Made by a program: the position numbers and the translations under genes
From: Erythroxylum novogranatense
Lineage: Eukaryota; Streptophyta; Magnoliopsida; Malpighiales; Erythroxylaceae
Direction of reading: 5' to 3'
DNA length: 64,000 nucleotides
NCBI GenBank assembly: GCA_029891385.1
Contig: CM057234.1
Location: 26,770,350 to 26,834,349, forward strand
Part shown: positions 1 to 64,000 of the stretch, piece by piece
Layout of the letters: every line of letters begins with the position of its first letter
Position numbering within the stretch: the first letter of the stretch is position 1
Notes under the pieces: model-generated
Told to the model about the DNA's origin: nothing
Database searches by the model: none
What the model saw: the letters and a program-made list of their open reading frames with translations, nothing else

Positions 1-900
1 GATTATATGTGACAAATAAAGAGCATTAACCTTAATTGTAGTTCAAATCACTATATATGGTCCAACAAGCAGAGTGGAAAATGGCTAATTAGAATGAAAC
101 TATATAGAACATTAATAAATACCTAATGGATGATTGAATTTCCTTTTAATGATGCTTACTTTGAAAACAATATTTCTTTTGGTCACTCTTTAATTGAAAT
201 CCATAACCTAGGAATTAGATCATAAACTCTCCATTTAGATTTAATAAATACTTGATTGGTCTAGTAGGATTTGAGGAAGTAATTGCCAAAGGCACGTCTT
301 TCCAAGTTCAGGGATTTGAAGCTAAAAAATGCTTAACAAAATTACAATAAGTGAAAGGAGCTTAAAGTCCTCAATAAAAAACACTTTAACAATACAATGC
401 TAGCAATCTAAACTCTAAAAAACAACTAGATAAAATACTAGGTGATCTTTAACTTAAAAGAATAAATGAATCCCTTAAGAGAAACAAGCTTTACTTGAGT
501 ACTCATAAGAACTAGAGCCACATAACTCTCTCGTTAAACAAAATTCAATGATCCAATGGCTGAGATATGGGGATATGAACACCACCTACTCCTATAATGT
601 AATTCTTATTATAGGGAACCAAATCAAGATCTCTTCACTATTATTTCAAGATGGGAGCATAATTTGGAAGGAAGAGAAGGTCAATCACAAAGACCAAGAT
701 AATTTTAAATACCTTCAATAAAGTTAATGATGTTTATTCATTAGTGCAGCTGCTAAAGGAATTTATACATAGCCCAATATTTAATGAGATAGCTAAAACA
801 TATGCATTCCTTTTAATATATAAAATATTAAAGCGATACTCTTCATGATAAATCATAATAAACTCTATAATTTTCTAGAAATCCTAGAACTTTATAGGTG
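1..900. other. AT-rich intergenic sequence, nothing recognised
   Basis: No open reading frame of useful length, no transposon terminus and no RNA gene could be recognised here on either strand. The sequence is uniformly AT-rich, like the intergenic DNA elsewhere in the window. Confidence 0.6.
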
Positions 901-906
901 ATTATA

Positions 907-1488
907 TGTATCTGCCTAGATTACCCGCCCACAGATATTGTTCGCTTTGGGTTGCTCCTAGGGTCAAACCCCTCATGGTTTTGCTCTTCTCACCTTTGTG
1001 AAAACACGTCTATGGGGGAGAGGTATCCATACCCTTATAAAGCATACTTAGTTCTCCTCTTCAACTGATGTGGGATCTCACACTCTCCACTTTCCTTAGG
1101 GCCCATCCCTCTTTAAGGCCTAGCTTAGCTAGCACAATGGTTCAGGTACCATCTCTGATACCATTTGTAATAGCCCAGACCACCTGCCCACAGATATTAT
1201 CCACTTTAGGTTGCCTTAGGGCCAAAGCTCTCACGATTTTGCTCTTCCCATCCTTAGGAAAACACGTCTATGGAGGAGAGGTATCCATATCCTTATAAGG
1301 CATACTTCATTCTCCTCTATAATTTGTAACAGCCCAGATCACTACCTACAGATATTGTCTACTTTGAGTTGACCCTAAGGCCAAACCCCTCACAGTTTTG
1401 CTTTTCCCACCCTTGAAAAAATACGTCTATAGGGGAGAGGTATCCATATCGTTATAAGGCATACTTTGTTCTCCTCTCCAACTGATGT
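907..1488 (-). mobile_element. TRIM/SMART-like miniature LTR element with an extra LTR copy
   Basis: Three related modules of about 165 bp lie in tandem at 907-1082, 1166-1319 and 1325-1488. Read on the minus strand the LTR starts TGTGAGATCCCACATC and ends in GGGCTATTACA. The 83 bp between modules one and two has the hallmarks of a retrotransposon internal region. At 1153-1163 the minus strand reads TGGTATCAGAG, an initiator-Met tRNA primer binding site, two bases after the LTR end. At about 1083-1098 the minus strand is purine-rich directly before the other LTR, as a polypurine tract should be. There is no coding capacity, so the element is non-autonomous. The third module suggests unequal recombination or a tandem insertion. 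Modules two and three have lost or degraded the LTR start that is intact at 1067-1082. Confidence 0.75.
1153..1163 (-). other. Primer binding site of the TRIM element (tRNA-iMet type)
   Basis: The reverse complement of this stretch is TGGTATCAGAG, the usual plant LTR-element match to the 3' end of initiator methionine tRNA. It sits two bases from the ACA end of the right-hand LTR, so the element is transcribed on the minus strand. Confidence 0.75.
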
Positions 1489-1534
1489 TCGAACAAATTT
1501 AAACAACAAGCTAAAACTTAAAAGGGTGAAATAA

Positions 1535-2570
1535 AAGTGAAGAAAATTCAATGTCATGAATGTCAAGACTTTAGACATATGCAAGCGGAATGCGCTAACA
1601 CTTTGAAGAAGAGAAAATGAAAGTCTTATACGGGCACTTAGAGTGAGAATTAATCTGAACGTGAGTATAGTAGTGAAGAGGAATTTGTGAGTAATGTTAC
1701 GTTGGTTGCTTTATATAGAAAAAATCAATTGTTTGCTTAACAACAACAAAGAAAGAAGAAATTAATGATGAAACTGTGGATAAATCAGTACTAAATTTCA
1801 TGAAAAATGCAGATGAATCAGCACAAAATTCAATTTCAGATTATGACAGTGATGATAGTGGTTAGGATTACAAGAGGGAGGACATTTGCAATGCTTATGA
1901 GTTATTGTATGCTAAATGGGTATAAACATGTGAGAAGAATGAGAAGTTGAAAAAGGAAAACTCTACTATAAAGAACATCATTCAAGATCTGGAGAAGAAG
2001 TTGTTATCTACAATAGATGAGCTAAATGAAACAAAGTCGAAGTTGGTCAGTATAGAAAAAGGGATAAGAATGTTAAATAGAGGTACTAAAAAGTTAGAAA
2101 AGTTGCTAGAAATTGGTAAGATTAAAGAAGACCTTCAAGGCATTAACTATAAAGGTGAATGTTCTAAGTTGAATGATGAGAAAAATGATGCAGCCAGATC
2201 CATCCAAGGAGAAACTTTAAAGAGGAAACAAAAATTTATACCTAGATGTTACTTTTGTGGGATAAACAAGCACATAAAGCAAAAATTTTACAAGTTGTTG
2301 CAAATGATATTTTAAAAGGCTTAAAACCAAAAAACTAGACACTATTAATTCAATTTCTAGCAATAGCCCATGTTATTAAAGAATACTTGGGTTAGAAAAG
2401 GTGAAAGAAGCTACTTGATGGAAGATCAAAGTTGTATCGATAGCCATGTTAGTTTTGGAGATGGAAAGAAGGTCAAGATTATTAGAAGAGGAACATTTTG
2501 CGTGGGTGGATAGCCACACTTTAAAAATGGGCTTCATCTTGGTGGTATAAAAACTAACTTAGTATTTAAA
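1535..2570 (+). pseudogene. Decayed Ty1/Copia gag and pre-integrase region
   Basis: Translation around 1545-1615 gives a retroviral-type zinc knuckle, CHECQDFRHMQAECA, of the CX2CX4HX4C form seen in plant Copia gag. An open stretch at 1947-2315 encodes a lysine- and leucine-rich coiled segment (LNRGTKKLEKLLEIGK) typical of the Copia region between gag and integrase. It is followed by CYFCGINKHIKQKFYKLL, a second degenerate zinc finger. Near 2440-2500 the peptide VSFGDGKKVKI resembles the segment after the Copia protease motif. Frames are broken by several stops and no complete protease or integrase follows. This is a dead fragment and I found no bounding LTRs that clearly pair with it; the LTR at 5180-5554 is a possible partner. 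Confidence 0.75.
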
Positions 2571-3468
2571 GAAATCTTCAAAACTAGCTTCACGAACTAG
2601 CTCAAAGACACAAAAAAGCAAGAACTAAAAATTGCCCAGATCTACAGTTGGTTGCTACTGGTGAAGAAACTATTCATACAGAGGATAAGTCAGTTGCTTC
2701 AAAAGAAAAAAACAAATAGATAACTAATGACAAAGATAATATAATGGGAATAAGTCTAGGTTTGAATTTTTTTGAAGAGCATAGAGACTGTGTGCTTTAC
2801 ATTTTTGAAGTATATTGATGTTATTTATTAAAAAAAAGGAGGTTCGAAGGACTTAATATCTAGGCTCTCTGAGTTTTTATTTATGAGATTTCTAAGGTTC
2901 AGATGATTGCTATGTGTTTGGTTTTTTCTTATTTGTTGAATATTATATGTGAAAATGAGGCTCTGCTTAATGATTTGATAATTCTACTTTTGGATTTTGA
3001 TTTGCGGAGTTATGTCGAAAAAATATTGATGCTTGGTTGGAGACCTATAGAAAGATTCGAGTTTTTGGGTCTTTTAAGTTTTATTCTAATTTCTCTCTAT
3101 ATTGTGGGTTGTATGAGTTTGAGCAATTTGTTTTCATATAATTTATGCGAGGGGGGAGGTTGCTTGAGTTTGATTCTGATTTGTTGAGTGCATTTTTGAG
3201 ATTTATGAATTTAATCAGTCGTATGTGGATGGATTTTATGTGAGTAATGATATGTTGGTTAGTGTTTTAGCTAGTGGTAAATTATCATCTTAGCATACTT
3301 AAGATTCTTCTACTACATTTATTGATGATTTTTATACTTTTTTATTCACTGAGATTGATTGTATTGAAGACATTCTTCGTTTTAGCATCGTTTTGTCCTA
3401 AGACTATTTATTTTCATCAAATATGATTGTTCAATTTAGGGATAAATTTCAAGGTATCTCTGTGACTA
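2571..3468. other. Unassigned AT-rich DNA between Copia remnant and TIR element
   Basis: A 94-codon open frame (2903-3187, plus) encodes a hydrophobic Leu/Ile-rich peptide with no family resemblance that I recognise. It has no promoter or codon signal to set it apart. The stretch may be further decayed Copia internal DNA, because it lies between gag remnants and a downstream Copia-like LTR, but this is inference only. Confidence 0.35.
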
Positions 3469-3815
3469 TTACGCTGCATTTGGTTACTGTCTCTCATATG
3501 CAGAGACGGAACGAGACAGAACAGAAAAAAAATTGTAGACAGTGAGGTGTTGGGTTGTGATAGACAAAACAAATAAAATTGTCTCCATTTCGATGACAGA
3601 AATGTGTTTGGATGCAGTTAACAGAACATAAAAACAGTGTCAATGACTAAAATACCCCTGCAGTATAATATGATTGAAAATATGTAATTCATTGATTATT
3701 TTAAAACGAATGATTTGTATTAGCAAACAAGTTAACAAATAATAATAATAACAATAACAATAAGAAATTAATTTCGTATAATAATAATAATAAAAAATAG
3801 AAGAAGAAGAGGAGG

Positions 3816-3870
3816 AAAATTAATAATAATAAGGAATTCAATAATCACAATAATAATAAGAAAATTAATT
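3816..3870 (+). repeat. Left arm of internal inverted repeat
   Basis: The unique core AAGGAATTCAATAATCACAA in this stretch recurs inverted at 4352-4407. The match, about 50 bp, is longer than simple repeat drift explains. The two arms enclose about 480 bp, so the transposon contains a second, nested fold-back. Confidence 0.75.
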
Positions 3871-3957
3871 ATGAATAATAATGATTATAAAAGTAATAAT
3901 AAAAAATCAATTTTGATAATAATAATAATAACAATAACAATAATGATGATGATGATG

Positions 3958-4021
<64 letters not shown>

Positions 4022-4351
4022 CAAAATTTATAATAATAATTAATAACAATGAAACAAGCAATAATTAATAATAATACTAATAATAATAATACTAATAATA
4101 ATTACAAAATTTATAATAATAATAATAACAATAATTGATAATAATAATAATAATAAGATAATTAATTTTGTATAATAAAATTAATAATAAAATAAAAATA
4201 AAATAAATAATAATAATAATAATAATAATAGGTACAAAATTTAAAATAATAATAATAAATTAATGATGATGATGATGATGATAATAATAAGTTCAAATTT
4301 TCGTATAATTAATAATAATAATAATAAATAATAATAATAATAACAAAATAA

Positions 4352-4407
4352 TCAATTTTATTTTCTTATTATTATTGTGATTATTGAATTCCTTATTATT
4401 ATTAATT
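4352..4407 (-). repeat. Right arm of internal inverted repeat
   Basis: Reverse complement of 3816-3870, including the non-repetitive core TTGTGATTATTGAATTCCTT. Confidence 0.75.
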
Positions 4408-4564
4408 AAAATAATTAATAATAATAATAACAATAATTAATAATAATAATAATTATTACAAAATTTATAATAATTAATATTTATAATAATAATAGTAAAT
4501 TAATGATGATAATAATAATAATAATAACAACAATAATAATAATAATAATAATAAATTCAAAATT

Positions 4565-4617
<53 letters not shown>

Positions 4618-4641
4618 TGATGATGATGATGATGGTGATGG

Positions 4642-4677
<36 letters not shown>

Positions 4678-5179
4678 GTTTAATAATATAATTAAGCATA
4701 AAAAATTGTTTATGTAGGAGAGAGGTATTTCTGGAAATTGCTTATGTGTTTTTTTTTTGGAGACGAAGATAAGAAATCTTATACCACAGTCTTGAAAGAA
4801 CAAAAAATTATATCCCTATACTTTGAAATCGGGGTTAAAAAAAACAGGGACAGCAAGCAAATAATACCAAACACAAGACTTTTGTATCCTTGTCATCTGT
4901 CTCTGCCCATGGAGACATGAACCAAACGCTACGTTAGTCTTTCTTTTTAGCTTTTTTTTGTCCCAAGAGGAATAATGGATAATGTAGTGGCTGTTTTTGT
5001 TAACTTCGAATTATTGTTTATTTAGATATTTGTCAATTGCTTTTTTGGAAGTTAATTGGAATCTCTTGTTCAATTAAGAGGAAGTTTTTATGTGGTATGT
5101 GCATTTGTTATTGTGTATCCAATTATCTTATTTATGAAGAGTTTCAAATATGTGATAAATAATGTCAAAATGAAGAGAT

Positions 5180-5554
5180 TGTTAAGATATATATTATGAT
5201 ATTTTATTATTTAATTTTATATATTATTTGACCGTTGGATTTAGTTTGATTTATATGAGACTCTTTTAAAAAAGTTTGATAAGGTTTAAAATTCTAATCA
5301 AGATAGGATTTAATGGATAACCTATTTTGAAGATAATGACTATGTAAAGTAGTAATATCTTTTTGGAGATTTGTTTTGACTATTACAGTTGTCATTGACA
5401 CGTGATGTGTATCACATGTGAAAGTTATTTAAGCTGAGTGAAGGCGCTATAGAAACAAACAAAGTGTACCGAACTGTGCTATCAAATCTTAAGTGTTGAT
5501 TTGTTTAATTTCATATTTATTTTTCTGCTTTTGTTTTGTGTCAAAAACTTAACA
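5180..5554 (+). mobile_element. Copia-like LTR (solo or 3' LTR of a decayed element)
   Basis: The segment starts TGTTAAGATATA and ends CTTAACA, giving the 5'-TG...CA-3' ends and terminal inverted TGTTAAG/CTTAACA pair of plant Copia LTRs. Just before it the sequence AATGAAGAGAT is purine-rich, as expected of a polypurine tract, so this is probably a 3' LTR. The five bases on either side do not match, which fits an element whose 5' part is lost. The final third is T-rich and includes TTTCTGCTTTTG, typical of LTR ends. Confidence 0.55.
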
Positions 5555-6359
5555 GTTACTAATATAATTGCTATATATCAAGTAATCGACATATATAATT
5601 ACAAGCAACTGGGACAGAATTAAAATTTTGCAAAAGTACATTCATTCAGATTTCAATTTTTATAATTAAATGACTGGCAAATGTCTTAATTACTTAAAAA
5701 TAGAAAAGATATCAACGCTAATTTCAAACCAGCTCACATATTTTCCGGGTGAAAAGAAAAGATAGATTGTTTGACCCGTAGGCATGGTCACGCTAATTCC
5801 ATCATATGACCGCTGTCGGATTGCCAAGATTTTAGCGTTTTTAAGAATTAGAGTTTCCGGTTAAGAGGAGTAAGTCAATGTCCGCGCAGCCCTTTTTAAA
5901 TGAAGAAATTGTCAATTAAATCGACAATGGATTTCTATTAGAAACGATGTTTGAATAATGCGGGTTACAGAACAGTGGGCGCTTAGGTGTAACTTCTTTC
6001 GGTCAGACAAATGCAATGAACCCACTTGCGTTTTCCAGTTTAATTGCATCCTTAAGCTCTACTTTTCAAAAGAATAACTAATTTTCCAAGGTTACAAACA
6101 AGTGTCAATTTGAAAATTGACATCAATCACTTAGTTAATTCTAATTGTGTGGTTTTAGTCAAATCATCAACCACCCCACTCAAGAATTTCTTTTAAATTG
6201 TATAGAAGTAGAAAAACTAAATGGAAAATTGTTGAACTGGGAATGAGAAGTGGAATATTCGGAATATAAGAAAGAGCTGACCTAGTGCATAATCCATCAA
6301 CTTTTCCAACCCAAACTCTTTTATTATCTAAAGCACAATGAAGGTTGTTGGAAGGGTGA
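5555..6359. other. Intergenic DNA, nothing recognised
   Basis: AT-rich sequence without a convincing gene. A 74-codon minus-strand frame at 6167-6391 has no recognisable features and overlaps a tandem duplication. Confidence 0.5.
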
Positions 6360-6500
6360 AGCCGTGGATTTGCATACTTTCGAATAGTCAAATGACTTTA
6401 GTCATCATATTTATAGTTCAAGTTCAAATTCCTCAAGCCGTTGATTTGGAGACTTTCGAATGGTCTAATGATTTTAGTCATCATAAATATAGTTCAAGTT
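6360..6500. repeat. Two-copy tandem repeat, period 76 bp
   Basis: Units 6360-6425 and 6436-6500 share AGCCGTGGATTTG-like starts, ACTTTCGAAT, TTTTAGTCATCAT and TATAGTTCAAGTT with scattered mismatches. It is an old local duplication. Confidence 0.8.
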
Positions 6501-6949
6501 GCTTTAGATTTAAGTTCAAATTATAATTACAATTTTAAAATCCTAATCAATTAATAAAGTAATTATTATTAATGTTCATTTTCTAACAATATTCAACTAA
6601 ATTGCACCTATTTGAACATATTTTTTTAATTGGTTTATATCTCTAATCAGTTTAAAGAACAGAAAAGAGTTATTAAATTAGTTTGGAGGCAGGGTGGGAG
6701 ATTTTAAATTTTTTTGAATATTTTGCAAAAAAGTTTCTATTTTTAAAATTTTTTGGTACTGACCGATATTTGGATAGTATTTTGAATACCGGTCGCTATC
6801 ATTCGAAATGAGCCGGTATCGACTGATATTTAAACTAAGAACACCAACCCTTTATTTCGCACCAACCTGTACGAATCGATATTCATATCATTGCCGTGGT
6901 TTCAAATTTCATTTTAAACTAGCAATATAGAGTTTATTGGTGCAAGATA
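6501..6949. other. Intergenic DNA, nothing recognised
   Basis: AT-rich, no gene or transposon end seen. GATATT/AATACCGGTC-like short inverted motifs near 6760-6880 are too short to interpret. Confidence 0.5.
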
Positions 6950-6954
6950 ATTAA

Positions 6955-7630
6955 GTGACTGTTTGGATGGACTTTTAAAAGGTCAATAAGCACTTTTCTT
7001 CATCATAAAAGTCTTTTTAAAAAAAATGAGTGTTTGGTTGTAAAATAAAAAAGTACATTTTTAATATATGTGACTTTTTTGACAGCCAAAATATAGCTTC
7101 TCAAAAAAATATCTCAAATGGCTTTTTCAGATCAATTAATGAGTCTATTTTTTAATCCTTGTTGCCTTTATGTTTTACAGATAATTTTCACAATACTCAC
7201 AAACTCATCTTCACGTTTATTTTGGGAGTTATATAATATTATTTATCTTTTGTATATGTTTTAATATTTATTTTTGATATTAGTTTTACTTATGTCATAA
7301 TCCATATAAAAATTTGGTTAGATATATTTTATTTATATTTCATATGGTTTAAAATTATATAATAATTAATATATTATACTTTGCATATTTTTAATATACT
7401 TTAAATAATATTTATATGCATAAATAATTTTATTACAAAATGAAATTAATATAGTTAAAATTAAAAGTACTTTTTATTTTATATTGCTAAACAGTCTATT
7501 GTATGAAGTTCTTTCAAAAATATCATTTTAAAATAACAATTAAGCAGTTATCTGGCTTTTAAAAAGTTATTCTAAAAAAAGATTTACATTAAAAAAAACT
7601 CTACTAGTATAACTCTAACCAAATAGAAGC
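6955..7630. mobile_element. Possible hAT-type MITE
   Basis: The left side reads CTGTTTGGATGGACTTTT and the reverse complement of the right side reads CTATTTGGTTAGAGTTAT, a degenerate match of about 12 in 18. Both are followed inward by AAAAAG-rich subterminal sequence, a style common in plant hAT-derived MITEs. No 8-bp duplication could be assigned, so the limits are approximate. Confidence 0.35.
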
Positions 7631-7873
7631 TAAGTGGATTTAGGAGGATATATACTATGCGGAATGCCCTAAACTATATTAGAAACCACTGCGTTTATAT
7701 GATATGCACATCGAACGCATACTTGATAATATTTAGTATCAGAACTCATTTTATTTCTCGGATTTATAAGTCCTTAACTTAAATTTTATTTTTATTAGTT
7801 TTAGCTTGATTTTGTTTTGTCTGTGCTACAATTTTCAACAAACCAAAGTCTTTGTGAGGTGGAGACAAATATT

Positions 7874-7998
7874 GTGAATATTTATATGATCTTAACTTTA
7901 GACTTTAGTCCTCTGTTTTAGCGGTCATTGTTTATGAAATAATGTGAATATTTATATGATCTTAACTTTAGACTTTAGTCCCCTGTTTTAGTGGTCAT
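7874..7998. repeat. Two-copy tandem repeat, period 70 bp
   Basis: GTGAATATTTATATGATC at 7874 recurs at 7944. About 55 bp, through CTGTTTTAG(C/T)GGTCAT, is shared with only two or three differences, so the duplication is recent. Confidence 0.9.
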
Positions 7999-8092
7999 GG
8001 AATAACCAATGAATCTCAAGAAATGACAACTTCGTACTAGGAACATAATAAAGGAGATTGGGTTCAATTTCTTTAAACGAACAAAGAACTTC

Positions 8093-8237
8093 GTAAGAAG
8101 TTGGAGACTTGTATATTACCTATTTATTTTTACTAAATAATAAAATTTCTCATCAATATAGGTATGTAAGAGGTTGGAGACTTTTTGTTACCTATTTATT
8201 TTTATTAAATCATAAAATTTCTCTTCAATATAGGTAT
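8093..8237. repeat. Two-copy head-to-tail tandem repeat, period 73 bp
   Basis: Units 8093-8165 and 8166-8237 are directly abutting. They share GTTGGAGACTT, TTACCTATTTATTTTTA and AATTTCTC(A/T)TCAATATAGG. The repeat lies about 350 bp upstream of the BAHD start codon, in its likely promoter region. Confidence 0.9.
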
Positions 8238-8498
8238 ATGATTTAGTAGCTAATCAATATACACCATCAAAGTTAATGCGGCATTATCAAAGTGACAAAG
8301 ATAATTTCAAACGAACCCGTGGTCCAGATTGAACTATTCAACAATCACAAAAATTAAATCAAAAATAAAAAAAAGGATTAACTTGAAGCTAAATGCAAAG
8401 TGATCATAACGTAATTAAGAATGGAAGAAAAGTGATCATGTTTATAATTTACAGAGGTAACGAGACGTGGAAAGAGACGAGGTCAGTCTCAAATTTGG

Positions 8499-8509
8499 CT
8501 ATATATAAT
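8499..8509 (+). promoter_or_regulatory. TATA box of the BAHD gene
   Basis: CTATATATAAT lies 85-95 bp before the ATG, followed by a CT-rich leader (CTCTCTCCCTTCCTCTTC at about 8565-8582) typical of plant 5' UTRs. An ACGTGG element at 8464 upstream resembles a G-box/ABRE core. Confidence 0.7.
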
Positions 8510-8593
8510 CCAAATATCATGAGCAACACATACATATCGTAGAAAGCAACATACCCTTAACACACTCTCTCCCTTCCTCTTCTGAGTTCTATC

Positions 8594-9958
8594 ATGGCAT
8601 TAAATAACTCAGTCACCATTGTTGAGACATGCCAAGTTTCACCATTTCCTGCCTCAGAAGAGTTCTCTCTCCCTCTTACTTTTTTTGACGTGTTCTGGCT
8701 CAATTTTCCATCGGTTGATGGCATATTGTTCTATGAAATCACTGATTTAGAACCTTTCTTATTCTACTCTACTATCCTTCCCAAACTCAAACATTCCCTT
8801 TCTCTTGCTCTCTTTCATTACCTTCCTCTTGCAGGACGCATCAGGAGGCATGCAGAGTCAAACAAACCCATTATCTTCTACAACCCTTATGACGGCATTA
8901 CACTCACCATCGCCGAGTCCGACGCTGACTTTAACTATTTATCCACTGACGACGTCCTTGACGCGAAGGAGTCACATCCTTATGTACCCAAATTGTCAAT
9001 AACCGATACTGATGTGTCTGTACTTGCTGCGCAAATTACCTTGTTTCCAAACAAAGGGTTTTCGATTGGTTACACCATGCACCATGCAGGTTTTGATGGA
9101 AAAAGCTTGGCTATGTTCATGAAAGCATGGAGCTACATACACAAACATTGCGATGGAAATGAGAAATCCCAATTCCAATTGCTTCAAGAGCTAGTTCCAT
9201 CTTTTGATCGCACCTTAATTAAAGACCCTTATGGCCTTGAGAAGTTGTTCCTTCAACAATGGGAGGCCATAACCAATTCCAAGTCAAGCTTGAAATTGAT
9301 TCCTGGCTTGTGCACTATACCCAACGTTGTACGAGCCACATTTCATTTGACTCGGGAAAACATAAATAAATTGAAGAAAATATTCGCATCCCAACAGATG
9401 AGCAATCAGCTTCACTTGTCTGCTTTCGTGGTTACATGTTCGTATGTACTGGTTTGCCGAATGAAAGCTCGAGGAGGAGACAGAAACAGGAGGGTTGATT
9501 TTGAGATAGCAGTGGACTATAGGGGGCTTATAGATCCTCCTCTTCCAGGGAATTATTTTGGCAACTGTATTTTTTACCATGGAATGATGGAATCTGCAAG
9601 AGAGTTTATGGAGGCCAATGGAGTCTTTCTTGTGGCTGAGAAAATCAGTGGCATTATAAAGGGATTAAAGAAGAATCTATTTGAAGGAGCTGAGGAAAAG
9701 ATACTAGAAATGAAGAATTCTGAACGTGGAGTAGAGCACATTGGTGTTGCTGGCTCGCCTCAGTTAAACGTTTATGGGAACGACTTTGGGTGGGGAAGAC
9801 CAAAGAAAGTGGAGATCTTATCCATAGACAGGACTGGCTCCATTTCTTTGTATGAGAGTAGAGACGGAAAAGGGGGCGTTGAGATTGGGTTGGCTATGCC
9901 AAGGCATGAAATGGAAGCTTTTGCTTCTCTATTTTTCAGTGGCCTCAAGGCTTTTTAA
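8594..9958 (+). CDS. BAHD acyltransferase, anthocyanin/phenolic-glucoside malonyltransferase clade
   Basis: A single-exon, 454-residue protein of the usual BAHD length. It carries the catalytic HXXXD motif as HHAGFDG (His164 to Asp168), the clade I signature YFGNC at 321-325, and the structural DFGWG motif at 397-401 followed by RPKKVE. Known family members are cytosolic enzymes that transfer an acyl group, often malonyl from malonyl-CoA, to a sugar hydroxyl of anthocyanins, flavonoid or phenolic glucosides. The substrate cannot be read from the sequence. The ATG (ATCATGGCA) is preceded by a TATA box and a CT-rich leader, and no upstream in-frame extension is needed. The N-terminal motif (VETCQVSP) and C-terminal end (FASLFFSGLKAF) match full-length relatives. 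A broken paralogue lies at 51.99-53.41 kb on the other strand. It looks intact and functional. Confidence 0.95.
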   Translation: MALNNSVTIVETCQVSPFPASEEFSLPLTFFDVFWLNFPSVDGILFYEITDLEPFLFYSTILPKLKHSLSLALFHYLPLAGRIRRHAESNKPIIFYNPYDGITLTIAESDADFNYLSTDDVLDAKESHPYVPKLSITDTDVSVLAAQITLFPNKGFSIGYTMHHAGFDGKSLAMFMKAWSYIHKHCDGNEKSQFQLLQELVPSFDRTLIKDPYGLEKLFLQQWEAITNSKSSLKLIPGLCTIPNVVRATFHLTRENINKLKKIFASQQMSNQLHLSAFVVTCSYVLVCRMKARGGDRNRRVDFEIAVDYRGLIDPPLPGNYFGNCIFYHGMMESAREFMEANGVFLVAEKISGIIKGLKKNLFEGAEEKILEMKNSERGVEHIGVAGSPQLNVYGNDFGWGRPKKVEILSIDRTGSISLYESRDGKGGVEIGLAMPRHEMEAFASLFFSGLKAF

Positions 9959-10190
9959 TACGTGTCTGATTTTGCTTTCAGGTTTCTTTTTAGGAGTTCC
10001 TTTGTTCCAACAAAGTGAAATAAAAAAAATGGTGGAGAATTAATATTTACGTAGAGTGATGAGTCAAAGGAAAAAACAAAAAGATTATGGTATTCATGTT
10101 CAATAAATAAGTGAGAACTGGATAGGTTCCACAAACAAAATATTGTATTTCGTGTCCACACCTTAGTGTGGACTGATCAATAAAAACCAG
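9959..10190 (+). terminator. 3' UTR and candidate polyadenylation signals of the BAHD gene
   Basis: After the TAA, AATAAA-type hexamers occur at about 10019, 10101 and 10180. Any could direct cleavage. The last one lies in or near a Copia LTR remnant, so a transposon-derived polyA site is possible. Confidence 0.4.
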
Positions 10191-10199
10191 TTGGCTTGT

Positions 10200-10292
10200 T
10201 GATGTTTAAATACAATACTATATTTAATTGTTATTGGTCTAGTAAATGAATAATTACTTCAATAAATTAAATATTCTAACACCCTCCCTCAT
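10200..10292 (-). mobile_element. Copia LTR start with polypurine tract, minus strand, fragment
   Basis: On the minus strand ATGAGGGAGGG is directly followed by TGTTAGAATATTTAAT, the classic junction of Copia polypurine tract and 3' LTR start (LTR start at 10281). The LTR's far end could not be fixed and no pol sequence is recognisable to the right, so this is a truncated relic. Confidence 0.5.
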
Positions 10293-10722
10293 GATGGAAC
10301 ATAATGCTTCTAACTTGCTATAAATAAAAAGAAGTCAATAATATGAACTCTCAGCTAAGAATATATTCGTCGAGCCAACACGTTCATTTTACATAAGAAG
10401 AGATTGCTATAACAATTTACAAAAAATTTCTTCTCACTTGAAAAGAGTTTTCTAAAATAGATAATAATAACCTCTTCTACTTCAAACAAAGACATAAAAC
10501 ATTATTTTACGGATATGATCTTAAAAAAAAAAGATTTACATCATTTGATTATAAAATCCTACGTTCATCGACCAAATAACTAGAAGACTTTTTTTTATAT
10601 TGATATTATGCGTATCTTACATAGGGTAGTAAATAAGAATGATGTATACATGTATTAGGTAATGGTCTTTTATAAAACAACATTGGATTCAATAATCAGT
10701 TCAAATGTTATTGAATATCAAG
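10293..10722. other. AT-rich flank, nothing recognised
   Basis: No gene or terminus seen between the Copia relic and the Gypsy element. Confidence 0.5.
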
Positions 10723-10727
10723 GATCA

Positions 10728-11172
10728 TGGTTGGGTCGGCGATGTTGGGCCCGGACCCAGTCAAAACGACCCGTGGGCCGATTGGTCCATTCTTCAAAGA
10801 TCAATCTCCCACCTAATTGCCATGCCAAGCCCAAGCCCGATCCACGCTCTCCACATCCCATCAGCATGAGAAAACCTTCCATGCAGAGGTAAAAGTCTAC
10901 GTAAAGATCTAAACCTAGCTACAAAACCATATATAAGGTATAATTCTCCCATAATTGAGGTACGCACAATCGAAAACCTAGTTCTCTGGCTTTTATAGCA
11001 ATCCCACCTTCACCAAAAAACTGATTTTAGCGTCGGAGGGGCTAATCGGGACACAACCCCCGACGTGCCTTCCTTGTTTTGCAGGTATTATCACGTTGGA
11101 TTCATCACGGAGAGCAGTCAACCTATGGATCCGAACGGCAACGTACAGTTCAGCCAAAATCTGGCATAACCA
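10728..11172 (+). repeat. 5' LTR of the Gypsy element
   Basis: Aligns end to end with 17087-17531, both 445 bp. Contains a TATA-like ACCATATATAAGG at about 10926-10938, a likely transcription start context. Confidence 0.92.
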
Positions 11173-11174
11173 AA

Positions 11175-11193
11175 TGGCGTCCATCGTGGGGCC
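11175..11193 (+). other. Primer binding site of the Gypsy element
   Basis: TGGCGTCCATCGTGGGGCC begins two bases after the 5' LTR. It resembles the TGGCGCCGT-type sites of plant Gypsy Tat-group elements, though the cognate tRNA is not certain. Confidence 0.7.
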
Positions 11194-11291
11194 CGACTTT
11201 CGGGCACCACGTCCAGAAACACACAGATCAGTCAGGCGGCGGCGACGAACCCTGACATAGCCGCTGTCGCGGCTCTGGCGATGCAACGCAT

Positions 11292-11592
11292 ATGTTTGCA
11301 GCTACCTGCGACTCTGCCGCCGCACCACATGATTCCCGCACGAAATCCTCAAATCCTAACGATCAGCCACAGCCTCAAACCTTGGAACAAGAAGAACAGA
11401 GCGTGGCTGTGGAGGATAGCGCTGCGGGCAATACGCGTCCAAATCTCCAACACCGATCGGATGCGATCCTCTTCGCTTACACACACCTCCTCACCCGGCA
11501 GATTGAGGAGGTGCGATCTGTTGATTAGCCGATTTTGCGATCTCGGCTAGCATTAACAGCGATCGCTCATGACAAGCCGCACGACGGACTAG
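11292..11592 (+). other. Gag leader / probable N-terminal gag segment in another frame
   Basis: A 78-codon frame (11292-11528) encodes an Ala/Ser/Gln-rich peptide starting MFAATCDSAAAPHDSRT, reminiscent of low-complexity gag N-termini of Tat-type elements. It ends in a stop before the main gag frame begins at 11594, so a frameshift may separate it from the rest of gag. Confidence 0.4.
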
Positions 11593-11593
11593 C

Positions 11594-12817
11594 ATGATGA
11601 CCGGTCGCCACCCAACTGAAGCCCTGGAGAAAATCGTGGATGATCGAATCAATGCAGCTATGAGTTTCTGCCCAGATCGCCCGACAGCTCAGTACAACTC
11701 TCCTTTCACTCTGGAAATCTTGGATAGCCTCCCGACGCCCGACACCAAAATACCGACCCCTAAAAAATACATTGGAAAGACCGACCCCCTAGACTACCTG
11801 CAGCACTTCCAGTCCATGATGAGTCTACATTGCGTTCTGAACGCCATCCAGTGCAAGGCTTTCTGCACGGCCTTCCAAGAAGGAGCTCGGCGATGGTTTA
11901 ACAGCTTGCCCCCGAGCTGTATCACCTGCTTTGAAGATTTCAGGTTATTGTTCTTGAACCAATTCGCCACCAGCAAGCGGCCACAGAAGACAGCTTTGGA
12001 GGTAATGCAACTTACCCAAGGAAGGAATGAAAGCTTGCGAGAATTCATTACTCAGTTCAATAACGAAGCGGTCGAGGTCCCTGACCTCACTTGCTCGTCC
12101 ATGTTGGCCACGCTTATGAGCAACACGAGGGATGAGGAATTTAAGAAGTCATTAGCCCTCGATCAGCCCCGATCAATTCAAGAGATCAAACATCGGGCAG
12201 ATAAGTATATTCAGCTCGAAGAAGTATTAAAGAATACAAAACGCAAGGCAGATGACCGCGGGATGAGTGGTAGAACAGATGAGTCTCACAAGAGACAGAG
12301 GGATCAGTCGACCTCGAGAAAGCCGAACGGTCGGCAATGGCATCACCAAGACTTCACCCCGCTCAACAGGCGATATGCGGAAGTATTGGCGGCCATGAGA
12401 GCGGATGGGGAAACTATCCGAGAACCTGACAAAATGAAGACTCCCTACAAGGATAGGAACCCCAACGTATATTACCGTTTCCACAAAGAGGTCGGTCATG
12501 ATACGGAGGATTGTTGGCAGTTGAAAAAAGAAATCGAATTCCTCATACAAAGAGGAAGGTTAGGCCGATTTGTGAAGTACGCGCGAAATGCCGACCGAGA
12601 TAACGAGTACAAGAGCGGTCGACACGATTTAGCGGAAACAAAAACATTAGACGGGGCGGTGGTCCTGGCGAGCTCTTTTGATGTGAGGACCGACGAGGAG
12701 ATGGATAGGATGACTTATAATCAGAGGATGTCGGGCAATGAAGAAGGACGAAATCATGAAGCCCGTAGAGCGGAACTCGTTCTCCTCAGTGAAGACAGAA
12801 AGGGAGGCCGCTCTTGA
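11594..12817 (+). CDS. gag: Gypsy (Tat-like) Gag polyprotein
   Basis: A 407-residue Gag. A Retrotrans_gag-type domain covers roughly residues 70-200, with the family pattern GARRWFNSLPP, SFEDF-like CFEDFRLLFLNQF and LREFITQFN. A basic linker (about 215-250) is followed near residues 290-315 by YYRFHKEVGHDTEDCWQLK. In relatives this is a zinc-knuckle-like CRFH...GHDTEDC, and here the first cysteine is tyrosine, so metal binding may be weakened. Gag forms the cytoplasmic virus-like particle that packages element RNA. The frame stops at 12817 without protease, and the tandem-repeat array starts about 200 bp later. An open gag in a pol-less element suggests selection for self-packaging, or simply youth. 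Confidence 0.9.
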   Translation: MMTGRHPTEALEKIVDDRINAAMSFCPDRPTAQYNSPFTLEILDSLPTPDTKIPTPKKYIGKTDPLDYLQHFQSMMSLHCVLNAIQCKAFCTAFQEGARRWFNSLPPSCITCFEDFRLLFLNQFATSKRPQKTALEVMQLTQGRNESLREFITQFNNEAVEVPDLTCSSMLATLMSNTRDEEFKKSLALDQPRSIQEIKHRADKYIQLEEVLKNTKRKADDRGMSGRTDESHKRQRDQSTSRKPNGRQWHHQDFTPLNRRYAEVLAAMRADGETIREPDKMKTPYKDRNPNVYYRFHKEVGHDTEDCWQLKKEIEFLIQRGRLGRFVKYARNADRDNEYKSGRHDLAETKTLDGAVVLASSFDVRTDEEMDRMTYNQRMSGNEEGRNHEARRAELVLLSEDRKGGRS

Positions 12818-13040
12818 AACTTGAAGGCGCTCTACCAATAGATAAGTTCTATTTTAGTTAGTCTTTGTCTATTACTGTTTTTGTATACAACACGTGGGAA
12901 CCTTTTCCCTCTCCCTGCCAGACAGGTTTTTTAACGGCCCACACCTTCATTATCATAAATAAAGGGACTTTCAGATTTCTTGGCAATGAAAACTCCATTA
13001 TATCTGGCAAAGAGTAGAAAATCCCATCAACCATCGTTCG

Positions 13041-13870
13041 CCATCTCCATAGATCGACTACGGTCGGTTGGGTCGCCAAGACAAGATCCTTGGGACCCTC
13101 GCTCGCCATCGTTCGCCATCTCCATAGATCGACTACGGTCGGTCGGGTCGCCTAGACAAGATCCTTGGGACCCTCGCTCGCCATCGTTCGCCATCTCCAT
13201 AGATCGACTACGGTCGGTCGGGTCGCCAAGACAAGATCCTTGGGACCCTCGCTTGCCATCGTTCGCCATCTCCATAGATCGACCATGGTCGGTCGGGTCG
13301 CCAAGACAAGATCCTTGGGACCCTCGCTCGCCATCGTTCACCATCTCCATAGATCGACTAAGGTCGGTCGGGTCGCCAAGACAAGATCCTTGGGATCCTC
13401 GCTCGCCATCGCCATAGATCGACTACAGTCGGTCGGGTCGCCAAGACAAGATCCTTGGGACCCTTGCTCGATATCTCCATAGATCGACTACAGTCGGTCT
13501 GGTCGTCAAGACAAGATCCTTGGGACCCTCGCTCGTCATCTCCATAGATCGACTACGATCGGTCAGGTCGCCAAGACAAGATCCTTGGGACCCTCCCTCG
13601 ATATCTCCATAGATCGACTACGATCGGTCGGTCGCCAAGGCAAGATCCTTGGGACCATAGCTCGGCCTCGCCCGACAGATCGACCAAGTTACCGAGACGA
13701 TCCTCAGAACCATCGATCGCTACGGTCGATCGGTCGCCAAGGCAAGATCCTTGGGACCATAGCTCGACCTCGTCTGACATATCAACCAGGTTATCAAGAC
13801 GATCCTCGGAACCATCGATCGATTTCGCCATCGATCGGTCGGGTCGCCAAGACAGGATCCTTGGGACCAT
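13041..13870. repeat. Intra-element satellite-like tandem array, 75-bp unit decaying to 65 and about 105 bp
   Basis: The landmark CAAGATCCTTGGGA recurs 11 times, starting near 13082, 13157, 13232, 13308, 13383, 13448, 13513, 13578, 13644, 13745 and 13852. The first five units are 75 bp, the next four about 65 bp, and the last two 101-107 bp. Because 75 is divisible by three, the first five units form a repeated 25-residue peptide in an open frame (12980-13417), but I regard this as a by-product. Such arrays downstream of coding regions are known from Tat/Ogre elements and can seed satellite DNA. Confidence 0.93.
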
Positions 13871-14040
13871 AGCTCGGCCTCAACCACAGATCGATCTCAA
13901 TGCCGGTTGGCCATGAACGACTTTGCTAAATTCTACTACGGATCGAAAATAAAGAATATAAACATGGAAGATAATTGAGAAAATGAAAGGCATGTTCATT
14001 TCTCGAATCAGCCCTGGCCACAAGCCCGGCCAGGTGAGCT

Positions 14041-15345
14041 TTAAAAATCAACAGAGGGGGAGGGATGAATGACCGGGGGAGCAGGAGAAGTCTCGGAGAG
14101 AGGCGGATGCCCAGGAGAAGCCTCGGAAGGGAGCGACACAATGGGAGCAGGAGCAGAAACCGGGGAAGCAATCGGAGGAATATCTTCATAAGGAAGCTCT
14201 TCTTCGGAGTTGAGATCCAGCTCTTCATCCGGAATGACGCTCATCGACCCCTCAGCCTTCTCCCTGACCTCCTCCAAAGAAAGCCCAAGAGCTGCAGGAA
14301 GAAGCGGCTCGGCATAATCCTCGAATGAAGGGCACATCGACGCCTCAGGAGTGTAGAGCTCGTGGCTCCTCCTCAGAACCGAGAGGGTTATGTTACAAGC
14401 GAGCTCTAAACTCTCCTCATACAGAAACCGCCTCTTCCATCGCTTAATTGCCTCAATCCGCTGCTTCCTAACAGAGCACCGCACCTCCCGCACGGTGTTC
14501 TCGGCTCTATTTCTACCTTCCACTGTGGAATGACAATCTTGGCGGTATTTCTTGTTAAGCTCCCGCTCCGCCCTCACCGTTTTCTTCAGTTCGTCCCTCT
14601 CCTCCTCCCCTTTGGCCAGTCGAGTCAACAAAGCGCCCATCTCCCCCTCCTGGGACTTCTTCTCCTCTTCCAAGGACGCGTTTTTAGCCTGGAGGAGGTC
14701 TCTCCCCTCCTTCACCTCCGAAAGCTCGCCCTTCAAAGCCTTCACCTGATCATGGAGGTCCTGGACTTCCTGGTCCAGAGTCTTCAAACGCTGCAGCACT
14801 GCGAAGGACGTCGTCGCACTCCGCACACCGAGAGGAACGAGCTGACACCCTAACTCCAGGTTACTCCTCTTGTCCATGATTTGCTCATCCATAGGGGGAG
14901 TAATCATCTCGACAATGTAACGGGACACCTCGAGATCTCCGATCGTGGCATCCTTGGCCAACTTGAGGGCAGACTCCCACTGCCCAGGGTTCGCGGCTTG
15001 CACCTTTCCCTTGCCTTTCTTCTCCTTCCCTGTTTCGGCTCGACTTGCCGGGTTGGACGGTAGATCACCCAGCCGAACCAATCTCTTCCTCTTAAGAGGA
15101 GGCCCCGCATCCTCCTCCTCCTCTACCCGGACTACCTGGCCCGTGCCGACCGGCACAATCGGCAATGACACCGAATCAGCAGGACGGTCCCCGGCAGGTA
15201 GAACACCCGTCGACACTGCGGAGGAACCCAACCCTACAGATAGAGCCACAACCTCACTAGTCTCCGCCTCTTTCCCCTTCTTCTTTTGAGCGGCCTGCTT
15301 CTTTGACTTGGAAGTTCGGGCAGGACCATCTCCCATCTTCACCAT
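14041..15345 (-). CDS. Antisense ORF of the Gypsy element, coiled-coil protein
   Basis: The minus-strand frame runs from about 15345 (MVKMGDGPARTSKSKK) to 14041. An upstream in-frame start at 15402 exists, but its hydrophobic leader overlaps a good splice acceptor, so the internal Met is preferred. The product has a basic Lys-rich N-terminus, a long central coiled coil (VQDLHDQVKALKGELSEV onward), and an acidic then Pro/Ser-rich tail. This is the usual architecture of the antisense proteins of Tat/Grande/Retand elements, whose function is unknown. With 15616-16206 it probably forms one spliced antisense gene. Confidence 0.75.
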   Translation of the reverse strand: MVKMGDGPARTSKSKKQAAQKKKGKEAETSEVVALSVGLGSSAVSTGVLPAGDRPADSVSLPIVPVGTGQVVRVEEEEDAGPPLKRKRLVRLGDLPSNPASRAETGKEKKGKGKVQAANPGQWESALKLAKDATIGDLEVSRYIVEMITPPMDEQIMDKRSNLELGCQLVPLGVRSATTSFAVLQRLKTLDQEVQDLHDQVKALKGELSEVKEGRDLLQAKNASLEEEKKSQEGEMGALLTRLAKGEEERDELKKTVRAERELNKKYRQDCHSTVEGRNRAENTVREVRCSVRKQRIEAIKRWKRRFLYEESLELACNITLSVLRRSHELYTPEASMCPSFEDYAEPLLPAALGLSLEEVREKAEGSMSVIPDEELDLNSEEELPYEDIPPIASPVSAPAPIVSLPSEASPGHPPLSETSPAPPVIHPSPSVDF

Positions 15346-15615
15346 GGCTGCACAACGATAAATTAAGTTAGAAGGTAAGACTAATGCTAAAAAATACAGC
15401 AATTAGTTCAATCATGAGGAGTCAACCGGACGGGGCGGTCTCCTCTCCTAGTCCGCTAATTCGCGGTAGGGGATCAATGAGGAAAGAATTGGCCCAGACT
15501 CCCCCGAAGTACCCCTGAACGAGCCGAGTAAAGTCGTATCTGCCGAGCTCTTTATACGACCGACCACTTCCCACTCCTCTCTACTAAGAGACACGGTTGA
15601 CACGTCATTCCACTG

Positions 15616-16206
15616 CTAGGTTAAAGGATACCTCCACGGTTGAGACTCGAAGGAGGACTCTGGGGGCTTCACAAAGAAGTACTTCGTACGCCAAGAAGTG
15701 ACTTTCTCAGGAGTCCCATCCGGGCGATATCGGGCATCCCTGTACTGAAAATGAGGAATCCCAGCCCCAATCATTGAGCTCTGACCCATTCTTAAAAAGT
15801 GGCAGAGGATGCCAACTGACGGAGGGCAGCCGAACTGATGGCATAGCAGAGCCAAACCATTAATAAACCTCCAGTCATTCGGAGGGATTTGACTTGGCAT
15901 CAGCTGATAGGCGGCACACACCTCGTCAATAATCGAGGCGTATGGAAGCCTCATGCCGCCAATCGAGAAAAAGCTTTCAGAAACAGCAAAATACCCACTT
16001 AGATTGCTGAAGATTCGTTCATTCCGATAGCGACCTAGCCCCTGTGACGTAGGAATGTTACACCTAATGATCAGCCGCTGCAACTCTCCCAACCCCATCT
16101 TCGATTCTCCTCTCGGCGCCATCTCCACAACTAACCCATCTTTTCTTTCTTTTGTCGACACTTCCTCGATACCTCCTACCATACTTCTAGAACTACCCGT
16201 CGACAT
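15616..16206 (-). CDS. Antisense ORF, 'putative gypsy-type transposon' domain protein
   Basis: A 196-residue minus-strand frame. Residues about 85-170 (RLPYASIIDEVCAAYQLMPS, then PPNDWRFINGLALLCHQFG and PPSVGILCHFLRM) fit the plant domain annotated as putative gypsy-type transposon (PF04195-like), which marks the antisense gene of Tat-lineage elements. Its role is unknown. Near its end a GAG|GTATCC donor (about 15628) and, 270 bp on, a GTGCAG acceptor (about 15347) suggest an intron leading into the coiled-coil ORF. The simple join I tried does not keep frame, so the exact junction is unresolved. A TATA box lies about 215 bp upstream. Confidence 0.75.
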   Translation of the reverse strand: MSTGSSRSMVGGIEEVSTKERKDGLVVEMAPRGESKMGLGELQRLIIRCNIPTSQGLGRYRNERIFSNLSGYFAVSESFFSIGGMRLPYASIIDEVCAAYQLMPSQIPPNDWRFINGLALLCHQFGCPPSVGILCHFLRMGQSSMIGAGIPHFQYRDARYRPDGTPEKVTSWRTKYFFVKPPESSFESQPWRYPLT

Positions 16207-16418
16207 GCTTACTGAGAAAAAGAGTTTTGGAAACGAAAGCTTTAGAAAAGGGAATGAAGAAAAAGGACGTACCTATTTAGAGATTGGAAATGGGGAAATC
16301 GAACAACAGTCGAATGAAATTTTTAGGAACTGGGAGCAAGAACGAACGAACGAAAACAGAAGCGTAGACAAGAAGGAAACAAGCGTGAAGAAAACCAAAC
16401 AATTCGTAGATCCTGAGC

Positions 16419-16426
16419 ATTTATAG
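16419..16426 (-). promoter_or_regulatory. TATA box for the antisense gene
   Basis: The minus strand reads CCCCTATAAATGC here, a good plant TATA box about 215 bp before the antisense ATG at 16206, inside the element and outside the LTR. Confidence 0.6.
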
Positions 16427-16429
16427 GGG

Positions 16430-17064
16430 AACACTCGGACGAGCCATCCAATCAAAGTACGATGCGTGGAGAAAATTCGAGCTATGCTTGGACACGTGGC
16501 ATGACCCGAGCTGAAGAAACTAGGGCTGTTCAAAAATCGGAGCGGCACGACGGTTGAAAGGACAAATGGGACAGCTACACAACGGTTACAAGGACGATAC
16601 GCTTCAGATTATGAAAAAGCTGTCAAAGGGCACGCGCCATCAAACAATAAATGCTCCAAGTACCACCACGCGCTCGCTAATGATGACTTCTCGACCTACG
16701 TAGGCGCGGGCTATCTTGCAAGGCATGCCAATGCCGACTGACTAGGGACAATTAGCCGACCAATCCCGATGCGAGCAATCACGTACTGCCCGTCAACATT
16801 CGACCGATCAGGCCTACCCCGAGCTATCTTATTGACGAGCTATAAGACTGCAGACGGACTACATCTCTATATCCGATCGATCGGATCAAGTACGAGCTGT
16901 CTCATGACCGAGCTACAACAACAATGCCCGACCGATCGACTACTTCATGAGCTGACCTACAGACGAGCTATATCTCAATGCTCAACCGATCGCCCCAATC
17001 ACGAGTCGCCCTACGTACGAACTACAAAATTTCTACATACTCCTCCGACCCTTCTCTTCGCTCA
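16430..17064. other. Non-coding interior of Gypsy element before the 3' LTR
   Basis: GC-richer than the flanks. It repeats short CGACCGATCG / GAGCTA-type motifs (16790-17030) resembling the array at 13.0-13.9 kb. No RT or integrase reading was found on either strand. Confidence 0.6.
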
Positions 17065-17086
17065 GACTCGAGGAGTAGGGGGCTTA
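17065..17086 (+). other. Polypurine tract of the Gypsy element
   Basis: GGAGTAGGGGGCTTA abuts the 3' LTR at 17087, as needed for plus-strand priming. Confidence 0.7.
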
Positions 17087-17531
17087 TGGTCGGGTCAACG
17101 ATGTTGAGCCCAGACCCAGTCAAAACGACCCGTGGGTCGATCGGTCCATTCTTCAAAGATCAATCTCCTACCTAATTGCCATGCCAAGCCCAAGCCCGAT
17201 CCACGCTCTCCACAGCCCATCAGCATGAGAAAACCTTCCATACAGAGGTAGAAGTCTACGTAAAGACCTAAACCTAGCTACAAAACCATATATAAGGTAT
17301 AATTCTCCCATAATTGAGGTACGCACAATTGAAAACCTAGTTCTCTGGCTTTTACAGCAATCCTACCTTCACCAAAAAATTGACTTGAGCGTCGGAGGGG
17401 CTAATTGGGACACAACTCCCGACGTGCCTTCCTTGTTTTGCAGGTATTATCACGTCGGATTCATCACGGAGAGCAGTCAACCTATAGATCCAAACGGCAA
17501 CGTACAGTTCAGCCAAAATCCAACAGAACCA
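17087..17531 (+). repeat. 3' LTR of the Gypsy element
   Basis: 445 bp, colinear with 10728-11172, followed by target duplication GATCA. Confidence 0.92.
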
Positions 17532-17536
17532 GATCA

Positions 17537-18239
17537 TTATAATCAATTTAGCAATATACATATACTCACACATTATATAGTTCTTCTTATAGGTTGAAAA
17601 TTTGTGAAATACGAATCTAATAAGTTACATATGATCTGTAAATATCTTTTGACCGTTAAAAAGAAATGTTGTGTTCGGAAGAGAAGTAGAAGAAACGGAA
17701 GTCAGTCTTTCAAAGCTATGGAGTAGGAGAATTTTTGTGAATGCACACTAGTTTTCAACATAATTATTATTTACAACAATTAATTGTCATTCAATTCAAG
17801 TGATTACAATAATTAATACCTATTACCAAAACTTGTTGAGTATTATAGAAAACCAACAACACGCAAAAAATTTATTACTCTCGTATATGACCCTCACTCC
17901 GGTTCCCCAGCCTAAGTTGTATGTTCATTTTTAACTCCATTTTTCACTCTCCAATGACAGGTCAGTCTTCCTTCTTTAGACCTTAGGCTAGTCCATCCTT
18001 AGTTGGCTTTCTTTCTCTCACTCCTACTTCTGGATTTCAAATGTCTTCTCTCTATTCAACTTTCCTTCCTTTCTGTGCTTCCCATTTATTTAAGGGTATT
18101 TTAGGGATTTCATATTTATTATTTTTTTGCCTTTGAACTTACTGTTTGGAAAAAAAAATTTCTACTCTTTCTAAAAAATGTTGCTACACCTTTTTTCCCC
18201 CCCTTTTCTCTTATGATTGCTGAGACCTTCGGTTCTTGT
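17537..18239. other. AT-rich flank with CT-rich patch, nothing recognised
   Basis: No convincing gene. A pyrimidine-rich stretch at 17940-18210 has no open frame of note. Confidence 0.45.
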
Positions 18240-18515
18240 CAAGCTCCTATCTCCATCTCTCCGTAACAAACAAACTATTGGCAACGATTTACAAATCATC
18301 ACTAAAAGGAAGCATTTTGCGATGATTTCTATATTCACCACAGAAAGTTACAGTGTTGGCAACGTTTTGCATAATCGTGGCAAAAGGATTAACATTTAGT
18401 GATGGCTTGCTGAATTTGTTGCCAGTTCTACAGCCATTTGCCAAGATTCATGTTAATCGTCACTAAAAGCCTACTTTTGGCGACAAAATAGCAGATCGTT
18501 GATGGCTAATGCATT
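18240..18515. mobile_element. Possible CACTA subterminal repeat fragment
   Basis: Repeated short motifs in both orientations, such as GGCAACGATTTACAAATC, TCACTAAAAGG, TTTTGGCGACAAAAT and TTAATCGTCACTAAAAG, resemble the subterminal arrays of plant CACTA (En/Spm) elements. No CACTA terminus could be fixed. The Gypsy LTR at 18537 begins just after and may have inserted into it. Confidence 0.4.
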
Positions 18516-18536
18516 GAAACTTTGTAAATTTGTTTA

Positions 18537-20268
18537 TGACGGACCCTGAATTTTTTCAATTATTATTGATTTATTTTGTGTCATTACCTTTTTAGAAGTG
18601 AGTCATTAATTTGATGGGCATAAATAGATATTTGAAATTAGATGGAAAGATTTGAATTAAGTTAGATTTACTATGGTGTTTAAGAAGATTAAAGGAGTTA
18701 GAAGGTAAATGAAAGAAGGGGCAAAATGGAAAGACCAAAGGAGAGGAGGGGTACTTTTGAAAGGACAAGACCAAAATGTGGTCTTGTATAAGAAGAAGAA
18801 GAAAAAACGTGAATTGGGAGAGAGGAAGAGAAATAACAAATTAAAGAGAGAAAGAAGAGACATTTTGGTGATTGAGAGAAAAGAAGAAATTTGAGCTAGG
18901 ATTTTTACATTTCTTAGCTTTTGAGAGAGATTTTGAAGTGGTTCAAGAAAAGAAAAAGGTAGAGGACGAGAAGAGCTTCCATTTGAGCCAAAGATCTCTT
19001 CATTTGGTGAAGAACCAAGGTAAGATCACCTAAATCTTTTGAGATTTTTGGAAGAATTTTAATTCATAGAGTTTAGAAAATCCATGAGTTTAAGTATTCT
19101 AGCACCAATTTTAATGATTGTGCTTTATGAGATTTTCAATTGAAAATCTTATTGAATGAGACTTTTGTTATTGTAGAAAAGGGATCAAAGAGGCAAGAGG
19201 AACAAGAGAAGAGGCATTTTAAGCAAGTCTTTAAGCAAGAAAATCAAGGTGGGTTATATGTTTATAATAAGGTTATGAGCCACTAATGCTTTTCCAAATC
19301 AAAAAAGTAAAATGATTTCAATTACTTCATAAGTGGTGCATTTATTACTCTTGAATGATTTGAAAAATCTTTATATGTTTGGTATATGAATTTTGATGAC
19401 GAATTCCAAAATGAAGAAGGAAATACTTTGAAACATTTTATGTTTTGCCTTGAAACATGTCATGGCATTCTATATAAATGAAAATATGAGAAAGCATGAA
19501 AGTATGAACATATGATAAAATGATTTGAGCATGAATATGTGCTTTTGTTTAGGCAAGAGAGAAACTTGTTTCATTAGTCACTTGTACATTGACCCATAGT
19601 CTTCTCCCGGTTGACCATTTGAGACCACGAGATCATGAGAAATCGGACTCGTTTTGTTCACGATGTAAATTTCGATTTCTCCGTTTTGTTTCATAGAACT
19701 TTCAAGTCATTTATTTGTGCATTGCATCTTTGAATTGTCAAGTTTCTTGCATAATTTGAGCGTTCTGCTATGTTGATGTGATGACACTTTAACTGAGTTT
19801 TAAACAAGAATTGTGAATTTGACTGAAAATTGAGAATGAAGCATTTCATAAATTCACTATGAATTTTTTAGACAAATGAATATTTCAAATATTTTGCTTA
19901 TTCTTTGTTATAAACTTGTTAGCCATGAGCTTTCAAGCTCACCCCCCTTTTATCCCATCTTCAGGTGATAGTTAAGAGACCAAGTGATCAAGAGCCTAAG
20001 GACATTTCTCCAAATTTGCTTATTTTGTAGTTTGAGTTGATTTTGAGAAAGCAAGACATTTGTTTGTTTAAAGACCTTTTGTAATTTGAGATTTTGAGAA
20101 GATGATGTAATGTGGCTTAGAATGCCATTAAAGATTTGTAAAACTTTATTCTTTTGATGTTAATGAAATGTGAATGGTGCATGGATGATGTGAGTTGAAA
20201 TTAGATATACGTGAAGAAGAAATCAACTTGGGATGATGATTTTGGAGCATAAATCGTTGATATATATA

Positions 20269-20317
<49 letters not shown>

Positions 20318-21479
20318 GCATAAGTGAGATTTTATGGAAAGGAAGATAGGAATTATAACTGATCAGATGTAGTTGAAGGTGATGAGACAAATTACTTGAG
20401 ATTTGAGAATTTAATGAAATCATTTTGGTAGTAAATGGTTATGTTGAGAACATTCCAAGTTTGCATAGTGCAAAATTTCAAGTCTTTCATAAGGAAAAAG
20501 TTTATGTTCTGACTTTAGGGAAAAATCTAGATTGATCTAGGATGAATTTGACTAGTTGTCTTCATGGAAGTTGTAACTTGTCTTTCTAGCTTTCCAACGC
20601 TATAAACTATGGAAATTTTAGATATCGGAGTCAAAAGTTATGGTCCTTATAAGGGGAGATGCTCAGGAGTATAGGACGTATCGTCTGGTGATGACGTGTT
20701 GTCTGATGAGGACGCATCATTTGGTGAAGACGTATCGTCTGGTGATGACGTGTCATCTGGTGAGGATGCTTCGTCTGGTGAGGACGTATCGTCTCGTGAG
20801 GATGCTTCGTCTCGTGAGGACGGATCGTCTGGTGAGGACACTTCCTCTGGTGAGGATGTATCGTCTGGTGAGAACTCTTCATCTGAAGAGGACGTATCGT
20901 CTGGTGACGTCGTATCCTCTGGTGAGGACGTCATATCATCTAGTGCACTGTTCATCTGGTCCTGTCGTCTGGTCACATTTTTGACCTTATAAATGATCGA
21001 TTTTGTCTTCGAGCTCTGTACAAAAGTTGTAGATCTTAAAGTTCTCTTTCAGACCATCTAATAAAGATCCCAATCCAAGGTTTGTAGAGAAAGTTATGCC
21101 AATTCTCCCTCGAGAGGTTTGATTTTTGAAGGAATAGATCCCAACACACATTGTGGTATCTCTCCACAAAAATTGGCAGCATTCTGAATTGATTGGAAAA
21201 AGGTTTTGATTGAAGGAAAGTGAAGGAATCTATTGGAATAGTATGAACTAGTGTTATTTTTACTGAACATGCTTTGGCATTTTGAATATATCTGGATCTG
21301 TAGGATTCCAACTGAGATGATTTCTGATGTGGAGTAAACTAGAGACGTAGATTTACAAATTATATGAGAGGTCGAATTCTAATTCAGCCTCTAAGATGTT
21401 CAATATCTAGATGGAAGTTGAGCATAGAATATTTGCTTTAGTATAAGAATGATTCAGAAAATAGGGCCCGACGCTTACA
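18537..21479 (+). repeat. 5' LTR of the Tekay-like element (2.9 kb)
   Basis: Starts TGACGGACCCTGAA and ends in TTACA. Shares long segments with 25083-27575, for example GGGGCAAAATGG, AGAGCTTCCATTTGAGCC and AAGCTCACCCCCCTTTTATC. It contains a (TA)n run at about 20272-20312 absent from the other LTR, and an 18-bp minisatellite at 20665-20945. Confidence 0.8.
20665..20945. repeat. 18-bp minisatellite in the 5' LTR
   Basis: About 15 copies of a unit close to TCGTCTGGTGAGGACGTA. Because 18 is divisible by three, acidic/serine repeat peptides appear on both strands and these are not genes. The matching stretch in the 3' LTR (about 27150-27330) has visibly fewer copies. Confidence 0.92.
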
Positions 21480-21491
21480 GTATCATAGAAT
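21480..21491 (+). other. Decayed primer binding site of the Tekay-like element
   Basis: GTATCATAGAAT directly follows the LTR end TTACA and resembles the (TG)GTATCAGAGC tRNA-Met site with two or three changes. Confidence 0.5.
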
Positions 21492-24309
21492 GAAGATGAA
21501 CCAAGGATGACTGATGAGGGTTAATTGGAATAACCATACATGGTAACAAGTACAAGCACATGTTTTATGTCTCCAAATGTTAGGATTTGGAATCAGTGCC
21601 CAACAGTTATGGTATTAAAGTAAGAGATGGGTTTCAGAATTGGTGCCCAATAGTTGTGGTATTAGAGCCCAGAATTGAGATCTTATATGGGCATTTTGAA
21701 AATATGTATCAAGTTACATGTCTTTTGACATGTCTTAGCATGCAATAGCAACTAATCCTTAGTCTAAGATGCATATGTATGAGTTACACGAATAAGTAAT
21801 TGTTAAGAGTTTAACCTGATAGAAATAGTAATAAGAGAATGATAATCTGGCATAATGTAAGAAAATGAAAGTTGGTGGATATTTAGAAATAAGAAATATT
21901 ACGTAGTCCGATATGATTGACATAGATTCAGTATTTGTGATTATGTAAATGAATATGGTGATAAAATTTTGTTGTGAATATGTACTTGAATTGATATGGA
22001 TTTGAAAATATATGCGTGAATCGAAAGAGAAGAAATAGAGACATGGGTGGAAATGGCAAGAGTTAAGGTGTACAAGCAAAGTAGAATTGAAAAGTTGAAC
22101 TTGAAAGATGGAATGATGGTTTGATTGCTGTGATAAGAGTTATGATCTGGTATAAGAAGATGTTAGTGGAATTGAGATCATAATTTTATGATGATTATAC
22201 ATCTATAATTTTAAATCAATGGCGAATATGTATATGTAAGATGCAATTAAAGATAATTGGAAGATAAGATCAATGATAGAGACATGTATAAAAGTTTAAA
22301 AGGTTAAGTTGAATTGCTATTGTGAGTACCTATCTGATAATGAGATGATATAGGAAACAATTTATGACTTAGTGGATATTTATTAGTCAGAGTTCCTATA
22401 GTTTAAAGTCTAAGAGGAACTAGAGTAACATATGAAAGTGCTTATAATGATCAATCGGGGATAGATTGAGATTGTTGAAGATGTTACAATGAATAATGAA
22501 TTCGAAGATAAAGAGAAGAATATCGTCTAGGATCAATGAAGATAAAAGCATCAATCATGTAAGATATAAATTTGTGAATTGATGGAGATAAATATGTGGA
22601 CAAAACGGGATGATTTGATGATGCAGATCTAAGCATATGTGACAGTAAGTATGTTCATTACTCCATTGAGTTTTGATGATTAGAACATTATTACCTTATA
22701 AGAATGATAGAAATTGGTCCTCTTGAGGTTTTAAGAATAGCTGATAAAGTGATGAGGATAACAGAAGATTGATAAATATTGCATGAACAGTATAGATGAT
22801 AGTACCAAAAAACCCTCTTTTGAAGAAGAATTTCACTGAGTTAGATTAAGTAGATCAGATAGTATATTAAGGATGATCAATGAAAGAATAAATCAGAAAT
22901 GAATCCATAATAATTTAAAAGTAAATATTAGAGTCATATCCCTAGCAGAGACTTAAGCATGAAATGTAGAATATGCTATAGAGAGTGTATGCATTATGGT
23001 TGATGTAATGTATCCAACTATGGGATTCAATTCTTGAAATTGAGGTGATGTTAATTACTAGTATGAGGAGTATATAGGTCCATGTTATATTCTGTGTAAA
23101 TGTGTTCGGGAGATACAAATTTGACTTGATGAATGTATTATAACCATAGGAAGTTAAGTTTACAAATAAATTGAAATGTGTGGAGAAACTAGTATGAATA
23201 AGCAAATATTAGAAAGTTTTAATGTGAAATTTAACAGAAATTGAATGAATTGAGAAAATCATTCGAGAAAAGAAGTCAATTAGGAAATTGAAAATAACGT
23301 GAGACAATGCTATCTCATTAAGGAATTAGTTATTTAACGAATTATGAGAACTAATAATGGGCATATAGAGTTTGATAATAATTTTTTGCAGTTAGCAATT
23401 GCCCTGATAGTACTATGGTATTGAAGATTAAAGTGATCCAAGCAAAAATTTGATGTTATATTAAAAGTATTTGAAAAGTTGAGAAAAATAGTTTGAATAC
23501 ATGAAGGAAAACGTGTAAATCGTATGAGTAATAAAAGTAAAGAGAATTTTAAGGAATCATACTAATATTGATTATATCATATGGATTTGGAGATTTTATA
23601 GTATATAATGATGTTGTACAAGAGATTTGGGTAAAATCCAATGCACCATAATAAAGTGATTTTACATTTATGGAGACAACTAAAAGTCCTATGAGTTGAC
23701 TATTTGATACATGATTTAGAGCTACTATAGTAGTGATTGCTCTGAAAGTTTGGAGACAGTATATATATATATATATATATACATACATACGTACAGATCA
23801 TTAAAGTTTGAGGTAATTATTGAATTGAGAGAATTGAATATGAGACTGACACAATTGATATAAGTACCAAAAGACTATGATTATAAAAATGAGTAATTCC
23901 AAGTAAAGTTAGTGTTATATTTGATACATTAAGCAGAAATTCGATATTGAGGTTATCAGATTTAGTGCAAAAAGGAGCATAGAATGTAGAGTCGAATTTT
24001 GGGCAAATCGAAGTATTATTTACTATAGAATTGAAGATCAGTTCCACATGAAAGGATTAACCAAGCCCAAATTAAGGATTCATAAATTGTGAATCTTATT
24101 GAGAGATTGAAAATAGATATGAATTTTGGGATCAAATAGGAAGAATGATACATTGTGATTGAAATAAGAAGTATATGTACTGATAAAGGTGATAGAGCAA
24201 AGAGATTGATAGAAAAGTACAAATGGTAACGTAAGTTATACATCCTAGTAGGAATACATCGGGACATCATTTAGAGACTAAGAATGTCAAATCAAGTAAG
24301 TGAATGTTA
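21492..24309 (+). pseudogene. Decayed internal region (gag-pol) of the Tekay-like element
   Basis: About 2.8 kb with stops in every frame. I could not recognise gag, protease or reverse transcriptase motifs. The length is shorter than the roughly 4-5 kb expected from primer site to integrase, so deletions are likely. A (TA)n run lies at about 23760-23780. Confidence 0.45.
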
Positions 24310-25070
24310 GAATTACCGATGGTCTTAACAGTCAAAGATATGCTTAAGGCTTATAGTTTGAAGTTCATAGGAACATGAGATCCATATATAGTTCTATTTG
24401 ACTTCAAGCATCACAATCATTATTATGGTGATTTCATTAGAATATTGTATGAGGAGTTAGGTGACAAAAAGAGTCATCCGCCTCTTTATTCAGATGAATA
24501 GGGCCAAGGATGGTCGAAAACAAGAATTGATTAGAGATGTTACTAATAGGTGAAATTGATCAATATTAGAAATTAAGTGATTAAGGAAAGATGAATGATT
24601 TAGGTGGATCAACACTAAAGGTATGGAATACAGTAAGATAGACATAAGAGTTAAGTGTATTGACACTATAGTGATGTGAATTATTAAGTGAAAGATAAAG
24701 TATCTTTGAGAGTACCACCATGCCAAGGTGTGCTTAGGCTAGGAAGAAGGATTAGCTAAGCTTGACATGAATAGGTTTGTATGAAATAGTTATGAGAAGT
24801 GCTACAAATAAAAGATGTCTTAGATTCGGAATGTGATATATGTGAGTATTTTAAAAATATTGATATGATATGATATCGGTGTTATCACACAAGAAGTGAA
24901 AAATTGTAAGTAATCTGAAGTATATTTAGGGAACAGATAAGACAGTGTGATGTCTGAATAAGTCATGGAAGAATGGATTGATGGAGCTAAATGGAAAACG
25001 GAGAAGCACAAGAGGAAGCATACCCCTACCCTTAGATCAGTTAGGTAAGAGTTTCGAGGACGAAATTCTT
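24310..25070 (+). pseudogene. Integrase C-terminal and pol end remnant, Gypsy
   Basis: At 24330-24520 the plus-strand translation keeps the spacing of the chromovirus integrase segment that normally reads as DML.A...DF.GSWD...L.EFAYNNS...PYEALYG. Here it gives KDMLKAYSLKFIGT, then FDFKHHNHYYGDF, ILYEELGDKKSHPPLYSDE. Further on, 24870-25040 loosely matches the pre-polypurine pol tail and ends in FEDEIL. Numerous stops make it non-functional. Confidence 0.65.
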
Positions 25071-25082
25071 TTAGGAGGGAGA

Positions 25083-27575
25083 ATTTTCAGACTTTGAAAA
25101 TTTTTAATTATTATTGATTTATTTGTTTCATTATTTTTTTTAGAATTGATTCATTAATTTGATGGGCATAAATAGAGATTTTAAATTAGATGAAAAGATT
25201 TGAATTAAGTTAGAGTTAATATGGTATTTAAGAAGATTAAAGGAGTTAGGAAATAAATGAAAGAAGGGGCAAAATGGGAAGACCAAAGGAGAGGAGGGTT
25301 ATTTTTGAAAGAACATGTATAAGAAGAAGAAGAAAAATGTGAATTGGGAAAGAGGAAGAGAAACAACAAATCAAAGAGAGAAAGAAGAGGTATTTTGGTG
25401 GTTGGGAGAAAAGAAGAGAGTTGAACTAGGGTTTCTTCATTTCTTAGCTTTAGAGAGAGATTTTGAAGTGGTTTAAGAAGAGAAAAAGGTAGAGGAAAAG
25501 AAGAGCTTCCATTTGAGCCAAATATCTTTTCATTTGGTGAAGAACCAAGGTAAGATCACCTAAATCTTTTGAGATTTTTGGAAGGATTTTAGTTCATGGA
25601 GTTTAGAAAATCCATGGGTTTAAATATTCTAACACCAATTTTAGTGATTGTGTGCTTTGTGGGATTTTCAATTGAAAACCCTACCGAGTGGGATTTTTGT
25701 TATTGTATAAAGGAGATCAAAGAGGCAAGAGGAACAAGAGAAGAGACATTTTGAGTAAGTCTTTAAGCAAGAAAATCAAGGTGGGTTACATGTTTATAAT
25801 AGAGTTATGAGCCACTAATGTTTTTCCAAATCAAGAAAGTAAAATGACTTCAATGACTTTATACGTGATGCATTTATTATTCTTGAATGATTTGAAAAAT
25901 CTTTATATGTTTAGTATATGAATTTTGATGACGAATTCCAAAATGAAGAAGGAAATGCTTTGAAATATTTTATGTTGTGTCTTAAAACATGTCATGGCAT
26001 TTTGTATAAATGAAAAGATGAGAAAGCATGAAAGTATGAACATATGATAAAACGATTTGAGCATGAATATGTGCTTTTGTTTGGGCAAGAGAGGAATTCG
26101 TTTTCGTTAGTCACGTGCACGTTGACCTATAGCCTTCTCCCAGCTGCCCGCTTGAGGCCACAAGATCTTGAGAAATCAAACTCATTTTGTTCACAGTGTA
26201 AACTTTAGTTTCTCCGTTTCGTTCCACGGAACTCTCAAACCATTTGTTTATACATTGCATCTTTGAATTATCAAGTTTGTTGCATAATTTGAGGTCTGCT
26301 ATGTTGATGTGGTGATATTTTAACTATGAGTTTTAAATAAGAATTGTGAATTTGACTGAAAATTTGAGAACGAAGCATTTCATAAATTCACTATGATTTT
26401 TTTAAACAAATGAACATTTCAACGATTTTGCTTATTCTTTGTTATAAACTTGTTACCCACGAGCTTTCAAGCTCACCCCCCTTTTATCCCATCTTCAGGT
26501 GATAGCTAAGAAACCAAGTGATCAAGAGCTTAATAGCATTTCTCAAAATTTGCTTATTTTGTAGTTTGAGTTGATTTTGGAAAAGGAAGACGTTTGTTTG
26601 TTCAAGGACCTTTTGTAATTTGAGATTTTGAGACGAAGATGTAATGTGGCTTGGAATGCCATTAAAGATTTGTAAAACTTTATTCTTTTGATGTTAATGA
26701 AACGTGAATCTTGCATGGATGATGTGAGTTGAAATTAGATATACGTGAAGAAGAAATCAACTTGAGATGAAGATTTTAGAGCATAAATTATACGCATAAG
26801 TGAGATGTTATTGAAAGAAAGATAGGAATTATAACTGATCAAATGTAGTTGAAGGTGATGAGACAAATGAGTTAAGATTTGAGAGTTTAATGAAATCATT
26901 TTGGTAGCTGAATGGTTATGCTGAGAATATTCCAAGTTTGCATAGTACAAAATTTCAAGTCTTCCATAAGGGAAAAATTCGTGTTCTGACTTTAGGGAAA
27001 AATCTGGATTGATCTGGAATGAATTTGATAAGTTGTCTTCATGGAAGTTGTAGCTTGTCTTTCTAGCTTTCCAACACTGTAAAGTATGAAAATTTTGGAT
27101 ATCGGAGTCAAAAGTTATGGTCCTTATAAGTGGAGATGCTCAGGAGTATAGGGCGTATCATCTGGTAATGACGTATCATCTAGTGATGACGTGTCATCTG
27201 GTGAGGATGCATCTGGTGAGGACATATCGTCTGGTGAAGATGCATTGTATAGTGATGACAGATCGTCTGGTGAGGACGAATTGTCTGGTGACGTCATATT
27301 GTCTAGTAATGACGTCATATCGTCTGGTGTACTATTCATCTGATCCTATCGTCTGGTCACATCTTTGACCCTGCAGATGATCGATTTTGCCTTCGAGATC
27401 TTCATGAAAGTTGTAGATTTTGAAGTTCTTTTTTAGATCGTCTAATAAAGATCCCAATCCGAGGTTTGTAGAGAAAGTTATGTTAATTCTCCTAAGAGAG
27501 GTTTGATTCTTGAAGGAATAAATCCCAATATATATTGTACTATCTCTCCACAAAAGTTGGCAGTATTTCGAATTA
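25083..27575 (+). repeat. 3' LTR of the Tekay-like element, right end truncated
   Basis: Colinear with 18537-21195. Similarity stops near GGCAGTATTTCGAATTAATT. It lacks the (TA)n run of the 5' LTR and has a shorter 18-bp minisatellite (27150-27330). Confidence 0.8.
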
Positions 27576-27974
27576 ATTAAAAAAGTTATATTTTCAATAT
27601 AATATATTTAAACCTTTTTAATTAAATTTACCTTTGATATTTTAAAATTTTATAATTTAAATTACAAATTTAGAATATTTATAATTTAATAATAAATTAT
27701 TAACAGGACATTATTATTGCGGATCTGCGCCGTAGTACTCTGTTAATATCATATCAATGAATTGACGAAATCGAGGAAATGCTGGTCGATTCGGGATCTT
27801 ATCGTTTTAAAGTGTACTAGTAGTTAACATCTTGCAAGAAATCTGTGATGAAAGTGCCGATGAATTTATATCGTAGGCAAAATTTAACATGATGATTAAA
27901 TAAAAATAATATGAAAATGTAATGAAATAATCATCGGTTAGGAGAAGAACTAAGATGAAATGACTTTCTTTCAG
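27576..27974. other. AT-rich junction DNA, nothing recognised
   Basis: Begins with a TA-rich patch after the truncated LTR. No gene or terminus recognised. Confidence 0.4.
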
Positions 27975-28235
27975 ATAAGATAAAAATAGTTTACATGTCT
28001 ACTACTGACATCTGCAGTATAAAGTTACCTTAATCTATAAGTTTTTTAATGTGTGCTTCATAAAATTTCCTAGTCTCAAGTTTACTTCTTTGAGATCGTT
28101 AGCCATCTTTATCATTCGACTAGTTTCATACATCTCGACGTAGCGAAGTCCATCGAACTACTATGTGCCTTTTATTCTCGCAAGATGGTATTGGATAAGT
28201 AACTCATCTAGCTGATTTTGACGATCATATGTCTC
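27975..28235 (-). pseudogene. gag: Copia gag (UBN2-type) fragment
   Basis: The minus-strand translation includes QLDELLIQYHLARIKGT and, further on, MIKMANDLKEVNLRL followed by NFMKHTLKNLPIK-like sequence. This keeps the helix pattern of plant Copia Gag (KYDG...M...LK.L...F...L..LP). It has stops and no upstream or downstream Copia sequence in phase. Confidence 0.5.
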
Positions 28236-29050
28236 CTTTATGGCATTTTTCAAATATCTTTTGCTTTCAAATAATGGAATTCATATCCGCATTAAAATAA
28301 CGAAATTAGTGTATAAATGTGATAATTATTTCACAACTTTATTGAGAAGGAAGAATAAGACGAAGGTTGGAGTGGCAAAATACAGCCTGAGAATAAGGAG
28401 GGAACCTATAAAAAATGTTGCGTAAAGATAAAGAAAGGGTTTTGTTGACATTATAAATTGAAAAAATTAGGATGAAAAAAGTAATCGAGAAAAGAATTGG
28501 TTCTTGACACGAGCAGTCGTTCTTTGTTTGTTGAAATAGAAGAAGTAACCTTGACTATTGCTATCTTTCTGGAATGGAGAATGGGATGTATTTAGGTTAA
28601 ACAAGAAGAAGGCAAAAGAAGAGGGTAGGAATTGTTTGACAGAAGTTAGAGGAGAAAGAATATAAAGTTTAAATATAAAGTTGTTAGGGGACCATATGGA
28701 AGGTGAGACTTGAAGAGTTGCATGGTATTAAATAAGGGGCAGTACTCGAAATGATTTTCCTAGAGATAGGCAAAAACATAGCTCAGCTATCAATTGAAAC
28801 GTCAATCTATGTTTTGATCTTATGTTTGTTTACTTCTGCAATACGTTATTGGTAGTATTTGACATTATTATAGCAGTTAGAAGATTATTCGATATAACGA
28901 AAAGACGCCCTCGATATACGCTTTGTAGATTTTGGGGTTACATGTTTTGAAGAAGGATTAGTCAATTCAGATACTCCAAGAAGAATTAAGGAATTGGTAA
29001 GTGAAATTTAATCGAGTTGGAAATGACATCAATCGAATCGCTTTAAATAA
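28236..29050. repeat. Dispersed repeat related to the Helitron 5' flank and the Copia 3' internal region
   Basis: 28395-28430 (ATAAGGAGGGAACCTATAAAAA) and 28500-28760 match stretches at 36580-36900 and 45780-46190 in the same orientation. 28780-28930 (GAAACGTCAATCTATG, TTTGACATTATTATAGC) matches 46380-46560, 46590-46690 and 47155-47380. 28940-29050 matches 36960-37080. No coding frame survives. The patchwork indicates repeated insertion or segmental copying of one TE mosaic. Confidence 0.6.
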
Positions 29051-30435
29051 AGAAGAACAAGAGCAAGCTCAAAGAAGCAAAAATAAGTTGAAGTAGTAAG
29101 ACGCTCAAAAGCGAAAGAAGAAAAAACGAACGGAAGTTCAAAAGTGAGCGAAAGCAAAAGCGGTTGTTATCTTCGATAGATAATCTAATGGAAAATCTTC
29201 AACACCTTGGCGAAAAAAATGACAAACAAGGGTCATCTGTTGACTGATCTGTGAAAAAATGGTGGAAAGAATGAGACAAAGCAGAGAAGCAAAAATAAGA
29301 CGAAGTCAGGAAAGCAGACGGAAGATGAAAAGCAGAAGAAAGAAGAAAAGGAGATGGCAGTTGAAAAGCAGACGGAAGCAAAAGTAGATGGAAGCAAAAG
29401 CAGACGAAAGCAAAAGCAGACGAAAGCAAAAGTAAAGGCAAGAAAAACGAGACGATGATACACAATTCAAACCGCGTTTGAGTTTGAAGATTCTGGACAA
29501 AAAAGAAGCAGATTCTAAGAAAATAGGAAGGACTGAATGAAGAATGTTGTTATACTGGACAGATAATCTAATGGAAATTCTTCAACACCTTGGTGAAAAA
29601 ACAACAAACATGGCTCATGTGTTGACTTATGTGTGAAAAAATGCCGGAAAGAACAATAGGAAGATTGTAACAATGTTTATCTTTCTTGTAGTCATTCATA
29701 ATGTGTTAATCAGTTTTTCGGTAAGACTCTGAAGTGTCCTTGTCTATAAGGTACTTCTGTAGGTTGTGTACAGATATCCTACAGTTTTGGATTGTTGAAG
29801 TAGAAATAATGATGAGACAGCAGACGATGAAAAATAGACGCAGAAAAAGAGAGGGAATCTATTGAAAAGCAGACGGAACTTCAAAAGGCATTTAAATTGA
29901 AGCAGAGAGGGAGTTGAAAAGCGACAGGAAGCTTAAAGCAGACGGAAGTTATCCAAAAGCAAACGGATGCAAAAGCAGATGATGGAAAGCGATTTAAAGC
30001 AAACCACCTCAGAATTAAGAACCAGTTTGAGTTAATTACTGAATTGAACTGAATAACTGCTATTTCAAGATTCAAGAAGCAAGATTTAAGAACCAGTTGA
30101 AGACGAAGGTTATAAATAAGAGTCGAAGTCGACGTATTATTTCGTATATTGATGTAAATAGTATTATTCCTATTAGGTATTAAAAAATTCTTAGCTTATA
30201 TTAATAAAAACAAATATGCGATGAACCGTTATTATGATTATATAAAAAAACACGAATATAAATCATCAAAAAAATAATTAGGAAGTGATATTGCAAATAA
30301 CAATAACATTAGAAAGTGATGAACCATATTGGTAAGGGTAAAGAAAACTAAGACAATTCAACCCCCCTTCTTGTTCATTCATATATCGTATAATAAGCAC
30401 TGTAATAACGCGTGATTCACTTCACATACTTGAGA
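29051..30435 (+). mobile_element. Copia-family LTR fragments rich in GCAGACGAAAG repeats
   Basis: Two blocks of the GCAGACGAAAG-type minisatellite (29100-29460 and 29810-29990) are interrupted by a repeated segment with CTTCAACACCTTGG (29175-29280, 29555-29660). The block ending at 30430 has the LTR middle GTTATAAATAAGAGTCGAAGTCG (TATA-like, about 30108) and ends AATTCAACCCCCCTTCTTG...GTGATTCACTTCA, exactly like the complete LTR at 35598-36571. An insert at 30130-30300 recurs at 32208-32510. Confidence 0.65.
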
Positions 30436-30870
30436 GAAAAATATTCAGCGAATTATGTAGAGCTATCTTACTGTAGCAAACTCAAAAAATGAGTGTGTCA
30501 ACTTCTCTCAAGATTTATCTCTCTAATAAAAACAGACGAAAGTTGAAAAGCAGACGGAAGGTGAAAAGCAGACGAAAGAAGAAAAACAGACGGAGTTGAA
30601 AAGCAGAGGAAAGCAAAAGCAGACGGATGCAAAAGTGGACGAGAGCAAAAACATTTTATAACTTTTATTTTCAGTAGGTCTTGTGAAAAGAACAAGTTTG
30701 TTTTAATTAAGTATTTTCGTAGGTTTTTTTTTAAAGGGAAATACACAAGGTACAACTTGTTTGATTGAAGTCTCTACTTCTATCGTCTTAAATAACACGA
30801 AGCGATATGTCAGACGAACTGGAAACCGAGACGAAGCAGTTACCATATTATGCTATCTAATATTACAATT
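30436..30870. mobile_element. Further Copia LTR minisatellite fragment
   Basis: GACGAAAGTTGAAAAGCAGACGGAAG-type repeats occupy 30530-30655, within a leader-like AT-rich stretch. Confidence 0.5.
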
Positions 30871-31270
30871 CTTCAAAGTACAATCTTGATGAACGTATTT
30901 ACAATCTTCCTATTGAATCACAAGTAGCTGCTATATGGACTGACACTGACGATAAACAACATGATAAATGTCCTCATATCCAAGTCTGCATAGAGGCATT
31001 TTTATTTCCGCATCCTTTTGAGATTTGTCTCCCTTAATGTAGATGTCAAGTTTGTGTCACTCAAAACTGATTAACACATTATGAATGACTACAAGAAAGA
31101 TCAAGATTGTTACAATCTTCCTATTGGATCACAAGGACACTGACGACCGAGGTGGAGAATAATAGACATGATAAATCTCGTCATATCCAAGTCTCCACTA
31201 CGTCTTCTTTATTTGAGCCATCCTTTTTCAGGACGGCAACATGATAAATCGCCTTATATCCAAGTCTGTT
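30871..31270 (+). pseudogene. Helitron Rep N-terminal gene fragments
   Basis: 30881-30989 translates to NLDERIYNLPIESQVAAIWT followed by DTDDKQHDKCPHIQVC. It is the counterpart of a segment in the Helitron gene at about 44400-44500 (minus). Adjacent pieces at 31105-31265 repeat the ATCTTCCTATTG and GATAAATC...CATATCCAAGTCT portions with deletions. They sit in opposite orientation to the full Helitron, so they are separate copies. Confidence 0.7.
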
Positions 31271-32150
31271 GTACTCCAAGAGTTGGTGAACACTAATATT
31301 CTTTCGACTGAAGAAAAGTCGACAAAGAACAACAAATAAACTCCAAAAACGCCCATGCATGCACCAAAAAAAGCTTAAAGAAGATTTACAAGTAACAGAG
31401 GAATAAAAGTAACAGGAAGCGAAAACTAAGAGCAAGCGAACGTGGAGTTGGTGAACAACGATCATTGCTTCGACAACAACAACAAACTCGACAACTACAA
31501 TGAAAAATGCTAAAGAAGATTTACAACTAACACAGAAACCACTGTGATACTCTTTCGACACTAACAACACCACGACAAGCACCAAAGACTTTGTCGATGT
31601 AAGATACAAGAGAAGGTGAGGCAATGAGCAAGAAGACACTATATAAGCAGTCACAAGGGCATGCATTGTGGGGCCACGTGCGTGGTCGCCTGACAAAATA
31701 TTGCATCAGAAGATTGGGTCAGGAGATTGTGTGTATAGAGAGAAACAACACAACATGAATGACAATATGAATGAATGAAAAGATATAAACTGATATAAGT
31801 AGTCACAAGGGCATGCATTGCAATAGCGCTACCGACAAAATATTGCATCAGAAGATTGGGTCAGAAGATTACGTGTATATCGCGCGAAGACACAAGATAA
31901 ATTATTGCATCAGAAGATTGGGTCAGAAAATTCGCGTAATAAAAAATTAAAGTTTAAGATTTCCATTGTATTAAATGAGGGGCAGTACTGGAAGATGATA
32001 GAGTGAAACAGAAACGATTTGCCTTAAGATACGTTAAAAATAGTTAACATGTGTAGAGAGATAAATATGCGATGAAATGTGATTATGATTATATATGTAG
32101 ATATCATAAGAAATATATCTATTAGTGATTCGTGTTTCTCATTTTTTCGC
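31271..32150. repeat. Mosaic repeat (GTTGGTGAACA / CGCGCGAAGACAC family)
   Basis: 31270-31520 resembles 50340-50560 (AGTTGGTGAACA, AAAAAAGCTTAAAGAAGATTTACAA). 31690-31935 carries the ATTGCATCAGAAGATTGGGTCAG...TATATCGCGCGAAGACACAA module that is amplified at 50.77-51.4 kb. 31930-32090 matches 36790-36915. A 171-codon minus frame (31181-31696) crosses these modules and is not treated as a gene. Confidence 0.55.
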
Positions 32151-32207
32151 CAAGGTGTTGAAGATTTTCCATTAGATTATCACAAGAAATATATACATTA
32201 GTGATTC

Positions 32208-32510
32208 AGTATTATTTAATATCGTAATGTAAATAGTATTATTCCTATTAGGTATAATAATTTTTTTGCTTATATTAATAAAAACAAATATGCAATGAAC
32301 CGTTATTATGATTGTATAAAAAATATGAATATATGAATGAAGTTGAATAATAACAATGAATTTAATAATCATGATAAAAATATTTAGAAACCGATATTGC
32401 AAATGAGAATAAATATATGAATGAAGTTGAAAAATAATCATGAATTGAATAATCATGATAAAAATCATTAGCAACTGATATTGCAAATAACAATAACATT
32501 AGAAGGTGAT
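32208..32510. repeat. Copy of the 30130-30300 insert with an internal tandem duplication
   Basis: TGTAAATAGTATTATTCCTATTAGGTAT and AACCGTTATTATGATT are shared with 30150-30300. Inside, ATATATGAATGAAGTTGA...AATAATCATGATAAAAAT is duplicated with a period of about 78 bp (about 32330-32480). Confidence 0.7.
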
Positions 32511-32518
32511 GAACCATG

Positions 32519-32770
32519 TGTTAAGTCAAAATGACTTCACATTTATGATTTTGATTAAGAACAAATACTCAGTAGAAAAACAAACAGAGAAAGAAAGAAA
32601 GACGGAGAAAGAAAAATAGACTAAGTAGAAAAACAGACGGATAATGAAAAACAGACGAAGTTGAAAAACAGACGGAGAATAAAAAACAGACGAAGTAGAA
32701 AAACAGACGGAGAAAGAAAAAAAAACAGACGAAGTAGAAAAGCAGACGGAAGCCAAAAACAGACACATAT
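32519..32770 (+). mobile_element. Copia LTR 5' portion (fragment)
   Basis: Starts TGTTAAGTCAAAATGACTTC like the other LTR copies (35598, 46730, 47407, 47518), followed by CAGACGGAGAA-type minisatellite. It then joins Copia RNase H sequence, an order not found in a real element, so a deletion or recombination junction lies near 32770. Confidence 0.7.
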
Positions 32771-32794
32771 GTTACTCCAATCTATTGCGACAAC

Positions 32795-33030
32795 ATCAGT
32801 GCAATCAATCTGTCAAAGAATTCGATTCAGCATTCAAGAGTGAAGCACATAGAAGTCAGACATCACTTTCTGAGAGACTATGTTCAGAGGAAGGTGGTGC
32901 GTCTACAGTTCATCGAAACAGAGTATCAGTAGGCAGACATCTTCACAAAACCATTAAGTGAAGAACGGTTTCAGAAGATGAGACGCAATCTCAACATGGT
33001 TATATTAAGTGAACAGTCGAGCTAAAGTAA
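32795..33030 (+). pseudogene. Copia RNase H C-terminal fragment
   Basis: Translation gives NLSKNSIQHSRVKHIEVRHHF-like sequence, then FIETEYQ, ADIFTKPLSEERFQKMRRNL. These are the conserved KHI..R.HF and DIFTKPL motifs at the end of plant Copia pol. The reading contains a stop in EYQ*AD, so it is inactive. It is followed within about 260 bp by the extra ORF at 33284. Confidence 0.85.
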
Positions 33031-33283
33031 CGACAAAACTAACGGCGTCAGAAACAGTGAGGTACAGCGGGTAACTTCTCTCACAAGAAAGTTGTGGAGG
33101 GAAAGTCTGATAATCTCGAGGATTTTAATGACTCTAGAACACACCGGACTATATTGCTACAAGTAGCCTAAAAGCAAAATCATTACGATTATTCTCATCT
33201 CCAGACAGTTCATTTTGCTTTCCCAATTCTCTCAAACATCCAACCCTAAAAAGCTTACCAGAGTCAGTTTTTCGTTCTGAAAC

Positions 33284-35360
33284 AATGGAGACAGCCATGA
33301 TATTCGGAAGACATGTGGATTTCGAGTCATTGAGGAATGATGGTATGGATGTGGAACCAGAGATTGTAAGAGCTGGTTGGAGGAACTTCTTTCGTATGCG
33401 AGAACCAAAGATACACAAATGAGGTTTTCGATTTTTGGAAGAATGCTCAGCTAGTAGACAACACTGTAGTATCATCAGTAGATGGTATATCCGTTGTTGT
33501 GACTAAGGAGTTAATAAAGAAGGTGACCGATTGTCCGTCAGTTGGTAAGACCCTCTCTACCATGGCCGGATGGATGTCCCAAGTCGGTATGAGAGAGGAA
33601 GATGTCAGAAGACAATTATATGGAGCCAATGATCCATGGGAGAGGAAGACCTCTAGTTTGGTTCCGAAGGCGAGGATTCTCCATGCAATTCTGTTTAATT
33701 GCATTTTACCCAGAGCAGGTTCAAGGCATTTGGTGACTACGTTGGATGAACAATGCTTGTTTTACCTGCTAAATCGCAATCCCATCGACTTACCCTTCTT
33801 AATCTTTCACTACATGATTAAGGGGATGAAAGATACAAATAGCTATCCTTACGGTATGTTGCTTACAAGGATTTTTAAGGAATCCGAAGTCCTCCTACAT
33901 CAAGGACATAGAAGGATTGTACCTGTGAACAGTAAGATTGATTCAATCACAATACGGAGAATGAGTCTAAGGACTGTAATCAAAGAAGAAGCCGACTCTT
34001 CAAGGAGAACTAGGACCGAGGGGGAGCATGTTTTGAAGATGACTCCCGCTTCAAGTTCTCGACCTCAAGTGAGTACGAGATCGCCTGCGGATGAATTAAA
34101 AAGAATGATTGGAAGACCGCTAATAAAACAGGCGAGTCCTCGAATCGAAGCAAGTCAATCCCGGAGGAAAGAAGAAGGTGCGCCAAAAAGACAAGGAGAA
34201 AGTCTTTTAAGTGAAATTACAAAGAAGGCAAAGAGATCACCGAGGATTCAGAAGAAGACTGTGTCAACTGCTGGGGAAGTTAGTGGAGAGAAAGAAAACG
34301 TTGATGTTGCTCAAATAGAAAAAGAAACTGAGCAAAGCACAGTTCAGGAAACCCCCATTGCTCAACAGGAGGAACCAGTGGAGCAAAGCCTGGTTCAGGA
34401 GAATCATAGTGAAGCACAACCAGAGGTAACGACATAATCAGACTCGGATAGTGATGAACCTTGTCTGATGGTATACAACTATCAAAAGTTTTAGAGAAAA
34501 CAGAAGCTGAAGATCAGAATGGTGGAAGTTGTTACCAGAAGGAGAACTACTATTGCAGTCTGTAGTCAACCAGTAAAGAAGATAGTGGCTGTGGTACGAC
34601 CTATGTTGATTACTAGTAACACATAGGAATTACTAAAAGAAGATGAAAAGATCTTCTACGATGCTTTGAGGGATGCTGCTACTAAGCCATACCCTTCAAA
34701 ACGTCCCTGCAAACCGTGTACTATTTTTCCGATCACTGAAAACACGAAAATAAAGGTTGCACCAAATATCCAGCCAAGATATCCTCTGGATTTGACTAAG
34801 GGGAAGTCAAAATTATTTCCTGAGGAAGAAGCTGGTGATGATCTGTCCGCAGATCAAATAGCAGAAGAAGTGCGAAAAATTGATGAGGCATGCACTTCTA
34901 CACAGAATAAAGATGAAGCGAGCTGCAGCTATACTGACAAGAAGGAAGATTGTCCAGTGGGGGGAAGAGTAATAACAGAGACATTTATTGACTTCCTTGT
35001 TCAGACAGTTCTGCGTATTAGACCTCTGTCTAATACACTGTCTATTCAAGCAGATGCATTACCCCTGCAAGGAAGACACTTGTCGATCTTTGCTGCCCAT
35101 TTGACTTAGATCTTCACGAAGTTGAAACGCTTATTCATCCACCAATGATTGAGATAAATGAAGAATACATTCCGACCTCAGATGCTTATACTACTTCAAT
35201 CCCATTCACTCCTCCCTCAGCAGATGTTGATCAAGCCTCCTCGTCGATTGACCGACCAGATAAACTCAGCAGATTACATGGTGAAGTCAATGAGATGAAG
35301 GAGACGATGAATGATCTGAAGAAGATGATGATAGAACTGCTAAAGAGACACCATCGTTAA
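33284..35360 (+). pseudogene. Extra ORF downstream of Copia pol, plant-transposon (Transposase_32-like) domain
   Basis: Starting at ATG 33284, a readable protein is broken by a frameshift near 33410, stops at 34435, about 34492 and 34622, and another frameshift near 35110. The longest block (33499-34437) contains ILHAILFNCILPRAGSRH, LVTTLDEQCLFYLLNRNPID, LPFLIFHYMIKGMKD and PYGMLLTRIFKE. This resembles the plant 'putative transposon protein' domain (PF20167-like), then a basic Ser/Arg-rich stretch and Glu/Gln-rich repeats. The last block ends with a coiled coil (LHGEVNEMKETMNDLKKMM). It occupies the position of env-like genes in some Copia elements (RNase H before, polypurine tract and 3' LTR after). 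Function unknown. Confidence 0.7.
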
Positions 35361-35585
35361 TCATTTTTTATTATAACAAATAGGGGGAGAATAAGAGCAG
35401 AAAAGAAGAGAATGAACAAGGGGAGAAGAGAATGAGAAGAAAAGAAGAGGGTTTTCAGAAAAGAAGGTGTGAATGAAGCAGACGAAGAAAGGAAGAAGTC
35501 AAAGAAGAAGTTCTGAAGATAAGTTTTTGTTTTCTTCAAAACTTTGTAATTTTGTTTTCTTTTATATATAATTTGTTATCATCAA

Positions 35586-35597
35586 AAAGGGGGAGAT
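35586..35597 (+). other. Polypurine tract of the Copia element
   Basis: AAAAAGGGGGAGAT lies immediately before the LTR start TGTTAAG, the usual Copia arrangement. Confidence 0.8.
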
Positions 35598-36571
35598 TGT
35601 TAAGTACAAATGACTTAACTTAGATATGATTTTGATGAATAACACAAAGAACAAACGAAAAAGAACACAGACGAAGTCAAGCAGACGCAGACACAAAGCA
35701 GACGTAGACGCAAAGCAAAGCAGACGCAGACACAAAACAGACGCAAAGAAAAGCAGACGTAGACACAAAGCAGACGCAGACGCTAAGCAAAGCAGACGCA
35801 AACATAAAGCAGACGCTAAGCAAAGCAGACGCAGACGCAGACGCAGACGCGAATAGTAAAGCAGACGCAGATTCAAATAGTAAAACAGACGAAGACGCGT
35901 ATAATAGATGCAGAAGAAGAATCAAGAAGCAGACGCAAGAGTCAGTTCGAGTTAGTTACAGAACTCAACTGATTAACCGTTTCTTTAAAGATTCAAGAAA
36001 CAAGAATCAAGAAGCAGTTGGAGATGAAGGCTATAAATACAAGTCGAAGTCGAAGATTGCAAAGTTAGACAACGTGAGAAACAGTGATCGTAAAAGCATT
36101 AAGTGAAAATTTAGCCGAGAGCTATTTTACTGCAACAAGCGTTTAAATACTTTTCTGAGAGAAAGTAGTACAGATAGCCTGCAGAGGCTAAGTGTGAAAG
36201 AATACTGGTTGTAGAAACCTGAAGAGGCTCGCAAAAGAATACTTGTAACGTTGAAGAGATACTGAAATCTCAGAAGAAACTTTGAGGATTGGACGTAGCC
36301 CATGGTTTGGGGTGAACCAGGATAAATCTCTGTGTCAACCACTCTCACTCTCTATCTCTGTTTTAGATTCAAGTTTTATTATTACCTAGTTCGTAAACAA
36401 AGAATTCAAAAGTTTTAATCAATCAGAATTTAACAAAAATTCTATAAAGAATTTTACTTCTGACAAACAGTTTCAAAAGAATCATAAAAAGGGGAATACA
36501 CAATTCAACCCCCCCTTCTCGTGCATTCTAATATCGTTTCTAAGTATTGTATTAACGTGTGATTCACTTCA
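35598..36571 (+). mobile_element. Copia 3' LTR, about 974 bp, most complete copy
   Basis: Begins TGTTAAGTACAAATGACTTAA. It carries a GCAGACGCAGACACAAA minisatellite (35670-35930), then CAACTGATTAACCG, a TATA-like GGCTATAAATAC at about 36029, and ends AATTCAACCCCCCTTCTCG...GTGATTCACTTCA. The same ending at 30430 supports the right border at 36571. No partner 5' LTR in intact context was found. Confidence 0.75.
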
Positions 36572-37440
36572 TAGCTTACTGAACTGAAAGGTTGTTCTTT
36601 GCTGGTTGAAATAGAAGACGTAAGTTTGATTGTTGTTATCTTCTTGCAATGAAGGATGTGATGTATTTAGGTTAAAGAATAAGAAGACAAAAGAAGAGGG
36701 TAGGAATTGTTTGATCAAAGTTAAGAGGAGAAAGGTTTCAAAGTTTAGATATAGAGGTATCAACAGGGCGTCTGGCAGGGAAGATATATAGTTTCGTAAT
36801 AAAAAATTAAAGTTGAAGAGTTCCACTGTATTAAACGAGGGGCAGTACTGCAAGATGATAAAGTGAAACAAAAATGATTTGCCTTGAGATACATTAAAAA
36901 TATTTTACATGTGTAGAGAAAAAGAGGAAACAAGAGTCGAACTAAGAGCGATTGCAAATCGCATGTTTTCCAAGAAGGATTAGTCAATTCGTATACTCCA
37001 AGAAGGATTATGGAATTGGTAACTGAAATTTAATGCGAGTTGGAAATGACATCAAGTGAACTGCTTTAAATAAAGAAGAACAAGAGGAAGTGCGAAGAGA
37101 AAAGTGAGAAGAAACGGAGAAGCAAAGATAAGAGGAAGTGTTGAGAGAAAAATAAGACAAAGCGCGGAGACAACAGTAAGAGGAAGCGCTGGTAACATGA
37201 AGGACGACCAAAGTAAGAAGTTGAAGAGCAGACGATCAACGCATCATTTCGATTTTGCATATTTTTGTATTCAAAGTTAGTTTATGTCAAAACAGGTTTT
37301 TGTTAAATGATGACAAGAGTAAGACGAAGTGAAATTCAGACATTGAAAAGTAGACGAAAGAAGAAAAACAGACGGAAGGTTGAAAAGGAGACGAAAGCAA
37401 AAGCAGACGGTAGCTGAATCGTTAGTCCGTATTACGATGA
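36572..37440. repeat. Mosaic repeat (copies of 28.5-29.4 kb modules)
   Basis: 36580-36900 matches 28500-28760 and 45.9-46.2 kb. 36950-37090 matches 28940-29060. 37330-37410 is CAGACGAAAG minisatellite. No gene. Confidence 0.6.
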
Positions 37441-37561
37441 AGAATGCTGTTATACTGGACAGATAATTTAGTGGAAAGTCTTCAACACCTTGGCGAACAC
37501 CTTGGTTGTTTGTCATTTTTTTGCCAAGGTGTTGAAGACTTTTCACTAGATTATCTGTCAG
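37441..37561. repeat. Inverted pair of a dispersed 45-bp module
   Basis: GATAATTTAGTGGAAAGTCT with CTTCAACACCTTGGC at about 37460-37494 is followed by its near-reverse complement GCCAAGGTGTTGAAGACTTT at about 37527-37560. Single copies occur at 29183 and 29563 (direct) and 32148 (inverted). Confidence 0.8.
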
Positions 37562-37900
37562 GAATGTTTGTAGGCTACTCATCTTCATCTAAGGCTTTTC
37601 GAGTTTACAATCTTATTTCGAAGACAGTTGAGAAAACCATCCATGTCAAGTTTGATGATAGTTCCCAACCCCATAAGGAACAAGACATGGGGAGTGGAAG
37701 CGCTTCAAAGAAATTAGATGATATAATAGAAACTCCATCATCAGGAACTGAGATAGATAAGGTTGAGGATATTCCACAAACCAGTGGATTGAAAAAAGAT
37801 TGGAAGTATAGGAGTTCTCATCCAGAAGAGCTAATTATTGGAGAGACCTCTGAAGGAGGACGAAGCTTGGATTTTATCCATGCAAGAGAAAAACAGACGG
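37555..37900 (+). pseudogene. Copia pol fragment (integrase C-terminus to RT linker)
   Basis: Translation starts GMFVGYSSSSKAFRVYN, the conserved GYS..SKAYR.YN of plant Copia integrase C-termini. VEKTIHVKFDDS follows, then LKKDWKYRSSHPEELIIGET, equivalent to the linker before the reverse transcriptase. The frame then runs directly into LTR minisatellite at about 37890, so RT is missing. Confidence 0.85.
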
Positions 37901-38228
37901 AGTTGAAAAATAGACGAAGTTGAAAAAATAGATGAAGTCAGAAAAACAGACGAAGTTGAAAAGTAGATGAAGTCAGAAAAGCAGACGAAGTATGCGAAGA
38001 GATACAAACACAGACGAAGTTGACAAAACAGACGAAGTTGACAACACAGACGAAGTTAACAACACAGACGAAGTTAACAGCACAAATGAAGTTGACAAAG
38101 CAGACGGAAGCACATGCAAGAATCAGTTTAAGTTAGCTACAGACCTCAACTGAATAACCATTTCTTTCAAGATTCAAGAAGAAAGAATCAAGAAGCAGTT
38201 AGAGACGAAAGTTATAAATACAAGTTGA
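37890..38228 (+). mobile_element. Copia LTR fragment interrupted by the Helitron
   Basis: CAGACGAAGTTGA minisatellite (37895-38115), then the LTR middle with AACTGAATAACC and TATAAATACAAGTTGAAAG. LTR similarity stops near 38228, where the Helitron-side sequence begins. Confidence 0.6.
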
Positions 38229-38472
38229 AAGTTATGAGAATCTGGGTTTTTTCCTATTACGACGAGTATCTGTAGTAGATTGTGCGTCTGATTGTGGCGT
38301 ACATTCGCTGCTGCTGATCGGCTTATCCATTTATGACGGCAAGTGGTATTCAACATCGGAGAATCTTTTTTCGAGACACTGTTTAGCTGATGAAGAAGAT
38401 TCAGGATTTTTTCTGAAAATATCAGAAATCAATATATATTAAGCAAGCGATATAAGGGGAGATGAATTCAAA

Positions 38473-40600
38473 CTAAATGGCACATACAGAAATAATTAAA
38501 GATGATGTTATAGATAAAATCAAGATGAAGTAAGAATAAAAAGCACCTGAGAGGGGTGAAAGTGAAGTCTGTTGTAGTTCATGAGCATCAATTTTCTGGC
38601 AGTAAACAACAGTAAATCGTTGCACCCCATCTGAAGACCGAGTGTTTGCTGGCTTCACGTGGAGAAGAAAGGTATCGCTTTTCAATTGTGCGTACAATTT
38701 CTCCAAGGGGAGATCCATGTTCTTATAACGGAAAACAAAAAATGTCCATTGTCAGTGGAATAAGTAGATGAAGATATTTGGGGCTGATTAAACTAGAAAT
38801 GTAGATGAAAGAACGAAGGGAAAATATAACCTCATTGTAATATTTCATAGCTTCAACGGCGGGTAAGTTTAATAGTTTCTCAGCGAGGTCGCCGAAAATG
38901 GAAGCCGTTATAGTTCCGGTTTCGTCGGTCAAATCCATGTCATATCGGCATCTGTTCAATAAAGTTAGAATAATCAAAAAGGAGGAGCGTGGGCAAAAAA
39001 GTAGTGCAGGTGACATGGAAGTAAAAAAGTGATGTGAAAATTATGGAATGGACACGGAAGGAATAAGCAAGAAATGGAAGATTGCAAATAGAAGGCAGAA
39101 ACCTTGGCTCTGCTGTCTGTTTTCTCTACAGTAATTACAAGTGAAGAGAACTCCAGATGCAGCAGCTGTAGACCGGAAGCATTTGTTGCATGCCATATAC
39201 CAAAATTTTTGCAAAATGTGCTGAAAGAAAATTTTGGCTTCAATCCATGACATCTAAGGAAAAGTCGATAAGAATGTTCAGAGGAAGAAGTTTCAAATTC
39301 AATATCTCACTGGAATATGCAGATGCGATTACCTTGGGGGTAGAATCTAGAGACATGATCTTGGTGATATTCTGGTGAGATCCAGAAGATATACGAGGAT
39401 TATATCTAAAGTAAGATTTTCCACTGACGAGGTTTTTGATGTGGCTGTTATTTCGTTGTGCCCTGTAACATAATAATTATATAGCTGACAAAATAAAGAA
39501 ATTTTAAAATTCGTATATAATTTGTAACAAAATGTTAGAAAGGTTGTACGTAACATAATGGATTACCAATTTTTGAGATCGGCAACTTCTTGTATGGGTG
39601 GGTCAACGAGGATGGCTGAGTCGAACCACGTTGACAATGCAACAGCTAACATTTCAAAATCATTTTCTGAGATAGAATGAAAAGGGATAGAGTAAGATGT
39701 GTTATTATGAGGAAGGAAAAAATACCGTTAAAGAAATTGACTTTGAGCTTTGTGCAAACAATAACTAGATGAGAGTGAAGTGATTCCATAATCTTGTGGC
39801 CCTCGTTCTCAACAAAACAATTCCAAAGCGATAGTATGACTGTTTGTTGCCTAAAAAAAACAAGAGATTACGAGAAGATGTTAAATTTGTTTATCTCTGA
39901 CGCAAAATAGTAACAAAGATACAGAGTGAGAATTACTCTTTATTCATGATAACAAATTTTTGGACAGTTGAAGCTTTTCCGTCTCTCATCACATCTTTTT
40001 TTTGCAACACTTCAACGACGATGACTAAAATATCTATCATGTGTTAAAGATTAATGTAATCACTAACGGAAAATTTTTTGTAAGATTTTATGAACAAATG
40101 TATTAAGCATCTAACCAACAATTTTTTGCTTGTCATCCACATAATCCATAAGACTTTGGAAAGGTGTTAAGTTGAAAATCAGAGGGATGATTGCATCGTC
40201 TTGTGTGACAGGTTCGATGACCGTGCGACTTGTGAGAATCCACTGTATCTTCAAATTTTTAGTTTGATACTGAGGGGGAATTGATTTAACAATTGCATTA
40301 GAAATGATATATTCCTGACACGGCTGTAAGATGTCCCCAATTCTTTAGATATCATTGTTGAATATGATACCCTCAACTTGCTATCCCTGTTAATTATGAA
40401 GGAATTATCGATAGGTAAGTTGATAAAATGTAAAAGGAAGAAAGTGTAATTGATATACCTCTGAATCGCAGAAGACAAACTTTTGTCTTTTAGTCGATGA
40501 ATTAACCGAAGCAACGACCTGTTATTTTTCTTGGACCATCACTTGACAAGACCATGATTACGCTCCAGGGAAAATATTCTTCATCAATAAACGATTATCC
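38473..40600 (-). pseudogene. Helitron RPA70-like single-stranded-DNA-binding protein gene
   Basis: On the minus strand, pieces read in RPA1 order. An OB-fold start (VMVQEK...RQKFVFCDSEG-like) lies near 40560, and IPLIFNLTPFQSLMDYVDD near 40170. The C-terminal zinc-finger OB fold has ACNKCFRSTAA with CNYC (39190-39110) and then CRYDMDLTDETGTITASIFG (about 38950-38890). Several segments are separated by AT-rich spacers with GT/AG-type ends, so it is probably a multi-exon gene. It is thought to protect single-stranded DNA during rolling-circle transposition. Intactness of the spliced frame was not verified. Confidence 0.75.
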
Positions 40601-40726
40601 ATGCTGAAAGAAATTATTGGATGGTCAAGCCAAGACAAATAATTATGTGTATAAAATCGAATTATGTGAACTGAGAAAACAAACAAATAATATACCTCAG
40701 AGGAAGTTTGATGTTTTATAATTTGA

Positions 40727-42500
40727 CTAATTGAAAAATTTCACGGAAAACAATAGTCCTTGTCTTTTTTTCGAAGTCTGAAGATTGAAAAGTTCCAGGA
40801 ATAATAAGAACTTTAATCGATTCAGAGTTCGCGCCCGATGAGCTACATATAACTGTCCGTGTGAGAATACAGGTTGACGGAGATAAATTCCAACATGATC
40901 AAGTGTTTGACCTTGGGATTTGTTTATAGTCATTGCAAAACACAAACGAATTGGAAATTGTGTTCTGATGAAAGGAATTCCATTTTTTCGTTCTCCGAGA
41001 TTGCAAGGAATCTTAGGTATAAAATGATTTTTCCTTTGTGAGGTCCAAAACAATTTCAGCTGAAATTGTATGATCTTTTAGTTGTGCGCATATCAACCTT
41101 GTTCCATTGCATAATCCTTCCGTTGGATTTAAATTTCTCGAAGCATAATTGAGAGCCTTCTTTCAGAAAAGCTTATGAGGAGGTAGGCCTTTAGGTTCAA
41201 AGAATTGAGAAAATCTTGATAATCACTTGATGTCCGCGATCAACCGTCTTGTCAAAACTCACATATGAGTGCAAATCTCTGTTAATTTTGAATCATGATG
41301 TCATTAATTTCATCAACACAACTATTTGTTGGACATAGCACGCATCTGTTTATCATCTGATATGGGTCGGATGAATATAAGCTTAGGTCAGGGAAGACGT
41401 TTTCCAATAACCTAGTGAGGATAATTGTATATTAGGAAAGTATAATCGTAATGGGAAAAAAGGTTAGTATGTCGTTTAATGAAAAAAGAAGTGACCTATT
41501 AACAGATTGATCTTTGTTGTCGTAAGGAATAATGAGTTCATTTGGTAAACATATTTGATCTTTTTCATCCATTGGTTCAACGCCTTCTCCAACCCGCAAT
41601 AAGAAATCACAAAAATTTGGATTTGTGATAGCTCTCATATTTGTCGTTAAACATAATTTAGAGATGTGGCGCCAGAGATGTGAATTTAGAAGACTTGAAT
41701 CAATGAGTTGTTGTTTCGTTGCTTGGTGAATAATTGGCAATGTTTGACGAAAGTCGCCACCAAATACAACAATTTTACCTCCAAAAGGCTGATCAAAGTT
41801 CATTATATCTTGAAGTAAGCTGTGAAATGCTTCGATGGCTTCTCGTTTTGCCATGGAAGCCTCGTCCCATAAAATAAGGCTGGATTCAAATATCAATTTT
41901 GCAACACTGCTCTGTTTGCTCAACTGACAAACTTTTTGCTTTGATAAATCAAGCGGGATTTTAAATCTTGAGTGAGTGTCCTACCGCTTTGGAAGAATTG
42001 ACGCAAGAACGCTCGATGTCGCGATCGCGATTGCAATATGTCCTTATGATCGTAAATTTGCAAGAAGAGCACGATATAAGAAAGTTTTACCTGTTCCCCC
42101 GGGACCATCGATAAAATAACTTGCAGTCGTTGAAGTGAGAACTTAATTCATTGTTAAATCAAATATGTGCTTTTGCTGGCTGTTTAGTTTTGATTGTAAT
42201 AAGAGGTCTTGTTCATCAATCTCTATATTCATCTCACTTTCTACCTCCTTAGTCTGCGTCTGGCGAATCGATCTGAAATTCATGTTCGATTGAAATGATA
42301 ATCGCCTAAGCTTTTTCCCATTTGTTCCAGATTTATTGATATCTTGAAGAGCCAATTTTGTAATATCATCAGATGTATACGTATTAGAGGAAGAATAAGC
42401 ATATAGGTAGTCAGAGCAGAGGTGGCCTGTGAAAGTTTCCCAGAGTTCCCTAGGATTTGCCGGTGAACAATAGAACAAGAGTGTAGCAAATAACAATCGA
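40727..42500 (-). pseudogene. Helitron helicase domain (SF1, Pif1-like)
   Basis: Walker A GPGGTGKT is encoded at 42083-42106. Walker B LILWDEASM and motif III VVFGGDFRQTLP lie in the frame 41923-41432. Motif VI-type [20 protein letters not shown] lies at about 40950-40890. The entry before Walker A (LNSQQKHIFDLTMN) is followed by a stop or frameshift, and a further frameshift separates Walker A from Walker B, so the gene is broken as it stands. Between 41430 and 41053 motif IV-V sequence is poorly preserved. In Helitrons this domain is fused to Rep and unwinds the donor strand. Confidence 0.85.
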
Positions 42501-42879
42501 GGATGTTGGCATTTGAAATATGACAGCCGTCAAGTGTTTGTTGTATGTAAGAGTCGATGCTAGCAATCCTAATTGCGATTGTAACATCCACAAGCAGTTC
42601 ACTTTTCACCATCAACAGTTAACAAGTTGTCAAACGATGTTGGTCCTCTAACATTTGCGAGCAATAATCTCAAGTAATACCTTTCTCCTTCTCTAGGGTC
42701 AACAGTAACTAATCGTCCTATGACTTTTCTTCGCTTTCTTTCTGACCACGTCCTTGTTTTTTGATTCCAAACAAAATGTTGGGGAAATCCGCATCTGACA
42801 TTTCATTTACTGCACCTTTTGATTTGTTGAATTGGTCCTAAAAATTCCGTCGGCATTGTTTTGGAGAAGTCAATATTCC

Positions 42880-44110
42880 TCAATAAATAAGACAAATTAG
42901 CATCTTTGCGAAGAAGCATTGTTGATCCGGAAGGTGAATTTGGAGTATATAGATGGATGGATTAATCTCTGCGGCGGAATTCATATATCGCCATAAAGCT
43001 TGGGGTGAAATCAACGGCCTTCTTGAAATTAGTGATTTCGTCAATATCGGACTGGTTTCTTGGTCGTTGACGCTAAAGTTCACAAGGTCATGGCCCTTAA
43101 ATACATATTTGTATAAATATTTAACAAGCTTCACGATGGAACATATTTCAACATTAATGTGGCAGTCAAGCAACATCAGAAGGTACGGGTTATGAGGAAC
43201 CACCCATCTATTATCAACCTCGTGTCTCGAAATTTTAACTTTTCTTCCATTATCTCTACGTCTATAGCACGGATAACTGTCTTCGCCATGGACAGTGAAA
43301 GGAGTAAAATCCTTGGGTAATGACTTTTGCATACACCATTTCTCACGCAGTGGCACTGTTTGTTCATAAAACCACAAGGACCGTGGATCATATGCTTAAT
43401 GACAAGAGAATATAATCTGGAATTGTGATCGAGGATAGGTATTTCAGGGGATATGATTTGATCATAGGAATCTGGATTCAACAACTTAAATTGTGGTTGA
43501 AGTATTAGAAGCAAGTGAGCATGAGGAATCCACGCTTTGAAATTCAATTACGTAAACAAATGCAGCAACATCTCCGAATATTCCTTTTGATCAACTCATT
43601 TTCGAATTTCAAATTTATACGAACACTCTGGACAATAAATCTGTGCATCTTGTGTTTTTTGTGGAATTTAAGATTCTCTTGTATTTCCTTCCACATAGGG
43701 TTGCAAGTTATAGTGAGAAAAATATCTGGTTTGCCATATTTTTGCACTAGAGCCATTGCATCCAGATAATGCTGTTTCATGTCCCTTAGGCCGCTGATAA
43801 ATGAAGCTGGGAGGACAACTCGCCGGCCAATTGTAGAAGCTTCAGTTTGACCAATATTAACGCTATCTAAAACACCCGGCAAAATTTCTGATCATATTTC
43901 GTTATGTTTTTTCCTATGGAAGTCAAGCCGTGATGTTTCAATCTTTATATAAGAACCAACAACGAATTGTTGTAGTAGTCTTAAGCTGTGGATAAGCATG
44001 GATTCATCATAACTTCTCATTTGAAGTCGATAGCAGTAATACTCTCTGGCAGATACTACGTCATGTTTATAGTTCGCTTCTTGAGTAATTAGTAATAGTA
44101 AGAAAAAAAT
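42880..44110 (-). pseudogene. Helitron Rep (HUH endonuclease) domain
   Basis: The minus-strand exon begins after an acceptor near 44080 (EYYCYRLQMRSYDESMLIHS region). One stop (near 43890) precedes SEILPGVLDSVNIGQTEAST, then GRRVVLPASFISGLRDMKQH and KPDIFLTITCNP. The metal-binding HUH motif appears as IPHAHLLL (about 43520). The tyrosine motif is KYLYKYVFKGHD (about 43110), with both tyrosines. A frame change lies near 43545. Rep nicks and joins DNA during rolling-circle transposition. Key residues survive although the frame does not. Confidence 0.85.
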
Positions 44111-44168
44111 GATAAATTAATTTTGCCCAATTAGACAATATTTGGGAACCAAGGGAATAAGCACACAA

Positions 44169-45420
44169 CTAACCTATGTTTTCGAGAGCAAATAATTCGG
44201 CTGCTTCAGTAAAAGTGCATAAAGGAGCACCGCTTGTTTGATCAGAACCATTGGTGCTGTTTTTTTGTGAATTTAACCGCTTAATGCGAGGATGCCATCC
44301 TGATTCACCCCGTGGAAACAGAAGTGGGTATTGAAGTGGGTCGTAGCATGCATAATAAGATTGAATTTTATAGCTCGGACCTGAGTGACTGTAGACTTGG
44401 ATATGAGGAGATTTATCATGCTGTTCATCATCAATTTCAGTCCATATAGCAACTACTTGTGATGCAGTAGGAAGATTGTAAACGCGCTGATCAAGACCCG
44501 GATAACATCTCAGAACAATTTGGTGATTTTGAAGGGAAGGAATATCTTTAAGACAGCGAAAGAACCTAGCATAAGGGTTATCTTCAAGAATTGTCATAAT
44601 CAACTTCAATGTACTTTCACGAAGTTTATCAGAACTGCTCACCCTTTGTTGTAGTTCTTCATCGGTATCAAAGAAATAAAGTTAGATTCCAGATACTTTA
44701 TTGCTTGTCGGCACTAAACTGTCAAGGAAATGGTAAACTTGTCCTTGAACACGGAATGTATAAACTCCCATTGTGTTTTTGTCGAGTCACGATCATATCG
44801 GCTCCATAGGAAGTGAAAGCTACATTGTTATTGTATGTACGAACATTCTTTCTGAAATGTTCGGATTCTTCGTCGCTATTTAGAAACAAAGACTTTAAAG
44901 CATAAGGCATCTGAGGACCAATAATAGAAATTTGTCTGGACGAGCAACAAAACGATGGAGGTTCAAGGTAAAATCGTTTTGCGTTACAATATTGACAATC
45001 TGGAACAGAAGGGAGCTATTCAGGTTCAACTAGTAAATTCTGCAAGGATGTTAATGTTGAAGGAAATGTGCGATGATTTATCCCTTGAAACATATAAAAA
45101 GGACATTATCATTATGTAGACTAGTTAGGTTGGAAATAGTTTCAATATAGTGAAAAAAAGGTACCTTCATTTATGTGATCAGCATGGATGTCAATACATC
45201 GGTCACGTATTTGATGATAAGAGGGTTCATGAATCGGAAGTTGGCTGGTGGAAGGTTCGATATTAATGAAAGAATCCTTCTGTTGAGGAGTAATTCTTTG
45301 CTGAAGTGTAGATGAAGTGGAAGTTGTGTTTTTTGCAGCTAGATTTTCTCTATATCGTCGCAACAATTCTTGTTTTTTTTTCATTTGGCATTTCAACATA
45401 TTTTTGACGTCTTTTAGCAT
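44169..45420 (-). pseudogene. Helitron N-terminal exons
   Basis: 45420-45142 encodes a Lys-rich start (MLKCQMKKKQELLRRYREN) and ends at a good donor (GAAG|GTACC at about 45157). 44910-44722 contains YNNNVAFTSYGADM, the 'FTSFGA' segment that precedes Rep. 44642-44169 contains NPYARFFRCLKDIP, YNLPTASQVVAIW and YPLLFPRGESGWH and ends at a donor (ATAG|GTTAG). Exon structure is plausible, with at least two introns. A stop after the FTSYGAD exon (about 44690-44660) indicates damage. Confidence 0.75.
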
Positions 45421-45494
45421 TTCTATCCATATGTAAATACCTGAGGAATTGACATAATATGAACGTCTTTGATCTATCCATTCATGATGTTCGG

Positions 45495-45615
45495 TAAAAA
45501 TGAATTGTCAGATATATATATACAGGCCTACATACATTGATATATATATGTATATATACATATATATATATATAAATATATATCTATATAGCTATATCGA
45601 TATATATATAGAAAC
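45495..45615. repeat. TA-rich microsatellite
   Basis: Runs of ATATATAT with interspersed GTATATATACAT form partly palindromic sequence just upstream of the Helitron N-terminal ORF. Confidence 0.85.
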
Positions 45616-45774
45616 AATAAATTTGAATATATATTATAAATCGTATCACGATAAACATGTAAAAAACATTTTGTTTATGATCTAACAAACAATATATCGA
45701 ACAAACATGATTATAAACCATTTAAATAACTATAGCGAATTTATAAAAAATTTATTTCATTTAACTACACATAC

Positions 45775-46030
45775 CTTACTACGAAGAATGCGTGAGAGAA
45801 TAAGCGGGGACCTATAAAAATGGAGTATACATGCAATCAGAACGTAGAAAGGAGAATTTGCTCTATTTAGGTTAATAAATAACAATAGCTGAATTTTTAC
45901 AATAAATTTATTTAACCTAAGCATATATACCTTAGTACTCGAAGAATGCAGTAGAGAATAAGCACGGGGCCTTACAAAAATGGAGTATAAATGCAGTCAG
46001 AATCTCAAACGGAGAATTTGATAACTAAAA
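45775..46030. repeat. Direct repeat, about 130-bp period, in the Helitron 5' flank
   Basis: CCTTACTACGAAGAATGCG...GGAGAATTTG (45775-45860) recurs as CCTTAGTACTCGAAGAATGC...GGAGAATTTG (45930-46020). Both contain GAGAATAAGC and AAAATGGAGTATA. Confidence 0.8.
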
Positions 46031-46729
46031 TAAGAGGGTAGTTGAGAGAAGTAAAGTTTGGGTGGAGAAAATGTTTCAATGGTTGGGGTAGATTTGCTTT
46101 AAGGGTTAAGGCAGGAGAGCGGTAAGAAGTTAGAATATAAAGGTGTCGATGGAGTGCGTGCGAGAGATCAAATTTCGTTGTAAGTTATTTTGATGCCAAA
46201 GAAATGGCCCTTGAATGATTGATTGATAAGCGGATGCAAAAAGGCAAGCTTGGAAGAAGAGGAAATGATTGTAGAAGGTGAACTGTCAAGAAGAAGAGTA
46301 AAGGCAAACAATGATAGTAATTTCTAAAGAAGAAAATAATTGTAGAAGGTCAACTCGTCCGAGTATGCGTGTATAATAATTTTATCACCTATGAATTAAA
46401 ACGTCGATCTCTACTCGGTGCTCTTCTTCTAATTACATTCATGTTTGCTTACTTCTTCAATACATTTTGGCGAGATTCGACATTATTATACCGGTTAGAA
46501 GATTATTCCATACAAGAAAACAGTGCGAATATCCGGTTCATACATTTTGGGGGTTAGCGTGTCTTTCCTTGCCAAAAGTAAAAAATTATGACGGTCTCAC
46601 CTATGAATTAAAACGTCAATCTCTGTTCTGGTGTTTACTTCTGCAATATTGACAGTGTTTGACATTATACCTATTAATTGAAACGTCAATCTACCGATGA
46701 AGAAATGCATGCGATTAAAAGGAGGAGAT
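46031..46729. repeat. Mosaic repeat including two copies of the GAAACGTCAATCT module
   Basis: 46130-46190 matches 36730-36800. 46380-46560 and 46590-46690 are related to each other and to 28780-28930 and 47155-47380. The second copy runs directly into a polypurine-like AAAAGGAGGAGAT and an LTR start, so this module probably belongs to the Copia family's 3' internal region. Confidence 0.6.
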
Positions 46730-47640
46730 TGTTAAGTCAAAACGACTTTACATAAATGATTTTGATGAACTACAAATAATGATGAAAAAGGAGACGATGA
46801 AAAGAAGAAGGAAGTTGAAAAGCAGACGCAAGTTGAAAAGCAGATGGAAGCAAAACCAGACGGAAGCAAAAGCGGACGAAAGTTGTGCAAAAGTAGACGG
46901 GAGTAAAAGCAGACGAAAGCAAACCACATGTGAATTAAGAATCAGTTTGAGTTTGTTACAAAACTCAATTGAATAACCGGTTCTTTCAAGATTCAAGCAA
47001 TCTCTGTTCTGGTCGTCTTCTTCTTGCGAAAAACAGAAAATGATTGTAGAAGGTCAACCTGTCAGGAAGAAGAGTAAAGGGAAGCAATGACACTAATTTC
47101 CAAAGAAGAGAAAATAATTGTAGAAGGTCAACCTGTCAGGAGTAGGACGTGAGAAATCTATCACCTATGAATTGAAACATCAATTTCTGTTATGGTCCTC
47201 TTCTTCTCTTTGCACTCCTCATGTTTGCTTACTTCTGGAATACGTTCACGTATGAATTGAAACGTCAATCTCTGTTCTGGTCTACTTCTGCAATACGCTA
47301 TTGGCAGTGTTTGACATTATTATAGCGGCTAGAGGATTGTACCTATTAATTGAAAACTCAATCTACGTGACAGAAAAAATCTGTGCAGTTAAAAAGGACG
47401 AGATTGTTAAGTCAAAACGACTCGACATCAATGATTTTGATGAAGTACAAATAATGATGAAAAAGCAGACGATGAAAAAAAGATGAAGAAAAATAGATGG
47501 AACCTATTGAAAAGCATGTTAAGTCAAAATGACTTGAGATATATCATTTTAATGAATAACAGACGAACAAAAACAGACGAAGTACAAAAACAGACGAAGT
47601 AGAAAAACAGACGGAGAATGCGAAAGCATAAATAATATGT
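46730..47640 (+). mobile_element. Three consecutive Copia LTR 5' fragments
   Basis: TGTTAAGTCAAAACGAC or a close variant begins at 46730, 47407 and 47518. The first two are preceded by AAGGAGGAGAT or AAGGACGAGAT, so two copies of the internal-end plus LTR-start junction lie in tandem. 46730-46995 continues through CAGACG minisatellite into the LTR middle (TCAATTGAATAACCGG). The third fragment is direct LTR-in-LTR. Confidence 0.75.
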
Positions 47641-47850
47641 TGACTTCGACTCTTATTTATAACCTTCGTGTTCAACTGCTTCTTCAATCTTGCTTCTTGA
47701 ACCTTGAAACAAGCAGTTATTTAGTTAAGTTCTGTCTTTTGCTTTTGCTTCCGTCTGCTTTTCAACTTGCGTCTGTTTTTCTTCTTTCGTCTACTTGTCA
47801 CATTTCGTCTGCTTTTCAAGTTCACGTAAATATGAATTTATTGTCCTAAA
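47641..47850 (-). mobile_element. Copia LTR middle fragment, inverted
   Basis: The minus strand has CAGACGAAATG-type minisatellite, then GTTATAAATAAGAGTCGAAG, as in the plus-strand LTRs at 30108 and 36029. Confidence 0.65.
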
Positions 47851-47874
47851 AATATTGGCCTTTGGTTTTGATTT

Positions 47875-47982
47875 TATGATATATTTAACCATGTTGAGAT
47901 TTCTTCTGATTTCCTTGAACCGTTCTTCACTTAATGGTTTAGCGAAGATGTCCGCCCATTGATACTCTGTTTCAACGAACTG
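47875..47982 (-). pseudogene. Copia RNase H tail, inverted fragment
   Basis: Minus-strand translation: QFVETEYQWADIFAKPLSEE then RFKEIRRNLNMV. It is the same segment as 32.9-33.0 kb but keeps TGG where that copy has a stop. The TNL fragment starts at the fusion point. Confidence 0.85.
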
Positions 47983-48515
47983 TCTATTTCTAAAAATACA
48001 TTAGAAATGCATGACTTAATGGAAGAAATGGGTAAGGAAGTTGTACGTCAAGAATCTAGATATCCCAATACACGTAGTAGATTATGGGATCCAAAAGATG
48101 TCTTTAAAGTACTTGTAGAGGACAAGGTAAAATTAGTCACTTACTTTCTATATGAGATTTTTAAGTTGTGTATTGATATTATCTTAAGAAAAATATATAT
48201 TGCAAAACTTTGAACTTATGGTTTTCAAATAAAGATATTTTAAACATACCTTCAATTAATATAATATAATTTTGAAAATCATTTTAACTTTCTTTTTTAC
48301 TAAAAAGAAATATTTGATTGTTATTTGTTAGGGATCAGAAGCAGCGGAAAGCATAAGGTTAGATGTGTCCAAAATACAGGAGATAGATTTAAATGCAGAA
48401 GTGGATAGATGGCCATGGTTATTCGTTAGGGGATGTAGCCTTGTTCAAGTTCAATTTAGATGAACATGGAAGTACAGAAATCCTGAAGTGCGGCGTCACT
48501 CCATTATATTCCTAA
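47981..48515 (+). pseudogene. Captured TIR-NBS-LRR (TNL) resistance-gene fragment with intron
   Basis: The first exon (47981-48126) encodes LEMHDLMEEMGKEVVRQES and SRLWDPKDVFKVLVEDK, the MHD-containing end of the NB-ARC domain. It ends at DK|gtaaaatt. The intron (48127-48331) ends in ttgttag. The second exon (48332 to about 48403) continues in phase 0 with GSEAAESIRLDVSKIQEIDL, the typical first post-NB-ARC exon of TNLs. After a short gap, 48435-48515 encodes VALFKFNLDEHGSTEILKCG and VTPLYS then stop, like the C-terminal jelly-roll (C-JID) end of TNLs. TIR, P-loop and LRR parts are missing, so it cannot be a working receptor. Flanked by Copia LTR and RNase H fragments. Confidence 0.82.
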
Positions 48516-48689
48516 TATCAGGATCAATTCTATTAAGCATTCGAGTTTCCTACTCCAGTGTCCATTATGTTTTATAGCAAATTTGATGTAGTTCGTCACA
48601 GCTCGTTACTTCTCTCGCAAGGAAATTGAACTTCAAATCGCTTTTCGATTAAATGCCTTTTGTGCTTAAATACATTTTTTTGTTCGTAT

Positions 48690-48965
48690 AAATGCGCTTT
48701 TAAATCGTCTTTATGTCTTCGTCTGACTTTTGTATTCTCCGTCTGTATTGTTAACTTCGTCTACTTTTTCAACTCCGTTTATATTTTTAACTTCGTCTAC
48801 TTTTTCAACTCCGTCTATAATTATAACTTCGTCAACTTTTTCAACTCCATCTTTTTTAACCGTCTACTTTCTCAACTCCAATCTGCTTTTTCTCTTCTTT
48901 ATACATCTTTTCAACTTCGCTCATTATTCATCAAAATCATATATGTAAAGTCATTTGACTTAACA
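48690..48965 (-). mobile_element. Copia LTR 5' portion, inverted
   Basis: The minus strand begins TGTTAAGTCAAATGACTTTAC at 48965 and continues leftwards with GACGAAGTT-type minisatellite. It faces the RNase H tail at 47.9 kb in the same orientation, so the TNL fragment may sit inside a rearranged minus-strand Copia copy. Confidence 0.75.
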
Positions 48966-50350
48966 AGTAAGACGATCAAAATAAGACGCTGGAAAATAGC
49001 ATGAAGCGATATGTGCAATTACCATATTATTCTATCTAATATTACTATTCTAGAAATCGCAAGATGATAAATCTCCTCATATCCAAATCTGCACTACGTG
49101 TTTAAAAACTTTACAAAGCTATAGGCCATCTGTATACAACCTAAAGAGGTATCTTATAGACAAAGAGACTTCAAAGTGTTACCCAAAAACTTATTCATGC
49201 ATTATGAACGAGTACAAGAAAGATCAATTGTTATCATCTCACTTTCACTTTGTCTTTACTCTTAATCTTAACTTTCAAAGAAGTGAAACGATCAAAGTAA
49301 GACATTGAAAAGCAGACGAAAGCAAAAGCAGACGCAAGCTGAAAAACAGACGAAAGTAGAAAAACAGACGGAGTTGAAAAGCAGACAGAAGTAACACAAC
49401 TAAAGTAGCACGATAAAATTTAGACAAAGCAAAAGTAAGACGATGTCGAAGTAAGACGATGAAATAAAGACGTTGAAAAATAGCACGAAGCGATATGTTC
49501 AGTTACCATATTATGCTATCTAATATTACAATTTTTGAAATGGCAACATGATAAATCTGCTCATATGATGTTTCATCCAGACGAAAGTTATCCAAAAGTA
49601 GAGGGCAGGAAAAGCAGACGATGGAAAGCAGACGAAAGCAAATCACCTCCGAATTAAGAAGCGAGACGATAGAAAAAGCAAATCACCTCTCAATTAAGAA
49701 GCGAGACGATATAAGTGAGACGATAGAAGTGAAACGATCAAAGTCAGATATTGAAAAGTGAAAAGCAGACTGAAGTAAGACATAAAGCAGAAAAAGTTAG
49801 AGCAAGCGAAAGTAAGACACATAAAACTTTACAAAGCGATATGTCACATTCTTGAAAAATAGCACGGTTTATATGCGAGTTACTATATTATTCAAATCAC
49901 CACGTCTTCTAAAACTTTATGACTATAAGAAAATCTTGGTCAACGATTTGCAATCTTCCTATTGCATCACAAGTAAATGCTATATGGACGAGACCGACGA
50001 TGAATCGCTTATATCCAAGTCCGTGACTACGCCTTCTTTGTTCCAGCATCCTTTTTGATTAAAGTAGATGATTCTGGTGATAATCCACGAAACCTCTCGC
50101 TTTGACAGAGGAGTTCCTTTCGACATGAGAAAATATATGTACAAGGAAAGAGGATCTTTGGTGGTGAAGTAGCGACTTTGCAATTTATGATAAATCTCCT
50201 CATATCCAAGTCTGCACTACGCCTTCTTTGTTTGAGGCACTCTTTTTCAGAAGTCTCCACTACGTCTTCTTTATTCGAGCCATCTTTTTTCAGGATGGCA
50301 ACATGATAAATCTGCTCATATCCAAGTCTGCTGTAGGCTAACAGTTGGTG
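48966..50350 (+). repeat. Mosaic of Helitron gene fragments and CAGACG minisatellite
   Basis: The phrase ACCATATTATTCTATCTAATATTAC recurs with variants near 49021, 49505 and 49868, as at 30842. GATAAATCTCCTCATATCCAA recurs at 49063, 50190 and 50310, the HDKSPHIQV-encoding segment of the Helitron. 49940-50030 repeats ATCTTCCTATTGCATCACAAGT. CAGACGAAAG minisatellite lies at 49310-49400 and 49580-49640. Confidence 0.65.
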
Positions 50351-50770
50351 AACATTGATTTCCGTGTTCGACAATAACAACAGTGGACAGCAACAACAGT
50401 CGACAGCAACAACAACAAAACTCGGAAAACATCTGTACACACCAAAACAAAAAAAGCTTAAAGAAGATTTACAAGTAAAGAACAACTGGAAACCGAGACG
50501 ATGCGGTTACAACATCCGACGTCCAGTTGGTGAACAACCTTATGCTAGGTTCACGTGCTAGATTCACGTCGAAACCACTGATACTCTCTCGACACCAACA
50601 ACAGCTACGACAACCACAGCTGGAATGGAAAAAGCAGAGGAAGGCAATGGCGGAGAGGAAAAACAAAGACAGAGAAAGAAGACAACATGGATCTATTCCG
50701 TGATCGTCCATCCCATTCGCTCTTTAAGTAGTCACAAGCGCGACCGCTTGACAAACTATTGCATCAAAAG
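50351..50770. repeat. Copy of the 31.27-31.55 kb module
   Basis: Shares AAAAAAGCTTAAAGAAGATTTACAA, AACCACTG(T)GATACTCT and CGACAAC-rich stretches with 31270-31560. Short open frames on both strands are not considered genes. Confidence 0.55.
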
Positions 50771-51400
50771 ATTAGGTCAGAAGATTGCGTGCATATCGCG
50801 CGAAGACACAACATTCAACAAACAGAAAAAGAGGAAGACAAGGGCTGAGAGGAAAAACAAAGAAAGAGATCGCGCCTGACAAAATGACAAAATATTTGGG
50901 TCAGAAGATTGCGTGTATATCGCGCGAAGACACAACATTCAATAAACAGAAAGAAAGAATATAAGCCGCTGGATTAACTGGACGATAGGGATCTATTTCG
51001 TGGTCGTCCATCCCGTCGTATTTGGGTCAGAAGATTGCGTGTATATCGCGCGAAGATACAACATTCAACAAACAGAAAAAGAGGAAGACAAGGGCTGAGA
51101 GGAAAAACAAAGAAAGAGATCGCGCCTGACAAAATGACAAAATATTTGGGTCAGAAGATTGCGTGTATATCGCGCGAAGACACAACATTCAATAAACAGA
51201 AAGAAAGAATATAAGCCGCTGGATTAACTGGACGATAGGGATCTATTTCGTGGTCGTCCATCCCGTCGTATTTGGGTCAGAAGATTGCGTGTATATCGCG
51301 CGAAGACACAACATTCAATAAACAGAAAGAAAGAAAAAGAAAGAATATAAGCCGCTTGATTAAATGGACGATAGGGATCTATTCCGTGGTCGCTCATCCG
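50771..51400. repeat. Tandem duplication, 250-bp unit, about 2.5 copies
   Basis: Units start at 50771, 51021 and 51271 (partial). The landmark AGGGCTGAGAGGAAAAAC is at 50841 and 51091, exactly 250 bp apart, and the units are nearly identical. Each unit itself contains GGGTCAGAAGATTGCGTGTA twice. This is the youngest-looking duplication in the window. Confidence 0.93.
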
Positions 51401-51985
51401 ATCGCTCTTAATATATAGACTTAAAGAAGGCAAAATGTCAAGTGTACGTTGTCAATTATGTCATCCACTCTGGTGATTTTCCACTAAATGTGGCCCTCCT
51501 AATGCGAATTTATGGTCAGCAAAAAGAAGATCTCGATTCAAGCCATAGAGAAATCTAACCAACTTTGTAAGAGGTTAGTTAGAAGAATGCTAGAATAATT
51601 TGTTTGCAAATGTGTATCTTCATACTATCTGTGTATTCTTTTCCGATTTAACAGAAACCCGTAATGAATAGTTTAAAGAGGATTGGATCGATCAATTCAA
51701 AGGAATGTGTTTCATGTAATGAGAAATTTATTTAACATACCTCTCATAATTTATTTTATTACGTATTAGTTTTATGATTTGATGTATCGGAAACGTATAT
51801 TAAGATGACGAAAGGTTTATAGACATACTGCTAATCCAGTATGGAAGGTTGCCACCCAAATACAGAAATCGATCTTCTATTATTAAATACTTCATATTCG
51901 AAAATGCATGCTTGAATTGGAGTATTCTCTTATTTTTCAATTTCAACAAAGTGCTGCCTTTTCCTTCAGCATACTTTTGAGCCCT
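51401..51985. other. Intergenic DNA downstream of the BAHD pseudogene
   Basis: No gene recognised. The tail of the BAHD reading frame without its normal stop runs through 51990-51800 on the minus strand. Confidence 0.5.
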
Positions 51986-51989
51986 GTCC

Positions 51990-53414
51990 TCCTTTTCCCC
52001 TCTTAACAAAAAGAGAAGTAAAAGCTTCAGTTTCATGCCTTTTTAAGGCCAAGCCAATCTCAACACCTCCAAGTCCATCACTTGCTTCGGTCAAAGCTAT
52101 TGCCCCTGTCTTGTCTATGGACGTAATGTCTACTTTCTTTGGTCATCCCCACCCAAAATCACAACTGTAGACCTGAAACTGAGTCGACCCTGCCACACTT
52201 AAACAATCTCCTGGTTTAAGAGTAAAAAGAAATGGCAGTAGCTTCTCCATTCCTTCCAAAGGTCCCTTCTCCAATTCCTTAATTGCGTTACTGATTCTAA
52301 GTACGGTCTTGGCCAGCCCATAATTTTCCTCCATGAAGATTCTAGCTTCTGCAGCAAAGCCTTTGCCAGTAACACAGTTTCCAAAATAGTTGTTTGGGAC
52401 CGGAGGGTCTAGACGTTTTCTAACATCTGCGGTGAAAGCGAAGTAAATGCTTGAGTTACCATCCTCTTGCCTTGCTTTCAACATACAAATTGATGTGTAA
52501 GCACATGTGAGTACAAAACTTGATAAGTGAATCGATGTTGTGGAATTAACAACATGAGTTTCCTCCTTGTTGAGAGCCTCCAGTTGTGACAAGACCTTTT
52601 CCCTTAACCTTTTTATGTCGTCACGATTCAACTGAAACGTAGACCGAACCACGTTTTGTGGTACAAATATGTCTAGCCGTAGCTTCAAGCTTCAAGCTTC
52701 GGGGGTTGCTGTCGTTACCCAACATGCTCCGGTTGACTTCTGCCCATTGGTTCAAGAACACCATTTCAAGTCTAGCTACGTCTTTGACGACGGTCCTGTC
52801 GAGGAAAGGAGTAAGTTCTGGTGGCAAGATAGGTGGATTCTGTTCCTTTAACAATTGTCTACAAATATAAGTCCATGCTTTAATGAATAAGGTTGTAGAT
52901 CTCCCATCAAGAATCGCATGATGACTATTAACAGCAATACAAAACCCTTTGTCTGGAAACGTTGTTGCTTGCAGAGCAATGGGTGAAGAGACAGTATCAG
53001 CACTTGGCAACTGGGGTATAAACGGACGTAACTCGGCAGCTTCCTTGACTCCGTTACTGGACAGAAAATCAAAGTCTGCGTTGGAGTCGGCTACAGAGAG
53101 TGAAACAGTGTCATTAGGAGTGTAAATGATAATAGGTTTAGGAGAATCTGAGGGCCATGTAAGACGACTTGGCCAGCTAGAGGTAGGAAGTGAAGGAGTG
53201 TTTGTGAGAGTGATTGCTTCAGTTTGGGGACGACAATAGACATGAAGTATACGGGATTTAACTCCGTGATTTGGTAGAAAAATATGCGGTCCACTGGGGG
53301 AAATTGAAACCATAACGTGTCGTAAAAGGTGAGAGGGAGAGAGAAGTCGGCGGCCGTCTCCGGCGACTTGTCCGTCGGAGCAACTTGACATACCTCTAGT
53401 ATTTGGGTAGACAT
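51990..53414 (-). pseudogene. BAHD acyltransferase pseudogene, paralogue of the 8.6 kb gene
   Basis: The minus-strand start MSTQILEVCQVAP is at 53414. The reading is colinear with the intact gene: FSLPLTFYDTLWFQFPPVDR, the HXXXD motif as HHAILDG, VPQNVVRSTFQL, NNYFGNC and CDFGWG. Three lesions are visible. A frameshift lies near 53155 in the PLAGQ region. A 7-bp tandem duplication (AGCTTGA twice, about 52681-52697) shifts frame before VPQNVV. A TGA follows directly after DFGWG (about 52143), where relatives have Arg. Beyond it PKKVDITSIDKTG and VEIGLALKRHE continue, but the normal stop is lost. Motifs are intact, so loss was recent. The parental enzyme would have been a clade I malonyltransferase-like BAHD. 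Confidence 0.92.
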
Positions 53415-53793
53415 AGAAGATGCCACACGACGTGGTGGAACTCAGTAGACAAAGACGATCTGATTTGATTTGCTTCTTTTTCTTTTCAATAACGAGGCGG
53501 CGAAATTAAATAGATACAAGTTTTAACTATTAACATTGATCCATTAAAAAATGTTAGATTTAAAAATATTCTAAAAATTGTAGGACTGTTTGTGTGTTTA
53601 AGAAAATGAGACATAGATTCGAAAGAGCCGGCCTCATTAGCATTTGGCGATTGGCCAATTCGATACTTCTAAGAGTAACACATTCACATGGCATGTGTGG
53701 AATCATCGGTCGATTGGTTGTGGGACTAACAACGTATGTCATTATCAGATATAGCTACAACCGGGAAAATCGTTCCAGACATCAAGCATCGAT
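53415..53793. other. Upstream flank of the BAHD pseudogene
   Basis: A TATA-like CTATTTAATTT on the minus strand near 53500 could be the old promoter. A 73-codon plus frame (53594-53815) has no recognisable family and runs into the hairpin. Confidence 0.4.
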
Positions 53794-53901
53794 TAGATAT
53801 TTAGTTTTGAATTGAGTGATTAATATTATTTGTGAATTATTATTGCTAAATATATCAATTCAAAAATAATATTAATCACTCAATTTAAAACTAAATATCT
53901 A
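53794..53901. repeat. Long near-perfect hairpin (38-bp arms, 32-nt loop)
   Basis: 53794-53831 and 53864-53901 are reverse complements, with one mismatch seen (TTTTGAATTG versus TTTTAAATTG). A third, partial echo (AATAATATAATCACTCAAA) follows at about 53917-53938. It is AT-rich and compact. It could be a tiny fold-back MITE or a small-RNA precursor. Confidence 0.85.
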
Positions 53902-53939
53902 CATATAAAAATAATTTATAAATAATATAATCACTCAAA

Positions 53940-55530
53940 CTCCCTATTTCCAATTACGGTTAAATGGATATATTCACCGTCAAAAGTATGTAATAAGTCA
54001 TAATTTTACCTTTGTTTTAGAAAAAAATTCTCATCTTACCTTGAAGCACCCCTTTGAAACTATGAATTTTATCTAGTCATCTTTTTTGTCACAGCCAAAG
54101 CGCGTGGTTACGCATAGTCTATATCAAATATATATAGTTTATATAATTGTAAAGCACTAAATTTATACTTGATTATTGCAAGGATGAAACAAATTTATTA
54201 TGAATAGATTGCTGTACAAATTGATTTGCCTAATTAAAATCCAAACTACCAAATGTAGAAGATTTATTGATTTTTCTAACAATCATCAAAATTTTCCAAA
54301 TGATTATATAAATCACAGAAAGTTTAACTAAATTAAAATTTATGTAAAGTGTAACAATTAATTATAACGACTTGTTTTCATTGACATAATTTTACATTAC
54401 ATTCTTTTGGTAATATATATGCAATTAATACGCATCAAACGGGCATATACTTCTATAAATTTATTCAAATATATCACTTTATAAAATAATGTATGAACTT
54501 GAGTGGCAAATAATTAAAAATATTCCATGAGCTAATTAAATTTGATATTTATCATTTTATAATCATAAATAGTATTTAAAATATAAAATTATCCTTAAAT
54601 TTAATCTAAAATGAAAATTTAATAGACAAATGAAAAAGGATTATCTTCCCTATGGTATTATATTTATAATTGTAATAACATTACAACAAACTAGGTTATT
54701 GATAGTGATTAAAAAGGTAGGCAATTTATCAAAAAATGTCGCACATCATTATTTTTCACGTTTTCAATTTCCCGTCAAAAATGTCTCCAATTCCTTATTG
54801 CATAAAATTTTAGGCGAAATTTTCAAGAATTGTAGACTCGAATATTAGTTACAAATTTTTTCGTACCTAAATCATTATAAATTTGTAGCCAAATATCAAG
54901 AAGTCAATGTTGCCAAAAAATAATTTGGCATCATATGATAGAGAACCCAAAATGTAGTCGAGATTTTTTGGCTACATCTTATAATAATGTAGTTATATAC
55001 TTTTTACTACATTTTTTGCAATTTCTTACGTATAGTTTTTTAACTACGTTTTTAAATATTGTAAATAAAGTCTTTTAACTACAAGCAAGTTTACAAGCAA
55101 GTTAAAATAATTGCATAGGCTTTCGTGGCTATTTTCATAATTCAAGTAATAAGCAAGTTTGTGATATTTTCTATATGATGTCCAACATATTTTCTATTGT
55201 CAATTATTTGCTTATTATTATTAAATTAAGATGTAGAAAAATATTATTAATGCAAAATGTTGAGCATTATTTTATAAGTAACATTATATAAGTATCATCA
55301 AATTGTAACAACAAAACTAATATAACATTAATGGGTAATTCTTTGTTCCTACCAAAATATTAATAATAGTATGAGCATTAGTTATAATTTGTAAACAAAA
55401 GGATACAAAGAAAAATAATAATTAGAATATGTGTGGACATAATGTCAAAGATTAGCTAAAAATATTGTCCAAGTCTATACAGTTGTAAGAAATAACAAGT
55501 TTGGAATCACAAATCATTCTAAACAAACAC
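53940..55530. other. AT-rich intergenic DNA with possible CACTA-like motifs
   Basis: No gene. CATTACAACAAACTAGG at about 54678 resembles a decayed CACTA terminus. 54840-55090 repeats TAGTTAC/GTAGCC, TTGGCTACAT and AACTACGTTTTT motifs in both orientations, like a subterminal array. Evidence is weak. Confidence 0.35.
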
Positions 55531-55533
55531 TAT

Positions 55534-57207
55534 AATCACATTTACATGGTCATTACATAATCACCATGCTTTTGTGCCAAAAATGCCTTTAAGGCTAAAC
55601 TTAACATATTATACACTAAACTTTTCCAATTCAATTCCATTTGCTTTCTAACACTTAAAACCAATACAAGTTCACTTCCGTGACATTTTAATACACACAT
55701 TTAAGTCACAAAATTTTGTTAAATTTTTTTTTACAAAATCAAGTACTCTAGGCTAAATTTCAACCAAAAATAATTCCAAATCAATTCCTTTTCATTTTTG
55801 TACTTCATTAGCATCAAAATTATGCTATAAACATCAAAACAAAATTTTGGATCATAACACATTAAAAACCCTAACCTTGGTCGAAAACAAACCCTAACCT
55901 TGGCCGAAAAGTTGTATAATAATTTCCATGGTCTTTCTTTCATTCTTTCATCACTAAATTAAATTCCTAATTTCATTCATTAACCTTAAATCATCAAAGT
56001 TTTCTTGCCTTTTCTTCTCACAATTCCTTCCAATGCAATTAAACCTTTGATATTACTTCAACAAGGTGCAATTTACACCATCAAAACCAAATCTAACCTT
56101 TAACCCAACAAATCCAATTTTTCAACAAGATTAGTAAGCTTACCTACTCTTCACTTAGATAGCCATGAAATCTTGTTAGATGTTTGATTGGAGATAGAAG
56201 AATATGAAAATAGTTTGGATCACTCCTCCAAGGCTTAGTAGTAACTCTCTCTTCTCTTCTCTTTTTTTTTCTCTCTTCATTCCTTTCTCTCATCAGTGAC
56301 TGAAACCCATAATTGCTTCTCTCTTATTTTTTTATTTTTATTTTTTGGGCTCTTTAATGTCACTCTCACGACACTTTCACTCTCACATTTACAGTAAAAT
56401 GTCTTAAGTTTTGCTTTGTATACTTATTTAACTGATTACACGTGTCACTTTCCTATTTGTCATATCTAATGACTCATCACACCCATGCCATTTTCTTATT
56501 GGTCATCTCTAATGACTCATCAATGCACTAACATCATGTAAAAGGACCAAATTGCCCTTTAATATGTTTAATTCACCATCCAACTGAATTAAATCCCAAA
56601 AATATTTCATAACTGTCTTATCGTCAAATTGATCATGAAATAATCTAATTAGGGTCAATACTTATTGATTGGATGCTTTTAAAATTTTTGAATGGGTTTA
56701 AAATCATCAATGCCCATTATTTTCCAAATAGGGCATTTTAGTTCAATAATTTTGGATTACCCGAATTCTATTCAAACAACCTTTGTTTTGGCCTGTTTCA
56801 GTTCCTAGGGACTCCAATCCTAATTTTGGAGCTTTTTATCGTATTTTGAAATTATTTGATAACTTTTTCGATTACCTAGAAGAATTTCAGATTGAATATG
56901 GAAATCACTGAATGCCATCAAAATTATCTGAATTTCATTCAAAAGTGTTACATAAATCCTTAAAGCAAATTTTAGGGCTTTTAAAGCTCGTTTAAATTCA
57001 TTTTGTAGCTTTTTGGAATTTTTGGAAATTTTTTTAGAGATTTCCATGCAAGTGTAGAACAATCTCTAGTCTATTCGTGATCTTCATTATAATCTCAATT
57101 ATGCATTTAAACTCTTAAATTACTCTAGTATATCATAAATAAAGCATATTAAATAAATTGCATGCATAACATGTTACTCAACACCATAGTAGAAATAACA
57201 TATTACA
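55534..57207 (-). repeat. 3' LTR (left copy), distal part missing
   Basis: Minus-strand LTR start TGTAATATGTTATTTC at 57207. Similarity with the other LTR runs from 56797 down to 55534 and then stops abruptly. Confidence 0.7.
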
Positions 57208-57229
57208 AATTCTCTCCTCCTTATAAAAA

Positions 57230-57510
57230 TTTTGTTCTCAAAATTTTAAATAATCTTAGTCATATAAAAAAATACGAATATTGACTTCCCATCAACTTTT
57301 CGTGTTTCCACTCTGTCAATCACTTCATAAGGACCAACATATTATTTGCTTAACTTGTCACATTGTTTAAGACAAACTAGTCCTTTCCATTATGATATTT
57401 GTAAAAATTTCCTTGATTATTTTTTTCAACTTTAAACTCCAAATTCTTCCCTATTTCCACATCTAGCTCTGTTGTCGATTTTAGGAACTATCACTTTGAC
57501 CCAAATACTT
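57230..57510 (-). pseudogene. Gypsy integrase C-terminal remnant
   Basis: Minus-strand translation near 57365-57290 gives DKLSK, a stop, then YVGPYEVIDRVETRKVDG, the GKLSPRYVGPFEI motif of Gypsy integrase tails. Near 57480-57440, KNLEFKVE matches the preceding DLEFQVGD. The chromodomain segment expected before the polypurine tract is absent. Confidence 0.65.
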
Positions 57511-60400
57511 TTTATCTTATTTGCAATTCTCAAAACTAGTTTAATCCAACTAATTTTCTTTCACATATCTCATCCTCATATACCAGCACTTATGTAACTA
57601 TATACTTCTGATCACTTATAGCTTGATTAATCTATTAGGAGAATACCTATTTTAGATGGTTATGAAATGGGAAAATTTTGTAATTTGATCCTTTATCTCC
57701 TATATCTACCATCAAATCCTTCGTAATATGCTTTAATTTCCATTCCTGGATAGGGAGTGGCTGAGCAATTTTTTTTAGTTCTTTGGCTCTCAGCTTTGAC
57801 TTGTTGATTTCATAAGCATTTGAACATATACTTTGTTAACACCCTTTTCATACCTTGTCAATCATAATGCACTTTCAAGGTATAATCCCTTTTTGTGTTC
57901 CTCATATGCATAACACACACTGGAGAGTGAATTAATCTAGAATTTCTTTTTTAAGTGCGACCATGACTAGTACACACACTTCCTGACCTAGCATCAACAT
58001 AATGTTACCTCTCAATAAAATGTTCTTGGAATTTGCAACTTATCTTCACATGAAATTCCTTTTTCTAAATCATTGTTTTCACTTTCTCACTAATAATTAG
58101 TTTATTAACAACTTTGCTAACTTAACCATACATTAAAGCATCCATTTAACACTATCAAGGTTCACATTTACTTAGATTACTACCAATGAAACCTTAATTG
58201 GGATTCTCTACAAAACAATTGTTATCATATACTTCTGAATAATAAACATTGCCTTTTTAATTGTATCTAATTATAAACAAAACACAATCATATTCTTTTC
58301 TTGTATTTCTTATGCCTCATATGGACTCCTTAACTTTTAAATTTCAAATCCATAACCACCAATGAACTATTTATTGTACCTTTTTCATTTCCCATTATAT
58401 TCTTTGGAAGCAAATCAATCATTTAAGATCATATTGTAAGACACTAACATAATATCCTATTCATATAAAAACCATTCAATTTCCTCATAGTTCAAAAGTT
58501 ACTATCTCATAACACAATTTTGAGCTTATTAACCTCAATCTCTTTAAAAAAAGGATACCTTATACTTCCATTGTACAACTCTGATGTTTAATAATAATAT
58601 CTTTATTTTTCCATTTCTAAAACTATAAAACACTTATGTGATTTTAGGTACCTCAGAACTCAATCTAGGACTTCATTAGTTACTAACAATTTTTTAATTA
58701 TCTAAGATCTCCATGTTATATTTGTTCAAAAGTTTGATACATAATTCTTATCACTCCCAAACGTTAATTATAATTATTTGTAAAATAATAGCTCTAAATT
58801 CTAATGAGACAGTTCTCCATTATGGATCAAAACTTATCACTCTGATTTTCAAGAAATATAAAAATTGACTTACATCAAAAGAAATTTAAAATAATGAGTG
58901 TTCACTATTTAGAATATATATATACTACTATTCCAACAATTGAAAGCTTACATCAAACTGATCATTACTCCTAAAAGTATTGTTCAATCATCAATCTTGA
59001 TTAAAGATTCCATCACCATGTCATTCATAACATTAATTTGTACGAATCCGAAAATCACGTTACAATCAAAAATAGGCTTGACCTTTAACACAAAATTTTA
59101 TGTTAAAATTGATATTTATTCTAATCAATGACTCCATAAGGTCATAACATTTAAACATATCAAAAGTGAGTCACCAATTACTAGTATCAATGATTATCCT
59201 CAACTAATTCAATTGTAATAAACAATTTCATCCTCCAGATATATTCACAAATTACTTTTCTAATATTAAAATGCTAAAAACCTTTTACACTTCTGTAATT
59301 ATCAAGCCATAGGAACTAAATAACTTGTATACTACATTCTTAGTACGTTTGATACACTAAGAGATGGAAGCATCCTATGTTTCTAGTGGAATACTATATC
59401 TCAGTTGCCTTGTGTACAAATCCTAACTTCCTTTAGAAGTAATCCACATTGAAAGAATGTACTATTAGTCAATTTCCTTCCTACTATGACTTTATAGTTA
59501 TGGATATCTAATAAGATCAACTCATTAGAGAGCTTATAATTCTAACCACCATGTAACTACCTTTATGAATGCTCTACACTACTAGCGTAGTTTTAGTGAA
59601 GGTAGTCATTATCAAATGGCATTCTAAAAGCTCCAACTTCACATTAAACTAGCAAACACATTCTTTTAGCACTTACAAGTGCATAGTTCTAGGGTCGATA
59701 TAAAATATAGTTATCACTACCAAAATTGTAATCATACCTATCACCATACTGGATGTGTCCTTAACATCCTGTTGGGTTATTGCAATCACCCAAGCCTATG
59801 CAAGTGGTTTCCTTCCATATTAGTTACATCTTGGTACTAAGCTCCTAGTGTTTTGGGAGTCTATGGACATTGTAGGTGGTCTGACTAACCTCTAACTAGA
59901 CGATATTTATCATCTCATCCTTTTGTCACCATGCCATTTAAATTTATCATTCATATCTCGATCCAACCGAGTTAGGACACTTTAGATATCTCTACTCTCA
60001 ATGAACGGTTTTGTTCTTAACTTACAAGTTCCCATAAAGCCAAACCATTTAATTGTTAAAAACATGTTATATTTTAAAAGTTAAGACTATGGAAAATAGT
60101 GGGAATTTTTTCGAATCATTTTATTAAAAATTTTGGTAACAAAATGACACATTTTGACATTCCCAAAATTTTCAAAAGCCTTATAAAATTTCAAAACACT
60201 TTTATACTCACACCAATTTCTCAACTGCCAATTTTAGACTTTAATTTCACTCATAAGTAGCCCCAAACAAATGATTCTCAACAATCACTATAATAAACTT
60301 TAAAAAGCTATCTCATATTCATGCATTTCATTTAAAAGCCTTTAGAAACATCAATTCTTTACACAAATATACATATCAAAATGGCATAAGCACAATATCA
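57511..60400 (-). pseudogene. Decayed interior of the minus-strand Gypsy element
   Basis: Stops in all frames and no gag, RT or RNase H motif that I can recognise. The boundary with the right LTR is not determined. Confidence 0.4.
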
Positions 60401-60439
60401 CTCAACTATATAATTAATCCTGCTGTGAAGTCCCAATTA

Positions 60440-62919
60440 CTATAGCACCTGTACACATACCTAGGGTGGCTTGTTTAAAAACATAAAAATAAGGGTGAGC
60501 TAAACGAGCTTAGTGAGTGTAATCAATTTACAAGAAATTTGAACATTTCATAACAACATAATTGCAATATTCCATATAATCATACAGCTTACGGTAAGGC
60601 ATTTGCCATAACAATTTATTCGTGCACCATCAAATATGGTAATAACATAACATTTTGTAAAACACAATTTCAAAATTTGTAAAGTACTATTCCAAAATGT
60701 TTTTCGACATTGAACGCATAATATACAAGTTTACATTTCATTTTCTTTTTTCCTTGAACAACAATTAGTGGTGGCAATAAGTTTTCTGAAAACTTTTATG
60801 CTGAAAATAAGCCAACCATTACAATTGGTACCATACGGTAACCTTTCAAGTTAGTTTTAAAAATAAATAGTGATGGAATTATTATTACATGACTTTTCTT
60901 ACTTAAAATAGCCCACCACTATTTCCTTTACCATATGGTACACTAGGCAATTAGTCACGGAGCTGATTTTGCATCGCTTACCCGTAACTAGTTAATCACT
61001 AGTTACAGAGCTGGTTCTACATTGCTTACCCATGATAAGTCACGGAGCTGGTTCTATATCTTTGACCCGTGAATGGTTAACCACTATTTACAAAGCTAGT
61101 TCTACATTGTTTATCTGTAATAAGTTAACCACTATAAATATACCAGTATAGTAACATTTATGAGGCCTAGCAGTATGCCATAAGCAAAAACAACTCTTAC
61201 ATTTACTACTCATCTTATTTTCTAAATTAAGTATGGGAGGATTCATAATCATTCAATTTAATGCATAATTTAAATATACCTTCCAATCATACAAAATTTA
61301 ACTTTCAAATTAAAACTTATATATTGCCAAAGCATACACTTATGCTAGCAATATTTACTTGCAAAATATCATTCTCATAAAACTCATGATCAATATTCAC
61401 TTCATGATAGAATAGAAATCATTATCATAAAATCAATTTAAAATACACTCACATCTTGCTAGTTTCCTTTTCACCACTTCAAAATCCTTCAGTTGGTTTC
61501 ATTTTTTAATCTGAAAACCTAACATGAAGACATTCAACTCCTTAACATAGTTTCCAATGTAATACATCATAAACCATATCAACTTCATTACTTTCCATAT
61601 ACAATCCATATGTTAATTTTCTTTAAATAATAGCATAACACTTCATTAATAATTCCAATACCATAAATACATTTAATGACCATCCTAAATCACATTTACA
61701 TGGTCATTACATCATCACCATGCTTTTGTGCTAAAAATGCTTTTAAGGCTAAACTTAACATATTATTTATTAAACTTTTCCAATTCAATTCCATTTGATT
61801 TCTAACACTTAAAACCAATACAAGTTCACTTCCATAAAATTTTAATACACATATTTAAGTCATAAAATTTCATTAACAAATTCTTTACAAAATCAAGCAC
61901 GCTAGGCCGAAGTTCAACCAAAACCAATTCTAAACCAACTATTTTTCATTTCTTTATTTCATTGGCATCAACATCAGAATAAATTTTTGGATCATAATAA
62001 ATTAAAAACCCTAACCTTGGCTGAAAACTCATCTAAACATTCTTATGGTTTTTCTTTCATTCTTTCATCATTAAACTAAATTCCTAATGTCATTCATTAA
62101 ACTTAAATCATCAAATGACAAAATAAAACACTTTAGGCAATAGTTCTCACCTTTGACCAAGTTTGACCAAAGTTCCATATATTAGTTTTCTTGATTTTTC
62201 TTCTCCTAATTCCTTCCAATGCAATCAAACCTTAATATCACATCAAAAGGGTGCAATTTACACCAACAAAACAAAATCTAATCTATAACCCAACAAATCC
62301 AATTTTCAACAAGAGTAGTAAGCTTACCTATCTATTTTCTTCTTCTTCTTCACTTAGATAACCATGAAATATGGTTAGATGTTTGATTGGAGGTAGAAGA
62401 GCATGAAAAATGGTTTGGATCACTCCTCCGAGGCTTAACCGTAACTCTATGTTCTCTTTTATTTTTCCCTCTTCCTTTCTCTCATTAATGGCCGCTTATC
62501 TCTTATTTTCTTTTTGTTTTTGGGCTTTTTAATGTCACCTTCCTATTTTTCATCACTAATGACTTAGCACACACGTGTCATTTTCTTATTAGTCATCTCT
62601 AATGACTCATTAACCCACTAGTATCATGCAAAAAGACCAAATTGCCCTTAATGAGAACAAAAGGACCAAATTGCCCTTTAATGTTTTTAATTCACCAACT
62701 AACCAAATTAAATCCTGAAAATAATTCATAACTGTCTTATCATCAAATTGACCATGAAATACTCTAATTAGGTTAATATTTATTGATTGGATGCTTTTAA
62801 AATTTTTGAATGGGTTTAAAATCATTAATACCCATCATTTTTCAAAAAGGGCATTTTAGTCCAATAATTTCAATTTACTCGCATTCTATTCAAACAACAT
62901 TTGTTTTGAGCCATTTCTG
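60440..62919 (-). repeat. 5' LTR (right copy), truncated at 62919
   Basis: Contains the Gypsy LTR landmarks AAGGGTGAGCTAAACGAGCTT (about 60490-60511), and a degenerate repeat of CACGGAGCTGGTTCTA...CTTACCCGTAA (60955-61130, about four units). From 61688 it is homologous to the left LTR. It ends abruptly at GCCATTTCTG before an unrelated sequence. Confidence 0.65.
60950..61135. repeat. Degenerate tandem repeat inside the LTR (about 45-60 bp units)
   Basis: GTCACGGAGCTGATTTTGCA, GTTACAGAGCTGGTTCTACA, GTCACGGAGCTGGTTCTATA and TTTACAAAGCTAGTTCTACA head successive units. Confidence 0.8.
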
Positions 62920-63285
62920 TTGGAACCCGATCCAGAGGCTGGATCCCAACCGGAAAAGCGGATAACGGAAATCAAACAAACGTAAACAAAATCCAAAGCG
63001 ATAGACGAAAACACGAGATCAAGAGCGAAGCGAATAGATACAAATGAAATCGAAGATTCAAAACGAACGTAAATGCGGAAACATATACGAAGCGATTTTG
63101 AATCGGATTATCGAATAACAAACTAGCGAAACAGATATGGATCGAATTCAATTTGGAATCAAAACATACAAATGAAGAGAAATCGAATAGCATTACAAGT
63201 GTCCGACATCTGGGAATAATTATCTTAAGGAAGCGTTGCGTTGGATACCTTATACTTGACCTATACGAACCGGTATAATTTTTTT
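62920..63285. mobile_element. Unclassified insertion truncating the Gypsy LTR
   Basis: Composition changes sharply. It opens with a near-palindrome GTTGGAACCCGATCCAG-AGG-CTGGATCCCAAC, followed by purine-rich CGAAA/GAACG-type sequence to about 63200, and ends near a poly-T. No coding sequence is convincing. It could be a small LTR or non-autonomous element, but only one terminus is suggested. Confidence 0.35.
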
Positions 63286-63289
63286 TTTT

Positions 63290-64000
63290 AATGCTTTCTT
63301 AGGCATGCTTTTCATCTATCATACTTGGAAACTTATCTTTAAACTCATACTAATCTCAAATTACTTGATTCTTCTTATTCATCATATTCTTATTCTTTAC
63401 CATAACAATCTTATACTCATGTCAATAAATCCATAAATTCATACACAATTTCACTTATCCATATACTACCATATAAAAAATTCGGCAGCATAACGGCTGC
63501 ACTTTCAATAACCCAACCCTGCAAATAACTTAAATACACTTCTAAATATATATACCCCAATCAATTATCAAAGTCATCGGACCACCCGTCCGGAATCAAA
63601 AGCACAAACATACTCAAGTCCATATACAAAACATAATCCAATCCAATCTCAAACCAATCATATCATATCATATACTCGTAACATCACAAGTCACATTCCA
63701 TAGCCCTACATATGGTTTATATCTCCAAGCCATACATAACTTCATCATTTATATACATCATACACATCTTACTCAAATCTATACAATTTTATAATTCTCA
63801 TACATCCTGAAATAAAATACTTGTAATACATTTATGGCAATTTAAGCCATAACCAAGACCTATACAAAAATCAATATCAAACTCTACTTTATACAAAACA
63901 CACGCTGTACAAAACGAACATAAAATCTTGACATGCTTTCATCCAATCTCTTGCTCGAATACCTGGAGATGGGGATGAAAGGGGGGGAGGGGGGTGAGCT
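63290..64000 (-). mobile_element. Probable partial Gypsy LTR running off the window
   Basis: Contains CAGCATAACGGCTGCACTTTC (63486-63506) and ends in a G-rich GGGGGGGAGGGGGGTGAGCT, landmarks similar in style to the GGTGAGCT/AGCTCACC sites in the other Gypsy LTRs here (19.93, 26.46 and 60.49 kb). No terminus is inside the window. Confidence 0.4.

What the first reader, a model, noticed from the sequence alone, without database searches (positions are those of the whole stretch)
47981..48515. TNL resistance-gene fragment with a phase-correct intron embedded in transposon debris
The MHD-end exon, a 205-bp intron with GT/AG ends and the next exon join in phase 0, and a C-terminal-like CGV..LYS end follows 30 bp later, with the LRR missing. 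An intron means DNA-level capture, not retrotransposition. Helitrons are the known agents of such capture and a Helitron and many Helitron scraps are next door. It could also feed small RNAs against TNL genes.
Basis: partly seen in the sequence, partly recalled or inferred. Interest (0 to 1): 0.75.

Follow-up and report, generated by a model that had tools for sequence, protein, structure and literature searches.

The report
Dead resistance-gene scrap in retrotransposon debris
A short, broken piece of a plant disease-resistance gene, still holding an intron that genes of its class usually carry at that spot, lies among broken retrotransposon pieces and is most likely an inert relic.

Summary
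Window 47983-48569 (+) is a TNL gene fragment; 7 of its 10 hits are Erythroxylum novogranatense (coca) TNLs, best 83%. The 205-bp intron (48127-48331) joins donor residues 522 and 523 without gain or loss and fits the conserved phase-0 NBS/LRR intron of TNLs (PMC3352924). No other TNL piece was detected in 64 kb. A minus-strand Copia tail ends at 47983, and minus-strand pieces of one LTR type lie on both sides. The fragment is thus antisense to the Copia pieces bracketing it, so its intron does not exclude an RNA intermediate. Helitron capture is unsupported, though the scan for Helitron ends was crude. Most likely it is an inert relic joined into a broken Copia derivative. The whole-genome search did not complete; copy number, donor DNA and capture agent stay untested.

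The parts
47983..48126 (+). TNL exon piece: end of the NB-ARC winged-helix domain with the MHD motif (donor P0001 residues 475-522)
   Evidence: tblastn E 5e-22 with P0001; frame and boundary; Pfam WHD_ROQ1 PF23282 E 0.0012, below the curated cut-off; Roq1 in the PDB E 0.007
48127..48331 (+). 205-bp GT/AG intron, phase 0, at the NBS/LRR junction
   Evidence: colinear join of P0001 residues 522/523; 1 of 20 GT/AG pairs gives it; conserved phase-0 intron in TNLs stated in PMC3352924 (passages)
48332..48403 (+). start of the next TNL exon (P0001 residues 523-546)
   Evidence: 79% identity to P0001, E 5e-5
48403..48405 (+). internal deletion junction: P0001 residues 547-1099 (LRR region) missing, frame changes
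   Evidence: end and start of adjacent tblastn matches in frames +2 and +3; printed sequences
48405..48569 (+). post-LRR C-terminal TNL piece (P0001 residues 1100-1153, drawn alignment to 1155), out of frame, in-frame stops at 48513 and 48534
   Evidence: tblastn E 7e-13; translation and stop positions
47883..47983 (-). Copia RNase H C-terminal tail (name from recalled motif), cut off where the TNL piece begins
   Evidence: 85% identity over 101 bp to 32905-33005, match ends at 47983; Pfam gave no match for the 69-aa frame
47642..47822 (-). distal part of a CAGACG-repeat LTR (positions 278-454 of the LTR copy at 35598), with TATA
   Evidence: blastn; exact TATAAATA on - at 47661
48717..48965 (-). 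first part of the same LTR type (TGTTAAGTC start, CAGACG array)
   Evidence: LTR positions 1-45 matched at 48965-48924; match to the start of the LTR at 32519
48570..48716 (.). largely unassigned 147 bp between the TNL piece and the LTR array
   Evidence: no convincing match to 6 window regions on both strands; one 31-bp match to the 33-kb locus just exceeds 100 shuffles; the alignment reaches about 8 bp into it

Best explanation
It is a dead fragment of a TIR-NBS-LRR gene. A stretch from the MHD end of the NB-ARC domain through the class-typical phase-0 intron into the LRR exon is joined, with loss of the LRR, to the post-LRR end. The resulting 587-bp piece lies antisense inside what looks like a broken Copia-LTR derivative. 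Shown: gene identity, intron, internal deletion, frameshift and stops, the Copia/TNL junction, and minus-strand pieces of one LTR type on both sides. Inferred: that these flanking pieces are one element, that the TNL piece was joined there by illegitimate recombination or template switching (in break repair or in the element's own replication), and that it now does nothing.
For: Three collinear TNL pieces, same strand. Best relatives are Erythroxylum TNLs, legume ones 50-56%. Frameshift and two stops. No other TNL match below E 0.037 in 64 kb with 10 fetched proteins as queries, and 5 of 5 local comparisons of missing parts with the flanks, neighbouring sequence and intron within the range of 20 shuffles. 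Copia match ends at 47983. LTR pieces on the minus strand on both sides, and a second locus (32519-33005) with the same order: LTR start, CAGACG array, Copia tail. LTR retrotransposons carrying gene fragments are known: 425 intact maize elements, 36 of them Copia (PMC2774510, passages).
Against: CAGACG arrays and LTR pieces are common in this window, also in plus orientation just left of the fragment, so the flanking order may be coincidence. About 147 bp beside the fragment are unassigned. No complete LTR pair and no target-site duplication was shown. TRIM and Bs1 captures described in PMC4717578 (passages) hold exons only, so an intron in an LTR-element capture is unusual unless the insert is antisense.
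Confidence: 0.6

Rival explanations
1. Helitron capture: a rolling-circle element copied TNL genomic DNA with its intron and its ends have since decayed.
For: A Helitron lies on the minus strand, spanning at least 41.4-43.9 kb (PF14214 E 5.5e-20, PIF1 E 5.4e-40), and a scrap alike to its neighbourhood lies right of the fragment (49934-50004 matches 44496-44424 at 82%). Rice Helitrons include one with an NBS-LRR fragment (PMC2575219, table passage). That Helitrons carry introns and non-contiguous pieces is recalled.
Against: The immediate left neighbour is Copia sequence that ends at the TNL start, and LTR pieces separate the fragment from Helitron sequence on both sides. No hairpin-CTRR 3' end in 37-52 kb, but that scan is crude: shuffles gave only 0-2 and decayed ends would be missed.
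Confidence: 0.15
2. Relic in place: a TNL gene stood here, was invaded by LTR elements and lost all but this piece by deletions.
For: All three TNL pieces are in order and on one strand; the frameshift and stops fit decay.
Against: No TIR, NB-ARC core or LRR piece detected elsewhere in the 64 kb; the lowest other tblastn E is 0.037, in the Helitron helicase frame.
Confidence: 0.2
3. A small-RNA source that tunes TNL genes.
For: 83% protein identity to a living-looking TNL over 72 residues; fragments of this kind could in principle yield siRNAs (general knowledge).
Against: No inverted copy in the window at E 1e-4; folding no better than shuffles, z -0.70; the one nearby LTR piece with TATAAATA (47661, minus) reads away from it. 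No small-RNA data were at hand.
Confidence: 0.03

Closest known systems
TNL genes of Erythroxylum novogranatense (K2173_025400 = P0001 and six paralogues)
   Same: Sequence and residue order on both sides of the intron; C-terminal piece matched by P0001, P0007 and P0005
   Different: Here only 126 of P0001's 1193 residues have a counterpart (475-546 and 1100-1153); LRR deleted, frame broken, two stops
LTR retrotransposons with captured gene fragments (maize survey PMC2774510; Bs1 and TRIMs as described in PMC4717578; passages seen)
   Same: A gene fragment bracketed by retroelement parts
   Different: No intact element here; the fragment is antisense and holds an intron, whereas the TRIM and Bs1 captures described hold exons only
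Helitron or Pack-MULE gene-fragment captures
   Same: Genomic fragment with intron and an internal skip
   Different: No Helitron 3' end in a crude scan; between the fragment's two end regions no exact direct 7-mer and one inverted 7-mer

Membership tests
TNL (TIR-NBS-LRR) gene | Homology to TNL proteins at the MHD end, with the phase-0 NBS/LRR intron | tested here: met
   intron rule from PMC3352924 (passages)
TNL (TIR-NBS-LRR) gene | TIR, NB-ARC core and LRR present in an open frame | tested here: not met
   no other piece detected in 64 kb; frameshift and two stops: a fragment, not a gene
Helitron-captured fragment | Lies between Helitron termini (5' TC, 3' hairpin plus CTRR, AT target; recalled) | tested here: inconclusive
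   0 hairpin-CTRR ends on either strand in 37-52 kb, 20 shuffles gave 0-2; 5' ends not tested
LTR-retrotransposon-captured fragment | Lies between two LTRs of one element | tested here: inconclusive
   partial minus-strand LTR pieces on both sides, no complete pair, no target duplication shown
LTR-retrotransposon-captured fragment | Several copies sharing the same capture junctions | not testable with these tools
   The genome search 'own' did not complete (10 calls); only the window itself was searched: no second copy at E 1e-4
Pack-MULE | Terminal inverted repeats and 9-bp target duplication (recalled) | tested here: inconclusive
   exact 7-mers only, at the fragment's own ends: one inverted, none direct between 47950-48015 and 48540-48600; none between 47950-48015 and 48690-48740. 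Decayed or more distant ends would be missed

The most novel reading that the evidence does not exclude
A Copia-type element took up TNL genomic or pre-mRNA sequence in antisense, kept the intron because antisense introns are not spliced, and spread it. LTR transcripts through such copies would then be antisense to living TNL genes and could silence them.
Probability: 0.07. Interest if true: 0.5.

Novelty: new member of a known kind. Interest (0 to 1): 0.15.

Why it matters
As found, little: gene fragments in plant transposons are common in the maize survey seen (PMC2774510, passages). It is a worked example that an intron alone does not prove DNA-level capture, because orientation relative to the carrier decides, and that a seeming C-terminal end can be a nonsense mutation. 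If copies with the same junctions exist, they would test antisense capture by LTR elements.

Tried and rejected
Search of the window's own genome (genome search, where own): the same request was sent ten times and never answered. Plasmid collection: no match. Rfam gathering scan of the window: 0 matches. Short-protein search for an annotated copy of the same chimaera (91 aa): 2 candidates, 1 hit (P0011, 93 aa, 60% over 48% of the query, source without a name), which ends about where the first exon ends and is not this chimaera. Pfam gave nothing for the Copia-like tail or for the Helitron-side frame 44172-44681; those names rest on recalled motifs. Pfam names in the neighbourhood that did reach their cut-offs: Helitron_like_N, PIF1, SH3_retrovirus, Transposase_32, Transferase. 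Local search for missing TNL parts in the flanks and the intron: 5 of 5 comparisons scored within the range of 20 shuffles. Considered and rejected: a functional truncated TNL (frame broken, stops), a chance open reading frame (E-values), a hairpin precursor.

Full report
What is there. Reading the window and translating it confirms an exon ending in VLVEDK at 48126, an intron 48127-48331 and an exon beginning GSEAAES at 48332. A protein search with the joined 72 residues found 10 proteins at E <= 0.001 among 53 candidates. Seven are Erythroxylum novogranatense TNL proteins (70-83% identity, best E 2.2e-32) and three are legume TNL-class proteins (55-56%). The window is therefore probably from Erythroxylum or a near relative; this is inference, since the window's own genome could not be searched. 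All seven Erythroxylum proteins come from a contig of the same length, 98.6 Mb.

Anatomy against the closest protein, P0001 (1193 aa). Residues 475-522 lie at 47983-48126 (the reported match, 472-537, overruns into Copia sequence and into the intron), 523-546 at 48332-48403 and 1100-1153 at 48405-48563; the drawn alignment runs on to 48569. Nothing is gained or lost at the intron. Residues 547-1099, which hold the LRR, are missing, and the reading frame changes at the join: the spliced exon frame runs 19 foreign residues to a stop at 48461, while the C-terminal piece is in the next frame and has stops at 48513 and 48534. Over about 70 aligned residues the fragment is 86% identical to P0001 and 71-79% to the six other Erythroxylum proteins, while P0001 is 79-93% identical to those six. 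The fragment thus sits on a longer branch, as expected for decay.

The intron is ordinary. PMC3352924 (passages) states that an intron between the NBS and LRR domains is conserved and phase 0 in the TNL class; PMC4743996 (passages) says TNL intron features in Solanaceae subfamilies are highly conserved, with a few losses. So the phase-correct intron is most simply the gene's own.

Other TNL parts. tblastn of all 10 fetched proteins against the 64 kb, listed to E 1, shows no match outside the fragment below E 0.037; that lowest one lies in the Helitron helicase frame. Optimal local alignments of missing parts to the flanks and the intron score within the range of 20 shuffles in 5 of 5 comparisons. 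This goes against a relic in place but does not exclude one.

Surroundings. To the left, a minus-strand Copia tail (47983-47883) is 85% identical to 32905-33005. At the second locus the sequence reads on as Copia RNase H (my reading by recalled motifs), while here the match ends at 47983, where the TNL begins; the breakpoint is good to a few bases. Further left, 47822-47642 matches positions 278-454 of a CAGACG-repeat LTR, minus strand. To the right, 48965-48717 is the start of that LTR type, also minus strand. At 32519-33005 the same order occurs: LTR start, CAGACG array, Copia tail. The simplest reading is one broken Copia derivative on the minus strand in which TNL sequence replaces part of the Copia tail. 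The weak points are the roughly 147 unassigned bases at 48570-48716, the abundance of these repeats, with plus-strand LTR pieces at 46730, 47405 and 47517, and the lack of a complete LTR pair or target duplication.

Why orientation matters. The TNL piece is on the plus strand and the Copia and LTR pieces directly bracketing it on the minus strand. In RNA read from such an element the intron would be antisense and would not be spliced (general splicing knowledge; inference for this case). The intron thus does not tell DNA-level from RNA-level capture. Against an RNA route, PMC4717578 (passages) reports exon-only captures for TRIMs and Bs1.

Helitrons. A Helitron is next door on the minus strand: Helitron_like_N at 43547-43891 and PIF1 at 41435-41980. 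A scrap matching 44424-44496 lies to the right of the fragment at 49934-50004. A repeat shared with 28.8 kb lies at 47251-47338 and may belong to the Helitron's side; that was not shown. No hairpin-plus-CTRR end was found on either strand in 37-52 kb, but the scan is crude and shuffles gave only 0-2. LTR pieces lie between the Helitron sequence and the TNL on both sides. Capture by a Helitron is possible but unsupported.

Function. No second copy or inverted copy of 47984-48716 was found in the window at E 1e-4, the RNA fold is ordinary (z -0.70), and the one nearby LTR piece with an exact TATAAATA reads away. With a broken frame and two stops the fragment is most likely inert. Small-RNA output could not be tested.

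Literature seen. Passages of PMC3352924, PMC4743996, PMC2575219, PMC4717578 and PMC2774510; outline and abstract of PMC9648698; search listings. I make no claim that anything is absent from print.

Noticed in passing
35598 to about 36.58 kb (end not determined) and pieces at 29.2-30.7, 32.5-32.8, 37.3-38.2, 46.7-49.5 kb: A Copia-type LTR family with CAGACG-like tandem repeats in its first part (array 35679-35903); its pieces adjoin Copia-like coding scraps at the repeats in several places.
   Followed up: partly
32519-36575: Cut-off LTR, Copia tail, a frame matching PF20167 (putative plant transposon protein) and a further LTR copy preceded by GGGGGAGAT: looks like a non-autonomous retroelement (inference).
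   Followed up: partly
8561-9955 (+) and 52621-53505 (-): Two acyltransferase-family (PF02458) sequences converge across about 42 kb of mostly transposon debris: one open frame of 465 codons and one whose tested piece of 294 codons matches only in part, with neighbouring frames that look like the rest.
   Followed up: no
50772-51336: A 250-bp unit repeated in tandem (97-99% alike) with inner 124-126-bp units, also present in weaker form at 31.7-31.9 kb.
   Followed up: no
38476-39306 (-): Frames that look like a replication protein A gene downstream of the Helitron helicase; recalled likeness, Pfam gave no match to the two pieces tried.
   Followed up: no
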